Below are positions 1 through 55,371 of a stretch of DNA of 55,371 nt, piece by piece; position 1 is the stretch's first letter, and each line of letters begins with the position of its first letter. This DNA is from Alphaproteobacteria bacterium (GTDB lineage Bacteria > Pseudomonadota > Alphaproteobacteria > TMED109). The translations under genes and the position numbers were made by a program. The stretch is taken from NCBI GenBank assembly GCA_022819905.1, contig JAJEGJ010000059.1, positions 1 through 55,371 on the forward strand, in the 5' to 3' direction. The notes beneath the pieces were generated by a model that had not been told where the DNA came from, did no database searches, and saw nothing but the letters and a program-made list of their open reading frames with translations.

Positions 1-538
1 GGTCGGCATGAATGATGGCGTTATGCTCGACCCTCATTCCGTACACGTCGACAGGGCAACCGGTCTCCACGACGTGCACGTACGCATGGCTGGGACCCAC
101 CATGCCGGCCAGTAACTGAAAGCCGGGAGCGCAGGCATCCAGGTCTCGGATGGAGCCGTTCGTGACGACCCCCTGCACTCCGAGGCCCTTGTGCACAGCC
201 GTGTTCACCTCGCCCCAGAAGGCACCGAAGCCAGGATTGGGGTCGATATCTTGAATCACCGCGACCGCCGGTCGCGCGCCATCTGCGACGTATTCGTAGT
301 ACGCGATCCTGCCGCGTTGCTGCTGTTCAGCCGGTGCCTCGGACGGGACGCTGCAGCGGATCGTGGCCGTGCGCGCCCAGCCGACGATTGGCTTGAGGTC
401 GGGATCCGCACAAACCATGGGGCGGACGGTGAAGCCGGTCGCCCGCCGGTCCGGCACCACCATCTCGAGCGCGTTGCAAATTGTGGGTGTGTCCCAAGCC
501 GCAAGGTGCTCAAGATCCTGGGCGGTCACGTGTGTCAT
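1..538 (-). CDS. RraA-family protein (HMG/CHA aldolase or RraA-like), 3' end cut by window edge
   Basis: Reading leftwards from an ATG at 538, an open frame of 179 codons runs off the window without a stop. A GAGGG ribosome-binding site lies 7 nt before the ATG. The protein shows the RraA fold signature: FWGE near residues 107-110, then NGSIRDLDA with Arg131 and Asp132, which in the family bind the substrate/metal site. Family members are either 4-hydroxy-4-methyl-2-oxoglutarate (HMG) / 4-carboxy-4-hydroxy-2-oxoadipate aldolases, which yield pyruvate, or RNase E inhibitors. The sequence alone does not decide between them, though catabolic aldolase-like proteins are commoner outside enterobacteria. 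It is divergent from hfq. The missing C-terminus prevents a length comparison. Confidence 0.85.
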   Translation of the reverse strand, partial: MTHVTAQDLEHLAAWDTPTICNALEMVVPDRRATGFTVRPMVCADPDLKPIVGWARTATIRCSVPSEAPAEQQQRGRIAYYEYVADGARPAVAVIQDIDPNPGFGAFWGEVNTAVHKGLGVQGVVTNGSIRDLDACAPGFQLLAGMVGPSHAYVHVVETGCPVDVYGMRVEHNAIIHAD

Positions 539-852
539 GAGAATCCCTCAAGTAGTTGGCGGTACCAGCGTGCCGCCTCGCGCCCTCCCGAGCATTGCGC
601 CTGGTGTCGGGCATGCGACGCGCGGAACTTGCGGCCGCGACAGGGTAACCGAGTCACCGCGCACAGCGCAGCACCTGCCCGACCGAAGCTGCACGACTGC
701 CTGCCGACCGGCGAACACCGTCCACGCGGCGGCAGGCGCGGCAGCAGACTCCCGGGTTCCGTGATGGCGGCGAACGCAACGCCAGCTGCCGCAGCGTCGG
801 ATTGACAGCCCTTCTAGTATCATCGTTCCCGCAAGAACCTCCGAGGGAGACC
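539..852. other. Intergenic stretch between divergent RraA-like gene and hfq
   Basis: These 314 bases should carry the two divergent promoters. A perfect TTGACA is seen at 802-807, but no good -10 box lies 16-18 nt after it. TATCAT at 818-823 is too close to pair with it. No RNA gene or repeat was recognised. Confidence 0.4.
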
Positions 853-1128
853 ATGGCCGCCCAGCATCGAGGAGCGCTGCAGAACTCTTTCCTGAATCGG
901 CTCCGGAAGTCGCGTACGCAGACGACGGTTCACCTCATGAACGGCGTACGGCTTCGCGGAACCGTTACGGCATTTGACGAATTCTGCATCTGGCTTTCAA
1001 CGTCGGGTAACCAGCAGCTGGTATTCAAGCACGCGATCTCCACGATTGTTCCGAGCAAGCCGATCAGCCTCGGAGAACCGGTCGAGCCGGAGGCGCGTGG
1101 GCCCGAGCCGGCTTCAACGGACGAGTGA
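853..1128 (+). CDS. hfq: RNA chaperone Hfq
   Basis: A 91-residue Sm-like protein that forms hexamers, binds U-rich and A-rich RNA and helps small RNAs pair with mRNAs in the cytoplasm. The Sm1 region (LRGTVTAFDEFCIWL, about residues 34-48) and the Sm2 signature VFKHAIST (57-64, usually YKHAIST) are both present. The first ATG, at 853, is preceded by GAGGGA at 843-848 and gives the usual N-terminus (NSFLNRLRKSR). A longer upstream reading adds only unrelated residues. Its stop overlaps the start of hflX, the common hfq-hflX order of proteobacteria. The tail after residue 70 is short, acidic and proline-rich. Confidence 0.95.
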   Translation: MAAQHRGALQNSFLNRLRKSRTQTTVHLMNGVRLRGTVTAFDEFCIWLSTSGNQQLVFKHAISTIVPSKPISLGEPVEPEARGPEPASTDE

Positions 1129-2435
1129 CTGCAGCACCGGTCGCCGCGGTTCCGGTCTGGGTCGTTCACCCGGTTGTCAGGGGGAACGACCCGCCACTTC
1201 GTACACAGGCCAACCGGCTCGCGGAAGCCTGTTCGCTGGCCGATTCCATCGGTCTTCGGGTTAAACGGGCAGAGCAGTTCAGAATCCGACAGCCGCGGCC
1301 CGCCACACTGCTCGGGCCCGGCGTCCTGGAATCCCTCCGGGCGGACATCACCGGCACCGCGGAAGCACCACACCTGATCCTGTTCAATGTCGATCTGACG
1401 CCGGTCCAGCAGCGCAACCTGGAAGATCTGCTGCAAACGAAGGTCCTGGACCGCACCTCCCTCATCCTCGAAATCTTCGGTGCCCGCGCGCGCACCCGAG
1501 AGGGGCGCCTGCAGGTGGAACTCGCGCATCTCGAATGGCAGCGGAGTCGACTGGTCCGATCCTGGACCCACCTGGAGCGCCAACGCGGCGGTTTCGGGTT
1601 TCTCGGCGGTCCGGGCGAATCGCAGATCGAGCTCGACCGCCGTCTGATCACCGAACGCGTCATCCGGATCCGGAAGGAGCTTGAAGACGTGCGACGACGA
1701 CGCAGATTGCACCGACAGCGTCGCGACCACCCGACCGTAGCCCTGGTCGGCTACGCCAACGCCGGCAAGTCCACGCTGTTCAGTCGCCTCACCGGACAAT
1801 CCACCGACGCCCGGAACCTGCCGTTCACCACGCTGGATCCCCTGATGCGGGCGCGGGCGCTTCCTTCCGGGCGCACCGTGGTCTTTTCCGACACCGTGGG
1901 ATTCGTCTCCGATCTTCCGACTCTGCTGATTGCGGCGTTTCGTGCCACCCTCGAAGAGGCAGTGCATGCCGACCTCCTCGTTCACGTCCGCGACATCACC
2001 CACCCGGAGACCGCAGCGCAGCGGCGCGACGTCATCGGCGTGCTGACCACGCTGGGAGCACTTCCCGACGGCGCCGACCCGCAACTCGAAGTCCTGAACA
2101 AGATCGACCAGATGGCCGACGAAGACGTGCAGCTGCTGCAAGCCCAGCAGCCGGCCGCGATTCCGGCATCAGGCCTGCTCGGTTCCGGTGTCACGGAGCT
2201 GTTGGAGGCCGTCGACCGGTGTCTCAGGCAAAGCCGCAGCGAGTTCGATGTCGAACTCTCGCTGGCTGACACTTCCACGCTCGCATGGCTGTACCGGAGA
2301 GGCGCGGTGGTACGTCAGCACGCTGACGCCACCTCTCTTCACGTGCGAGTGGCGCTGGACCCGGCCGACCGGGGACGTCTCAACGCACGGTTGGCAAAGG
2401 CGTCGCCGACCGATCCGTCCAGGTTGCAGACCTGA
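1125..2435 (+). CDS. hflX: GTPase HflX
   Basis: A 436-residue ribosome-associated GTPase that splits stalled or heat-damaged 70S ribosomes. An N-terminal HflX domain (QQRNLE near 95, GARARTREGRLQVELA near 119-134) and the linker FLGGPGESQIE (159-169) lead into a G domain with Walker A GYANAGKS (209-216), DTVGF (256-260) and NKID (325-328). The start is a GTG at 1125 that shares GTGA with the hfq stop, so translation is probably coupled. Length is normal for the family. Nothing in the active-site motifs looks damaged. Confidence 0.95.
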   Translation: MTAAPVAAVPVWVVHPVVRGNDPPLRTQANRLAEACSLADSIGLRVKRAEQFRIRQPRPATLLGPGVLESLRADITGTAEAPHLILFNVDLTPVQQRNLEDLLQTKVLDRTSLILEIFGARARTREGRLQVELAHLEWQRSRLVRSWTHLERQRGGFGFLGGPGESQIELDRRLITERVIRIRKELEDVRRRRRLHRQRRDHPTVALVGYANAGKSTLFSRLTGQSTDARNLPFTTLDPLMRARALPSGRTVVFSDTVGFVSDLPTLLIAAFRATLEEAVHADLLVHVRDITHPETAAQRRDVIGVLTTLGALPDGADPQLEVLNKIDQMADEDVQLLQAQQPAAIPASGLLGSGVTELLEAVDRCLRQSRSEFDVELSLADTSTLAWLYRRGAVVRQHADATSLHVRVALDPADRGRLNARLAKASPTDPSRLQT

Positions 2436-2494
2436 GATCCGACCCGCCGCCCGCTCGCGGGGTTCGGGGGCACCAATCCGCTTTCCCCAAGCCC

Positions 2495-2525
2495 CTTGAC
2501 ATCGGGGGTTGGCATCCCCACTTCT
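2495..2525 (+). promoter_or_regulatory. Heat-shock (RpoH/sigma-32-type) promoter of groESL
   Basis: CTTGAC at 2495-2500 and CCCCACTTCT at 2516-2525 are separated by 15 nt. This resembles the sigma-32 consensus (CTTGAA, then CCCCAT-T with a 13-17 nt spacer), including the C-rich -10 element that sigma-70 promoters lack. It lies just upstream of the CIRCE operator and about 115 nt before groES. The assignment is by pattern only. Confidence 0.65.
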
Positions 2526-2541
2526 ACCCCGAACGGATTTT

Positions 2542-2568
2542 TTGGCACTCTCAGTGCTAGAGTGCCAA
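2542..2568 (+). promoter_or_regulatory. CIRCE operator (HrcA binding site)
   Basis: TTGGCACTC (2542-2550), a 9-nt spacer and GAGTGCCAA (2560-2568) form a perfect inverted repeat matching the CIRCE consensus TTAGCACTC-N9-GAGTGCTAA, with one symmetric change per arm. HrcA binds such sites and represses groESL until heat stress. It sits between the predicted promoter and groES, so it would also be transcribed into the leader. Confidence 0.93.
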
Positions 2569-2640
2569 TACCGTTTGTTGGGCGCCTCACGGACGCGCCG
2601 TACGCCCAGCACCCCTTTCCAATCAGAGAGGCATGGAAGC

Positions 2641-2928
2641 ATGAAATTCAGGCCGTTGCATGACCGCGTCATGGTCCAGCGCGAAGACGACGACGAGCGC
2701 TCGCCAGGCGGCATCATCATTCCGGACACCGCGAAGGAAAAGCCCATGAAGGGCAGGGTCATCGCGACTGGTTCGGGCATCCGGAGCGAAGATGGCAAGA
2801 TCACGCCCCTGGATGTGCAAGAGGGCGACACCGTCCTGATCGGCAAGTGGTCGGGCACTGAAGTCAAGATGGATGGCGAGGATTACGTCATCGTCAAAGA
2901 GTCCGACATCATGGGAGTCCTGGCCTAG
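2641..2928 (+). CDS. groES: Co-chaperonin GroES
   Basis: A 95-residue, full-length Cpn10 that caps the GroEL cavity in the cytoplasm. The N-terminus [12 protein letters not shown], the mobile loop around [15 protein letters not shown] (residues 21-35) and the C-terminal KESDIMGVL are characteristic. The ATG at 2641 gives the standard start, with purine-rich AGAGAGG upstream. groEL follows 39 nt later, so the two form the usual operon under the heat-shock promoter and CIRCE element. Confidence 0.97.
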
Positions 2929-4614
<1,686 letters not shown>

Positions 4615-4642
4615 CGAAGCCCAACCGGCTATTCCCAATGAA

Positions 4643-4675
4643 GGGGGGCCGTGCCCGGCACGGCCCCCCTTTTTT
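4643..4675 (+). terminator. Rho-independent terminator of groESL
   Basis: GGGGGGCCGTG (4643-4653) pairs with CACGGCCCCCC (4659-4669) around a 5-nt loop, followed directly by TTTTTT (4670-4675). It is the clearest intrinsic terminator in the window. Confidence 0.93.
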
Positions 4676-5017
4676 GCTTCAGCAATCTGTCCCTGCGTGC
4701 CTGCCCGTTGGCGCGCCCGCGGAATTCGATTCACGGATTGATGCCGAACCGGGCTATCGGTCGTCGACCTCCCGGCCCCAAGCCGCCGTCGCCGCTCGCA
4801 ACACCTGCCGGCCTCCACACGGCCAGCCCGGTTGCGTACGGCGCCCGCCTGATTCCCGCGACCGTCCGCATCCAATGTCAATCAATGTATATAGGCCGTT
4901 CGGGACGCGACGGGCCGCTACGGCCGTAACCAGCCGAGCATCCATCGGCTGCCAATTCGATGTTCCGTTGCGCCGTCTGCGCAGGACCGCCGTCTAACAT
5001 CTGGAGAAGCCGAGGCA
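4676..5017 (+). other. Intergenic region downstream of groEL
   Basis: This 342-bp stretch should carry the promoter of the following dehydrogenase. It has a local AT-rich patch with TATATA at 4888-4893, but no convincing -35 box at the right distance. No coding frame has recognisable similarity and no RNA gene was seen. Confidence 0.4.
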
Positions 5018-5896
5018 ATGGCCAACCCGCAACGCACTGCATTCCTAGGTCTTGGAGTCATGGGCTATCCCATGGCCGGCCATCTCGCTGCAGCCGGCCA
5101 CGACGTCGTGGTCTACAACCGAACCCAGACACGGGCCGACGCCTGGACCAGCCAACATGGCGGCGAATCGCGACCGACACCCGCTGCAGCGGTCGAAGGC
5201 GCCGAGACGGTCTTCGTATGTGTGGGTAACGATGACGACTTGCGGAGCGTCGTCACCGGAGAGACAGGGGCGCTGGCCGGCATGCAGGCGGGCTCGATTC
5301 TGGTCGATCACACGACAGCGTCCGCGGGAATCGCCCGGGAACTCGCAGCCGCCAGTGCCGACGGCGGCGTAGGATTTCTCGACGCCCCGGTCTCCGGCGG
5401 TCAGGCAGGAGCGGAAAACGGCCAACTCACCGTCATGGTCGGTGGCGAGTCCGGCACGTTTGAGCGTGCCCGCGGGCTGATCGACTGCTACGCCCGCGCC
5501 ACCACGCTGATGGGGCCGGCCGGGGCCGGCCAGCTCACGAAAATGGTCAACCAAATCTGCATTGCCGGCTTGCTCCAAGGGCTGTCCGAAGCCATGAATT
5601 TCGCGAGCCGCGCCGGCCTCGACGGCGAGCAGGTCATCGACGTGATTTCGAAGGGAGCTGCGCAGTCCTGGCAGATGGAAAACCGCGCCGGCACGATGCT
5701 CGAGGAAAAGTTTGATTTCGGCTTTGCCGTGCAGTGGATGCGGAAGGATCTCGCGATCTGCCTGGAGGAAGCGAACCGCAACAACGCCCGGCTCCCGGTG
5801 ACAGCGCTGATCGACCAGCTCTACGCGCAAGTGGAGGCACGTGGCGGGAAACGGTGGGACACGTCCAGCCTTATCCACTTGCTACAGAACGACTAG
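5018..5896 (+). CDS. NAD(P)-dependent beta-hydroxyacid dehydrogenase (3-hydroxyisobutyrate dehydrogenase family)
   Basis: A 292-residue cytoplasmic oxidoreductase that oxidises a beta-hydroxyacid or reduces a semialdehyde. The N-terminus FLGLGVMGYPMAGHL (9-23) is the dinucleotide-binding P-loop. DAPVSGGQAGAENGQL is the substrate-binding signature, and KMVNQICIAG holds the catalytic lysine. Family members act on 3-hydroxyisobutyrate (MmsB), tartronate semialdehyde (GarR/GlxR) or succinic semialdehyde, and the sequence does not tell which. The ATG is preceded by GAGAAGCCGAGG. It appears monocistronic, between the groESL terminator and a hairpin shared with convergent mazG. Confidence 0.9.
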   Translation: MANPQRTAFLGLGVMGYPMAGHLAAAGHDVVVYNRTQTRADAWTSQHGGESRPTPAAAVEGAETVFVCVGNDDDLRSVVTGETGALAGMQAGSILVDHTTASAGIARELAAASADGGVGFLDAPVSGGQAGAENGQLTVMVGGESGTFERARGLIDCYARATTLMGPAGAGQLTKMVNQICIAGLLQGLSEAMNFASRAGLDGEQVIDVISKGAAQSWQMENRAGTMLEEKFDFGFAVQWMRKDLAICLEEANRNNARLPVTALIDQLYAQVEARGGKRWDTSSLIHLLQND

Positions 5897-5912
5897 CAGC
5901 GTTTCCGGACAG

Positions 5913-5936
5913 CGGAGCCCGGCAGTCCGGGCTCCG
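5913..5936. terminator. Perfect hairpin between convergent genes, possible bidirectional terminator
   Basis: CGGAGCCCGG (5913-5922) and CCGGGCTCCG (5927-5936) form a 10-bp stem with a 4-nt CAGT loop, 17 nt after the dehydrogenase stop and 48 nt before the mazG stop. There is no T-tract on either side, so it is a weak intrinsic terminator or an mRNA 3'-end stabiliser. Confidence 0.5.
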
Positions 5937-5984
5937 TCCGTGCCCACGGCTCCCGCGATGCGGGCTCAACCCATCCAGGCGGCG

Positions 5985-6818
5985 CTACCGGCTGTGCCAG
6001 ACGCTGGCGCGCTGGTCGGGGGTGGCGTCCTGCAATCCCTTCCCTTCGTGCTGCAGCGTTCGCTCCAGCCGGCTCACTCGCTGCTGGAACCGCGCGTTGG
6101 CATCATCGAGGGCGGCCTCGGGATCCACTCCGCTCATCCGCGACAACCGCACCAGCGCGAACATGGCATCGCCAAGCGTACGGCGGGCGTCGGCGTCGCC
6201 CGGCGCGACCGAGCGCAGCTGCTCCAGCGGCTGGTAAGTCTCGGCTGCTCGCTCGGCCGCGGGATCCGCGGTGTCGCGAGCCGCCCGGTCCAAGGCATCC
6301 TGTAATTTCCGCGCCCGTACCAGCGCCGGGCCTGACCGCAGCACCCCTTCCAGCACGCTCTCTCCGTTGTGGCTCGGCGCCGCCTCCGCAGCCTTGATGC
6401 GCTCCCAGTTGCGCACCACCGCCTCCGAATCAGCAGCCGCTTCCTCCGCAAACACGTGCGGATGCCGCCGCACCAGTTTGTCGCTCAGCGCATCGATTAC
6501 CTCGGCCATGGCGAAAGCTCCGGCCTCCTCCGCCATCCGCGCATGGTAGATGACCTGCAGCAGCAGGTCGCCGAGCTCGTCGCACAGCGCCTCCATGTCG
6601 CCCGCCCGAATGGCGTCGACAACCTCGTAGACCTCTTCGATCGTGTACGGAACGATCGTCTCGAACGTTTGGGCTTGAGTCCACGGGCAACCCCGCGCCG
6701 GATCCCTCAGGTCCGCCATCAGTCCCAGCAGGCGTTGAAACGCGGGACCGACCTTGCTAGTGGCAGTTTCTGGAGTCCGGGGAAGGGAATCCTCGCGCGT
6801 TCGGCGGTGATCGGGCAT
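5985..6818 (-). CDS. mazG: Nucleoside triphosphate pyrophosphohydrolase MazG
   Basis: A 277-residue enzyme that hydrolyses NTPs and dNTPs to the monophosphate and pyrophosphate, clearing aberrant nucleotides. The first MazG domain has CPWTQAQTFETIVPYTIEEVYEV, then the Mg-binding EExxE...ExxD pattern seen as EEVYE and ELGD. A second, more degenerate MazG half follows (EQLRSVAPGDADARRTLGDAMFALVRLSR), as in the E. coli two-domain protein of about 263 residues. The ATG at 6818 is chosen because GGAG sits 6 nt upstream. A TTG 15 nt earlier has no such site. It is divergent from the HAD hydrolase gene, with 88 bp between starts. Confidence 0.93.
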   Translation of the reverse strand: MPDHRRTREDSLPRTPETATSKVGPAFQRLLGLMADLRDPARGCPWTQAQTFETIVPYTIEEVYEVVDAIRAGDMEALCDELGDLLLQVIYHARMAEEAGAFAMAEVIDALSDKLVRRHPHVFAEEAAADSEAVVRNWERIKAAEAAPSHNGESVLEGVLRSGPALVRARKLQDALDRAARDTADPAAERAAETYQPLEQLRSVAPGDADARRTLGDAMFALVRLSRMSGVDPEAALDDANARFQQRVSRLERTLQHEGKGLQDATPDQRASVWHSR

Positions 6819-6906
6819 GGAACACTCCGGCAAGAGCCTGCGATGCCTGCGCTCGACAGGCGTTGCAAGCGCTCCAGTGTAGTTACGGAAACCCGGGAGC
6901 GAGGCC

Positions 6907-7623
6907 TTGCAACTGCGTGACTTCCGCGCCCTCAGCTTCGACTGCTATGGCACTCTAATCGATTGGGAAACCGGGATCTGGGACGCTCTCAGCCCCCTGC
7001 GACGGGCCGGCTTGTCCAACCGATCAGCTGCTCTTGCGGCCTTCGCAAGACACGAAAGCGCTGTCCAGAAGGCGGAACCGAAGGCCAGTTATCCGGACGT
7101 GCTTGCCCGCGTGCACCAGCGCCTGTCGGAAGAGTTCGATTTTCCTCCCGACCCGGGGCTCGACGTCCGGTTCGGCGGCTCGGTTCAGGATTGGCCGGCG
7201 TTTCCCGATTCGGGGGCTGCGCTTCAATACCTTGGCCAGCACTTCCGGCTGATCATTCTGTCCAACGTGAGCAGGGCGGCGTTCACATCGAGCGAGCGCC
7301 GTCTCGGAGCCCGTTTCGACGCTGTGTACACGGCCGAGGACATCAAGAGTTACAAACCCGATCCGCGAAACTTCCGTTATCTGATCAAGCACTGCGAACA
7401 AGACTTCGGAATCGGCAGGGGAGAACTCCTGCACGTGGCGCAAAGCCTGTACCACGATCACGTGCCGGCACGGGCGGCCGGTCTCGCCACCGCCTGGATC
7501 GACCGCCAGCAAGGACAGCCGGGCGCGACCAAGCCGGTGACCGACCGCCCCGACGTCAGCTTCGTCTTTCCAGATCTGGCTGCGCTCGCCGCATCCCACC
7601 GGGCGGAACACGATTCTGCCTAG
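6907..7623 (+). CDS. HAD-superfamily hydrolase, type II haloacid dehalogenase-like
   Basis: A 238-residue cytoplasmic hydrolase. Motif I is SFDCYGTLIDW with the nucleophile Asp12. Motif II is LSNVSRAAF, the motif III lysine lies in SYKPDPRNF, and motif IV appears as HVAQSLYHDHVPARAAGLATAWIDR. This layout, with Cys-Tyr after the nucleophile, is that of 2-haloacid dehalogenases and their phosphatase relatives. The true substrate is unknown. The start is a TTG at 6907 with GGGAG 5-9 nt upstream. Its stop codon is shared with the convergent lipocalin-like gene inside a CTAG. Confidence 0.85.
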   Translation: MQLRDFRALSFDCYGTLIDWETGIWDALSPLRRAGLSNRSAALAAFARHESAVQKAEPKASYPDVLARVHQRLSEEFDFPPDPGLDVRFGGSVQDWPAFPDSGAALQYLGQHFRLIILSNVSRAAFTSSERRLGARFDAVYTAEDIKSYKPDPRNFRYLIKHCEQDFGIGRGELLHVAQSLYHDHVPARAAGLATAWIDRQQGQPGATKPVTDRPDVSFVFPDLAALAASHRAEHDSA

Positions 7624-8036
7624 GGACGCCGCCACAAGATGATGACACGGTGGTCGGGACCCGCCTGCGGATGCGGGCCGCTGAACGTCAGAACCCCGTT
7701 CTCCCAAACGATGTCGCGTTCAAGGGTAGAACCTATCAGCCTTGGATCGTGCGATAGCTGGATCGTATGCCGGACCCTAGAACCAGAAAGGGTCCACGAA
7801 CCCTGATAGGCGAAGAACCCAGCCCACGCCCGCGCCGCCGCCGCGTCCGGCACCGGATTCTCCGGAAGCGATCGGTCGGAGCCGGCCAGCATCGCGATTA
7901 CAGTGCGGTCGGCCCCGTAATAGATCAAGCCCCGGGGGTTCTCTCCGAGGAGCGGTGTCCGCTCGCCATCCGGCGCTTCCAAATAGGTGTCTACCAAGTC
8001 CCAACGGCCCAGCAGGTCACGCTCAACAACGGCCAT
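7620..8036 (-). CDS. Lipocalin-like domain protein
   Basis: A 138-residue protein with the pattern of the bacterial lipocalin-like family (Pfam Lipocalin_5 type). It opens with LLGRWDLVDTYLEAPDGERTPLLGENPRGLIYYGADRTVIAML. A YQGSWTL strand follows near the middle, and the end reads RVIILWRRP. Such proteins form a small beta-barrel and probably bind a hydrophobic ligand. No activity is established. There is no signal peptide, so it should be cytoplasmic. The ATG at 8036 has GGAGG 4 nt before it. Its TAG stop overlaps the stop of the convergent HAD gene by three of four bases. Confidence 0.75.
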   Translation of the reverse strand: MAVVERDLLGRWDLVDTYLEAPDGERTPLLGENPRGLIYYGADRTVIAMLAGSDRSLPENPVPDAAAARAWAGFFAYQGSWTLSGSRVRHTIQLSHDPRLIGSTLERDIVWENGVLTFSGPHPQAGPDHRVIILWRRP

Positions 8037-8053
8037 GAACCTCCCCAAAACCC

Positions 8054-8084
8054 GCGAAATCTGCTATAATCAATACGATTTCGC
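8054..8084 (+). promoter_or_regulatory. Extended -10 promoter inside an 8-bp perfect inverted repeat (putative operator)
   Basis: TGCTATAAT at 8062-8070 is a perfect extended -10 element. It is framed by GCGAAATC (8054-8061) and GATTTCGC (8077-8084), exact inverted copies with 15 nt between them. The half-site centres are 23 bp apart, about two helical turns. The arrangement points to a dimeric repressor covering the -10 box and start site. It lies 84 bp before the anti-sigma factor gene and 18 bp from the divergent lipocalin-like start, so it could control both. Confidence 0.6.
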
Positions 8085-8167
8085 AACAGGGCACAACATC
8101 CTCCTGGCTGACCGACTCTGGCGCCCTTATTGATGGTCTACGCGGTGGTGACAAATCGGAGTTGCAT

Positions 8168-8587
8168 ATGGGGCAGTCACTGAAACTCGACATTCCGGTC
8201 CAAATCAGCGCTCTCAGTGATGTGACCACCAAGGTTGAAGAGTTTTGTGACGCGGCCGATATTCCGATGGCAAGCGCCTTCAAAGTCAACCTCGTGATTC
8301 AGGAACTGGTCACCAACAGTTTGAATCACGGAGATTTCGGTGACCGGAAGCCGAAAATATCGCTATCAATCAATTGCGACGGCAGACAGGTCGAGATGCT
8401 GTTCGAAGATAATGCTGCCCCGTTCGACCCCTTCACCGAAACGCCAGCACCTGATCTCAACTCAGATGTCAGTGAACGTTCGATCGGTGGTCTCGGAATC
8501 CACCTGATCCGGACGTTTTCGGATCAGTCCAGCCACGAGCACGTCGATGGCAAGAACCGGATTCGGCTGATCAGCCCGGTTGAATAG
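8168..8587 (+). CDS. RsbW/SpoIIAB-type anti-sigma factor serine kinase (HATPase domain)
   Basis: A 139-residue GHKL ATPase. The N-box ELVTNSLNHG lies at 46-55, the G1 region reads FEDNAAPFDPF, and the G2-like loop is SIGGLGIHLIRTF. In partner-switching systems such proteins hold a sigma factor (or another target) and phosphorylate a STAS antagonist. The next gene is a STAS protein, which fits. The ATG at 8168 has GGAG 7 nt upstream. A TTG two codons earlier is less likely. No sigma factor or PP2C phosphatase gene is nearby, so the target cannot be read from context. Confidence 0.85.
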   Translation: MGQSLKLDIPVQISALSDVTTKVEEFCDAADIPMASAFKVNLVIQELVTNSLNHGDFGDRKPKISLSINCDGRQVEMLFEDNAAPFDPFTETPAPDLNSDVSERSIGGLGIHLIRTFSDQSSHEHVDGKNRIRLISPVE

Positions 8588-8604
8588 CTGATCCCGGAGC
8601 CCCC

Positions 8605-8943
8605 GTGCCTTTCTTCACGGTGGCCAGATCCGGAAAGTTTCTCGTGTTTTCCCTGTCTGGTCGTATCGAAGGTGTGCGTGTGTCGGAGTTCGCGGAACAA
8701 CTCATGCGGCAAATTGACAGCGGGGAAAACCACATCGTCCTGGACTGTTCAGCGGTCTCCTGCCTTGCATCGCCAGCCAGCAGGGTGCTCCTCGCGGTGG
8801 CCCGCCGGCTGGAATCCCGCGGCGGCCTGTTCCGGGTCGCCGGTTTGCAACCGGCACTGCGAGCTCCCGTCGCAGAACTTCGGGGGCCGGGCGGCCCACT
8901 GTGCCTCTTCGCGAGTCTTCCCGAGGCGCTGAATTCCCCGTGA
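8605..8943 (+). CDS. STAS-domain protein (anti-sigma factor antagonist-like) with altered phosphosite
   Basis: A 112-residue protein starting at a GTG with GGAG close upstream, 17 nt after the anti-sigma gene. The STAS pattern is visible: a first strand FLVFSLSGRIEG, then HIVLDCSAVSCLASPASRVLL and RGGLFRVAGL. The phosphorylated loop of SpoIIAA/RsbV-type proteins reads D-S-[ST]-G, whereas here it is A-S-P-A. One serine survives, but the acidic residue, the second Ser/Thr and the glycine are lost, so regulation by phosphorylation may differ. It should partner the RsbW-like protein. The stop overlaps the next start as GTGA. Confidence 0.8.
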   Translation: MPFFTVARSGKFLVFSLSGRIEGVRVSEFAEQLMRQIDSGENHIVLDCSAVSCLASPASRVLLAVARRLESRGGLFRVAGLQPALRAPVAELRGPGGPLCLFASLPEALNSP

Positions 8944-9698
8944 CCCAGCCCTACGCGGATTTTCGACCGTTCGAGCACGCCAATCCCCGCGGCCGTTTCC
9001 CGGCGCTGCTCGTCTGCGATCACGCGGTGAACACGGTGCCGGAAGAACTGGGCGGCTTGGGTCTGGACGCCCGGGAGCTCGAGCGGCACATCGGCTGGGA
9101 CCCCGGCGCCCGAGCCGTGACGTTGGAGCTGGCCGCACGCCTGGATGCACCGGCCTTGCTCGCCGGCTACTCCCGTCTCGTGATCGATCCGAACCGGTCG
9201 CCACATTCAGAAACGTCGATCCTCGAGAACAGCGACGGCACGATCATTCCCGGCAACATCGGGCTGGATGCAGACGCCCGCGACGATCGGATCACGGCCT
9301 GCTTCCGGCCCTATCACAATGCCATCGACACGACGCTCGACGGGCTGGGCGCGCGCTGTGCGGCGCTCCTGTGCATCCACACCTTCACCCCCGCCCTCGC
9401 CGGCGACGGTATCGCGCGTCCATGGCACGCATCGATTCTGTGGGGCGGGAAGCAAGCACGGTTTGCAGACCGGATCCGCCTCGGACTCGGGCGGGTCACC
9501 GGCCTCAACATCGGCAACAACGAGCCGTACGCCCAGACCCCGGAGTTCGGGTACACGGCCGAAGCCCATGGGGAAGTTCGGGGACTGCCGAACCTTCTGA
9601 TCGAAATCCGCCAAGATCTCCTGGAAGACGAGAACGCACCACGAAAGTGGGCCGACCATCTGGCGGAGGTGCTCGTAGCGGAGCTGGCGACGGTCTGA
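8940..9698 (+). CDS. N-formylglutamate amidohydrolase family protein
   Basis: A 252-residue protein of the N-formylglutamate amidohydrolase (HutG-type) family, Zn-dependent relatives that cleave N-formyl-L-glutamate to formate and glutamate. Typical segments are LLVCDHAVNTVPEEL near the N-terminus, then YSRLVIDPNRSP, CIHTFTPAL and LLIEIRQDLL. Many members outside histidine-degradation operons have unknown substrates, and no hut gene is present here. The GTG at 8940 shares GTGA with the STAS stop. A start further upstream would extend it into the STAS gene. The coupling to a partner-switch pair is unexplained. Confidence 0.8.
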   Translation: MTQPYADFRPFEHANPRGRFPALLVCDHAVNTVPEELGGLGLDARELERHIGWDPGARAVTLELAARLDAPALLAGYSRLVIDPNRSPHSETSILENSDGTIIPGNIGLDADARDDRITACFRPYHNAIDTTLDGLGARCAALLCIHTFTPALAGDGIARPWHASILWGGKQARFADRIRLGLGRVTGLNIGNNEPYAQTPEFGYTAEAHGEVRGLPNLLIEIRQDLLEDENAPRKWADHLAEVLVAELATV

Positions 9699-9916
9699 AC
9701 CTCGGCGTCGAACCGGGACCGGCTGCTTCGCGCGCAATGACCGCCCACCGTGAGGCTGTGTGTCGCCGTGCACGTTCGGCTCCCGATGGAAATGCAAATC
9801 CCCAACGGACGATGCTGCCCCCCTTGGCCCAGGCGGCTCGGACCGCGCTTCCGGCGTTGCCCGACGCCGCTCGCAAGCCATATATTGTCGACGGAAATTC
9901 AAGGAGAAGCCCTCTC

Positions 9917-10501
9917 ATGCGCCTGCTTCCCGCCCTGGTAACCGCGCTGCTGGTTTGGCCCGCAGCTGCCGAGGAGTCCGGCGAGCCGCTGCTCGAAAAG
10001 ATTCTCGGAAGTGCGGACGCACCGCATGAAATCATCGAGTACGCGTCGCTTTCCTGCCCCCATTGCGCCGCCTTCCACAACGAATCGTTGCCGGACATCA
10101 AGAGCCGCTTCATCGACACGGGACAGGTGCGGCTCGTCTTCCGGGACTTCCCTCTGGATCAGCCGGCCCTGACCGGATCCATGCTTGCCCACTGCCAGCC
10201 AGACAAGCACTTCTTTCCAGTACTTGAGCAGTTATTTGCGCACCAGACGAAGTGGGCGTTCGCCGACGCGCCGAAGGACGTGCTGAAGGAGATATTCCTT
10301 CAGTTTGGTATCAGCGGGGACGATGTGGATGCGTGCTTCGCCGATACCGAAGCGAATCGCGCGCGCCTCAATCGCATCCTGAACACCCGCATGGACGGGC
10401 AAAACCGGATGGATGTGGATTCCACGCCGACGTTCTTCGTCAACGGGTCGAAGGTAGACGGACGATTCGACGCCGATACGCTCGCGGAACTGATCGAATA
10501 G
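9917..10501 (+). CDS. DsbA-family periplasmic thiol:disulfide oxidoreductase
   Basis: A 194-residue thioredoxin-fold protein. Residues 1-18 form a signal peptide (MRLLPALVTALLVWPAAA). The active site CPHC lies at 47-50 in YASLSCPHCAAFH, and the cis-proline loop reads STPTFFVNG. It should introduce or shuffle disulfides in exported proteins. The sequence resembles the DsbA-like Thioredoxin_4 group common in alphaproteobacteria rather than classical E. coli DsbA. The ATG at 9917 has AAGGAG 11 nt upstream. The frame is open far upstream, but those residues are not protein-like. Substrates may include the two c-type cytochromes near 32 kb, which is only inference. Confidence 0.9.
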   Translation: MRLLPALVTALLVWPAAAEESGEPLLEKILGSADAPHEIIEYASLSCPHCAAFHNESLPDIKSRFIDTGQVRLVFRDFPLDQPALTGSMLAHCQPDKHFFPVLEQLFAHQTKWAFADAPKDVLKEIFLQFGISGDDVDACFADTEANRARLNRILNTRMDGQNRMDVDSTPTFFVNGSKVDGRFDADTLAELIE

Positions 10502-10749
10502 GTAGCGGCGCTTCAGGGAGCATTCGCTCCCGTCGAATGGACCGGGTCTCCGCCCTGGGTCGGGCACCCGCCGCGATAGACTGATTCGCTGCTTGCCGCT
10601 ATGCTGACTTCCCGCTTGTGAGCGGTATCGAAATGGCAATGGCGTGCGCCATTCGAGGGCGTTGTCCTCGAGTCGCCCGACGCACAGACCGCAACGCTCG
10701 CCGGGTAGCCCGATATCCTGCTACAGCCGACCTGAAGGGGGCCTGTAAC

Positions 10750-11400
10750 ATGTTTCATCCCTCTCGCTTGATATCAATGCTGTTGTTGGCCCTGCTACCG
10801 GCAACCATGGCTTCAGCCGGGAACGTCGTAGATCCTCTCGTCCGCTACTCGACAGACTATGACGGTCGAGCGCACAGCCTGAGCATTACCGCCAGTTCGA
10901 CCCGAGTGACCACACCGGACCAAACGTTCCGGGTGTCCACCCGCATGGTACTCCAATACGACTGCCACGAAGTCGCGCCCCTGCATCCGGGAATACCCCT
11001 CCAGGCCGAGGCCTGGCACTTTCGCCTGCCGGTAGAAGCAAAGGCCGCGGTCTCGGTGGAATCGCCTGCCAACTTCCTCGCCGATTTCTTCAATCTCGAG
11101 CCACCGCCGTTCGTGGAAACGTCCGGCGTGTTGCGGGTCACCGATCTCGGTACGGGCGGATTTGTGGAGACGCCCGCCACGGTCATTCGTTCCGGCCACG
11201 GCTTTTCTACCGACACAGTCTACGAGACGCAGTTCGATTCCGGAGTGATTGCTCCAGAGAGGCTGCTCCGTGCATTCGACGCAGGGCACTCCGTCGGGAT
11301 TGAACTGGAATCGCCGGAATTCTCCTTGAGCGCGGTCTTCTCCCTGTCCGCCGAGCAATCGGCCCCGCTGGCCACAGTCGCGAGCCGCTGTCCGCGGTAA
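10750..11400 (+). CDS. Secreted protein of unknown function
   Basis: I do not recognise this 216-residue protein. It begins at an ATG with AAGGGGG about 9 nt upstream. Residues 1-23 (MFHPSRLISMLLLALLPATMASA) look like a cleavable signal peptide ending in an A-x-A-like site, so it is probably periplasmic or surface-exposed. The mature part is mostly short alternating hydrophobic/polar segments typical of beta-rich folds. It has two cysteines, one in YDCHEV and one in the last residues (SRCPR), which could form a disulfide bond. There is no transmembrane helix after the signal. It follows the DsbA-like gene by 248 bp and appears to be transcribed alone. Confidence 0.7.
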   Translation: MFHPSRLISMLLLALLPATMASAGNVVDPLVRYSTDYDGRAHSLSITASSTRVTTPDQTFRVSTRMVLQYDCHEVAPLHPGIPLQAEAWHFRLPVEAKAAVSVESPANFLADFFNLEPPPFVETSGVLRVTDLGTGGFVETPATVIRSGHGFSTDTVYETQFDSGVIAPERLLRAFDAGHSVGIELESPEFSLSAVFSLSAEQSAPLATVASRCPR

Positions 11401-11543
11401 GGCCTGAAAATTCGGCAGTTTCCGGCGTCGGCCCCAAGACCGACGAGTGGCGGTTGACGCCGGCGCCGGGCTGGCCGGCGCCGACCCATCGAGTTCGTAG
11501 CCGCACCGTCCATCCGAACTGAACGGTCGAAGGGGCCACGGCC

Positions 11544-12329
11544 ATGAACCATTCTCGCGCAGATGAAGCCGGGCGGATCATTCACGATTGCTGGGCCGCC
11601 GGCTCGGTAGTCGACGAACTGCCGGAGAGCTGTCGACCGGCAACGCTGGAGGCCGGCTACGACGTACAGCGGTCCTTCGTGCAACACTCCGGCGAGACCG
11701 TGGTGGGCTGGAAGATCGCGGCGACGAGTATCGCCGGCCAGCGCCATATCAATGTCGACGGACCGATCGCCGGGCGGCTGCTCGAGAGCCGCGTGCACCA
11801 TAACCCCGGCAGCGTGCAACTCGGCCAGAACCGGATGAGCGTCGCCGAGGCGGAATTCGCATTTGTGCTCGGCAGGGCGTTGCCGGCCCGCGGTGCGCCC
11901 TATACGGAAGCAGAGGCATTCGCGGCGGTGGCGGCTGTCCATCCGGCGATCGAGATCCCGGATTCCCGGTATCTCGACTTCACACGGGCCGGCGGCCCCC
12001 AGCTCGCCGCGGACAATGCCTGCGCATGCCAGTTCATCCTGGGTCCCGCGGCTCCGCCGGACCTGCAGTCGATGGATTTTGCGGCCCACCCGGTACGTCT
12101 GGTCATCGATGGCGAGGAAGCCACCAGCGGAACCGGCGCCGACGCGCTCGGCGATCCGCGAACCGCCCTCGCCTGGATCGCCAACAACCACGGGCTGCAA
12201 GGAGGTTCGCTGAAGGCCGGCGACATCATCACGACGGGCGTGTGCGGGCAACCGAGCCCGATCAGACAGGGGAGCCGGGTCGTCGCGGATTTCGGCGGCC
12301 TGGGCACCGCGGAAACGGTCCTGCTCTGA
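11544..12329 (+). CDS. 2-keto-4-pentenoate hydratase / fumarylacetoacetase-fold family protein
   Basis: A 261-residue protein related to MhpD and HpaH, Mg-dependent hydratases that add water to 2-hydroxypenta-2,4-dienoates in meta-cleavage of aromatics. Marker segments are VGWKIAATS, the metal site AEAEFAFVLGRALP (an ExE pattern), AAVHPAIEIPDSRYLDF and a C-terminal GDIITTGVCGQPSPI. No other ring-cleavage gene is nearby, so it may act on another 2-oxo acid, as several relatives do. The ATG at 11544 has GAAGGGG about 11 nt upstream. It converges on thiC. Confidence 0.82.
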   Translation: MNHSRADEAGRIIHDCWAAGSVVDELPESCRPATLEAGYDVQRSFVQHSGETVVGWKIAATSIAGQRHINVDGPIAGRLLESRVHHNPGSVQLGQNRMSVAEAEFAFVLGRALPARGAPYTEAEAFAAVAAVHPAIEIPDSRYLDFTRAGGPQLAADNACACQFILGPAAPPDLQSMDFAAHPVRLVIDGEEATSGTGADALGDPRTALAWIANNHGLQGGSLKAGDIITTGVCGQPSPIRQGSRVVADFGGLGTAETVLL

Positions 12330-12496
12330 CCCGGCCGTCGACGGTGTAGATCCTGCATTCCCGGCCCTCGGCCACGGCGGCCAGGGCAGCCCGGGAACTC
12401 TTGCGCCGGTCCTGCCGGGAACGCTCCATCCGCCGGGACACGGACGCGACTGCCCGGCAGCCGAAATGGCGTGCCCGGCTCACCGGTCAGGATGCG

Positions 12497-12519
12497 CCGG
12501 CGGCCCCGCATACCGCCGG
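12497..12519 (-). terminator. Hairpin 12 nt after the thiC stop
   Basis: CCGGCGG (12497-12503) and CCGCCGG (12513-12519) make a 7-bp GC stem around a 9-nt loop. No T-tract follows on the thiC strand, so termination would be inefficient or need Rho. Confidence 0.35.
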
Positions 12520-12531
12520 GGACCGGAGCGC

Positions 12532-14509
<1,978 letters not shown>

Positions 14510-14522
14510 CGACGCAGGATGA

Positions 14523-14551
14523 AGTTTGCGCTGAACGGAGGCTGACGTCAA
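14523..14551 (-). promoter_or_regulatory. Putative sigma-70 promoter of thiC
   Basis: On the minus strand TTGACG (14551-14546) is followed after 17 nt by CAAACT (14528-14523). The start site would fall a few bases before the riboswitch. The -35 box is good and the -10 box is poor (three of six). Confidence 0.4.
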
Positions 14552-14755
14552 ACCGTGGCGGCCGGAAACAATTGTCGAGGCGAGGCCGGCACGCGCCATC
14601 GTGCCGCGCCGTTGCACGCTGCCGGTCCTACCGTAAACTCCGCGCCACGACCCGGTCCCGCCATCCAGACGTTGCTTCACCGCAGGGTATCGTCTTTGCT
14701 GTCGGGTGCGGCGGTCCCGGCCGGCCCCCTGCAACCGCGTTCCAGGTAACGCCCT

Positions 14756-15550
14756 GTGCTCCGAATCGCCTTGTCAGCAGTTGCGATTCTGTTGTTCGCG
14801 ACGGCGCCGAATTCGCACGCCGTACCCCCCTCCCTGCCCCACATCCAGCCGTTCAGCCTGATCGGCTCCGCCTTTGTCGGCGGGTTCCGTGCCGGCGAAG
14901 CCGTAATGGAATTCGACATCAACGACGACAGCTACTCGGTACGTTTCAACGCTGAATCGCAGGGATTGATCCGACTCCTGTTTCAGTGGGCTTTCGAGCT
15001 GGAGGTGCAGGGCACGCTGGCGGCCGAACACGCCGCCGGGCTCCGGCCGGCCGTGTACCAATCACGGCGCTACCATCGGGACGGACATGTCGAACGTCAT
15101 GTTCGCTTCCGGGCCGGTTTCGCCGAGACGATTCTTCCGGAGGGTGCGGACCCGTACCCGCATCCGGTGCCGCCAGAGGAACGACGCCAGGTACTCGATC
15201 CGGCAAGCGCCCTGTTGTCGGCCGGATTGGTGCTGGCCCGCACCGGCCGCTGCGAACAGACCATCCGCGTATTCGACGGCAAGACGCGAAGCAATCTGGT
15301 CCTGACGGACCGGGGCGACGGCCCGGCGGCCGGCTCTCCGGATTCGGGGCATCTGAGCGGTCACGCCAGGCAATGCGCATTCCGGAGCCACCGCGTCGCC
15401 GGGTACAGCGATCGGCACATGCGCAAGCCTCCCGTTGAGGGTGAGATCTGGTTTCGCCCCCACGTCGACGGCCTGATGGTGCCGGTCCGACTGCAAACCC
15501 CTACTCTGATCGGGATGGCGATCTTCCACTTCGAACTTCCTGCCAGCTAG
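14756..15550 (+). CDS. DUF3108 domain-containing exported protein
   Basis: A 264-residue protein with an N-terminal signal peptide (MLRIALSAVAILLFATAPNS, cleavage probably near HA-VP at 22-23). The body matches the DUF3108 layout: GGFRAGEAVMEFDINDDSYSVRFNAESQGLIRLLFQWAFELEVQG, then LRPAVYQSRRYHRDGHVERHVRF and a late ...MVPVRLQTPTLIGMAIFHFEL. The function of the family is unknown. Members are predicted periplasmic beta-rich proteins. The start is a GTG at 14756 with only a weak AGG upstream. It diverges from thiC. Confidence 0.72.
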   Translation: MLRIALSAVAILLFATAPNSHAVPPSLPHIQPFSLIGSAFVGGFRAGEAVMEFDINDDSYSVRFNAESQGLIRLLFQWAFELEVQGTLAAEHAAGLRPAVYQSRRYHRDGHVERHVRFRAGFAETILPEGADPYPHPVPPEERRQVLDPASALLSAGLVLARTGRCEQTIRVFDGKTRSNLVLTDRGDGPAAGSPDSGHLSGHARQCAFRSHRVAGYSDRHMRKPPVEGEIWFRPHVDGLMVPVRLQTPTLIGMAIFHFELPAS

Positions 15551-15666
15551 GTTCAAAGGGTCGCGTCGAAACCGTGACATCCGCCGGCACCGCACCGTCC
15601 GACGGGCACGGATAACGGCGGTTCCCCTCCCATCGTTCCCCACATCGCCTGTCATCGCGAGGTTCC

Positions 15667-16650
15667 ATGAAAGCAGTCCTCTGCCACGCCTTCGGTCCGA
15701 TCGAGTCGCTGTCGGTCGGTGACATCGATCCGCCGGTCCCTGCGGCCGACGAGGTCCGCATCAAGGTCCATGCAGCTGGCGTCAATTTCCCGGACATCCT
15801 GATCGTCGAAGGCAAGTACCAATTTCGCCCAGAATTCCCCTTCGCGCCCGGCTCCGAATGTGCGGGCGAGGTGATTGAGGTCGGCCGGGATGTGACGGAT
15901 CTGGTCCCGGGCGATCGGGTCATGGCCCCTGCTGGGCACGGGGCCTTTGCGGAGGAAGTCTGTGCGCCGGCCATCAAGGCGGTGAAGCTGCCGGACGAGC
16001 TGGACTACACGATTGCGGCGACGCTGCTCCTGACCTACGGAACTTCCGCCCACGCGCTCATTCAACGCGCCAATCTTCAGGCCGGAGAGACGCTCCTGGT
16101 GCATGGCGCTGCCGGAGGGGTTGGCCTGGCCGCGGTCGAGATCGGCAAGGCACTCGGGGCCACGGTCATCGCCACGGCAGGATCCGACGCGAAACTCGCC
16201 TTCGCGCGCGAGCACGGCGCCGACCACGGTATCAATTACACCGACGGCCCCTTCAAGGATCGTGTGAAGGAGCTGACCGGCGGCCAGGGCGCCGACGTCA
16301 TCTACGACCCGGTCGGGGGCGCCGTCTTTGACCAGTCGCTCCGCTGCATCAACTGGAACGGGCGGCTTCTCGTCATCGGGTTCACGTCCGGGACGATTCC
16401 CTCCGCACCAGCGAATCTCGCACTGCTGAAGGGCTGTTCGATCGTCGGCGTGTTCTGGGGTGCATGGGTGGAACGCGACCCGGCCGCGCACCGGGCGAAC
16501 ATGGCGCGCCTGCTTGCGTGGCAGGCGGAGGGTGTCATCCGTCCCCATGTGGAACTCAACGTCGGACTGGATGGCGTTCCCGATGCGCTGCAAGCCCTGC
16601 GTGATCGCACCATCAAGGGCAAGGCAGTGGTCACGGTCCGGCCGGGCTGA
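15667..16650 (+). CDS. NADPH:quinone oxidoreductase-like MDR protein
   Basis: A 327-residue zinc-free medium-chain dehydrogenase/reductase. The GroES-like N-terminal domain includes AAGVNFPDILIVEGKYQ and PFAPGSECAGEV. The nucleotide-binding domain has VHGAAGGVGLAAVEIGKALGA with the AAxxGVG loop typical of NADPH binding. No zinc-ligand cysteines are seen. Relatives reduce quinones or enoyl compounds. The exact substrate is unknown. The ATG at 15667 is preceded by GCGAGGTTCC. It stands alone between DUF3108 and the epimerase, each with its own spacer. Confidence 0.88.
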   Translation: MKAVLCHAFGPIESLSVGDIDPPVPAADEVRIKVHAAGVNFPDILIVEGKYQFRPEFPFAPGSECAGEVIEVGRDVTDLVPGDRVMAPAGHGAFAEEVCAPAIKAVKLPDELDYTIAATLLLTYGTSAHALIQRANLQAGETLLVHGAAGGVGLAAVEIGKALGATVIATAGSDAKLAFAREHGADHGINYTDGPFKDRVKELTGGQGADVIYDPVGGAVFDQSLRCINWNGRLLVIGFTSGTIPSAPANLALLKGCSIVGVFWGAWVERDPAAHRANMARLLAWQAEGVIRPHVELNVGLDGVPDALQALRDRTIKGKAVVTVRPG

Positions 16651-16864
16651 CCGAGGCCGTTCGCCCGGATTCTTGCCGGCGGCGCGCGGCGGCGCTGCCG
16701 AGCCATCGCGCTTGCCCCGTTCGGCTTGCGCCCTGTGAACCGTCGGCCCCTTCGGTGCCGGCCATCAAGCCGATTTGCGCCGCGCTCGAGCAGCGGAACG
16801 CCGACCGGAAGCCGGTGATCGGGCACGCCGCAGCCACTTGAAGCCGGAGGTATCGCCCGGCGCG

Positions 16865-16892
16865 TTGCGGACGCCTCCACGGGGGCCATAAT
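16865..16892 (+). promoter_or_regulatory. Putative promoter of the epimerase gene
   Basis: TTGCGG (16865-16870) and CATAAT (16887-16892) are separated by 16 nt. The -10 box matches five of six positions. The predicted start site is about 30 nt before the ATG at 16929. Confidence 0.45.
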
Positions 16893-16928
16893 GCGGACGA
16901 ACGTACCGTCGTCCGGGAGGGCCGACCA

Positions 16929-17894
16929 ATGTTGGAGCGTTTTCCGGTAAACGGCGATGCGTGGTCTGGAAGCGTCCTGGTCACCGGGTCCGGCGGCTGC
17001 ATCGGGGCCTGGACGATGGCGCTTCTGGTGCGCGCCGGCGTGAACGTCACGGCGCTCGATCTTGACCCCAAGCCGCGTCGGCCAGCGCTGTTGATGTCTG
17101 ACGACGAACTCGCCCGGATCAACTGGGTGGTCGGCGACATCACCGATCCCGAGACCGTCCGGCAGGCGGCAAAGGGCTGTCAGGCGATCATTCACCTCGC
17201 CGCCCTGCAGGTGCCCTTCTGCATGGCAGATCCCATCGGCGGCGCCAAGGTCAACGTGGTCGGCACGGTCAACGTGTTCGAGGCCGCCCGGCATGAGGGA
17301 ATCCGTCGCGTCGGCCACGCCAGTTCCATCGCCGCCCACGGCTTCTTCCCGGACAGCCCATACCTCAAGACCCTGTACGGCGCCTACAAGACGTGCGGCG
17401 AGCAGATCGCGGCGGTCTACTGGCAGGACTGGAACGTGCCCAGCGTCGGGCTGCGCCCCAGCGTGGTGCAGGGGGTCGGGCGTGACCAGGGAGTCACCTC
17501 GAAGACGACGGTCGCGATCCAGGCGGCGGCGCTCGGCGCCCCCTATACCGTGCCCTTCAGCGGACCCGTGTCCTTCCTCCACGCTGGCGAGGTGGCCTCC
17601 GCATTCATCCAGTCCGTGGCACGTGACGGCGACGGCGCGCCGGTCTTCGACATCAATGGGGGCGCTACCACGGTGGAGGCGATCGTGAGCCAGCTCCGAA
17701 CCCTGGCACCCGACTCGAACATCGCGATCGAAGGTGACCCGCTGCCGTTTCCGGCAGATCTGCCCGATGCGGCCGTCCGCGCCCACCTCGGCGACTACGG
17801 CTCGATCAAACCCACAGAGGGCGTCGAAGGCACGTTTTACGCCTTTCGGTCACTTGCCGCGGAAGGCCGCATGACGGCCTCGGACATCCGCTGA
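16929..17894 (+). CDS. NAD-dependent epimerase/dehydratase family protein (extended SDR)
   Basis: A 321-residue Rossmann protein. The glycine-rich loop is GSGGCIG (20-26), with acidic residues in LDLDPK at the end of the second strand suggesting NAD. GDITD and the HLAALQ segment follow. The catalytic Tyr150-x3-Lys154 (YGAYK) is intact, with an upstream serine pair in HASSIAAHG. It has the size of sugar-nucleotide epimerases, but the substrate is unknown. GGGAGG lies about 11 nt before the ATG. It ends 43 bp before rpiB and could be co-transcribed with the operon. Confidence 0.85.
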   Translation: MLERFPVNGDAWSGSVLVTGSGGCIGAWTMALLVRAGVNVTALDLDPKPRRPALLMSDDELARINWVVGDITDPETVRQAAKGCQAIIHLAALQVPFCMADPIGGAKVNVVGTVNVFEAARHEGIRRVGHASSIAAHGFFPDSPYLKTLYGAYKTCGEQIAAVYWQDWNVPSVGLRPSVVQGVGRDQGVTSKTTVAIQAAALGAPYTVPFSGPVSFLHAGEVASAFIQSVARDGDGAPVFDINGGATTVEAIVSQLRTLAPDSNIAIEGDPLPFPADLPDAAVRAHLGDYGSIKPTEGVEGTFYAFRSLAAEGRMTASDIR

Positions 17895-17937
17895 TCCGTA
17901 CCGCCTCGGTTCTGGCATGCCCTCCGAGGACGTGCGG

Positions 17938-18384
17938 ATGAACACGCAGGACGGCGAGAGGCCGGTCGCGTTCGCCGCCGACCACGCCGGCTACGCCCTC
18001 AAGGAGCACCTGCGCGGGCGGCTGGCCGACACCGGCGTCCCGGTCCTGGACCTCGGCACGGATTCCGACGAGTCCGTGGACTATCCCGACTTCGGAAACG
18101 GGCTGGCCGACGCGCTGCTGCGGGGAGACGCGTGGCGCGGCGTGGCGATCTGCGGCACCGGGCTCGGCATCAGCATGGCGGCGAACCGGCACCCCGGCAT
18201 CCGCTGTGCTCCGAGCCACGACGTCGATACCGTCAAGCTTGCCCGCGCCCACAACGACGCCAACGTGCTGGCCCTCGGGGCACGGTTCATCGATTCGGAA
18301 ACCGCATGGAAATGCCTGCAAGCATTTCTTGGGACCGAGTTTGAAGCCGGACGCCACGTGACCCGCGTGCGCAAGCTTGGTTGA
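17938..18384 (+). CDS. rpiB: Ribose-5-phosphate isomerase B
   Basis: A 148-residue RpiB/LacAB-type isomerase interconverting ribose 5-phosphate and ribulose 5-phosphate, the latter being also the substrate of the RibB enzyme downstream. Key residues: Asp15-His16 in AADHAGYALK, catalytic Cys72 in ICGTGLGISMAANRHPGIRCA, and ARAHNDANVLALGAR. The ATG at 17938 is preferred over one 21 nt upstream because GAGGA sits 7 nt before it. It is followed by glyA after 9 nt, the usual alphaproteobacterial pairing and the probable first gene of the operon. Confidence 0.93.
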   Translation: MNTQDGERPVAFAADHAGYALKEHLRGRLADTGVPVLDLGTDSDESVDYPDFGNGLADALLRGDAWRGVAICGTGLGISMAANRHPGIRCAPSHDVDTVKLARAHNDANVLALGARFIDSETAWKCLQAFLGTEFEAGRHVTRVRKLG

Positions 18385-18393
18385 TCGCGCGCC

Positions 18394-19725
18394 TTGACCG
18401 GACGTCTCCCCGCACAGGTCCAGCCGCGACTGGGCACGGACGGGATGCTGGCTGGTGACCCGGAGGTTCGCGCCGGGCTGAATCTCGAGCTCGAGCGGCA
18501 GCGCTCGACCATTGAACTGATCGCTTCCGAGAACTTCACGAGTTCAGCGGTGCTCGCGGCGCAGGGGTCGGTCCTGACCAACAAGTACGCCGAGGGCTAT
18601 CCGGGTCATCGCTACTACGGCGGGTGCGCGGCCGTTGATGTAGTCGAGGACCTTGCCATCAGACGGGCTCGCGAGCTGTTCCGGTGCGCCCACGTCAACG
18701 TGCAGCCGCATTCCGGTTCAGCCGCCAACCAGGCCGCCTTCCTGGCGTTGATCAAGCCGGGCGACACCGTGCTGGGCATGAGCCTGGCCGCCGGCGGACA
18801 CCTCACCCACGGCAATGCGCCCAACCTGTCGGGGCGCTGGTTCCGTACGGCCTTCTACGGCCTGGGAAGCGACGACCGCATCGATTACGACGAAGTGGCC
18901 AGGCAGGCTGCCGAGGCGCGCCCGCAACTGATCATCGCCGGCGCGTCCGCCTACAGCCGGGCGATCGACTTCCAGCGTTTCCGGGCCATCGCCGATTCAG
19001 TCGACGCGTTTCTGCTGGCTGACGTCGCCCATTACGCCGGCCTCATCGCCGTGGACCGCTACCCGTCACCACTGCCGCATGCGCATATTGTCTCCACCAC
19101 GACCCACAAGACCCTGCGGGGACCGCGCGGGGGCATGTTGCTGACCAATGATCCCGACATGGGCAAACGGATCGACCGGGCCCTCTTTCCCGGACTGCAG
19201 GGCGGCCCCCTGATGCACGTGATCGCCGCCAAGGCGGTCGCGTTCGGGGAGGCGCTGCAGCCAGACTTCCGTACCTACATCGACCAGGTATGCGCCAATG
19301 CGGCGGCGCTGGCGCGGGTGCTGCTGGCACGTGGGTTCGACATCGTCTCCGGCGGCACCGACACGCACATGGTGCTGGTGGACCTGCGTCGCCATGACGT
19401 CACCGGGCGCGATGCCGAGCACGCGCTCGAGCGGGCCGGCCTCACCTGCAACAAGAACGCCGTACCCAACGACCCGCGGCCGCCGCTGGTCACGTCCGGG
19501 ATTCGGCTGGGGTCACCGGCTGCCACGACGCGCGGCTTTGCCGTGTCGGAGTTCGAAACCGTCGGGCACCTCATCGCGGACGTCCTCGACGGCCTCCGCT
19601 CGAACGGGTCGAGCGAGGACGCCAACGCCGCAGTGGAAGCGGCGGTCAGGCGCCGCGTCGGGGAATTGACCCGCAGATTTCCCCTCTATCCCGAACTCGG
19701 CACCGAGTCGTCGGGAGAGCTCTGA
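18394..19725 (+). CDS. glyA: Serine hydroxymethyltransferase
   Basis: A PLP enzyme that converts serine and tetrahydrofolate to glycine and 5,10-methylene-THF. The signatures IELIASENF (40-48), [25 protein letters not shown] and the PLP lysine Lys239 in [14 protein letters not shown] are intact. The TTG at 18394 gives 443 residues. It lacks a clear ribosome site, and the in-frame ATG at 18445 would give 426 residues and a more usual N-terminus, so the start is uncertain. nrdR follows with a TGATG overlap. The gcv genes at the other end of the window run the opposite glycine flow. Confidence 0.96.
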
Positions 19726-20189
19726 TGCGCTGTCCGTTCTGTGGTGCCGAGGAGACCCGCGTCACCGACTCCCGCCCGGACGAGAACAAGACGGTGACCC
19801 GCCGCCGTCGCACCTGCGAGGGGTGCGGCCTGCGGTTCACCACGTATGAACGCATTCACCTCAGGGAATTGATGGTCGTCAAGAAGAGCGGCGAGCGGGT
19901 TCCGTTCAACCGGGACAAGCTGGTCCGATCCATGGAAATCGCCCTACGCAAGCGCGACGTGGCGCCAGACCGGATCGAGCAGGCTGCCAACGCCATCGTG
20001 CGCCGGCTGGAGACCTCCGGCCAATCGGAATTCAACTCCACCGAAATCGGCGGCCTGGTCATGCAGACGTTGAAGCAGATGGACGAGGTCGCCTACGTGC
20101 GGTACGCCTCGGTGTACCGAAACTTCCGGGAAGTCGAAGAGTTCGAGAGAGCGGTCGAGAGCCTCCGGGACGGTGATCGCATCTCCTGA
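19725..20189 (+). CDS. nrdR: Transcriptional repressor NrdR
   Basis: A 154-residue Zn-ribbon/ATP-cone regulator that binds NrdR boxes before ribonucleotide reductase genes in response to ATP/dATP. The zinc ligands are Cys3, Cys6, Cys31 and Cys34 (CPFC...CEGC). The ATP cone begins at VVKKSGERVPFNRDKL. The ATG overlaps the glyA stop by one base (TGATG), with GGGAGAG upstream, and ribD starts inside its last codons. The glyA-nrdR-ribD order is common in alphaproteobacteria. No nrd gene is in the window. Confidence 0.96.
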   Translation: MRCPFCGAEETRVTDSRPDENKTVTRRRRTCEGCGLRFTTYERIHLRELMVVKKSGERVPFNRDKLVRSMEIALRKRDVAPDRIEQAANAIVRRLETSGQSEFNSTEIGGLVMQTLKQMDEVAYVRYASVYRNFREVEEFERAVESLRDGDRIS

Positions 20190-21279
20190 TTCGGCGCACC
20201 TGCGCGCGGCCCTGGCACTGGGGCGGCAAGCCCTCGGCACGACGTGGCCCAACCCGACGGTCGGCTGCGTCATCGTGGCTGCCGACGGGCGGGTCGTCGG
20301 ATGCGGCGTCACCGGCATCGGCGGCCGGCCCCACGCCGAGATGCAGGCGCTGGCCGAGGCCGGTGAGCGGGCCGCGGGAGGCACGGCATACGTCACGCTC
20401 GAGCCGTGCGCGCACGACGGCGCCACGCCGAGCTGCGCCCGGTTGCTCGCGGAGGCCGCGCTCGCGCGCGTGGTGATCGGCACGCACGACCCGGACCCCC
20501 GGACCAACGGCAGCGGCGCTGCCCTCCTGGCGGCGGCCGGCGTCACGGTCACCAGCGGTTTGCACGAGGACGAGGCCAGGCGGCTGCACGCCGGCCACCT
20601 GCGCCGCGTGGAATCGGGCCGCCCGCACGTCACGCTCAAGCTCGCCACATCGCTCGACGGCCAGATCGCGACGTCCACGGGGGCCAGCCAGTGGCTGACG
20701 GGACAAGTGGCCCGCCGACACGGGCATCTCCTCCGCGCCCGGCACGACGCCATCCTGGTCGGGGCCGGCACGGCCGTCCGCGATGATCCCGAACTCACCT
20801 GCAGGCTCCCGGGCCTCGGCGACCGCTCACCCATCCGCATCGTGATGATCGGCGCCGACACCGCGCTGCCGGCGGGGCGCCTCCTGTCGACGCTCGGCAG
20901 GTCCCCGGTCTGGCTCCTGGCCACGGCCGCGCGTCGACCGGACACGGCGGACCTGCAGGCCGCGGGCGTGGAGGTCATCGACGTCGCAGCGGATTCCTGT
21001 GGGCGCCCGTCCCTCGAGCAGGCCCTCGGGACGCTGGGCGCGCGCGGCGTGACGTCAGTGCTGGTCGAAGGCGGCCAGACGGTCGCCACCGCGCTTCTGC
21101 GCGACCATCTCGCCGACACGCTGGTGTGGTACAGTACGGATGCCATCGTCGGGAGCGACGGGCTGGCAGCGGTCGGCGGACTCACCCGCACCGCGCTCAG
21201 CGAAACGCGAGATTTTCGAACCTTCCGCGCGCGTCGGCTGGGGCCTGACCACGTCCGTTTTCTGGAGCGGGCCGCCTGA
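20173..21279 (+). CDS. ribD: Bifunctional riboflavin deaminase/reductase RibD
   Basis: A 368-residue enzyme performing the second and third steps of riboflavin synthesis: deamination of the pyrimidine, then NADPH reduction of the ribosyl side chain. The deaminase zinc site is His54-Ala-Glu56 (HAEM) with PCAHDGATPSC (78-88). The reductase half starts near VTLKLATSLDGQIA and includes SVLVEGGQTVATALL. The start is a GTG at 20173, 17 nt inside nrdR. Length and both active sites look complete. Confidence 0.95.
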   Translation: MIASPDSAHLRAALALGRQALGTTWPNPTVGCVIVAADGRVVGCGVTGIGGRPHAEMQALAEAGERAAGGTAYVTLEPCAHDGATPSCARLLAEAALARVVIGTHDPDPRTNGSGAALLAAAGVTVTSGLHEDEARRLHAGHLRRVESGRPHVTLKLATSLDGQIATSTGASQWLTGQVARRHGHLLRARHDAILVGAGTAVRDDPELTCRLPGLGDRSPIRIVMIGADTALPAGRLLSTLGRSPVWLLATAARRPDTADLQAAGVEVIDVAADSCGRPSLEQALGTLGARGVTSVLVEGGQTVATALLRDHLADTLVWYSTDAIVGSDGLAAVGGLTRTALSETRDFRTFRARRLGPDHVRFLERAA

Positions 21280-21353
21280 CCGCGTGCGGCACAATCCGCC
21301 TTGTTTCCGACTACACTCGCGCGATCGTCTCCGGCGGCAATACCTATCAAGCA

Positions 21354-21959
21354 ATGTTTACTGGGATCGTCGTTGACACCGGCACCGTCACGGAGACCTC
21401 CGGACCCGGCGAACGTTCGGTCCGGATCAAACCGAATCGCGTGCCCGACTCTCTGCGCCTCGGTTCCTCGATCGCCTGCGCGGGCATCTGTCTCACTGCG
21501 ACAGCGGTGGACCCGACCGGCTTCTTCGTCGATCTTTCCCCGGAAACCCGGGCGCGGACGACGGCCGGCACATGGCAGCCCGGAACCGAGATCAACCTGG
21601 AATATGCCCTCCAGGCAGGTGATCCGCTCGACGGACACATTGTCACCGGTCACGTCGACGCGGTCGCCGAGGTCCTCGACGTCACCGCGGCCGACGACTG
21701 CAGCATCGTGCGCTTCTCGCTCCCCGCCTCGATCGCCGCGATGATCGCGTCCAAGGGATCGATCGCCGTCGACGGTACGTCGTTGACGGTCAACGCCGTG
21801 GATCGGAACGGGTTTTCCGTGACCCTGATCCCGCACACCGGTCGCGTCACCACCCTGGGCGCCCTGGCGGCCGGCTGCGCGGTCAACCTGGAGGCCGACA
21901 TCCTCGCGCGCTACGTGGCCCGGGCCCTTGGCCGCGGCGGACCCGGAGACGCGCGTTGA
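21354..21959 (+). CDS. ribE: Riboflavin synthase, alpha subunit
   Basis: A 201-residue trimeric enzyme that dismutates two 6,7-dimethyl-8-ribityllumazines into riboflavin. It is an internal duplication: the first barrel begins MFTGIVVDTGTV, with GSSIACAGICLTA. The second has LDGHIVTGHVDAVAEV and SIAVDGTSLTVNAV. The family hallmark MFTGI at the extreme N-terminus fixes the ATG at 21354. A 74-bp spacer separates it from ribD. The stop overlaps the ribB start as TTGA. Confidence 0.95.
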   Translation: MFTGIVVDTGTVTETSGPGERSVRIKPNRVPDSLRLGSSIACAGICLTATAVDPTGFFVDLSPETRARTTAGTWQPGTEINLEYALQAGDPLDGHIVTGHVDAVAEVLDVTAADDCSIVRFSLPASIAAMIASKGSIAVDGTSLTVNAVDRNGFSVTLIPHTGRVTTLGALAAGCAVNLEADILARYVARALGRGGPGDAR

Positions 21960-23086
21960 CCTCGCCCCTGGTGCAGCCGAAGGAAGTCTTCGCCTCGGTG
22001 GAGACTCTGATCGACGAGGCCCGCAACGGGCGGATGTTTGTGCTGGTGGACGACGAAGGCCGGGAAAACGAAGGGGATCTCGTGATCCCCGCCCAGATGG
22101 CCACCCCGGACGCCATCAACTTCATGGCCACCCACGGGCGCGGGCTGATCTGCCTCGCCCTCACCGGCAAACGCACCCGGCAGCTCGGCCTCGAACCTCT
22201 CGACCGGCGCAATCCCGGCCCGAGGGACACGGCGTTCACGCTGCCGATCGAGGCGCGTGAAGGCGTGACGACCGGCATTTCGGCGGCCGACCGCGCCCGC
22301 ACCATCCAGGTTGCGATCGACCCCCGCAGCGCCGCCGACGACCTGCGCACGCCGGGACACGTGTTTCCGCTCGCCGCCCGTGACGGGGGCGTCCTCCTGC
22401 GGGCCGGTCACACCGAGGCGGCCGTCGATATCGCCCGTCTCGCGGGCCTGGTACCGGCCGCCGTCATCTGCGAGATCATGAAGGCGGACGGCACCATGGC
22501 GCGGCTGAACGACCTCGTCCCGTTTGTCGACCGCCACCAACTTCGTCTGGGCGCCATCGAGGATCTCATCGCCTGGCGGGTACGGCACGATCCGATCGTC
22601 ACGCGCGTCCTGGAATCCGACTTCCTGTCCGGCGAGGCCGGCGCCTTCAAGCTGTACATCTACCGCAACACGGTCCTTGACGTGGAGCACGTGGCCCTGG
22701 TCAAGGGCAGCATCGACGACGGCCGGCCGGTGCCGGTCCGCGTGCACGCGCTCGACGTCCTCGCCGATGTACTCGGCGGCGGTACGGACACGGCCGGGTG
22801 CGAACGCGCGGGGACCCTGCGGGCGGCCATGCGCACGGTCCACGCGCTCGGGCGCGGTGTCGTCGTTCTGATCCGGGAATCCGGGACCTCCGGACTCGCG
22901 CAACGGCTCAGCGCGGACGACGCGCCGCCCGGCGACCTCCGCGAGCACGGCGTCGGCGCCCAGATCCTGCGCGACCTCGGCGTGCGCGAGATGATCCTGC
23001 TCACCCACACCCAGCGCCCGATCGTGGGACTGGAGGGGTTCGATCTCAGGGTGGTGGAGCGGCGTCCGCCGGACGAGACCGCATGA
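21956..23086 (+). CDS. ribB: 3,4-dihydroxy-2-butanone-4-phosphate synthase with degenerate GTP cyclohydrolase II-like tail (RibBX type)
   Basis: A 376-residue fusion. The N-terminal domain keeps the RibB catalytic pieces: DDEGRENEGD (32-41) and HTEAAVDIARLAG (152-164), so it should make the four-carbon precursor from ribulose 5-phosphate. The second half (from about 215) aligns with RibA by order but lacks its zinc cysteines: the E-C-x2-GD region reads LDVLADV and the CDC cluster is replaced by TAGCERAG. The RQEGRxIGL loop is also missing (IRESGTSGLA). Such RibBX proteins are known in proteobacteria and lack cyclohydrolase activity. The TTG start overlaps the ribE stop. Confidence 0.9.
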   Translation: MTSPLVQPKEVFASVETLIDEARNGRMFVLVDDEGRENEGDLVIPAQMATPDAINFMATHGRGLICLALTGKRTRQLGLEPLDRRNPGPRDTAFTLPIEAREGVTTGISAADRARTIQVAIDPRSAADDLRTPGHVFPLAARDGGVLLRAGHTEAAVDIARLAGLVPAAVICEIMKADGTMARLNDLVPFVDRHQLRLGAIEDLIAWRVRHDPIVTRVLESDFLSGEAGAFKLYIYRNTVLDVEHVALVKGSIDDGRPVPVRVHALDVLADVLGGGTDTAGCERAGTLRAAMRTVHALGRGVVVLIRESGTSGLAQRLSADDAPPGDLREHGVGAQILRDLGVREMILLTHTQRPIVGLEGFDLRVVERRPPDETA

Positions 23087-23517
23087 CTCGCGATACCTTC
23101 CTGATCGTCCGAGCTGTGTTCTACCGGGATGTCGCCGACATGCTGACCGGCGGCGCTACCGCGGTGCTTGCGGCGTCCGGGCGGAAATGGGAGGTGGTCG
23201 AGGTTCCCGGCGCCTTCGAGATCCCGGGCGCCATCGCACAGGCGGCGCGGGGCGAGGGCTTCGCTGGTTACATCGCCCTTGGCTGCGTCATCCGGGGCGA
23301 GACCACCCACTACGACTACATTTGCAGCGAGAGTGCCCGCGGCCTGATGTCGCTGGCCGTCCGGGACCGACTGGCAATCGGCTACGGGATCCTCACCTGC
23401 GAGACGCGGGCGCAAGCCATCGAGCGGGCGGATCCGCAGCAGGGCAACAAGGGGGCGGACGCGGCCAACGCCGCCCTGGCCGTAGCCGAGCTGGGCTCCC
23501 GCTTCGCCGCGCCATGA
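23083..23517 (+). CDS. ribH: 6,7-dimethyl-8-ribityllumazine synthase
   Basis: A 144-residue enzyme that joins the pyrimidine from the RibD route to dihydroxybutanone phosphate. Typical pieces are VPGAFEIPGAIAQ, ALGCVIRGETTHYDYIC with the catalytic histidine, and GYGILTCETRAQAIERA. The ATG overlaps the ribB stop (ATGA). The N-terminus is slightly short compared with E. coli RibH (156), beginning just before the first strand TFLIVRAVFYRDV. Its own stop overlaps nusB in the same way. Confidence 0.95.
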   Translation: MTRDTFLIVRAVFYRDVADMLTGGATAVLAASGRKWEVVEVPGAFEIPGAIAQAARGEGFAGYIALGCVIRGETTHYDYICSESARGLMSLAVRDRLAIGYGILTCETRAQAIERADPQQGNKGADAANAALAVAELGSRFAAP

Positions 23518-23969
23518 GCAGCGCCGCCCCACCGAAGAAGACACAGCGGACGTCCGCGCGGGAGGCAGCCGTGCAGGCGCTCTTCCAGATCTCGGTCACC
23601 GGTGCCTCGCCCGAAAGGGTCATCCGCGAGTTTCTTGATCGTCCGGTCACCGATTCAAGCGTGGCCCACAAGCCCCAGTTCCGGCGCATCGTCACCGGCG
23701 CGGCCGGATGCCTGACGGAACTCGACGCAACGATCGATCCCCTGCTCGGTGAGCGCTGGTCGCTGAAACGCATCGACACCACCCTGCTGTGCGTACTCCG
23801 CTGTGCGATCTGGGAACTGCTCCATGCCGCCGGAACGGCACCCGCACGGGTGGTCATCGCCGAGTACCTGAAGGTGGCCTACGGATTCGCCGAGGATGGC
23901 GAAATCAGGTTTGCCAATGCCCTGCTGGACCGCGTTGCGAGGACCGCGCGCGTCAGCGAATTCGCCTGA
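23514..23969 (+). CDS. nusB: Transcription antitermination factor NusB
   Basis: A 151-residue all-helical RNA-binding protein that acts with NusE/S10 on boxA of rRNA operons. The N-terminal SAREAAVQALFQISVTG and the C-terminal VVIAEYLKVAYGFAEDGEIRFANALLDRVAR (given here only to locate the conserved helices) are diagnostic. The ATG overlaps the ribH stop (ATGA). ribH-nusB-thiL is a very common order. Length is normal. Confidence 0.94.
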   Translation: MSSAAPPKKTQRTSAREAAVQALFQISVTGASPERVIREFLDRPVTDSSVAHKPQFRRIVTGAAGCLTELDATIDPLLGERWSLKRIDTTLLCVLRCAIWELLHAAGTAPARVVIAEYLKVAYGFAEDGEIRFANALLDRVARTARVSEFA

Positions 23970-23975
23970 ACCTCA

Positions 23976-24956
23976 GTGGATGAGCACGACATTCTGACGC
24001 GCTGCCTCCGTTCGCTGGCTGCGGACTTCGCGCCGGCGCACCGGCTGCTGGACGATGTGGCCGTACTGCCACGCGACCGGGCGCTGGCCGTCAGCACGGA
24101 CACCTTGGTCGAAGGCATCCACTTCCCGTCCGGACTTCTGTCGGCGGAACAGATCGCCAGGCGGGCGCTGCGCGTGAACCTGTCCGATCTCGCGGCCGCC
24201 GCCGCCACACCGCTCTGTTACCTGCTCGGGCTCCAGCTGCCGCCCTCGACCGACCTGGACTGGATGGCGGGGTTCGCCGCCGGGCTCAGACAGGACCAGG
24301 AGCGTTTCGGCATCCGCCTCGCCGGGGGTGACACGGTCCGGACGCCCGGCCCGCTGGCCGTGTCGATCACGGTAATGGGGCGACTCGCTTGCGACGGTAC
24401 GTTGCCGCGAACGGACGCCCAAGCCGGCGACGCCCTGGCGGTGACCGGTACCATCGGCGACGCCTGGCTCGGCCGACTGGAGCTGGAAGGCAAGCTCCCG
24501 GTTGCGGCGGGCGCACCGGCGCTCGCCGAACGTTTCCTGCTCCCTGCACCCCGGCTCGCCGTCGGCCAGGGGCTCGCTGCGCTGGCGCATGCAGCCATCG
24601 ATGTTTCCGACGGCTTGATCGCGGATGCCGGTAACCTCTGCGGCGCCGCCGGAAAAGGGGCACGGATCGCGCTTGACCACGCCCCGCTGTCCGAAACCGC
24701 CCGTTTCCGCGTGGACCGGGGCCATGCGACGCTGCCAGACCTGGCTGCCGGCGGCGACGATTACGAACTTCTGTTCAGCATTCCCGCGCGCGCCGTCCCG
24801 CAAGCCACGGAAGTCGCCGCCGCGTGCGGAGTGGCGCTGACCGTGATCGGCGAAGTGACGGACGACCCGGGCGTGTCGGCGTCCACTCCGGACGGCGACA
24901 GACCGGGTACCGCCACGGGCGGTTACGTGCACACCTGGGAGGGACCGGCGGACTGA
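23976..24956 (+). CDS. thiL: Thiamine-monophosphate kinase
   Basis: A 326-residue ATP-dependent kinase making thiamine diphosphate, the ligand of the thiC riboswitch in this window. Conserved regions are LLDDVAVLP near the N-terminus, STDTLVEGIHF, RRALRVNLSDLAAAAA, RLAGGDTVR, AIDVSDGLIADAGNLC and AGGDDYELLF. The start is a GTG at 23976, only 6 nt after nusB, so it is the last gene of the overlapped operon. A 16-bp perfect palindrome follows right after its stop. Confidence 0.95.
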   Translation: MDEHDILTRCLRSLAADFAPAHRLLDDVAVLPRDRALAVSTDTLVEGIHFPSGLLSAEQIARRALRVNLSDLAAAAATPLCYLLGLQLPPSTDLDWMAGFAAGLRQDQERFGIRLAGGDTVRTPGPLAVSITVMGRLACDGTLPRTDAQAGDALAVTGTIGDAWLGRLELEGKLPVAAGAPALAERFLLPAPRLAVGQGLAALAHAAIDVSDGLIADAGNLCGAAGKGARIALDHAPLSETARFRVDRGHATLPDLAAGGDDYELLFSIPARAVPQATEVAAACGVALTVIGEVTDDPGVSASTPDGDRPGTATGGYVHTWEGPAD

Positions 24957-24957
24957 A

Positions 24958-24973
24958 CCGGATCGCGATCCGG
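24958..24973. repeat. 16-bp perfect palindrome after thiL
   Basis: CCGGATCGCGATCCGG is self-complementary over its full length and begins 1 nt after the thiL stop, 8 nt before the presumed hppA -35 box. It may be a dimeric protein site or part of a transcript end. As a hairpin its loop would be small and there is no T-tract next to it. Confidence 0.5.
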
Positions 24974-24980
24974 CCTGCCG

Positions 24981-25009
24981 TTGCGTCCAATGTCCGCAGT
25001 TTTTATCTT
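24981..25009 (+). promoter_or_regulatory. Putative promoter of hppA
   Basis: TTGCGT (24981-24986) and TATCTT (25004-25009) are 17 nt apart. It lies in the 161-bp gap between thiL and hppA and implies a leader of about 100 nt. Confidence 0.4.
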
Positions 25010-25117
25010 CTGTCCCGGCTCGAGCTAGTTGCCAACCCAGAATCTTCCCCCATCGCAGGACACGCCTGGACATCCCGAGTCCGGGCCCAACTGAATCCCT
25101 CCTAGGAACGTCAACTC

Positions 25118-27226
25118 ATGAGCATGGAACTTTGGTTCGCAATCGCATGCGGCGCACTCGCTCTGGTCTATGGCTTGTTCACCGCCCGGTCGGTCCTGGC
25201 CGCCAGCGCCGGTGAAGCCCGAATGCAGGAAATTTCCAACGCCATCCAGTTAGGTGCTGCCGCCTATCTCAACCGGCAGTACCGGACGGTGGCCGTGGTT
25301 GGCGCCGTGATCTTCGTCATCCTGGCGCTGGTCCTCGAGATCTCGGTGGCGATCGGCTTCCTCATCGGCGCGGCGCTGTCCGGGGCCGCCGGATACATCG
25401 GCATGATCGTCTCGACACGAGCGAACGTACGCACGGCCGAGGCTGCACGGACGGGGCTCGCGGCCGGACTGTCGCTCGCGTTTCGCTCCGGCGCCGTCAC
25501 CGGCATGCTCGTCGCCGGTCTCGCGCTGCTGGCCGTTACCGTCTACTACATGATCCTGCTCGAATTGGGCGCCAGCGGGAGAAGCTTGATTGACCCGCTG
25601 GTGGCGCTCGGTTTCGGCGCGTCGCTGATCTCGATCTTCGCGCGGCTCGGCGGCGGGATCTTCACGAAGGGGGCCGACGTCGGTGCCGACCTGGTCGGCA
25701 AGGTCGAAGCCGGCATCCCGGAGGACGATCCGAGAAACCCCGCGGTCATTGCCGACAACGTCGGGGACAACGTCGGCGATTGTGCCGGCATGGCGGCCGA
25801 CCTGTTCGAGACCTACGCGGTGACCGTGGTCGCGACGATGGTGCTGGCGTCGATCTATTTCGCCGGCGCGGACATGTCGGCGATGATGGCGCTGCCGCTG
25901 GTAATTGGCGGTGTCTGCGTCATCGCCTCCATCCTCGGTACCTACTTCGTTAAGCTCGGTGCCAACGGGTCCATCATGGGCGCGCTGTACCGGGGGTTCG
26001 TGGCGGCTGCTGTCCTGTCGCTGTTCGGTATCGCGGTCGCGATCGAGTGGCTGATCGGTTTCGGAAGCTCCGTCGGGGCCGCCGGTGAAACCCTGTCCGC
26101 TGGGGCATTGTTCGGATGCGCCGTGGTCGGTCTCGTCGTGACCGCGCTCCTCATCTGGGTCACCGAGTACTACACCGGCACCAACTACCGTCCAGTCCGC
26201 GCCGTCGCCAAGGCCTCGGAGACCGGCCACGCCACGAACGTCATCCAGGGGCTTGCGATTTCCATGGAGGCGACCGCGGTTCCGGCGGTGATCATCTGCG
26301 CCGCCATCATCGTGAGCTACCTGCTGGCGGGTCTGTTCGGGATCGCCATCGCGGTCACCAGCATGCTGGCGCTGGCCGGAATGGTAGTCGCACTGGACGC
26401 CTACGGACCCGTGACCGACAACGCCGGCGGGATCGCCGAAATGGCCAACCTGCCCAGTGACGTCCGGAAGACGACCGATGCGCTCGACGCGGTGGGCAAC
26501 ACCACCAAGGCCGTCACCAAGGGTTACGCGATCGGTTCGGCCGGCCTCGGCGCACTCGTGCTGTTCACGGCCTACACCGCCGATCTCGAGTACTTCGGCA
26601 GTGACGCGGAGACCTACCCCTATTTCGCCGGGATCACCCTCGACTTCTCGCTCGCCAACCCGTACGTGGTGGTGGGCCTGCTGCTGGGCGGCCTGATGCC
26701 GTACCTGTTTGGCGCCCTTTCCATGACGGCGGTGGGGCGGGCCGCCGGAGGCGTGGTGCTGGAAGTTCGCCGGCAGTTCAGGGATATCGCCGGAATCATG
26801 GAGGGGACCGCAAAGCCCGACTACGGGCGCGCGGTCGACATGCTGACCCGAGCGGCGATTCGCGAGATGATCATTCCCTCGCTGCTGCCGGTGCTGATGC
26901 CCATCGTTTTTTTCGTGCTGGTCAATCTGATCGCCGACAAGGCCGCCGCGTTCTCCGCGCTGGGCGCGATGCTGCTCGGCGTGATCGTCACCGGCCTGTT
27001 CGTCGCCATCAGCATGACGGCCGGCGGGGGCGCCTGGGACAATGCGAAGAAATACATCGAAGACGGCAATCTCGGTGGCAAGGGATCCGAAACCCACAAG
27101 GCAGCCGTCACCGGGGACACCGTGGGTGATCCGTACAAGGACACGGCTGGACCAGCCGTGAACCCGATGATCAAGATCACCAACATCGTGGCGCTTCTGC
27201 TGCTTGCCGTGCTGGCGCACGCGTAG
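25118..27226 (+). CDS. hppA: Membrane-bound proton-translocating pyrophosphatase, K+-independent type
   Basis: A 702-residue integral membrane protein with about 16 helices that pumps H+ out of the cytoplasm using pyrophosphate. The substrate site reads [21 protein letters not shown] (about 185-204) and [19 protein letters not shown] (213-231); a second acidic set is [17 protein letters not shown]. Lys464 and Thr467 in [13 protein letters not shown] replace the Ala of K+-dependent enzymes, the mark of the K+-independent class known from Rhodospirillum rubrum. The ATG at 25118 follows CTAGGAACG. It comes after thiL, as in many alphaproteobacteria, but with its own putative promoter. Confidence 0.96.
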
Positions 27227-27735
27227 CCAGCGGCCGCTTGACGCGGAGCGGCCCGCCCGCAACGGCGCGCCGCTCTGCTGTCGGAGCGTAACCGGATCCG
27301 GCCGAGATCTGTCGCGCGGCTCCGGCTGCCAAGGCTGCGGGTCCCGAACACCTTTGCGCCACGCCGCGTTCGGTCGAATGCGGTGAACCGACGCGCGGCA
27401 CCGCTCCACGAGGCTGCCAACCACCAAACCGTGCGGCGCGGCAGATCCGGTACCGGGTCGACGGCTGCCCGGACCGTGCGTGCGGGTACGATCCCTGTTC
27501 GGGCCGAGACCCGACGGCACGTGGCCGGCGACTTCGATCATGCCTGCGCGGCAACACGGCGACCGGCGCTTCGGGAATTGACTCATGCGCCTGCTCGGAT
27601 CGTCGCCGGCGATCGACCGCGAAGATCATCGATACTGCGCAATTCTGCGCTTACAGACGATTTACATGCATCTACCTATGATCATAAGACTGCCCGGACA
27701 CCGGATTCCTCGGTCATCTCGAACCGGAGCAGCGG
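27227..27735 (+). other. Long intergenic region upstream of the LysR gene
   Basis: About 420 GC-rich bases hold no recognisable gene. The last 90 are clearly more AT-rich and probably contain the regulator's promoter: TATGATCATA (27677-27686) is a perfect 10-bp palindrome, ATGCAT lies at 27666-27671, and GATCAT recurs at 27624-27629. No strong terminator for hppA was seen. Confidence 0.45.
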
Positions 27736-28623
27736 ATGGACCTGCCGAACATCGACACGCGACGGGTGCGGTCATTCCTGACGGTCGCTGCGGAACGCAG
27801 CTTCTCGGTTGCAGCCGAGTTGCAGGGGTGTTCACAAGGCACCATGTCCCTCCGGATCCGGACTCTCGAGGACCAGCTGGAGATTCGCCTGTTTGACCGG
27901 ACGCACTCAAAGATCAGGCTGACCACCGCCGGCCAGGACCTCCTGCCCAGCGCGCAGGAGCTCGTGAGTACCCATGACCTGATGGTCGGTCGTGCACGCA
28001 CGATCCAGCACACCGGAGCGGTTCGTATCGGCGTGGCAGAAGGAAACGGGATCCCGCTGCTCACGGAGCTGCTGGCAGGCGTGCGGGAACACAGCAGCAC
28101 CATCGAAATCAGCATCCTGTGCCAGCTCAGCGGCCACCTGCTGCAAAAGATCCAGACCGGCACGCTGGATCTTGCGGTGGTGACGACGCTCGAAGAGATT
28201 CCCTCGGCGATCCTGCTGGACCGGCCCCGACTGTTCTGGGCGGCAGCCCCGGAATTTGCGGCAGACAGCGGCGCGCCACTGCCCGTAGCCCTCTCTCCCG
28301 ACGGCTGCCAATTGCGCACCGCGGCCCTCGAGGCGCTGCAGCGTCAGGGAATCTCGTACCGGGAAATGCTCGCCAGCCCGAGCAGGGCGCTGATCGAAAG
28401 CACCGTATCCGCTGGACTTGCCGTGACCATCATGGCCGAAGGGGTGGTCCCGCCGAATCTCCGAGTCATTCGGCGGCCCGCGCTGCTACCCCCGCTCGGA
28501 ACGGTTTGCGTCCACCTGGTGCAAAGTGCTGCCCCGCAATCCGAGGCCGTCCGCGCCGTCAAGCAGGCGATTGCGCGAACGTACCACGCCTCGTGGCCTG
28601 GCCGGGACGATCCCGGCGCCTAG
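27736..28623 (+). CDS. LysR-family transcriptional regulator
   Basis: A 295-residue regulator. The N-terminal winged helix-turn-helix is visible as RRVRSFLTVAAERSFSVAAELQGCSQGTMSLRIRTLEDQLEIRLFDRT, with the family phrase LFDRT at about residue 54. The rest is the periplasmic-binding-like effector domain. The ATG has GGAG 6 nt upstream. No target gene lies close by: hppA is upstream in the same direction and the next gene is 480 bp away. The third position of the recognition helix region departs from the usual A-S-Q-P-A-L-S (here C-S-Q-G-T-M-S), which may mean an unusual operator. The ligand is unknown. Confidence 0.9.
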   Translation: MDLPNIDTRRVRSFLTVAAERSFSVAAELQGCSQGTMSLRIRTLEDQLEIRLFDRTHSKIRLTTAGQDLLPSAQELVSTHDLMVGRARTIQHTGAVRIGVAEGNGIPLLTELLAGVREHSSTIEISILCQLSGHLLQKIQTGTLDLAVVTTLEEIPSAILLDRPRLFWAAAPEFAADSGAPLPVALSPDGCQLRTAALEALQRQGISYREMLASPSRALIESTVSAGLAVTIMAEGVVPPNLRVIRRPALLPPLGTVCVHLVQSAAPQSEAVRAVKQAIARTYHASWPGRDDPGA

Positions 28624-29106
28624 CCGCTTCGACGCCGGGCACACGCGACCACGGGGGCGCGCGACCCGGTCCTCTCGCCGCATGATCGGCCTCTTCCAGG
28701 GGGGCTGACCGTTGCGATTCGACTGGCGGCCGGGCTGACCGCTGGCACCAACCCGCGGGGCACTTGCGAACCGGATCGACGGCCGGCGCCCTTGCCGGCA
28801 AGAGACGCGGGCTTCGAACGCGGCGCGCTGGGGTAGCCGCGCGAGTGCGGGTGCCCGGCCGCCGCCACGGTAACCTGCGGCGAGATCCAGGCGCGACGGC
28901 CCGGCCCGGGATGTATGACCGCCGGTGTCGCTAGCGCCGCTCTGCGGCCATCATCTGGAGTTCGGTGGCGCCCATGTCGGACCCTGCGACGTCGTCTCTC
29001 ACGGCGTGTATGTAAGTCCTGAACAGAACCCTTTACGCTTCGCACGCGTCCGGTCTGCGCGGACGTGAAGCATTGGACGGAGGAAATCCAGCTGCGGGAG
29101 GATCTC
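28624..29106 (+). other. Intergenic region between LysR gene and CBS-domain gene
   Basis: These 483 bp contain no gene I can support on either strand. The last 30 bases carry the purine-rich ribosome site of the CBS-domain gene. No SAM- or cobalamin-type riboswitch motif was recognised, although a sulfur amino-acid gene lies downstream. Confidence 0.4.
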
Positions 29107-29535
29107 ATGACGTGTATTCGCGACATCCTGATGGAAAAAGGCATCCAGGTCACCACGGTGAGCCCCGAGGAAACCGTCCAGAAGGCGGCGGCCGTTCTCT
29201 CCCGCCTCGGGATAGGTGCCCTGCCGGTCATTCAGGATGGGGCGCTTGTGGGCATCATCTCCGAGCGCGACATTGCCTATTCGGTCGGTGTCAAGGGCGT
29301 CCGCACGTCCACGCGCAAGGTCCGCGAACTCATGTCAGGGAACCCCAAGACCTGCTCTCCCGAGGAACCCGTCGAGGATGTGCTGGAGCGCATGAACCAG
29401 CGCCGGGTTCGTCACCTCCCGGTGATGGAAGGCAACAAGCTGGCCGGCATTGTCAGCATCCGCGATCTTGTTCGAGTTCGTCTTGGCGCCGCCTTGGCGG
29501 AGGCCGACCAGCTTCGCGAATACATCCAGAACTAG
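29107..29535 (+). CDS. Tandem CBS-domain protein
   Basis: A 142-residue protein made of two CBS motifs that together form one Bateman module binding adenosyl nucleotides. The first spans about 8-65 (VTTVSPEETVQKAAAVLSRLGIGALPVIQDGALVGIISERDI as conserved core), the second about 75-130 (VRELMSGNPKTCSPEEPVEDVLERMNQRRVRHLPVMEGNKLAGIVSIRDLV). The ATG at 29107 has GGGAGG 6-11 nt upstream. A GTG 42 nt earlier lacks one. There is no catalytic domain, so it is a free regulatory module, as is common in proteobacteria. The next gene contains a remnant of a CBS-domain enzyme, but the two are different proteins. Confidence 0.9.
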   Translation: MTCIRDILMEKGIQVTTVSPEETVQKAAAVLSRLGIGALPVIQDGALVGIISERDIAYSVGVKGVRTSTRKVRELMSGNPKTCSPEEPVEDVLERMNQRRVRHLPVMEGNKLAGIVSIRDLVRVRLGAALAEADQLREYIQN

Positions 29536-29570
29536 CCGCAGGCACCGGGCCCGTGTCACGCGAACCAGTC

Positions 29571-29990
29571 ATGCTGCCACCGCTGCCGCTTCACTCGGCC
29601 CTAGACCTCATCGGCAACCCACCACTTGGCGGACTGACGCACGCCGCATCGGGCGGTTGCCAGCCGGTCCTCACGCTTGCATGCCGGAAGGCGGGAGGTT
29701 CCGCCCAGGACCGCCCTGCCCGGCGGATGACCGCGGAAGCCGAGCAGTCCGGCAGGCGGCAGCCCGGCGGGGCCATCGTCGCGGGGGCCGCCGGCAACAC
29801 CGGCCTCGGCCTCGCCATGATCGCCCGCCGGGAGTCGGCCATCGATGCCAAGTCAGCGCGATCCGATCTCGCGCGCATTGTCGGCCAGAAGGGTTACGCT
29901 GTGGTCACGGATGACGGACGGCTGGTCGGAGTGGTCTCCGCGCTCGACTTGCTGCGCGATGCCGGGCGTACCGGCGTCAAGGAGCACTGA
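29571..29990 (+). pseudogene. Internally deleted cystathionine beta-synthase remnant
   Basis: This 139-codon frame joins two ends of a cystathionine beta-synthase. Residues 8-87 follow the enzyme's N-terminus: HSALDLIGNPPLGGLT, then GGSAQDRPARRM, PGGAIVAGAAGNTGLGLA. Residues 100-133 are the end of a C-terminal CBS domain (IVGQKGYAVVTDDGRLVGVVSALDLLRDAG). About 300 residues between, including most of the PLP domain, are missing. The PLP lysine in the canonical GGSVKDR is Gln46 here, so it cannot be catalytic. The frame stays open and its TGA overlaps the next ATG, so it might still be translated. It directly precedes the intact partner enzyme of transsulfuration. Confidence 0.8.
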
Positions 29991-31156
29991 TGAGCGGGCA
30001 AAACACACGATTCGAGACGCGCGCCATCCATGCGGGTCAGCAGCCGGATCCTGCGACCGGCGCCGTCATCACGCCGATCTACGCCACGTCGACCTACGTG
30101 CAGCGCGAGCCCGCCGTGCATCAGGGCTACGAGTACTCGCGCACTGGCAATCCCACGCGGGCCGCCTACGAACGATCCATCGCCGACCTGGAGGGCGGGA
30201 CGCACGGTTTCGCCTACGCCTCGGGCATGGCCGCCACGGACGCCGTGCTCACTCTGCTGGACTCCGGCAATCACGTCCTGGCCATGGATGACCTGTACGG
30301 CGGGACCCGGCGCCTCTTTGAACGGGTGCGGCGCGATGCATCCAATCTCCGGTTCTCCTTCGCCGACCTAGCTGACGACGCCGTGGCGGACCGCGCCATC
30401 GATTCGGGCGTGCAGATGATTTGGGTTGAGACGCCCACCAACCCGATGCTCAAACTGGTGGACCTGGCCAAGGTGGCGGAGCTTGCCCACCGGGCCGGCG
30501 CCATTGCGGTCGCCGACAACACCTTTGCATCCCCCTTCCTGCAGCGACCCCTGGAACTCGGGTTCGACATCGTCGTGCATTCCGCAACCAAGTACCTGAA
30601 CGGCCATTCGGACATGGTCGGCGGGGTAGCCGTGACCGGAGACGCCGGGATCGCCGAGCGGCTCGCGTTTCTGCAGAACGCCGTCGGCGGTGTGCAAGGG
30701 CCCTTCGATTCCTTCCTTGCGCATCGCGGCCTGAAGACACTGGCCCTGCGCATGGAGCGACACGTCGCCAACGCCATGACCATCGCAGCGTGGCTGGAGG
30801 GGCGACCGGAAATCGAACAGGTGATCTATCCCGGACTGCCGAACCATCCCCAGCATGCGCTCGCACGCCGCCAAATGCCGCTGGGATCGGGCGGGATCAT
30901 CACAGCGATCCTGCGCGGAGACATCGAGTCCTCGCGCCGAATGCTGGCTTCCTGCGAGCTCTTCACGCTGGCCGAATCCCTCGGCGGTGTGGAGAGCCTG
31001 GTCGAGCATCCGGCGCTGATGACACACGCGTCGGTGCCGCCGGAGGTGCGCACTGAGCTGGGCATCAGCGACGGGCTGATTCGTCTATCGATCGGCATCG
31101 AGAATGTCTCGGACCTCATCGCCGACCTGGAACAGGCCCTCAGCGAAGTCCGCTAG
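29990..31156 (+). CDS. Cystathionine gamma-lyase / gamma-synthase family PLP enzyme
   Basis: A 388-residue Cys/Met-metabolism PLP enzyme. Key segments are YSRTGNPTR (phosphate binding), FASGMAA-type loop (AYASGMAATDA), the aspartate site ADNTFASPFLQ, and the PLP lysine Lys201 in HSATKYLNGHSDMVGG. C-terminal SLGGVESLVEHPALMTHA is typical of cystathionine gamma-lyase and gamma-synthase, which are hard to separate by sequence. Its position after a cystathionine beta-synthase remnant favours gamma-lyase (reverse transsulfuration to cysteine). The ATG overlaps the remnant's stop (TGATG). sixA begins 2 nt after its stop. Confidence 0.92.
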   Translation: MSGQNTRFETRAIHAGQQPDPATGAVITPIYATSTYVQREPAVHQGYEYSRTGNPTRAAYERSIADLEGGTHGFAYASGMAATDAVLTLLDSGNHVLAMDDLYGGTRRLFERVRRDASNLRFSFADLADDAVADRAIDSGVQMIWVETPTNPMLKLVDLAKVAELAHRAGAIAVADNTFASPFLQRPLELGFDIVVHSATKYLNGHSDMVGGVAVTGDAGIAERLAFLQNAVGGVQGPFDSFLAHRGLKTLALRMERHVANAMTIAAWLEGRPEIEQVIYPGLPNHPQHALARRQMPLGSGGIITAILRGDIESSRRMLASCELFTLAESLGGVESLVEHPALMTHASVPPEVRTELGISDGLIRLSIGIENVSDLIADLEQALSEVR

Positions 31157-31158
31157 CC

Positions 31159-31668
31159 TTGCGAACCCTCTATCTCCTGCGGCACGCCAAGTCCTCGTGG
31201 ACCCGGCCGCTCCTGCGCGACCACGACCGGCCGCTGGCCCGCCGGGGCCGGGAGGCCAGCCGCGTCATCGCCGAATACATCGCGAGCAGTCACCCTCTTC
31301 CCGACCTCGTAATCACCTCGACCGCAGCGCGAACGCTGCAAACCGCCCGGCTGGTCATCGCACGGTGGAACCCCAAACCGCGTGTCGTGGAAGACGCCTC
31401 GCTCTATCTCGCCACCCCGGGCGACATGCTCAAGTGCATTCACGCGGTCGCGGATGCCCCGGTACTGATGCTGATCGGACACAACCCCGGGACCGCGGAG
31501 CTTGGCCACCTGCTGGCCGGCGACCGCCAGCTGTTCGGCGGCAAGTATCCAACCGCGGGTCTGGCCGTGTTCACGTTTGACATCGACGACTGGGCGCTTG
31601 CCGAGCCAGGCGCCGGCGACCTCCAGGCCTTCGTCCAGCCGCGTGGCCTGATCGCTCGGTCCGCCTGA
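31159..31668 (+). CDS. SixA-type histidine phosphatase
   Basis: A 169-residue phosphohistidine phosphatase of the RHG family. LYLLRHAKSSW holds the nucleophilic His9 in the RHxKS form that marks SixA rather than phosphoglycerate mutases. TSTAARTLQTA and LIGHNPGTAELGHLL (second histidine) complete the site. SixA removes phosphate from histidine-containing phosphotransfer proteins. The start is a TTG at 31159, two bases after the previous stop, so it is probably co-transcribed with the PLP enzyme by chance of position. It converges on the cytochrome gene, 43 bp away. Confidence 0.85.
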   Translation: MRTLYLLRHAKSSWTRPLLRDHDRPLARRGREASRVIAEYIASSHPLPDLVITSTAARTLQTARLVIARWNPKPRVVEDASLYLATPGDMLKCIHAVADAPVLMLIGHNPGTAELGHLLAGDRQLFGGKYPTAGLAVFTFDIDDWALAEPGAGDLQAFVQPRGLIARSA

Positions 31669-31711
31669 CCGGCCGGACGCGCCCGGGCGGAGCCGACGCC
31701 CAGCCGCCGTC

Positions 31712-32596
31712 CTAGTCCGTTGGCGGTTTTGTCACCGTATTCCGCACGGACGGCAGGTCCTGCAGCCAAGCGACCAGTGCGTCGAGGTCTTCGGGCGTCA
31801 TCTTGCCCGTGCTGTGCTCCACGACCAGTGCCATGGCGCCACCGGCAGCATCGCCGTCCGGCGTCAGTCCGGTCTGCAGGAAGAAGCGAAGGTCTACCGC
31901 GTCCCAGTCGAGGCCGGTTTCGGGGTCGGAGGTAAGGTTGCCGGCCACGTCGCCGTCGCCCAACCTGGCGCCCGCCATGGCCATATTCCTCCGCAGGGCG
32001 CCAAATCGGTTCCGAGGGGTATGGCACTCGCCGCAGTGCGCCAGCGCATTGGCGAGATAGCCGCCGCGCGAGGCGGTATCGCGGGAAGCGTCCGCAGGGT
32101 CGAAGTAGAGGAGCCGCCAGGCCCACAGGCCGGTCCGGACGGAGAACGGGAACGCCAGATCATGGCCGCGTGACGCCTCCCGGACGGGCTCCACGGTACG
32201 GAAATAGGCATACAGATCACGTGCGTCCTGGTCGGTCATCCCGGCATAGCTGAGATACGGAAACGCCGGGTAGTACGGCTGCCCCGCCGGACTCACGCCC
32301 TGCTTGAGCGCCTGGACGAAATCGTCCTCGCTCCACCCGCCGATTCCGTGGTCGGGGTCGAACGTGATGTTCGGTGCCCGAAAGGTCCCGAAATCCGAAT
32401 GCAGCGGTGGTCCGCCGGCGTAGTGCCTGCCGCCGTGCTCGAAGTCGGTATGGCACGACGCGCATCCCGCGACGGCCGCGAGGTAAGCGCCCCGTTCAGC
32501 GTCGCCCGCGTGGGCCGCGGCCGCGACAAGAAACGTTGCCGCGGCCATGGTGATGCGGCCTACTACTCGTCCTTGATTCGGAATGACTTGTGGCAT
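31712..32596 (-). CDS. Periplasmic diheme c-type cytochrome
   Basis: A 294-residue exported electron carrier with two heme c sites: CASCH at 45-49 and CGECH at 188-192. The N-terminus up to about residue 30 (GRITMAAATFLVAAAAHA) is a signal peptide. The layout resembles cytochrome subunits of membrane alcohol or gluconate dehydrogenases, which have three hemes, but only two are here. Motifs such as GGPPLHSDFGTFRAPNIT and GWSEDDFVQALKQG are typical of that group. The ATG at 32596 overlaps the cytochrome c' gene by 34 bp. An alternative ATG at 32548 would avoid overlap but give a signal peptide without positive charges. Confidence 0.88.
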   Translation of the reverse strand: MPQVIPNQGRVVGRITMAAATFLVAAAAHAGDAERGAYLAAVAGCASCHTDFEHGGRHYAGGPPLHSDFGTFRAPNITFDPDHGIGGWSEDDFVQALKQGVSPAGQPYYPAFPYLSYAGMTDQDARDLYAYFRTVEPVREASRGHDLAFPFSVRTGLWAWRLLYFDPADASRDTASRGGYLANALAHCGECHTPRNRFGALRRNMAMAGARLGDGDVAGNLTSDPETGLDWDAVDLRFFLQTGLTPDGDAAGGAMALVVEHSTGKMTPEDLDALVAWLQDLPSVRNTVTKPPTD

Positions 32597-33021
32597 GCGC
32601 CGCAACTCTTGCCGAGCGCGCCGAGTGCTGCGCCTACTGCCGCCATGTCGCCGCCCGCGGCCGCCACTGCAAGCGCCTCAGCCTTGCCGATCGTGTCCTC
32701 GAGCGCAGCATCGAACTTCGCACGATCCTGCCAGATCTCGGGCTTGGCCTTGGTCTTGCCTTCAGCCGTGCCCTCCGGGAAGGCGATACCCGCGTTCTTC
32801 AGCAGGTCAACGATGGCCTGCGAGTCGGTGCCCAGTCCTCCGGAAAAATCGACCTGACCTTTCACCAGCAGTGCCACATTGCTGATGTGCCCGCCGACGG
32901 CCTTCATCAGGTTCTGCCGGTACTTGATCACGTGCTCCGGGGCGTTCGCGGCGGACGCCGCTCCCCCCACAACGGCGGCCGTCAGGATCGCTGCCAGGGC
33001 GATGCGGACGAAATGCTGCAT
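32563..33021 (-). CDS. Cytochrome c' (class II c-type cytochrome)
   Basis: A 152-residue periplasmic protein with a signal peptide (MQHFVRIALAAILTAAVVGGAASA) and a single C-terminal heme site, CGACH at 140-144, followed by KSFRIKDE. The C-terminal heme and four-helix pattern (HVIKYRQNLMKAVGGHISN, early helix) mark cytochrome c', which binds NO and CO on a five-coordinate heme and may protect from NO or carry electrons. AAGGAGG lies just before the ATG. The diheme cytochrome gene starts inside its 3' end, so the two are surely one transcript and may exchange electrons. Confidence 0.92.
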   Translation of the reverse strand: MQHFVRIALAAILTAAVVGGAASAANAPEHVIKYRQNLMKAVGGHISNVALLVKGQVDFSGGLGTDSQAIVDLLKNAGIAFPEGTAEGKTKAKPEIWQDRAKFDAALEDTIGKAEALAVAAAGGDMAAVGAALGALGKSCGACHKSFRIKDE

Positions 33022-33239
33022 GACCCCCTCCTTCCAAGGGTGTTTCGCGTACCGCAAGTGTGTGGCGTTTTGGAGGTCAGGGCAAGCCACGTCGCGGCCG
33101 GGACCCAAAGACCGGGCCCGAAGCTGCCGGTGCCGGGAAGCAGCTATCCGGGGCTGATCGGGAGGGCACCCCGGGTCGGCGGGTTCGCTAGACTGCCGGC
33201 CTTTGCCGGAAGCCAACGTCCCGCCCGAGATGCGCGCCC

Positions 33240-34796
33240 ATGCTGAACCTAGCCACCGTCCTCGAATCCAGTGCCCGCGACCGTCCGGACGCGACCGCGA
33301 TCACGTTTCCCGGCAGCACGTTCACCTACGCGGAAGTCGATGGGCTGGCGAACCAGGTGGCCATCGGGATCCGGGCGGCAGGAATCGAGCCGGGTCAGCG
33401 TATCGCGCTCTGCTCACCCAATGTCCCGCAGTTCATCTTCGTCTATTTCGGGATCATCAAGGCCGGTTGTGTCGTGGTCCCGTTCAACGTCCTGCTGGCG
33501 GAGGACGAGTTCGCGTACATCCTCGAGGACTCCGGCGCCGTCGGGTTCTTCTGCTTCGAAGGCACGAACGAGCTGCCGGTCGGAGAAACCGGCCGGAGAG
33601 CATTCGACCGGGCGGACGGCTGCCGTTACTTCTGGTCCATTTCGCTGGATCCGCAGGCGCCTGACCCGTTCCCGGGCGCGAGCACGTTCCATTCGCTCGT
33701 GCAGGGAGCGGACGACCACTTCGACACGGTTGATCGGTCGGGCGAAGACACCGCCGTCATTCTTTACACCTCGGGCACCACCGGCCGCCCGAAGGGCGCA
33801 GAGCTCACGCACTCCAACCTGGTGCTGAACACGGTCGTGCTGGCGAAGGTGACCGATCTGTCAGATCAGGACCGCATCCTCGTGGCCCTTCCGCTGTTCC
33901 ACGTGTTCGGCCAAGTGGTCCTGATGCTGGCAGGGTTCCTCGGAAACTGCCGCCTGGTCCTCATGCCGCGATTCGAGCCGGCTGCCGTGTTCGAACGCGT
34001 CAAGGCGGAACGGGTCACCGTCCTGGCCGGGGTTCCGACGATGTACTGGGGCCTGCTCACGTTCGCCGAAGCCGAACCCGGGCTGGACGCGGGCGGTGCG
34101 CTGGAGACCGTCCGGGTCTGCGCGACCGGCGGGGCCGCCATGCCCCTCGAGGTCCTCCGAGCGGTGGAAGAACGCTTCAATGTCACCGTGCTGGAAGGCT
34201 ACGGCCTCTCGGAAACATCGCCGGGCGTCAGCTTCAACAGCGTCGATGTCGAACGTCGGGCCGGGTCGGTCGGACGCGCGATCTGGGGCGTCGAGATGCG
34301 CATCGTCGATCCCTCTGACAACCCGTTGCCGCCCCGCGAGACCGGCGAGGTCGTCGTCCGCGGACACTGCGTGATGAAGGGTTACCTGAACCGGCCGGAG
34401 GCGACCGCCGAGGCCATGCGCGGCGGCTGGTTTCATACCGGCGACCTGGGCTACATGGACGAGGAGGGCTATCTCTACATCGTGGACCGGCTCAAAGATC
34501 TGGTGATCCGCGGCGGTTACAACGTCTATCCGCGCGAAGTGGAGGAAGTCCTGATCGAGCACCCCGAGGTGTCGTTGTGCGCGGTCATCGGTGTCCCGCA
34601 TGAACAGTACGGCGAAGAGTTGAAAGCGTTCATCGTCCGCGAACCCGGCTCCCATCTCGACGCCGAGACGGTGATCGCGTTCGCGCGCGAGCGTGTTGCG
34701 GCCTACAAATATCCGCGAATCGTCGAGTTCTGTGACTCGCTGCCCATGAACGCTACTGGTAAGATCCTCAAGACCCACCTTCGGAAGCAGCCGTGA
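33240..34796 (+). CDS. Long-chain fatty-acid-type acyl-CoA ligase (AMP-forming)
   Basis: A 518-residue ANL-family ligase. The AMP-binding P-loop YTSGTTGRPKG lies at 176-186. LEGYGLSETSPG is A5, FHTGDLGYMDEEGYLYIVDRLKDLVIRGGYNVYP covers A7-A8, and NATGKILK holds the catalytic C-terminal lysine. The chain length specificity cannot be read, but the overall pattern resembles fatty-acid CoA ligases rather than acetyl-CoA synthetase. The ATG at 33240 gives a standard N-terminus (RPDATAITFPGSTFTY). It is divergent from the cytochrome pair. Its TGA is inside the start of ispH (GTGA), an uncommon pairing. Confidence 0.92.
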   Translation: MLNLATVLESSARDRPDATAITFPGSTFTYAEVDGLANQVAIGIRAAGIEPGQRIALCSPNVPQFIFVYFGIIKAGCVVVPFNVLLAEDEFAYILEDSGAVGFFCFEGTNELPVGETGRRAFDRADGCRYFWSISLDPQAPDPFPGASTFHSLVQGADDHFDTVDRSGEDTAVILYTSGTTGRPKGAELTHSNLVLNTVVLAKVTDLSDQDRILVALPLFHVFGQVVLMLAGFLGNCRLVLMPRFEPAAVFERVKAERVTVLAGVPTMYWGLLTFAEAEPGLDAGGALETVRVCATGGAAMPLEVLRAVEERFNVTVLEGYGLSETSPGVSFNSVDVERRAGSVGRAIWGVEMRIVDPSDNPLPPRETGEVVVRGHCVMKGYLNRPEATAEAMRGGWFHTGDLGYMDEEGYLYIVDRLKDLVIRGGYNVYPREVEEVLIEHPEVSLCAVIGVPHEQYGEELKAFIVREPGSHLDAETVIAFARERVAAYKYPRIVEFCDSLPMNATGKILKTHLRKQP

Positions 34797-35749
34797 AACG
34801 GATCCTTCTGGCCAACCCCCGGGGCTTCTGCGCCGGCGTCGAGCGCGCGATCGAGGTGGTCGAGCGGGCCATCGACATCTACGGGCCGCCGGTCTACGTC
34901 CGGCACGCAATCGTCCACAACGAACACGTGGTCGCGACGCTCCGTGATCAGGGCGTCGTATTCGTCGACGAAGTGGACGAGATCCCGGTCGGCGCCATCG
35001 CGGTTTTCAGTGCCCATGGCGTCGCCAGCAGCGTCGAGAACGCGGCGGGAGTCCGGAGCCTGCGGGTGATCGACGCCACCTGCCCGCTGGTCTCCAAGGT
35101 TCACAAGGAGGCCGTGCGCTACCACGAAGCGGGGTACGAAGTCCTGCTGGTCGGCCATCGCGGCCATCCGGAAGTGGTCGGTACTACGGGCCGGGTCAAG
35201 AGCGGCATCTTCGTGCTCGAGACGGTCGCCGACGTCGAAGCATTCACGCCGCGTGACCCGGAACGCCTCGCCTATGTCACGCAGACCACGCTGTCGATGG
35301 ACGATACGCGCGAGATGATCGACGCGCTGCAGGCCCGGTTCCCGACCATCCGGGGACCCGATCTGCGGGATATCTGTTACGCCACCCGGAACCGGCAGCA
35401 GGCCGTGCGGATCCTGGCCGGGCAATCGGACCTCATCATCGTGGTCGGCGGTTCCATGAGCTCCAATTCGGCGCGGCTGCGCGAAATCGGCGAGCAGGCC
35501 GATGTCCCGAGCTACCGCGTCAAGAGCGCGGACGACCTCGAGACCTCGTGGTTTGACGGCGTGTCGACGGTGGGCGTCACGGCCGGCGCATCCACCCCGG
35601 ACGTGCTGGTCGACATGGTGGTCGAGCGCATCCAGACCATCGCCGGGCGCACCGTGGCCGTCCAGGAACTCGAGGCAAAACCAGAGAACACCCGGTTCCG
35701 GCTGCCCAAACATTGGCCTGAGGCTGAAACCCCGCTGCATCCCGCGTAG
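34793..35749 (+). CDS. ispH: 4-hydroxy-3-methylbut-2-enyl diphosphate reductase
   Basis: A 318-residue iron-sulfur enzyme of the MEP pathway, producing isopentenyl and dimethylallyl diphosphates. The three cluster cysteines are present: Cys13 (NPRGFCAG), Cys97 (DATCPLV) and Cys195 (DICYATRNRQ). The catalytic site HAIVHNEHVV and VGGSMSSNSARL are intact. The start is a GTG at 34793 that overlaps the acyl-CoA ligase stop. Length is normal. Confidence 0.97.
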   Translation: MKRILLANPRGFCAGVERAIEVVERAIDIYGPPVYVRHAIVHNEHVVATLRDQGVVFVDEVDEIPVGAIAVFSAHGVASSVENAAGVRSLRVIDATCPLVSKVHKEAVRYHEAGYEVLLVGHRGHPEVVGTTGRVKSGIFVLETVADVEAFTPRDPERLAYVTQTTLSMDDTREMIDALQARFPTIRGPDLRDICYATRNRQQAVRILAGQSDLIIVVGGSMSSNSARLREIGEQADVPSYRVKSADDLETSWFDGVSTVGVTAGASTPDVLVDMVVERIQTIAGRTVAVQELEAKPENTRFRLPKHWPEAETPLHPA

Positions 35750-36035
35750 GCCAGAGCCCTTTTTTCGCACGTGTCGGGCCCGGGCAATCGCCAAGCCGAG
35801 GCCCGGCGTCTTCCATCAAGGTGCAATCGCCGAGTTCGTCGAGCGTCACGCCCGATGCCGCTTCTCGCCGCGCAGATCGCATACATCCCGGCACCATTCC
35901 GACAATGGTCCTGGCGTCCGGCCGCCGATCAAGCCCGGCCAGGCGACAGCATGGCCGACGGAATGCCACGCGCCCGGAACGGCGCCGCGACCAGGAAGCC
36001 GGGACCGTCCTGACCGGGTTGGGACCCTGAGCCCT
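35750..36035 (+). other. Intergenic region after ispH
   Basis: No coding frame with recognisable features is seen between ispH and the first binding-protein leader. A six-base T run at 35760-35765 follows the ispH stop by 10 nt, but the sequence before it has no strong stem. The region from 36036 onward is annotated separately. Confidence 0.4.
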
Positions 36036-36084
36036 GCTATGCTCCGCATCCTTTCACGGTCAAGGGGCTGAGGAAGGAGGGTCC
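36036..36084 (+). promoter_or_regulatory. Conserved 49-nt leader/promoter element of the first binding-protein gene
   Basis: GCTATGCTC begins exactly 49 nt before the ATG and is followed by TCCTTTCA, GGTCA and GGAAGGAGG. The same order and spacing recur at 39201-39249 before the third paralogue but not before the second. TATGCT may be a -10 box. No -35 box is obvious, so the block may also be a transcribed leader. Confidence 0.55.
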
Positions 36085-37437
36085 ATGGCCACGAAGACGA
36101 CTTCGCGCCGGATCTTCATGCAGTCCGCGGGCGCCGCCGCAGCCGGAGCGCTCGCCGCCCCCTATGTGAAGACCGCCACGTCGGCCGGAAGACTGAAACT
36201 GGGCGTCCTGGACCATTGGGTGCCGGGCACGAACCAGGCGCTCCGGCAGATCCTGACCCGGTGGGGCGAGGCCAACGGGGTCGACGTCTCCGTCGACTTC
36301 ATCACGTCGCTCGGAAACAAGCCCCTGCTGACCGCGCAAGCGGAAGCCCGCGCGAGGGCCGGGCATGACATCTTCATGCATTCCTCCGCGATGGTCCCCT
36401 TGTTCAAGGACCGGCTCGTCGCCCTTGACGACGTGGTGGAAGATATTCTGTCCACGCAAGGCCCGATCGCCGACGTCTTCCGATACGCCGGCCACCTCGA
36501 TGGCTCCTGGCGGGTGAGCCCTGCCCCTACCGGAACCAATTGCTACGCAACCGTGGCGCGGCGCGACCTCTTCCTGGAACACGCTGGCGTCGACCTGACG
36601 GAGTTGTTTCCGGCGAACGATTCGCGGGACCCCGCAAAGGTGGAAAGCTGGGACTGGGAAGCCTTTCGAAACGCGGCGGGTGCGCTCCATGCCGCCGGCG
36701 TCCCCGTCGGAGCCCCCGTTGCCCCGATCCCCGACAGCACCGGTTGGCTGACCCAGCTGTTCGCCGCCTACGGCGCCGCCGTGGTCGACGAACGGGGTGA
36801 CGTTTCCGTCAATTCCGACCCAGTACGGGAGGTACTCGAGTACGCCATCCGACTCCTGGAATTCCTGCCCGACAGCGTGTACGCGTGGGATGACGCGGGC
36901 AACAACCGATGGATCATTTCAGGCTCGGGCAGCGCCATTTTCAATCCGCCGAGCGCCTGGGCGGTCGCCAAACGCGACAGCCCCGACGTGGCTCGTCACA
37001 TCTGGCACTGCGATTCCCCCCGGGGACCGGCCGGCCGGTTTCGCACCTTCAACACGATCTTCTGGGGCCTCTGGGACTTCTCCGAAAACCAGTCCGCCGC
37101 CCGTGACCTGCTGCGCTACGTGGCGGAGCCGCATGTGGTCGCGGCCATGCTGGATGCTTCGCAGGGCTACGACCTCCCCATGGTTCTTTCGCACTACGAT
37201 CACACGAACGTGTGGGCGGATGGCCAGCCGCCAGCGGGCGGGCTGTACAACTATGCCATTCGGGGCGACGAACGGCCGATCGTCGGCGGGTACCCGGCGC
37301 CCGCTGAAATCGGCGCGAGCATTACAGTGCAGCGGGTCGTGTCCAATCTTGTCGCCCGCGTGACCCAGGGCGGGGACAGCATCGACGCGGGCATAAGCTG
37401 GGCCGAGAACGAGCTTGAAGGCGTGCTCCGCGGCTGA
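36085..37437 (+). CDS. ABC transporter substrate-binding protein, Tat-exported (paralogue 1)
   Basis: A 450-residue family-1 (carbohydrate-type) binding protein. The N-terminus SRRIFMQSAGAAAAGALAA is a twin-arginine signal (R-R-x-F) with a cleavage site near TSA-G. The mature protein has the two-lobed pattern with WDWEAF, NNRWIISGSGSAIFNPPSAWAVAK and FSENQSAARDLLRYVAEP. It should capture a sugar-like solute in the periplasm for the two permeases encoded 3.2 kb downstream. Export by Tat suggests folding before export. It departs most from its two neighbours in the mid region (HSSAMVPLFKDRL, ANDSRDPAKVES). Its ligand is not known. Confidence 0.9.
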   Translation: MATKTTSRRIFMQSAGAAAAGALAAPYVKTATSAGRLKLGVLDHWVPGTNQALRQILTRWGEANGVDVSVDFITSLGNKPLLTAQAEARARAGHDIFMHSSAMVPLFKDRLVALDDVVEDILSTQGPIADVFRYAGHLDGSWRVSPAPTGTNCYATVARRDLFLEHAGVDLTELFPANDSRDPAKVESWDWEAFRNAAGALHAAGVPVGAPVAPIPDSTGWLTQLFAAYGAAVVDERGDVSVNSDPVREVLEYAIRLLEFLPDSVYAWDDAGNNRWIISGSGSAIFNPPSAWAVAKRDSPDVARHIWHCDSPRGPAGRFRTFNTIFWGLWDFSENQSAARDLLRYVAEPHVVAAMLDASQGYDLPMVLSHYDHTNVWADGQPPAGGLYNYAIRGDERPIVGGYPAPAEIGASITVQRVVSNLVARVTQGGDSIDAGISWAENELEGVLRG

Positions 37438-37478
37438 CGGGTGCGGCTGGCAGCTCCCACCGCGGCGGTCCGGGCTTG

Positions 37479-37495
37479 CCGGCAGGAATTGCCGG
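37479..37495 (+). other. Stem-loop between paralogues 1 and 2
   Basis: CCGGCA (37479-37484) and TGCCGG (37490-37495) form a 6-bp stem with a 5-nt loop and no T-tract. Stem-loops after binding-protein genes often protect the mRNA. Confidence 0.25.
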
Positions 37496-37600
37496 TCTCG
37501 GACATGATTCCCTGCTGGCCAGACCCGCATCCGGGGCCGCGCCCCCGGTCAGCCAGGTTTCCTGACCGTTCGTGTCCCTTGAGGTGACGAAGAAGGAAGC

Positions 37601-38956
37601 ATGGACTTGACGACAGGTTCGACCCGCCGAACTTTCCTGAAAGCCGCCGGCGCCGCCGCCGCGGGGACACTCGCGGCCCCTTACGTGCAGACCGCTGGCT
37701 CAGCCGGCCGGCTGAGGCTTGGGGTCATCGACCATTGGGTACCGGGCACGAACGAGGTCCTGCAGCAACTCCTGGAACGATGGGGCGAAGCCAACCACGT
37801 CGAGGTCACGGTCGACTTCATCACCACCATCGGCAACAAGCTGCTGCTGACCGCCCAGGCGGAGTCGCGCGCCGGGTCCGGGCACGACCTTTTTGCGCTC
37901 GAATTTCACATGGTCCCGATGTTCAAGCACCGCCTGATTGCCGTCGACGACGTGGTCAACGACATCGTCGCTGCGTACGGACCCATTGCCGAACTGTCCA
38001 GGCAAGCCGCATTTCTCGACGGCGCGTGGAGAGGGGGCCCCTCCCCCGTGATGAACGCCTCGGCAGCGACCGTGGCCCGGCGCGACCTGTTCCTGGAGCA
38101 CGCCGGAATCGATCTGACCGAATGGTTTCCGGCCAGCGATTCCCGCGATCCCGCCAAAGTCGACCGGTGGGACTGGGAGGCCTTCGGCAAGGCGGCCGCA
38201 GCTCTCCACGCTGCCGGTCGACCGGTTGGCGCCGCGATTTCTCCCGTCACCGACAGCAGCGCCTGGCTGGCCCAACTGTTCGCGTCCTATGGCGCGGCCA
38301 TGGTGAACGAGCAGGGCGAAATCGCCGCGGATTCAGATGCGGTTCGCGAGGCCCTCGAATACCTGACCCGACTGGCGGAGGTCATGCCGGACAGCGTGTA
38401 TGCGTGGGACGATGCCAGCAACAACCGCTGGATCATCTCGGGCACCGGCAGCGCCATCTTCAATCCCCCGAGCGCATGGGCCGTCGCCAAACGCGATAGT
38501 CCTGACGTGGCACGACATCTCTGGCATTGCGATGTGCCGCGCGGCCCGGCCGGCCGCTTCCGGGCCTTCAACTCGGTCTTCTGGGGCATCTGGGATTTTT
38601 CCGAGAACCAGTCGGCGGCCCGGGACCTGCTCCGCTACGTGGCCGAGCCGGAAGTGGTCGTCGCCATGCTGGAGGCTTCGCAGGGCTATGACCTTCCCCT
38701 GTTTGCCTCGCATTACGATCGCACCGCGGTGTGGGCGGAGGCCGGGCCGCCTGCCGGCGGGCTCTACAACTACGCCCTCCGCGGGGACGAGCGGACGCTG
38801 ACCGACGGCTACCCCGCGCCCCCGGAGATCGCGGCACGGATCAGCTTGCAGCGCGTCGTTCCCAATCTCGTGGCCCGAGTCACGCAGGGCGGCGAGAGCT
38901 TTGACGACGCCATCGGATGGGTGGAGAACGAACTCGAAGGCGTGCTCCGGAGCTGA
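37601..38956 (+). CDS. ABC transporter substrate-binding protein, Tat-exported (paralogue 2)
   Basis: A 451-residue close paralogue of its neighbours, with the twin-arginine motif TRRTFLK at about residues 8-14 and the same AAPYVQTAGSAG cleavage region. Long blocks are shared with paralogues 1 and 3, such as DHWVPGTN, NNRWIISGTGSAIFNPPSAW and GPAGRFRAFN. AGAAGGAA lies before the ATG, but the 49-nt leader of the other two is missing, so it is either read from the upstream promoter or controlled differently. In the ligand region it has EFHMVPMFKHRL and GGPSPVMN where paralogue 3 has HAFAMVPLFKHRL and GSPSPTGT, hinting at a changed binding preference. Confidence 0.9.
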   Translation: MDLTTGSTRRTFLKAAGAAAAGTLAAPYVQTAGSAGRLRLGVIDHWVPGTNEVLQQLLERWGEANHVEVTVDFITTIGNKLLLTAQAESRAGSGHDLFALEFHMVPMFKHRLIAVDDVVNDIVAAYGPIAELSRQAAFLDGAWRGGPSPVMNASAATVARRDLFLEHAGIDLTEWFPASDSRDPAKVDRWDWEAFGKAAAALHAAGRPVGAAISPVTDSSAWLAQLFASYGAAMVNEQGEIAADSDAVREALEYLTRLAEVMPDSVYAWDDASNNRWIISGTGSAIFNPPSAWAVAKRDSPDVARHLWHCDVPRGPAGRFRAFNSVFWGIWDFSENQSAARDLLRYVAEPEVVVAMLEASQGYDLPLFASHYDRTAVWAEAGPPAGGLYNYALRGDERTLTDGYPAPPEIAARISLQRVVPNLVARVTQGGESFDDAIGWVENELEGVLRS

Positions 38957-38963
38957 CCGCCAC

Positions 38964-38984
38964 GATGGCCTGATCGCGGCCATC
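38964..38984 (+). other. Stem-loop between paralogues 2 and 3
   Basis: GATGGCC (38964-38970) and GGCCATC (38978-38984) make a 7-bp perfect stem around a 7-nt loop, 7 nt after the stop. There is no T-tract. Confidence 0.3.
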
Positions 38985-39200
38985 CCCTAGGCCTGACTGC
39001 CCCGGCGCCCGCCTCGCCCTGCCCGTAACGGACCGAGCGTTCCGGCCGCGTCGCACCACGAAAACGGCCCGGTTCACAACTCGTTACCCATGCTGGTGCG
39101 GGCCGGCACGTCACCGCAACAACTGCCGGCCGCCGGCGCCGCGAATACGGTCGGAACGCGATGCAGGGCGCTCGGCGTCAAGCAGGCGCCATGGTCTCTT

Positions 39201-39249
39201 GCTATGCTCGGCGTCCTTTCAAGGTCAGATGGCTGTGGAAGGGGGGGAC
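39201..39249 (+). promoter_or_regulatory. Conserved 49-nt leader/promoter element of the third binding-protein gene
   Basis: It matches the 36036-36084 block over its length with few changes: GCTATGCTC, TCCTTTCA, GGTCA and GGAAGGGGG at the same distances from the ATG. The copy suggests that the gene was duplicated together with its promoter, or that selection keeps both under one regulator. Confidence 0.55.
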
Positions 39250-40605
39250 ATGGGTACGAAGGCGACCGCTTCACGCCGAACCTTCATGAAGACGGCTGGC
39301 GCCACTGCGGTGGGGGCGCTCGCCGCTCCCTACGTCAAGACCGCGTACTCCGCCGGCAAGCTGAAACTGGGCCTCTGGGATCACTGGGTGCCCGGCGCCA
39401 ACGAGGCGCTGGAGCAGATCCTGACCCGCTGGGGCGAAAACAACGGCGTGGAAGTCACGATCGACTTCATCACGTCAATTGGCAACAAGCTGTTGCTCAC
39501 GGCCCAGGCCGAGTCGCGCGCCGGCTCGGGCCACGACATCTACTCGCACGCGTTCGCGATGGTGCCGCTGTTCAAGCATCGGCTGGTGGCCGTGGACGAC
39601 GTGGTCGAGGACATCCTTTCCTCCCAGGGGCCGATCGCCGAGATCTCAAGGTTTTCCGCCTTCCTCGACGGCGCATGGAGGGGGAGCCCCTCACCCACGG
39701 GAACGCTCTCGTACCCGACGGTCGCTCGCCGCGACCTGTTTCTGGAGCATGCGGGAATCGACCTCACGGAGCTGTTCCCCGCCAGCGACTCGCGGGATCC
39801 CGCCAAGATCGACGGCTGGGACTGGGAGGCCTTCCTTCAAGCTGCGGCCGGGCTGCACGCGGCTGGACGCTCGTTCGGCGCCCCGCTGGCAACCACTCCC
39901 GACGGCAGCGCCTGGCTGGCCCACCTCTTCGCTTCCTACGGGGCAGCCATGGTGGACGAGCAAGGGGAAGTCGTGGTCAATTCGGATGCCGTCCGCGAGG
40001 TACTCGAGTACCTGATCCGAATCGCCGAGTTCATGCCCAACAGCGTGTACGCATGGGACGACGCCAGCAACAACCGCTGGATCATCTCGGGAGAGGGCGG
40101 CGCGATCTTCAACCCGCCGAGTGCCTGGGCCGTCGCCAAACGCGACAACCCGGACGTGGCCAGACACATCTGGCATTTCGACGTTCCCCGGGGACCGGCC
40201 GGCCGGTTCCGCGCCTTCACGTCGTTCTTCTGGGGAATCTGGGACTTTTCCGAGAACCAGTCGGCCGCACGCGATCTACTGCGTTACGTCGCCGAGCCGG
40301 AAGTGGTGACCCAGATGCTGCGGGCCTCTCAGGGCTTCGACCTCCCCATGATCCGCTCGCACTACAACCATTCGCAGGTCTGGGCTGAGGCGGAACCTCC
40401 GGCGGGCGTGCTTTACAACTACGCCATGCTCGGCGACGAGCGGACGGTGTTTGCCGGCTATCCCGCCCCCCCGGAAATCGGGGCGCGGATCGCGACGCAG
40501 CAGATCCTCCCCACGTTGGCCGCACTGGTGACCCAGGGTGGCGAAACCATCAACGATGCCATCGGCTGGGCCGAGAACGAGCTCGAAGGGGTACTCCGCG
40601 GCTAA
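39250..40605 (+). CDS. ABC transporter substrate-binding protein, Tat-exported (paralogue 3)
   Basis: A 451-residue third paralogue, placed 51 bp before the permease genes and so probably the cognate binding protein. SRRTFMK is the Tat motif, and the signal ends near AYSAG. The ATG at 39250 has GGAAGGGGGGG just upstream. An earlier in-frame ATG would cut across the conserved leader and lacks a Tat-compatible n-region. The C-terminus WAENELEGVLRG is the same as in paralogue 1. It differs by YNHSQVWAEAEPPAGVLYNYAM at the region where paralogues 1 and 2 keep GGLYNYA. Confidence 0.92.
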   Translation: MGTKATASRRTFMKTAGATAVGALAAPYVKTAYSAGKLKLGLWDHWVPGANEALEQILTRWGENNGVEVTIDFITSIGNKLLLTAQAESRAGSGHDIYSHAFAMVPLFKHRLVAVDDVVEDILSSQGPIAEISRFSAFLDGAWRGSPSPTGTLSYPTVARRDLFLEHAGIDLTELFPASDSRDPAKIDGWDWEAFLQAAAGLHAAGRSFGAPLATTPDGSAWLAHLFASYGAAMVDEQGEVVVNSDAVREVLEYLIRIAEFMPNSVYAWDDASNNRWIISGEGGAIFNPPSAWAVAKRDNPDVARHIWHFDVPRGPAGRFRAFTSFFWGIWDFSENQSAARDLLRYVAEPEVVTQMLRASQGFDLPMIRSHYNHSQVWAEAEPPAGVLYNYAMLGDERTVFAGYPAPPEIGARIATQQILPTLAALVTQGGETINDAIGWAENELEGVLRG

Positions 40606-40656
40606 TCGCCGCGGACTGGCCGGTCGGGAAGTGATGCAGGGTACCGGCTCCGAATA

Positions 40657-41541
40657 ATGCGCGTGCTTCCCCCGTTGCTCCGGCGCAAACCCGCCGTCGC
40701 GGTACTCATGTGCGTGCCGCTGTTCGCGCTCATTCTCGGCCTTGTGGCGTATCCGTTCTTCCACGCACTCTTCCTGGCCACCCTCAACAAGGCGGAAACC
40801 GCGTTCGTCGGGCTGGACAATTTCAGCTTCCTGTTCGGACGCCAGACGTTCTGGATGGTGGTTCGCCAGAGCCTGCTGTTTGCGCTCGTGGCCGTCGTCT
40901 TCAAGGCGCTGATCGGACTCGCGGCGGCCCACGCCATCAACACGATCCCCACCAAGGGACAGCGCAAGTGGCGCGGCATGATGCTGATTCCGTGGGTTAT
41001 TCCACCGGCCCTCTCCACCCTCGGATGGTGGTGGCTGTTCGAGCCCACCTACAGCGCGATCAACTGGGGGCTGACGAAGCTGGCCGTGCCGGCCGTGCCG
41101 TGGTTGTCCGATACGTTCTGGGCCCGGTTCTCGATCATCCTCGTCAATGTCTGGGTCGGCGCCCCGTTCTTCCTGATCATGTATCTGGCGGCGCTCAAGT
41201 CGATTCCCGGCGAGCTCTATGAGGCGGCCGAGATGGACGGTGCCGGCCCCTGGCAGAAGTTCTTCCACATCACGCTGCCGATGATCCGGAACATCATCGC
41301 CATCACCACCCTGTTCTCGATCATCGTCACCCTCGCCAATTTCGACATCGTCCGCGTCCTGACCCAGGGCGGTCCGCTCAACACGACCCACCTGTTCGCC
41401 ACGTACGCATTTCGGGTGGGTATCGAGTCGGGCGATATTCCGTTGGGCGCGGCGGTCTCGCTGTTCATGTTCCCGATGCTGGCGATTCTCGCCTTCATCA
41501 TTCTCCGAAACGTGCGCCGTCGGGCGGCGAGCCTCGCATGA
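40657..41541 (+). CDS. ABC transporter permease (carbohydrate-type, MalF-like)
   Basis: A 294-residue inner-membrane protein with about six helices. The cytoplasmic EAA loop ELYEAAEMDGAGPWQKFFHITLP (from 187) couples to the ATPase. The first helix is VAVLMCVPLFALILGLVAYPFF (14-35). It pairs with the next permease, which begins inside its stop (ATGA at 41538). With the tandem binding proteins and the ATPase it forms a CUT1-type importer, in the usual binding protein-permease-permease-ATPase order. Confidence 0.93.
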   Translation: MRVLPPLLRRKPAVAVLMCVPLFALILGLVAYPFFHALFLATLNKAETAFVGLDNFSFLFGRQTFWMVVRQSLLFALVAVVFKALIGLAAAHAINTIPTKGQRKWRGMMLIPWVIPPALSTLGWWWLFEPTYSAINWGLTKLAVPAVPWLSDTFWARFSIILVNVWVGAPFFLIMYLAALKSIPGELYEAAEMDGAGPWQKFFHITLPMIRNIIAITTLFSIIVTLANFDIVRVLTQGGPLNTTHLFATYAFRVGIESGDIPLGAAVSLFMFPMLAILAFIILRNVRRRAASLA

Positions 41542-42413
41542 CCGCCGTTCCAGTCACGAGCGCCACGAGTCTTCGGGCCAACCGTCGCTGGGCGCTGATC
41601 GCCGCCTACGCGTGCCTCGGCATCTTCGTGGTCTTCTTCCTGTTCCCGCCGTACTACATGCTGGTGACGTCGCTGAAGACGAATGCGGAGATCGCCGAAC
41701 TCGCCTCCAATCCCTGGATCGTGACCGACGGCGTGACGTTTGGCCATTACAAACACTTGCTCACGGAATCGTCGTTTCCGCGGTTCTTCCTCAACACCAC
41801 CATCGTCACGGTCGTCGTGGTCGCGATCACCATGGTGATCAGCGTGCTCGCCGCGTACTCGCTGGCACGGCTGCGGTTCTGGGGCTCGGGCGTGCTCGCC
41901 ACCGGCGTGTTCCTCACCTACCTGGTGCCGGACACGCTGCTGTTCATCCCGCTGTTCAAGATCGTGGGCTGGCTCGGGCTGCTCGACACGTACTGGTCGT
42001 TGATCCTCGTGTACCCGACCCTCACCGTCCCGTTCTGCACGTGGATCATGATCGGCTATTTCGGGTCGATCCCGCGCGAACTCGACGAGGCCGCACTGAT
42101 CGACGGCGCCAACCATCTGCAGATGCTGCTCAAGGTCTTCATTCCGGTGGCCCTGCCGGGGCTGATCGCGGCGACGATTTTCGCCTTCACGGTGGCGTGG
42201 GCCAATTTCCTCTACCCGCTTGCCTACATCTATTCCGAATCGGAGATGGTCCTGACCGTCGGAACGGTCACGACACTCATCAAGGGCGACGTGTTCCACT
42301 GGGGCGGGCTGATGGCCGGCGCGCTGCTCGCCGCGGCGCCTCCCGTGATCCTCTACGCGTTCCTGATGGACTACTACATTGCCGGTCTCACCTCGGGCGC
42401 GACCAAAGGCTGA
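41538..42413 (+). CDS. ABC transporter permease (carbohydrate-type, MalG-like)
   Basis: A 291-residue second permease with about six transmembrane helices and the EAA loop DEAALIDGANHLQMLLKVFIP (183-203). It opens with a cytoplasmic N-terminus and a helix ALIAAYACLGIFVVFFLFPPYYM. The typical MalG-like phrase LKTNAEI follows. Its ATG overlaps the stop of the first permease and its own stop lies 5 nt before the ATPase start, so the three are tightly coupled. Confidence 0.93.
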   Translation: MTAVPVTSATSLRANRRWALIAAYACLGIFVVFFLFPPYYMLVTSLKTNAEIAELASNPWIVTDGVTFGHYKHLLTESSFPRFFLNTTIVTVVVVAITMVISVLAAYSLARLRFWGSGVLATGVFLTYLVPDTLLFIPLFKIVGWLGLLDTYWSLILVYPTLTVPFCTWIMIGYFGSIPRELDEAALIDGANHLQMLLKVFIPVALPGLIAATIFAFTVAWANFLYPLAYIYSESEMVLTVGTVTTLIKGDVFHWGGLMAGALLAAAPPVILYAFLMDYYIAGLTSGATKG

Positions 42414-42418
42414 TCCCG

Positions 42419-43522
<1,104 letters not shown>

Positions 43523-43577
43523 GCCGGGGTTCCGTCGGCCACGCGTCGAGACACCGACAGTGCCAGGTCCTCGGGTG

Positions 43578-44993
43578 ATGCCCGAGGTCAGCAATGCCGT
43601 CCGGCGGGACCTGAAGACCGTCGTCGGAGCGGCCGGTATCTTCACCGATCCCGCGGATCTTGAAGCTCATCTGGTCGACGAACGCGGGGCCTTTCGGGGC
43701 GTGTCCCCGGTACTCCTCAAGCCCGCCACGACCGACGAGGTCGCCGCGGTCGTACGAATCTGCGCGGATGCCGGCGTGGGCATCGTTCCGCAGGGCGGAC
43801 GGACCGGGCTTTGCGGTGGAACGGTACCTGTGACGCCGGGGGGCGAGGTCCTGGTCAGCCTCGAGCGCCTGCGGCGGATTCGGGAGCTGGATGCACAGGG
43901 ATTCACGGTGACCTGCGAGGCGGGCTGCATCCTGCGATCCCTGCAGCATGAAGCGGAGCGCGCCGATCGCCTCTTCCCTCTGTCGTTGGCGGCGGAAGGG
44001 AGCTGCACCATCGGCGGCAATCTCTCCACCAACGCGGGCGGAATCAACGTGCTGCGGTACGGCATGGCCCGGAACCTCACCCTTGGTCTTGAAGTGGTGC
44101 TTCCGGACGGGACCCTGTGGGACGACCTCGGCGCCCTGCGGAAGGACAACCGCGGCTACGACCTGAAGCAGCTGTTCATCGGCGCGGAGGGGACGCTCGG
44201 AATCATCACCGCCGCGACCATGGAACTCTTCCCGCGACCCCGGGACGTGGATACCGCGTTCCTCGCGGTGGCCGATCCGGAGGCCGCCCTCCAGCTGTTC
44301 GCTGTCGCCCGCGAGATCGCCGCCGACATGATGGTCGCCTTCGAGCTGAACGACCGAAATGCCATGGACATGGTGTTCCGGCACATGGACGGTGTCCGCG
44401 ATCCGTTTCCCACCCGGTACAGCTGGTACGTGCTGCTCGAGCTCACGGCCGGCGTCGACGGCCACGCCCGGGCCGCCGGCGAGCAAATTCTAGCGGCGGC
44501 GGTCGACCGCGGTCTCGTGCTGGATGGCGTGCGCGCCGCGAGCCTCGCCCACCGCGCCGGTCTATGGCGCCTGCGGGAAACCGTGACCGAGGCGCAGAAG
44601 CACGAGGGGCGCAGCCTCAAGCACGACATCTCGGTTCCCGTGGTCGCAATCCCGCAGTTCATCGACGAAGCCACGGCGGCGGTCCAGCGCGACTGGCCGG
44701 GATACCGGGTGCTCGCGTTCGGCCACGTGGGGGACGGCAACATCCACTTCAACGTGTTCGGGCCGCCCGGAGATGACGGCAACCGTCTGTTTGCGGAAAG
44801 CGACGTGATCGAGGACGCCGTGTTCGCGATCGCCGATCAAATGCAGGGAAGTTTCAGCGCCGAGCACGGGATCGGACAGCTGAAGCGCCGGGCCCTACGG
44901 CAGTACGCCCCGGCCGGGTCCCTCGAGATGATGAAGGCCTTGAAACGCACGCTTGACCCGCAGGGGATCATGAACCCCGGCAAGGTGGTGTGA
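43578..44993 (+). CDS. FAD-linked D-2-hydroxyacid dehydrogenase (GlcD / D-2-hydroxyglutarate dehydrogenase-like)
   Basis: A 471-residue flavoprotein of the VAO/PCMH type. The FAD-binding domain shows PQGGRTGLCGGTVP and SLAAEGSCTIGGNLSTNAGG. The C-terminal domain has FGHVGDGNIHFNV with the metal-binding histidines and ends SAEHGIGQLKR...PQGIMNPGKV, all typical of D-2-hydroxyglutarate and D-lactate/glycolate dehydrogenases. No cysteine-rich Fe-S domain is attached and no GlcE/GlcF partner is nearby, which favours the single-subunit type. The ATG at 43578 was preferred to a GTG 18 nt upstream on conserved length. It lies 55 bp after the transporter and may act on its substrate. Confidence 0.9.
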   Translation: MPEVSNAVRRDLKTVVGAAGIFTDPADLEAHLVDERGAFRGVSPVLLKPATTDEVAAVVRICADAGVGIVPQGGRTGLCGGTVPVTPGGEVLVSLERLRRIRELDAQGFTVTCEAGCILRSLQHEAERADRLFPLSLAAEGSCTIGGNLSTNAGGINVLRYGMARNLTLGLEVVLPDGTLWDDLGALRKDNRGYDLKQLFIGAEGTLGIITAATMELFPRPRDVDTAFLAVADPEAALQLFAVAREIAADMMVAFELNDRNAMDMVFRHMDGVRDPFPTRYSWYVLLELTAGVDGHARAAGEQILAAAVDRGLVLDGVRAASLAHRAGLWRLRETVTEAQKHEGRSLKHDISVPVVAIPQFIDEATAAVQRDWPGYRVLAFGHVGDGNIHFNVFGPPGDDGNRLFAESDVIEDAVFAIADQMQGSFSAEHGIGQLKRRALRQYAPAGSLEMMKALKRTLDPQGIMNPGKVV

Positions 44994-45001
44994 GGCCACG
45001 C

Positions 45002-47095
45002 TCAGGCTTCCAGCAGCTTCTGGAAGGCCGCCTCGTCCAGCACCTCGATGTTCAATGCTTCGGCCTTGCGCCGCTTGGCGCCTCCGCCTTCCCCGGCGAC
45101 GAGGTAATCGGTCTTCGCGGACACCGCTGACGCCACGCGCGCGCCAAGTGCTTCCGCACGGGCCTTGGCCTCGTTCCGGGAGAGCCCGGCCAGCGTTCCG
45201 GTGAACACCAGCGTCCGACCGGAAAGGGGAGAATCGGCGGCCGGCGCTTCCGCATCCTGCACGTTCACTCCGGCCGCCCGGAGGTTGTCCACGACGGTTC
45301 GCGTGGACGGGTCCGTGAAATGGTCGACCAGCGCGCGGATCTGTGCCGCACCGATCCCGTCCACGCCCGCCAGTTCGGCGTACTCCGGCGTTTCCGGGTC
45401 CCGTGCGCGCTCGGCCAGTTCCATGAGCCTGCCGAGCGACTCGGCGGCGCGCGCCAGTTGGGCTGCGTTCCCCTGACCGACGTGCCGGATCCCGAGCGCG
45501 AACAGAAACCGCTCCAGCGCGACGTCCCTTGCCCCGCGAATGGCGGTGCGAAGGTTGTGGACCGATGTCGGTCCCCAGCCCTTTTCGTCGCTCAGCGCCT
45601 GCAACCACTGCTCGTCCTCGGCTACCCGGAAGATGTCAGCGGGCTCGCGAATATCGCGGCGGTCCCAGAACGCCCGCAGCTGGCGCTCTCCCAGACCGTC
45701 GATCGCGAGGGCATTCCGGCTCACGAAATGCACCAGTTGCTGGAACGCCTGCGCCTCGCAGGCTCGGCCGCCCGGACACCGGGTCACGACCTCGTCGGGT
45801 TCGCGCTCCACCGGGCGACCGCAGGCCGGGCACTGCTCCGGGAATTCGAACGGCGCCGACGTCTCCGGTCGACCATCGAGATCGACGTCCACGACCTGCG
45901 GGATCACGTCGCCCGCGCGCTGGACCGTCACGAGGTCGCCCTCGCGGACGTCGAGACGATCGATCTCATCGCGGTTGTGAAGGGTGGCCCGCCCGACCAC
46001 CACGCCGCCCACGGTCACGGGCTGGAGACTCGCGACCGGTGTGAGGGCGCCGGTTCGGCCGACCTGCACGTCAATTGACAGGACGCGCGTCTTGGCACGC
46101 TCGGCCGGAAACTTGCGGGCAACGGAATGACGCGGCGCGCGCGTGGAGGCGCCCAGCCGCTGCTGCCAATCCAGACGGTCCACCTTGTACACGATCCCGT
46201 CCACGTCGAATCCGAGCTCCGAGCGGTCCGCGTAGAGCTGTTCGGCGAACCGCACCATGGCGTCGATGTCCCGGCAGACCTCGGTGCCTGGCGTGACATT
46301 GAAGCCGAAGCCGGCCAGCCGCTCCCTGGCCTCCGTCACGGTGTCGCCAAGCGTCTCGGAAGTCTCGCCCCAGCTATGGACGAAGAACCCGAGGTCGCGT
46401 TCGGCCGTGATCACCGGATCGATCTGCCGAACGGACCCGGCCGCGGCATTGCGAGGATTCACGAACGCGCGCTTGCCGGACGCCAGTTGCTCGGCGTTCA
46501 AACGGTGAAAGGACTCGATCGGGAAGTACACTTCGCCGCGCACTTCAAGGCGTGCGGGCGGCCGGCCCTGCAGCCGCTCCGGCACGGCGGCGATCGTCCT
46601 GAGGTTGCGCGTGACGTCCTCGCCGTCCCGTCCATCGCCGCGGGTGGCGCCTACCGCCAGCTCGCCGTCGTCGTACCGCAGGGAAGCCGAGAGGCCGTCG
46701 ATCTTCGGCTCGGCCGCTATCGCGATTTCGACCGCCGGGTCCAGGTTGAGAAACTTTCGGACCCGTTCCACGAATTCCTGCAACTCGTCGTTGGTGAAGA
46801 CGTTGTCCAGCGACAGCATGGGTTGCGGATGCCGTACCTTGCGAAAGCCGGAGGTCGGCGGCACGCCGACCCTTCCCGACGGGCTGTCGTTTCGAACCAG
46901 CTCCGGCCAATGCTCCTCGATCTCTGAGTTTCGACGACGGAGAGCGTCGTAGTCCGCATCCGAAATCTTCGGTGCGTCATCGATGTAGTACGCGCGGTCG
47001 TGCCGCAGGATGGCGGCCGCCAGTCGCGCCAGTTCGGACCGGGCCTCCTCCCGGCTGAGCGCCGCGACGGCGATCGCCGCGGTACCGGCGGTCAC
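45002..47095 (-). CDS. ligA: NAD-dependent DNA ligase LigA
   Basis: A 697-residue ligase that seals nicks in replication and repair. The adenylation lysine is Lys131 in AEPKIDGLS. Other marks are NPRNAAAGSVRQID, DGIVYKVD, a Cys4 zinc site (CPACGRPV...RCPGGRACEAQ), HhH repeats around ELAGVDGIGAAQI, and a C-terminal BRCT domain (LSGRTLVFTGTLAGLSR). The GTG at 47095 overlaps the recN stop as GTGA. Further upstream starts would read through recN. It converges on the dehydrogenase, 8 bp away. Confidence 0.96.
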   Translation of the reverse strand: MTAGTAAIAVAALSREEARSELARLAAAILRHDRAYYIDDAPKISDADYDALRRRNSEIEEHWPELVRNDSPSGRVGVPPTSGFRKVRHPQPMLSLDNVFTNDELQEFVERVRKFLNLDPAVEIAIAAEPKIDGLSASLRYDDGELAVGATRGDGRDGEDVTRNLRTIAAVPERLQGRPPARLEVRGEVYFPIESFHRLNAEQLASGKRAFVNPRNAAAGSVRQIDPVITAERDLGFFVHSWGETSETLGDTVTEARERLAGFGFNVTPGTEVCRDIDAMVRFAEQLYADRSELGFDVDGIVYKVDRLDWQQRLGASTRAPRHSVARKFPAERAKTRVLSIDVQVGRTGALTPVASLQPVTVGGVVVGRATLHNRDEIDRLDVREGDLVTVQRAGDVIPQVVDVDLDGRPETSAPFEFPEQCPACGRPVEREPDEVVTRCPGGRACEAQAFQQLVHFVSRNALAIDGLGERQLRAFWDRRDIREPADIFRVAEDEQWLQALSDEKGWGPTSVHNLRTAIRGARDVALERFLFALGIRHVGQGNAAQLARAAESLGRLMELAERARDPETPEYAELAGVDGIGAAQIRALVDHFTDPSTRTVVDNLRAAGVNVQDAEAPAADSPLSGRTLVFTGTLAGLSRNEAKARAEALGARVASAVSAKTDYLVAGEGGGAKRRKAEALNIEVLDEAAFQKLLEA

Positions 47096-48756
47096 TTGCC
47101 CCCTTCCTGCAGCAGCCGCTTCGCGGCGGCGCGCGCCTCGTCGGTCAGTCCGCTGCCAGACATCATGCGGGCAATTTCCTCGACGCGGGCAGTCTCGTCG
47201 AGTTCGGAAGCCGACACTGCATCTCCGGACCGAAGGATCAGCCATTGGCGCCGGCCGCGCGCCGCCACCTGCGGCTGGTGGGTAACCGCGAACACCTGGT
47301 GGCGCCGGGCGAGGCGCGCCAGGCGCGCGCCCACTGCATCCGCCACCGCACCTCCAACCCCCGCATCGATTTCATCGAACACGAGCGTTGCCGGTTCGGT
47401 GACCCGTGCCAGGACGATGTGGACCGCCAGCAGGAACCTGGACAGTTCGCCGCCCGAAGCGATTCGCTCCAGGGGGCCGATGGCGGCCCCCTGCATGGTC
47501 GAGACGCCGAAACGCACCCGCTCTCCGCCCTGCGGTCCCCACTTGTCCCGCGGCAACTCTTCGAGCGCCGTCACGAACCGCGCCCGCCCCATGCGGAGCG
47601 CCGCGAGTTCGTCACCGATGCGCTCGTCAAGGAACGCTGCCGCTTTCCGGCGGCCAGCGCCCAGCACCTCGACCGCGGTCTCAAACGCCTGGCGAGCGGC
47701 ACCGGCCGCTTCCTCCAGTTCTTTCACACGGTGCTCGTCAGCGTCGGTCTTCGCCGCCTGTTCCCGCAGTTCCCCGAGAACCGTGCCCAGTTCATCCGGG
47801 GACACGCCATGGCGGCGAGCCGCGGACCGGAGCGCAAACAGCCGGGTCTCCACCTGTTCCAGTTCGTTCGGGTCCAACTCGAGGTCTGCACGCACCGCGT
47901 CGAGCAGGTTTCGGGCCTCCCCCAGCTCGACCAACGCACGGTGCAGCGTCGACTTGAGCTCTGCGAACGGGCCCGCAACTTCCGGAAGCCCGTCGAGGGC
48001 TGCCGCCGCGTCGTGCAGGGACGGCGCCGCAGTAGCCGGGGTCGACCCCTCGCCCATGATGGCGGCCAGTTGTTCGATCACCGCCAGGACCCGGCCGCTC
48101 TGCATCAGGAACGATCGGCGCTCCGCCAGCTGTTCGGCTTCGCCGGGCTCAGGCGCCAAAGCCTCCAGCTCTGTCAGCCGGGCCCGGATTTCCTCCTCGG
48201 CGGCACGGGTGCTTGCCAGTCCTTCGGCGGCCTCGCGATGGGCCGCCTCGGCTTCGCGCCAGGCCCGATGCCGCTTGCCGAGGTTCCGCAACTCTCGGGA
48301 CAGGCTTCCGAACGCATCCAGGAAACCCTGATGCCTAGTGGCATCAAGCAGTCCCCTCCGGTCGTGCTGGCCATGAATCTGCAGCAGGCGATGACCGAGT
48401 TGCTCGAGCAGGCGGACCGTCACCGGAACGTCATTGATGAAGGCCCCACCCCGACCGTTACGCGCCAGCACCCGGCGACACAGCAACGCGCCATCGCTCT
48501 GGATTCCGTGCTCGGACGCAAATGCCACTGCCGGATGGTCGGCAGCCACCTTGAACGACGCGGTGACGACTCCCTCGTCCGCTCCGACCCTCACCAGGCT
48601 GGCATCGGCCCGTCGACCCGTCGCCAGCGCGAGCGCTTCCATCAGCACCGACTTGCCCGCACCGGTTTCACCCGACAACACGCAAAAGCCCGGGCCGAAC
48701 GAAAAATCGAGAGCCTCGATCAGGACAACATTCCGAACCGAGAGGCTGATCAGCAC
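47092..48756 (-). CDS. recN: DNA repair protein RecN
   Basis: A 554-residue SMC-like ATPase for double-strand break repair. Walker A GETGAGKS lies at 29-36. A long coiled coil of Glu/Arg/Ala-rich heptads occupies about 150-370. The signature is ASGGELSRFLLAVHIVLA and Walker B is VFDEIDAGVGG. The GTG at 48756 gives the usual VLISLSVRNVVLIEAL start. Longer frames upstream would overlap bamD. It is between bamD and ligA, a common proteobacterial order. Confidence 0.95.
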   Translation of the reverse strand: MLISLSVRNVVLIEALDFSFGPGFCVLSGETGAGKSVLMEALALATGRRADASLVRVGADEGVVTASFKVAADHPAVAFASEHGIQSDGALLCRRVLARNGRGGAFINDVPVTVRLLEQLGHRLLQIHGQHDRRGLLDATRHQGFLDAFGSLSRELRNLGKRHRAWREAEAAHREAAEGLASTRAAEEEIRARLTELEALAPEPGEAEQLAERRSFLMQSGRVLAVIEQLAAIMGEGSTPATAAPSLHDAAAALDGLPEVAGPFAELKSTLHRALVELGEARNLLDAVRADLELDPNELEQVETRLFALRSAARRHGVSPDELGTVLGELREQAAKTDADEHRVKELEEAAGAARQAFETAVEVLGAGRRKAAAFLDERIGDELAALRMGRARFVTALEELPRDKWGPQGGERVRFGVSTMQGAAIGPLERIASGGELSRFLLAVHIVLARVTEPATLVFDEIDAGVGGAVADAVGARLARLARRHQVFAVTHQPQVAARGRRQWLILRSGDAVSASELDETARVEEIARMMSGSGLTDEARAAAKRLLQEGGK

Positions 48757-48772
48757 GAGATGCCCCGCCCGA

Positions 48773-49591
48773 TCAGAACAGTCCGAAGAACCAGGAGGAC
48801 CGCGGAATCTCCGGCCCATCTCCTTCAAGCAAGTCGTAGGCGTACGCGTACCAACGGTTATTCGGATAGTTGTGGCCGAGGACGGCCGCGTGCAGACGTG
48901 CTTCGCTCTCGAGGCCGAGGGCCAGGTTCAACTCGACCATCCGGGCGAGAGCCTCGGCGACATGCGTAGTCTCGGGATACGATCGGACGACCGTCGCGAA
49001 CCGGCGCAGCGCGGCAGGATATTGACGCAGTTGCAGATAGGTCCGGCCCACCTCCATCTCCTTGCCCCCAAGATGGTCGTAGACGAGATCGAGTTTCACC
49101 GCTGCGTCGCGCGCGTAGACGCTGCCGGGATAGCGGGCAACCACCCCTTCCAACGCTTCTCTGGCAAGCCGGGCTTGCGTCTGGTCGCGCCGGACATCCG
49201 GAATCTGCTCGTAGTGACACAGAGCGATCAGGTACCGGACATAGGGCACGTCAGAACTGCCCGGGTGCAGATCGATGAACCGCTCGGCCGCCGCGACCGC
49301 CAGGGTGTAGTCGTTCTTCAGGTAGTTGGCGTACGCGACCAGCAACTGTGCCCGCGTGGCCCATTCCGAATACGGATACTGGGCTTCGACCTGCTCGAAT
49401 TCCGTGACCGCGAGCACATAGTTGTCGTCAAGCAGCGCGCCGAGAGCGGTGTTGTAGATCTTCTCCACCGGGCGCTCGACGGCGGGCTGCGGGTCCTGAA
49501 ACACGGAGCATCCGACCAGCAGCACCACCAATGCGAACGATCCCGCGATTCGCGAGCGGGGCCAGAGGCGGTCGAGGGAGGAGACGGGCAT
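48773..49591 (-). CDS. bamD: Outer membrane assembly lipoprotein BamD
   Basis: A 272-residue lipoprotein of the BAM complex, which inserts beta-barrels in the outer membrane. The signal peptide ends in the lipobox LVGC with the lipidated Cys28. TPR-like helices follow: EKIYNTALGALLDDNYVLAVTEFEQVEAQYPYSEWATRAQLLVAYANYLKNDY marks the first repeats. The ATG at 49591 has no clear ribosome site. Starts further upstream add a proline-rich stretch that breaks the signal peptide. The gene shows that the organism has an outer membrane. Confidence 0.92.
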   Translation of the reverse strand: MPVSSLDRLWPRSRIAGSFALVVLLVGCSVFQDPQPAVERPVEKIYNTALGALLDDNYVLAVTEFEQVEAQYPYSEWATRAQLLVAYANYLKNDYTLAVAAAERFIDLHPGSSDVPYVRYLIALCHYEQIPDVRRDQTQARLAREALEGVVARYPGSVYARDAAVKLDLVYDHLGGKEMEVGRTYLQLRQYPAALRRFATVVRSYPETTHVAEALARMVELNLALGLESEARLHAAVLGHNYPNNRWYAYAYDLLEGDGPEIPRSSWFFGLF

Positions 49592-50018
49592 TGGGGGTGT
49601 ATACCACGCGAAATGGGTCGTGGGGCCCGGCGGGCCCGGCGCCGGCGCCACTGGCGCAGCGTGCCGGAAGACCGATCAAGAGCCTGAAGAAATTCGCAAG
49701 AATCTCGCACGTACCCAGGTTCGGTCGGGGCCGAACGGGGAGCGCCGACGGCCCGGCCTGAACGCCTTCCGCGCTCGCCTCCCGCCGACATTCGCGTGCC
49801 TCGAGACACGCCGGCACCGCGTCCCCCGGCGGGCAACCTGCACCGGCCGTTGGCGTTTCGTACGGCTGCACCCGGGCTGCCCCGGTCGGGTCCGTGCAAC
49901 CGGCGCACCGGCCATCGGGGCAATTCCTCGCGCCACGCGGCATGGTCCGCCTGGCAGTGATCCGGGCCCACGGAGGCCGTGTATCGTGGCTCCCCACCGG
50001 CGCACGAGTTCCAGTCCG
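49592..50018. other. Divergent intergenic region between bamD and the phosphatase gene
   Basis: The region of 427 bp should hold the promoters for bamD-recN-ligA and for the phosphatase. It is GC-rich without convincing boxes. I saw no RNA gene or conserved reading frame. Confidence 0.4.
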
Positions 50019-50807
50019 ATGGCTTCCTACGACGAATTCCTGAGCTTTGCGCACGAACTCGCCGATCTCGCCCGTACGGCGATCCAGCCACTGTTTCGGT
50101 CACGCGAGGCGATCGAAGTCAAGAGCGGGAAAGGAAGCCGGCTGCAGCTGGTGACCAAGGCAGACCGGGCGGCCGAAGCCAGGATGCGCGACGCGATCGG
50201 CCGCCGCTTCCCCCATCACGGTGTCGTGGGTGAAGAATACGGGTCCGAAAATACTGACGCCGAGCACACGTGGATTCTCGACCCAATCGACGGCACCAAG
50301 GCGTTTGTCGCCGGATTGCCGGTCTTCGGCACACTCGTCGGACTGCTGGAGCGAGGGCACCCGACGATCGGCGTCATCGATCAGGCGATCACGGGAGAAC
50401 GCATGTGGGGAGCGCCACAGGGAGCCTGGCTAAACGGCGAGCTGGTGACCACCTCCCGCCCGGCGGATCCGGAACGCATGATCGTCGCGATGACCGAGCC
50501 TGGCATGATTCGCTCTGCCGCTGCTCGTGCAGCCTTCCAGCGGCTGGCCGATGAGGCCCTGTTTGTGCGGTACGGCACGGATTGCTGGGGGTATGCGATG
50601 CTGGCGGCCGGCTACATCGACGTGGTCGTGGAATCCGATATCAAGCCCTGGGACGTGCTGCCGGGAATGGCGATCATTTCCGCAGCTGGTGGCATTGCCA
50701 GCGCCTGGGACGGATGCCAGCCCGGATCCAACGGAACCGTCCTCGCTGCCGGCGATCCGGACCTGCATGCGGCGCTCGTCGATCGCTTTCCAGACACAGA
50801 CGACTAG
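50019..50807 (+). CDS. Inositol monophosphatase family phosphatase (HisN-like)
   Basis: A 262-residue Mg-dependent phosphatase. Metal ligands are GEEYG (71-75) and DPIDGTKAF (88-96), and the C-terminal aspartate is in SDIKPWDV. Within the family, the sequence agrees best with histidinol-phosphate phosphatase HisN of alphaproteobacteria (KSGKGSRLQLVTKADRAAEARMRDAI, LPVFGTLVGLL, DCWGYAMLAAGYIDVVVE). This is inferred from resemblance. No other his gene is near. The ATG at 50019 starts the typical MASYDEFLSFA. CysQ-like 3'-nucleotidase activity is an alternative. Confidence 0.85.
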   Translation: MASYDEFLSFAHELADLARTAIQPLFRSREAIEVKSGKGSRLQLVTKADRAAEARMRDAIGRRFPHHGVVGEEYGSENTDAEHTWILDPIDGTKAFVAGLPVFGTLVGLLERGHPTIGVIDQAITGERMWGAPQGAWLNGELVTTSRPADPERMIVAMTEPGMIRSAAARAAFQRLADEALFVRYGTDCWGYAMLAAGYIDVVVESDIKPWDVLPGMAIISAAGGIASAWDGCQPGSNGTVLAAGDPDLHAALVDRFPDTDD

Positions 50808-51098
50808 CGGCCTTCCATCCTTGGTCGCAGCGGTCCGTCCCGGCCCGGCGGCGCAGACCGGCCGGGCCGCCGCACGTCTCCACGTCGCAGCACGCCCCCC
50901 AACAGCCCTGGTTCCGGACCGGCGAGGACTTGCACCACGTCCGTCGCTCTTCTACGAAACTGCAGTCAAGGGAGCGCATGCCCGAAACGTCGGGCGAGGG
51001 CACCCGGGGCGAGGGGCCGGTCGCAGGCCAGGCGCCGCTATCGGGCGGGGGCGCGGAGGTCCGACCCCGTCAAGGAGGCCAAGCTGTCGACTGTAATC

Positions 51099-52319
51099 GT
51101 GGCTAACGGAATACCGCCGGAGCGATCGACCCTCGGCCCGACCGACCTCGTCGATGAACTGGAGAACTTCGCCGAATTCGGAACACCGACCCAGGTCGAG
51201 ACGATGGACGGTGTGCGGTATTTCGTTAACGAGTTCTGGACCTCACGGCAACGCCAGGCGCATCGCATTCACGAAGTCTCGTACCGCGCCTGCTTCAAGC
51301 CGCAGCTCCCGGGGTTCTACATCCGGCGCCTGACGGCTAGGAACGACGTTGTCTACGACCCCTTCATGGGGAGGGGTACGACTCCGATCGAGGCGGCGCT
51401 GGCCGAACGGATTCCTTTCGGGAACGACACCAACCCACTGAGCAAGGCCTTTACCGAGCCCCGCATCAATCCGCCCACGCAATCCGAGGTCGTGACGCGT
51501 CTCCAGTCGATTCCCTGGGACAGTTTCACCCGCGTTGACCGCGGCGATCTGGAGGCCTTCTACCATCCAGAGACCCTTGCCCGGATCGAAGGGCTTCGAC
51601 GATGGATCCTGGACCGCCGGGACGCCGGATGCCTGGACCGGGTGGACAAGTGGATCCGGATGATTGCGATCAGCCGGCTGACCGGGCATTCGTCGGGGTT
51701 CTTCTCGGTGTACACCATGCCGCCCAACCAGGCGGTGTCACTGGAACGGCAGCGGATCATCAACCGGCGTCGCAATCAGGTGCCGCCCCGCCGAGATGTT
51801 CCAGCGATCATCGAACGAAAGTCGCGGTCCCTGCTGTCATCGCGCGGGCTGCCGGCGGCCAGGCGCCGCCTGCTGTTGACCGAACAATCGAACGAAACAT
51901 TCCAAATCCCGTCCGGGGCGGTCGCCTTGACCGTGACCTCGCCCCCGTTCCTCGACGTGGTCGACTACGTAACCGACAACTGGCTTCGCTGCTGGTTCCT
52001 GGGAATCGACCCCCACGACGTCAGGCTCTCTCTGCTCCGGAATGTCGACGACTGGCAGCGGTTCGTCCGGTCCACGCTCACGGAGCTGGCCCGGGTCACG
52101 AGGTGGGGCGGTCACATCGCCTTTGAGGTGGGCGAGGTCCGCAACGGAACCATCCGTCTGGAAACCCATGTTGTGGCCGCCGCCGAGGGATTGCCGCTGG
52201 AAGTCCTCGGCGTGATGATCAACCAGCAGGAATTCACCAAGACCTCCAACTGCTGGGGGGTTGCGAACAACCGGCGTGGAACAAACAGCAACCGTATTGT
52301 TGTGATGCGAAAGGTCTGA
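51099..52319 (+). CDS. DNA methyltransferase-like protein (N4-cytosine/N6-adenine type)
   Basis: A 406-residue protein with the SAM-binding motif I DPFMGRGTTPIEAA (87-100) and the catalytic motif IV TSPPFLDVVDY (280-290, usually TSPPY). Motif I comes first and about 185 residues separate it from IV, an alpha-type order in which the middle would be the target-recognition part. A basic patch (INRRRNQVPPRRD, 221-233) may contact DNA. There is no restriction partner, so it is a solitary enzyme. The GTG at 51099 is 20 nt past AAGGAGG (51072-51078). An in-frame CTG at 51084 lies at the ideal distance. It sits alone between a phosphatase and the gcv riboswitch. Confidence 0.8.
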   Translation: MANGIPPERSTLGPTDLVDELENFAEFGTPTQVETMDGVRYFVNEFWTSRQRQAHRIHEVSYRACFKPQLPGFYIRRLTARNDVVYDPFMGRGTTPIEAALAERIPFGNDTNPLSKAFTEPRINPPTQSEVVTRLQSIPWDSFTRVDRGDLEAFYHPETLARIEGLRRWILDRRDAGCLDRVDKWIRMIAISRLTGHSSGFFSVYTMPPNQAVSLERQRIINRRRNQVPPRRDVPAIIERKSRSLLSSRGLPAARRRLLLTEQSNETFQIPSGAVALTVTSPPFLDVVDYVTDNWLRCWFLGIDPHDVRLSLLRNVDDWQRFVRSTLTELARVTRWGGHIAFEVGEVRNGTIRLETHVVAAAEGLPLEVLGVMINQQEFTKTSNCWGVANNRRGTNSNRIVVMRKV

Positions 52320-52336
52320 TGCCGCGTAACGCGATA

Positions 52337-52364
52337 TTGACCTGTCGGATCAATACTCTACGCT
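52337..52364 (+). promoter_or_regulatory. Putative promoter of the gcv operon
   Basis: TTGACC (52337-52342) and TACGCT (52359-52364) are 16 nt apart. A start about 7 nt further would place the glycine riboswitch at the very beginning of the transcript. Confidence 0.4.
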
Positions 52365-52378
52365 TCGGCTGTCCGCCC

Positions 52379-52567
52379 GCGGGAGAGTTCGGCGCACGTC
52401 GCCGACGCCGAAGGAGCAACGGGGCCTCGGAACCTCTCAGGCGCCAGGGACCGCGGGATTGGAGCACCTCTGGAGAGCGGCGGAGGCCACTCCGCCCACC
52501 GAAGGGGTAAACCCGTCATCCGTTCCGGGAGCCGGGCGAATCTCTCAGGTTCCATGACAGAGGAGGC
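52379..52567 (+). promoter_or_regulatory. Tandem glycine riboswitch upstream of gcvT
   Basis: Two aptamers follow each other. The first has GGGAGAGTTCGGC, CGCCGAAGGAGCAAC and CTCTCAGGC. The second has CTCTGGAGAG, CACCGAAGGGGTAAACCCG and AATCTCTCAGGTTCCATGA. The order, spacing and linker match the known tandem gcvT-type element. Glycine binding turns the cleavage system on. It ends about 30 nt before the gcvT start, so the expression platform is short and probably acts on translation or attenuation near the start. Confidence 0.95.
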
Positions 52568-52596
52568 CTTGCCCGGCGCGGGTTCGTCCGTGCCGG

Positions 52597-53727
52597 ATGG
52601 AGGCTCTCCTGCCAGGATCTCCAGAAGGAACGCCCCGCCGCACACCGCTCCATGACCTGCACGTGGCTCGTGGGGCCAAGCTGGTCCCGTTTGCCGGCTG
52701 GGAACTCCCCGTGCAGTACGAGGGCATCCTCGCCGAACACCGCTGGACCCGCGAATCGGCCTCCCTCTTCGACGTGTCCCACATGGGCCAGGTTGAAGTG
52801 TCCGGCGACGATGCGCTCGCCGGGCTCGAATCCCTGATCCCGGCCAGCCTGCAATCTCTCGCCCCCGGTCGCACCCGATACGCCGTCGTCACCAACGACG
52901 ACGGCGGCATCGTGGACGACTTGCTCCTCACCCGCCGAGACGACGACGTCTTCCTGGTCATCAATGCCGCCAGGATTGACGCGGATCTGACGTGGTTCCG
53001 GGCACGCTTGCCCGCACTCACGTTCAATCACCGGCAGGAGCGGGCGCTTCTCGCGCTCCAGGGACCGAAGGCGGCCGACGCCTTGTCCCGCCTGACTCCG
53101 GCCGCACTCGAACTGGCGCCGTTCGCCTACGGGGAGTTCGAGCTCCTCGGCGTGCCCTGCTCGTTCAGCCGCAGCGGATATACCGGCGAGGACGGTTTTG
53201 AGATCGGCTGCGACGGGGCCGACGCCGTATCGGTCGCCGAGGCGCTGCTTGCCCGTCCGGAGGTGCGGCCAGCCGGCCTCGGCGCGCGCGACAGTCTTCG
53301 CCTCGAGGCCGGTCTGTGTCTCTACGGGAGCGACATCAACGCCGACACCAGCCCCGTCGAAGCGGGATTGGCGTGGACGTTCGGCGCGCGACGACGGGGC
53401 GCCCTCGCGGTGCCCGGCGGTGCGCGCATCGAGCGCGAACTGGCGAACGGCCCTGCCCGACGACGCGTGGGAATCCTGCCAGAGGGCCGCGGCGTGATCC
53501 GCGGCGGCGCCGCGGTCCGGGACGCATCCGGACACGAGATCGGCGAGGTCACCAGCGGGACCTTCGCACCGTCGCTCGGTGTTCCCGTCGCGATGGGATA
53601 CGTCGCCACCGAGTATTCCGAACCCGGCGCCGTGCTCCAGGTTGAGCTCCGGGGACGGAAGGTGCCGGCCAAGGTGACCCCACTTCCGTTCGTGCCCCCT
53701 CGCCGTCACCAAACCCGGCCCAACTGA
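52597..53727 (+). CDS. gcvT: Glycine cleavage system T protein (aminomethyltransferase)
   Basis: A 376-residue tetrahydrofolate-dependent enzyme that releases ammonia from the H-protein-bound aminomethyl group and forms 5,10-methylene-THF. [28 protein letters not shown] opens the conserved part at about residue 16. Asp-rich [14 protein letters not shown] holds the catalytic aspartate, and [14 protein letters not shown] and [22 protein letters not shown] are typical. The ATG at 52597 gives 14 extra residues before the conserved start. No closer start codon is available. gcvH follows after 10 nt. Confidence 0.95.
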
Positions 53728-53737
53728 GGACATGCGT

Positions 53738-54112
53738 ATGCCAAACCTTCGCTACACCAAGGACCATGAATGGGTCACCGTGGACGGCGATATCGCCACC
53801 GTCGGAATCACCGAATACGCGCAGGACCAGCTGGGTGACATCGTATTCGTCGAACTGCCCGAGGTCGGCCGGACCGTTGCCGCCGGCGAGGAAGTTGCGG
53901 TCGTCGAATCGGTCAAGGCCGCATCCGAAGTCTATGCGCCGGTGGCGGGGCAGGTCGCGGAGACCAACCCGGTCCTGAGCGACGCGCCCGAGACCGTCAA
54001 CGCAGATGCCACCGGCGACGGCTGGTTCCTCCGGATCCGGATGGCCGACCCGGGAGAGTTTGACCAGCTTCTGGATGAAGCGGCCTATGCAGCTCTGACC
54101 GGCGAGGCCTGA
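53738..54112 (+). CDS. gcvH: Glycine cleavage system H protein
   Basis: A 124-residue lipoyl carrier. The lipoylated Lys60 lies in [14 protein letters not shown]. The N-terminus [11 protein letters not shown] is standard. The ATG at 53738 is preferred to one two codons earlier (53732) because AGGA is 7 nt upstream and the family start fits. It shuttles the aminomethyl group between the P and T proteins. gcvPA follows after 4 nt. Confidence 0.96.
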
Positions 54113-54116
54113 TCCC

Positions 54117-55371
54117 ATGCGTTGGCTTCCGAACACCGAAGCGGATCGCCGCGCCATGCTGGACCGAATCGGGGTGCCGGCGATCAACGACCTTTTTTCG
54201 GACGTGCCGTCCGACGTCCTCGACCCGGCGCTGGACCTGCCTCCGGCGGCCAGCGAGATCGAGATCGAACGGGTGTTCGAGAAGCTGAGCAGCCGAAACC
54301 GCGCCGCCGGCGACGGGCCGTTCTTCCTCGGCGCCGGCGCGTACCGCCACTACATCCCGGCCAGCGTCGACGCGCTGATCCAGCGCGGGGAATTCCTCAC
54401 CTCCTACACGCCCTATCAGCCGGAGATCAGCCAGGGAACCCTTCAGACCCTGTTCGAGTTCCAGACACAAGTCGCCCTGCTGACCGGGTGCGAGGTTGCC
54501 AACGCCTCGATGTACGACGGCTCGACGGCGTGCGTGGAGGCCACCCTGATGGCCGCCCGCATCACCCGACGCAGCCGGATCGCGGTGGCCGACCGCCTAC
54601 ACCCGCACTGGCATGAGACCCTGGCCACGTACTTCCACTTCGCAGGCCTGGAATTGGTTCCGCTGTCGGGCGCCGAGCCTGGACAATGGCTGCCGGCAAG
54701 TCCTGATGCACTTCCCGATGACTGTGCGGCCGTGCTGGTCCAGTACCCGGACGTCTTCGGCGCCGTGGGCGATCTGCGCCCCTGGGCAGAGGCGGCGCAT
54801 GCCGCCGGCGCCCTGCTGATCGTGGCAGTCCCCGAAACCGTCGCGCTGGGTGCGCTCCGTTCGCCCGGCGAAGACGGCGCGGACATTGTGGTTGCCGAAG
54901 GACAGTCGCTCGGCGTGGGCCTGGCGTTCGGCGGACCGTACGTCGGCTTGTTCGCTACCCGGGACAAGTACGTGCGGAACATGCCGGGGCGGCTCGCCGG
55001 CGAAACGGTGGACACCGAGGGCGAACGCTCCTTTGTATTGACCCTCGCTGCGCGCGAGCAGCACATCCGACGTGGCCGTGCCACCAGCAACATCTGTACC
55101 AACAGCGGGCTGTGTGCGCTCGCTTTTTCCGTCCATCTCTCGCTCCTCGGCGAGACCGGTCTGGCGCGCCTCGCCCGCCTGAACCACGAGGCTGCCGTCC
55201 GGACGGCAGAGCGCATTGACGCGGTCGAGGGTGTCAGCGTTGCCAACAGCACGTTCTTCAATGAATTCCTGGCTGCTCTCGATCGTCCTGCCGAGGACGT
55301 GGCCACGGCGATGCAGCAGGAGCACGGCGTGCTCGCCGGCGTACCCGTCTCTCGCCTCTACCCGGACCGCG
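54117..55371 (+). CDS. gcvPA: Glycine dehydrogenase (decarboxylating) subunit 1, 3' end cut by window edge
   Basis: The frame from the ATG at 54117 stays open for 418 codons to the window's end. It begins MRWLPNTEADRRAMLDRIG, then shows FLGAGAYRHYIPASV, SYTPYQPEISQGTLQTLFEFQ and ASMYDGSTACVEA, characteristic of the split alpha subunit of glycine decarboxylase. The PLP lysine lies on subunit 2 (GcvPB), expected just beyond the edge. This split form of the P protein is common in some bacterial groups, whereas E. coli has one long chain. ATPYQP-type start and 4-nt spacing to gcvH indicate one operon. Confidence 0.95.
   Translation, partial: MRWLPNTEADRRAMLDRIGVPAINDLFSDVPSDVLDPALDLPPAASEIEIERVFEKLSSRNRAAGDGPFFLGAGAYRHYIPASVDALIQRGEFLTSYTPYQPEISQGTLQTLFEFQTQVALLTGCEVANASMYDGSTACVEATLMAARITRRSRIAVADRLHPHWHETLATYFHFAGLELVPLSGAEPGQWLPASPDALPDDCAAVLVQYPDVFGAVGDLRPWAEAAHAAGALLIVAVPETVALGALRSPGEDGADIVVAEGQSLGVGLAFGGPYVGLFATRDKYVRNMPGRLAGETVDTEGERSFVLTLAAREQHIRRGRATSNICTNSGLCALAFSVHLSLLGETGLARLARLNHEAAVRTAERIDAVEGVSVANSTFFNEFLAALDRPAEDVATAMQQEHGVLAGVPVSRLYPDR

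Follow-up and report, generated by a model that had tools for sequence, protein, structure and literature searches.

Why should a single ABC importer be accompanied by three closely related solute-binding proteins? The window, i.e. the whole stretch of 55,371 nucleotides that was analysed, lies on contig 39 of an alphaproteobacterial assembly of 3.6 Mb (96% complete, 123 contigs). It carries three consecutive genes encoding Tat-type solute-binding proteins, here called A, B and C, followed by the genes of one translocator (Table 1). The sequence-only reading of this DNA suggested that the copies might widen the ligand range, respond to different conditions or be redundant. We favour the view that A, B and C are ligand-diversified receptors of one CUT1-type (MalFGK-like) importer, derived from tandem duplications in the stem of the genus, and we give it a probability of about two in three (0.68). 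The two duplications would have produced copies that were probably kept because they deliver different but related ligands, or one ligand at different affinities, to the same translocator. The evidence comes from the gene inventory, the history of the copies, their ligand pockets and a leader found upstream of two of them.

Table 1. Features of the receptor and translocator locus, its leaders and the orphan paralogue (positions in the window, except for D)
Feature	Position	Strand	Evidence or content
Leader of A	36035..36084	+	TGCTATGCTC, extended -10-like, then possible hairpin TCCTTTC...GGAAGGA over ribosome-binding site
A, Tat-type solute-binding protein, 450 aa	36085..37437	+	SBP_bac_1 47.6 bits
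B, Tat-type solute-binding protein, 451 aa	37601..38956	+	SBP_bac_1 67.1 bits
Leader of C	39200..39249	+	same element as before A
C, Tat-type solute-binding protein, 451 aa	39250..40605	+	SBP_bac_1 58.9 bits
F, MalF-like permease	40657..41541	+	BPD_transp_1 59.6 bits
G, MalG-like permease	41538..42413	+	BPD_transp_1 53.1 bits
K, MalK-like ATPase	42410..43522	+	ABC_tran 112 bits, OB_MalK 57.8 bits; also TOBE_2
GlcD-like FAD-linked oxidase	43560..44993	+	FAD-oxidase_C 151 bits
D, orphan fourth paralogue	G000:C96:255847-257175 (L119:9845-11191)	minus (on L119)	52% identity

Binding-protein genes and the adjoining translocator

The three genes are indeed consecutive paralogues on one strand, and they are followed by only one permease pair and one ATPase, as had been noticed from the sequence. 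All three proteins score above the Pfam gathering cut-off of 26 bits for SBP_bac_1. Their identities are 71.1% (A/B), 72.9% (A/C) and 74.5% (B/C) at the protein level and 73-75% at the nucleotide level, and the three segments quoted from them in the sequence-only reading are exact and occupy identical alignment columns. Gene C starts at a conserved ATG (39250) and not at the TTG (39199) listed by the ORF finder; the ATPase gene starts at a TTG, with a possible ATG 9 bases further downstream. Two distinct BPD_transp_1 permeases and an ATPase with the MalK regulatory fold make up a CUT1 (MalFGK-type) architecture. The best NCBIfam matches of the permeases (MalF, GlcT and UgpA; GlcU and MalG) all remain under their equivalog cut-offs.

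Export by the Tat pathway can be proposed for A, B and C from their N-termini, which carry the twin-arginine motifs SRRIFMQ, TRRTFLK and SRRTFMK, respectively, and from the single tatC of their own genome. The profile models respond weakly: with the Tat model TIGR01409 (cut-off 16.7) B scores 17.1 bits and C 16.4 while A is not reported, and with the TAT_signal models B and C lie around or under cut-off. The RRx-phi-phi motif is present in 82 of the 85 family relatives (alignment rows), and Tat-type signals have been reported on many binding proteins of alphaproteobacteria (PMC3305326). Hence the earlier remark that sugar-type binding proteins use the Tat pathway less often may hold at most in general; in this family it is the rule.

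Do the receptors share one translocator? In a search of the genome at E 1e-10 the F permease matched itself alone; the G permease had a single, distant second match (29% identity). No second permease pair of the same type was thus found in this genome, which supports the notion of one translocator for several binding proteins. As the assembly is fragmented, the absence of a second pair is not fully certain. A fourth paralogue, D, lies elsewhere in the genome of all seven members of the genus. It branches earlier in the tree, outside the clade formed by the A-B-C genes of the genus and its sister genera. It adjoins a branched-chain-amino-acid (Liv)-type transporter encoded on the other strand. 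Upstream of D are genes for an acetolactate-synthase-like TPP enzyme and a 3HCDH-type dehydrogenase as well as two SDR genes, and D has no permease of the F or G type as a neighbour. There are therefore four paralogues and one close permease pair, a receptor excess of the DppA1-A5 type. The simplest reading of this gene content is that four receptors serve one translocator, and A, B and C would then all dock on the same permeases.

Age and history of the triplet

We searched for the history of the triplet in its own genome and in 60 related genomes. Each of the seven genomes of the genus has A, B and C in this arrangement, followed in the genus loci by F, G, K and the oxidase. Loci of the sister genera have a single binding protein ahead of F-G-K, and most of the sister-genus genomes bearing the gene have one full-length copy (56-59% identity). 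The named members of the genus are metagenome-assembled Alphaproteobacteria or Rhodospirillales, and among the sister-genus records are MarineAlpha9 and further assemblies of marine origin. In the tree, the three copies group together (support 100); within this clade A and B are sisters (96) and C is the first to branch. According to this tree, both duplications are placed at the stem of the genus.

Synonymous divergence between the copies (dS ~1.0-1.1) exceeds that between orthologues (0.37-0.50 on average). The comparison of dN/dS across relatives that had been proposed as a check reveals purifying selection on A, B and C alike, with within-genus values of 0.104, 0.108 and 0.055, respectively, next to 0.017 for the F permease, 0.034 for the G permease and 0.067 for the K ATPase. 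C, which adjoins the permeases, is the slowest-evolving of the copies. Given the high dS, the low dN/dS and the same order throughout the genus, the copies are best described as old, intact and constrained, with C the most conserved. C is probably nearest to the ancestral function.

These results leave very little room for the suggestion that the copies are redundant through a recent duplication and heading for loss. The tandem layout and the identities of 71-75% speak for such an event. Yet, the dS values, the fixed gene order and the low dN/dS of every copy all contradict it, and no broken copy was found in the genomes of the genus. Another possibility is that one or two copies act mainly as sensors, e.g. 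in chemotaxis or regulation, and not as transport receptors. The faster divergence of A and B relative to the permease-adjoining C would agree with such a role. But the genes adjoining the cluster include none for a sensor or for chemotaxis, and the long invariant blocks common to A, B and C (sites 271-350) would also serve putative docking. We regard the sensor role as quite improbable.

Gene conversion was considered as the main cause of the invariant blocks and was rejected, since third-position differences between copies are ~0.2-0.6 in every window of the scan; the same scan revealed no near-identical tract between copies. A separate observation concerns gene B of one other genome of the set (G006, L041:8424-9773), which over codons ~45-270 is unusually near to the B gene studied here: the third-position difference is 0.09-0.27, mostly under 0.2, compared with ~0.2-0.36 for A and C. 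This pattern suggests that B may have recombined between species.

Tandem receptors are not restricted to this genus. Stella and a related assembly, Hyphomicrobium and its relatives, and another family of the class (L122:11821-14579, minus strand, 84.6% identical) likewise have tandem pairs ahead of one permease pair. A further tandem pair is found in a Rhizobium-labelled assembly, with no permeases seen within the fetched stretch. In the tree, the members of some pairs are each other's sisters and those of others fall into older lineages; the tandem arrangement therefore arose more than once. In the assembly IP29b_bin.128 we observed three relatives (L047, L051 and L052), of which a single one is accompanied by permeases, possibly another case of several receptors per pump.

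The ligand pocket

If the copies were kept for different ligands or affinities, their pockets should bear traces of it. The best solved match is the beta-glycoside-binding protein of T. thermophilus (PDB 7c63 to 7c71), followed by MalE3 of T. maritima (6dtq, 6dtr) and a Thermotoga lettingae protein, with Z ~37; the AlphaFold2 model of C has a mean pLDDT of 91.3. The T. thermophilus and T. maritima proteins have the same fold as A-B-C over 380 residues and are their relatives by sequence profile, yet they are only 18-20% identical. They differ in other respects too: no twin-arginine motif is present in the precursor of the T. thermophilus protein, and ligand-stacking Trp positions are replaced in A-B-C.

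We called a site paralogue-divergent when at least two copies had no residue in common, which applies to 114 of the 416 mature sites (27%). The sequence-only reading held that the differences are concentrated near the ligand-facing middle of the protein, and in this general form the idea finds no support. The ten cleft loops, chosen from predicted secondary structure and not from atomic coordinates, are not significantly enriched when pooled (28/84 divergent sites vs 86/332 elsewhere, p 0.17), and neither is the segment 97-112 that had been singled out (6/16 vs 108/400, p 0.39). Most cleft loops are in fact invariant. The loops 144-157 (p 0.004) and 207-221 (p 0.0002) are enriched, and both were selected after seeing the data. 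The stretch 395-440, at a distance from the ten loops, is divergent too (19/46 sites, p 0.03), so that part of the divergence may be drift.

The part of the idea that stands concerns a few sites aligned with mutated ligand residues. W41, W67, E117 and W177 were mutated in the PDB series of the T. thermophilus protein, as given by the entry titles, and are a choice independent of our data. MAFFT aligns them with sites 76, 103, 153 and 217, all four of which are paralogue-divergent (chance 0.0056 at a base rate of 27%). In the hhalign register W67 falls one residue off, at site 104, and three of the four are divergent (p 0.065). Residues otherwise almost or fully invariant in the family have also been lost. 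Trp103, present in 95% of the sequences outside the genus, is replaced by Ala or Ser in A, by Ala in C and by His or Gln in B; D keeps it and has Gln at site 43. Trp43 and Gly151 are both found in 100% of the sequences outside the genus; in place of the former A has Leu and B has Ile, and in place of the latter B has Met or Ser. A and B would have changed more than C at ligand-facing positions. Taken together, the divergence at the aligned ligand sites and the lost tryptophans and glycine are good but not conclusive evidence that binding has changed.

Expression, ligands and comparable systems

An alignment of the upstream regions revealed a block that extends to the start codon and is common to A and C in the seven genomes of the genus; B lacks it. 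When the 3.6 Mb genome was searched with up to 3 mismatches, the 28-nt core of the block (36035-36062 and 39200-39227) was found at just two places, 50 nt ahead of A and 50 nt ahead of C. The core starts with TGCTATGCT, which is extended -10-like, and its TCCTTTC can pair with the ribosome-binding site. A scan of the region for sigma-70-type promoters found none (1.2 expected), so the TGCTATGCT element owes its detection to the alignment. An Rfam search of 35700-43700 returned sub-threshold matches only, including an antisense SAM-IV (E 0.94). All 11 pairs of the putative hairpin are kept in every row; eight of them are invariant, and no pair has changed in both partners. The folding energies of the leader lie within the range of shuffled sequences. 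An RNA hairpin is plausible, and it might exert translational control. Because no pair changes on both sides and the folding energies are ordinary, we offer the shared control of A and C by this leader as a hypothesis. Since A and B are sisters, the leader may have been lost at B or omitted by the duplication. For its translation B might depend on the A transcript, or it might have its own promoter.

The leader also speaks for an account in which A, B and C all bind one ligand equally well and only their expression differs, in amount or timing, A and C following one signal and B another, with near-neutral changes in the proteins. A and C have the same leader, at the same distance and unique in the genome, and B has none. 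The intergenic gaps (139-163 nt between A and B, 205-293 nt between B and C) leave room for separate promoters, and the pooled enrichment of the cleft loops is not significant. Yet, the fixed loss of the family-invariant W43, W103 and G151 and the divergence of the sites aligned with mutated ligand residues are hard to fit with identical binding, and dN/dS values near 0.1 imply constraint in each copy. We therefore consider this account unlikely. Within the favoured scheme of ligand-diversified receptors one can picture a lineage-specific set of four receptors for one importer, in which loss of the near-universal Trp103 preceded or accompanied the triplication, the pocket was rebuilt in three ways, and A and C came under one duplicated leader that hides the ribosome-binding site. 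This fuller scenario is tentative, and we hold it to be rather doubtful as a whole.

What might the ligands be? The oxidase gene that follows K reaches 255 bits with the glcD model, yet under the equivalog cut-off. It is present at the same place in the genus loci L039-L043 and L123 and was not detected in the sister-genus loci fetched. It is possibly the catabolic partner of the transporter, and it could hint at a hydroxy-acid ligand. A relative on a Thermus plasmid (35%) lies near kdgK, an Ldh-family oxidoreductase gene and SDR genes, and upstream in one sister-genus locus are genes for a TPP enzyme and for an aldolase of the HpaI type. Such neighbours (KdgK, Ldh-type, HpaI-type aldolase, TPP enzymes) may hint at acids as ligands; around the genes of more distant relatives no consistent clue emerged. 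Judging loosely from these genes, the ligand class might be sugar acids or other hydroxy- or keto-acids.

Receptors sharing one translocator are well known and the A-B-C locus sets no new principle. In enteric bacteria HisJ and LAO (ArgT), tandem paralogues that are ~70% identical, share HisQMP; there, the importer takes up amino acids, the proteins are two and not three, and they belong to another binding-protein cluster. In P. aeruginosa one translocator, DppBCDF, serves the receptors DppA1-A5; four of their genes are clustered and the fifth is a distant orphan. Their substrate profiles are mostly overlapping but unequal (PMC4206461). The likeness extends to paralogous receptors, one translocator, and clustered genes plus a distant orphan at ~50% identity. 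The Dpp system is however a peptide importer of a different family with unrelated ligands, the sharing is here proposed from gene content, and a leader on two of three genes is peculiar to the A-B-C locus. Synechococcus WH8102 has three PstS homologues, in which a single Ser/Thr difference in the pocket was proposed to raise affinity tenfold (PMC10846223). That lineage also kept three paralogues, and the change is comparable with S76T in B; its ligand is phosphate, one and the same for all three PstS.

What is new here is how old and how firmly fixed the triplet is, together with the loss of the tryptophans, the fourth, orphan receptor and the leader of A and C. The triplet fits a known strategy for broadening the uptake range of one pump. 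It also provides a clean natural experiment on an import pump gaining receptors, with single-copy sisters, three fixed copies and an older orphan, and the small set of pocket changes is amenable to binding assays. As tandem multi-receptor layouts occur in several other lineages of the family, the identity of the ligands would be informative well beyond this locus.
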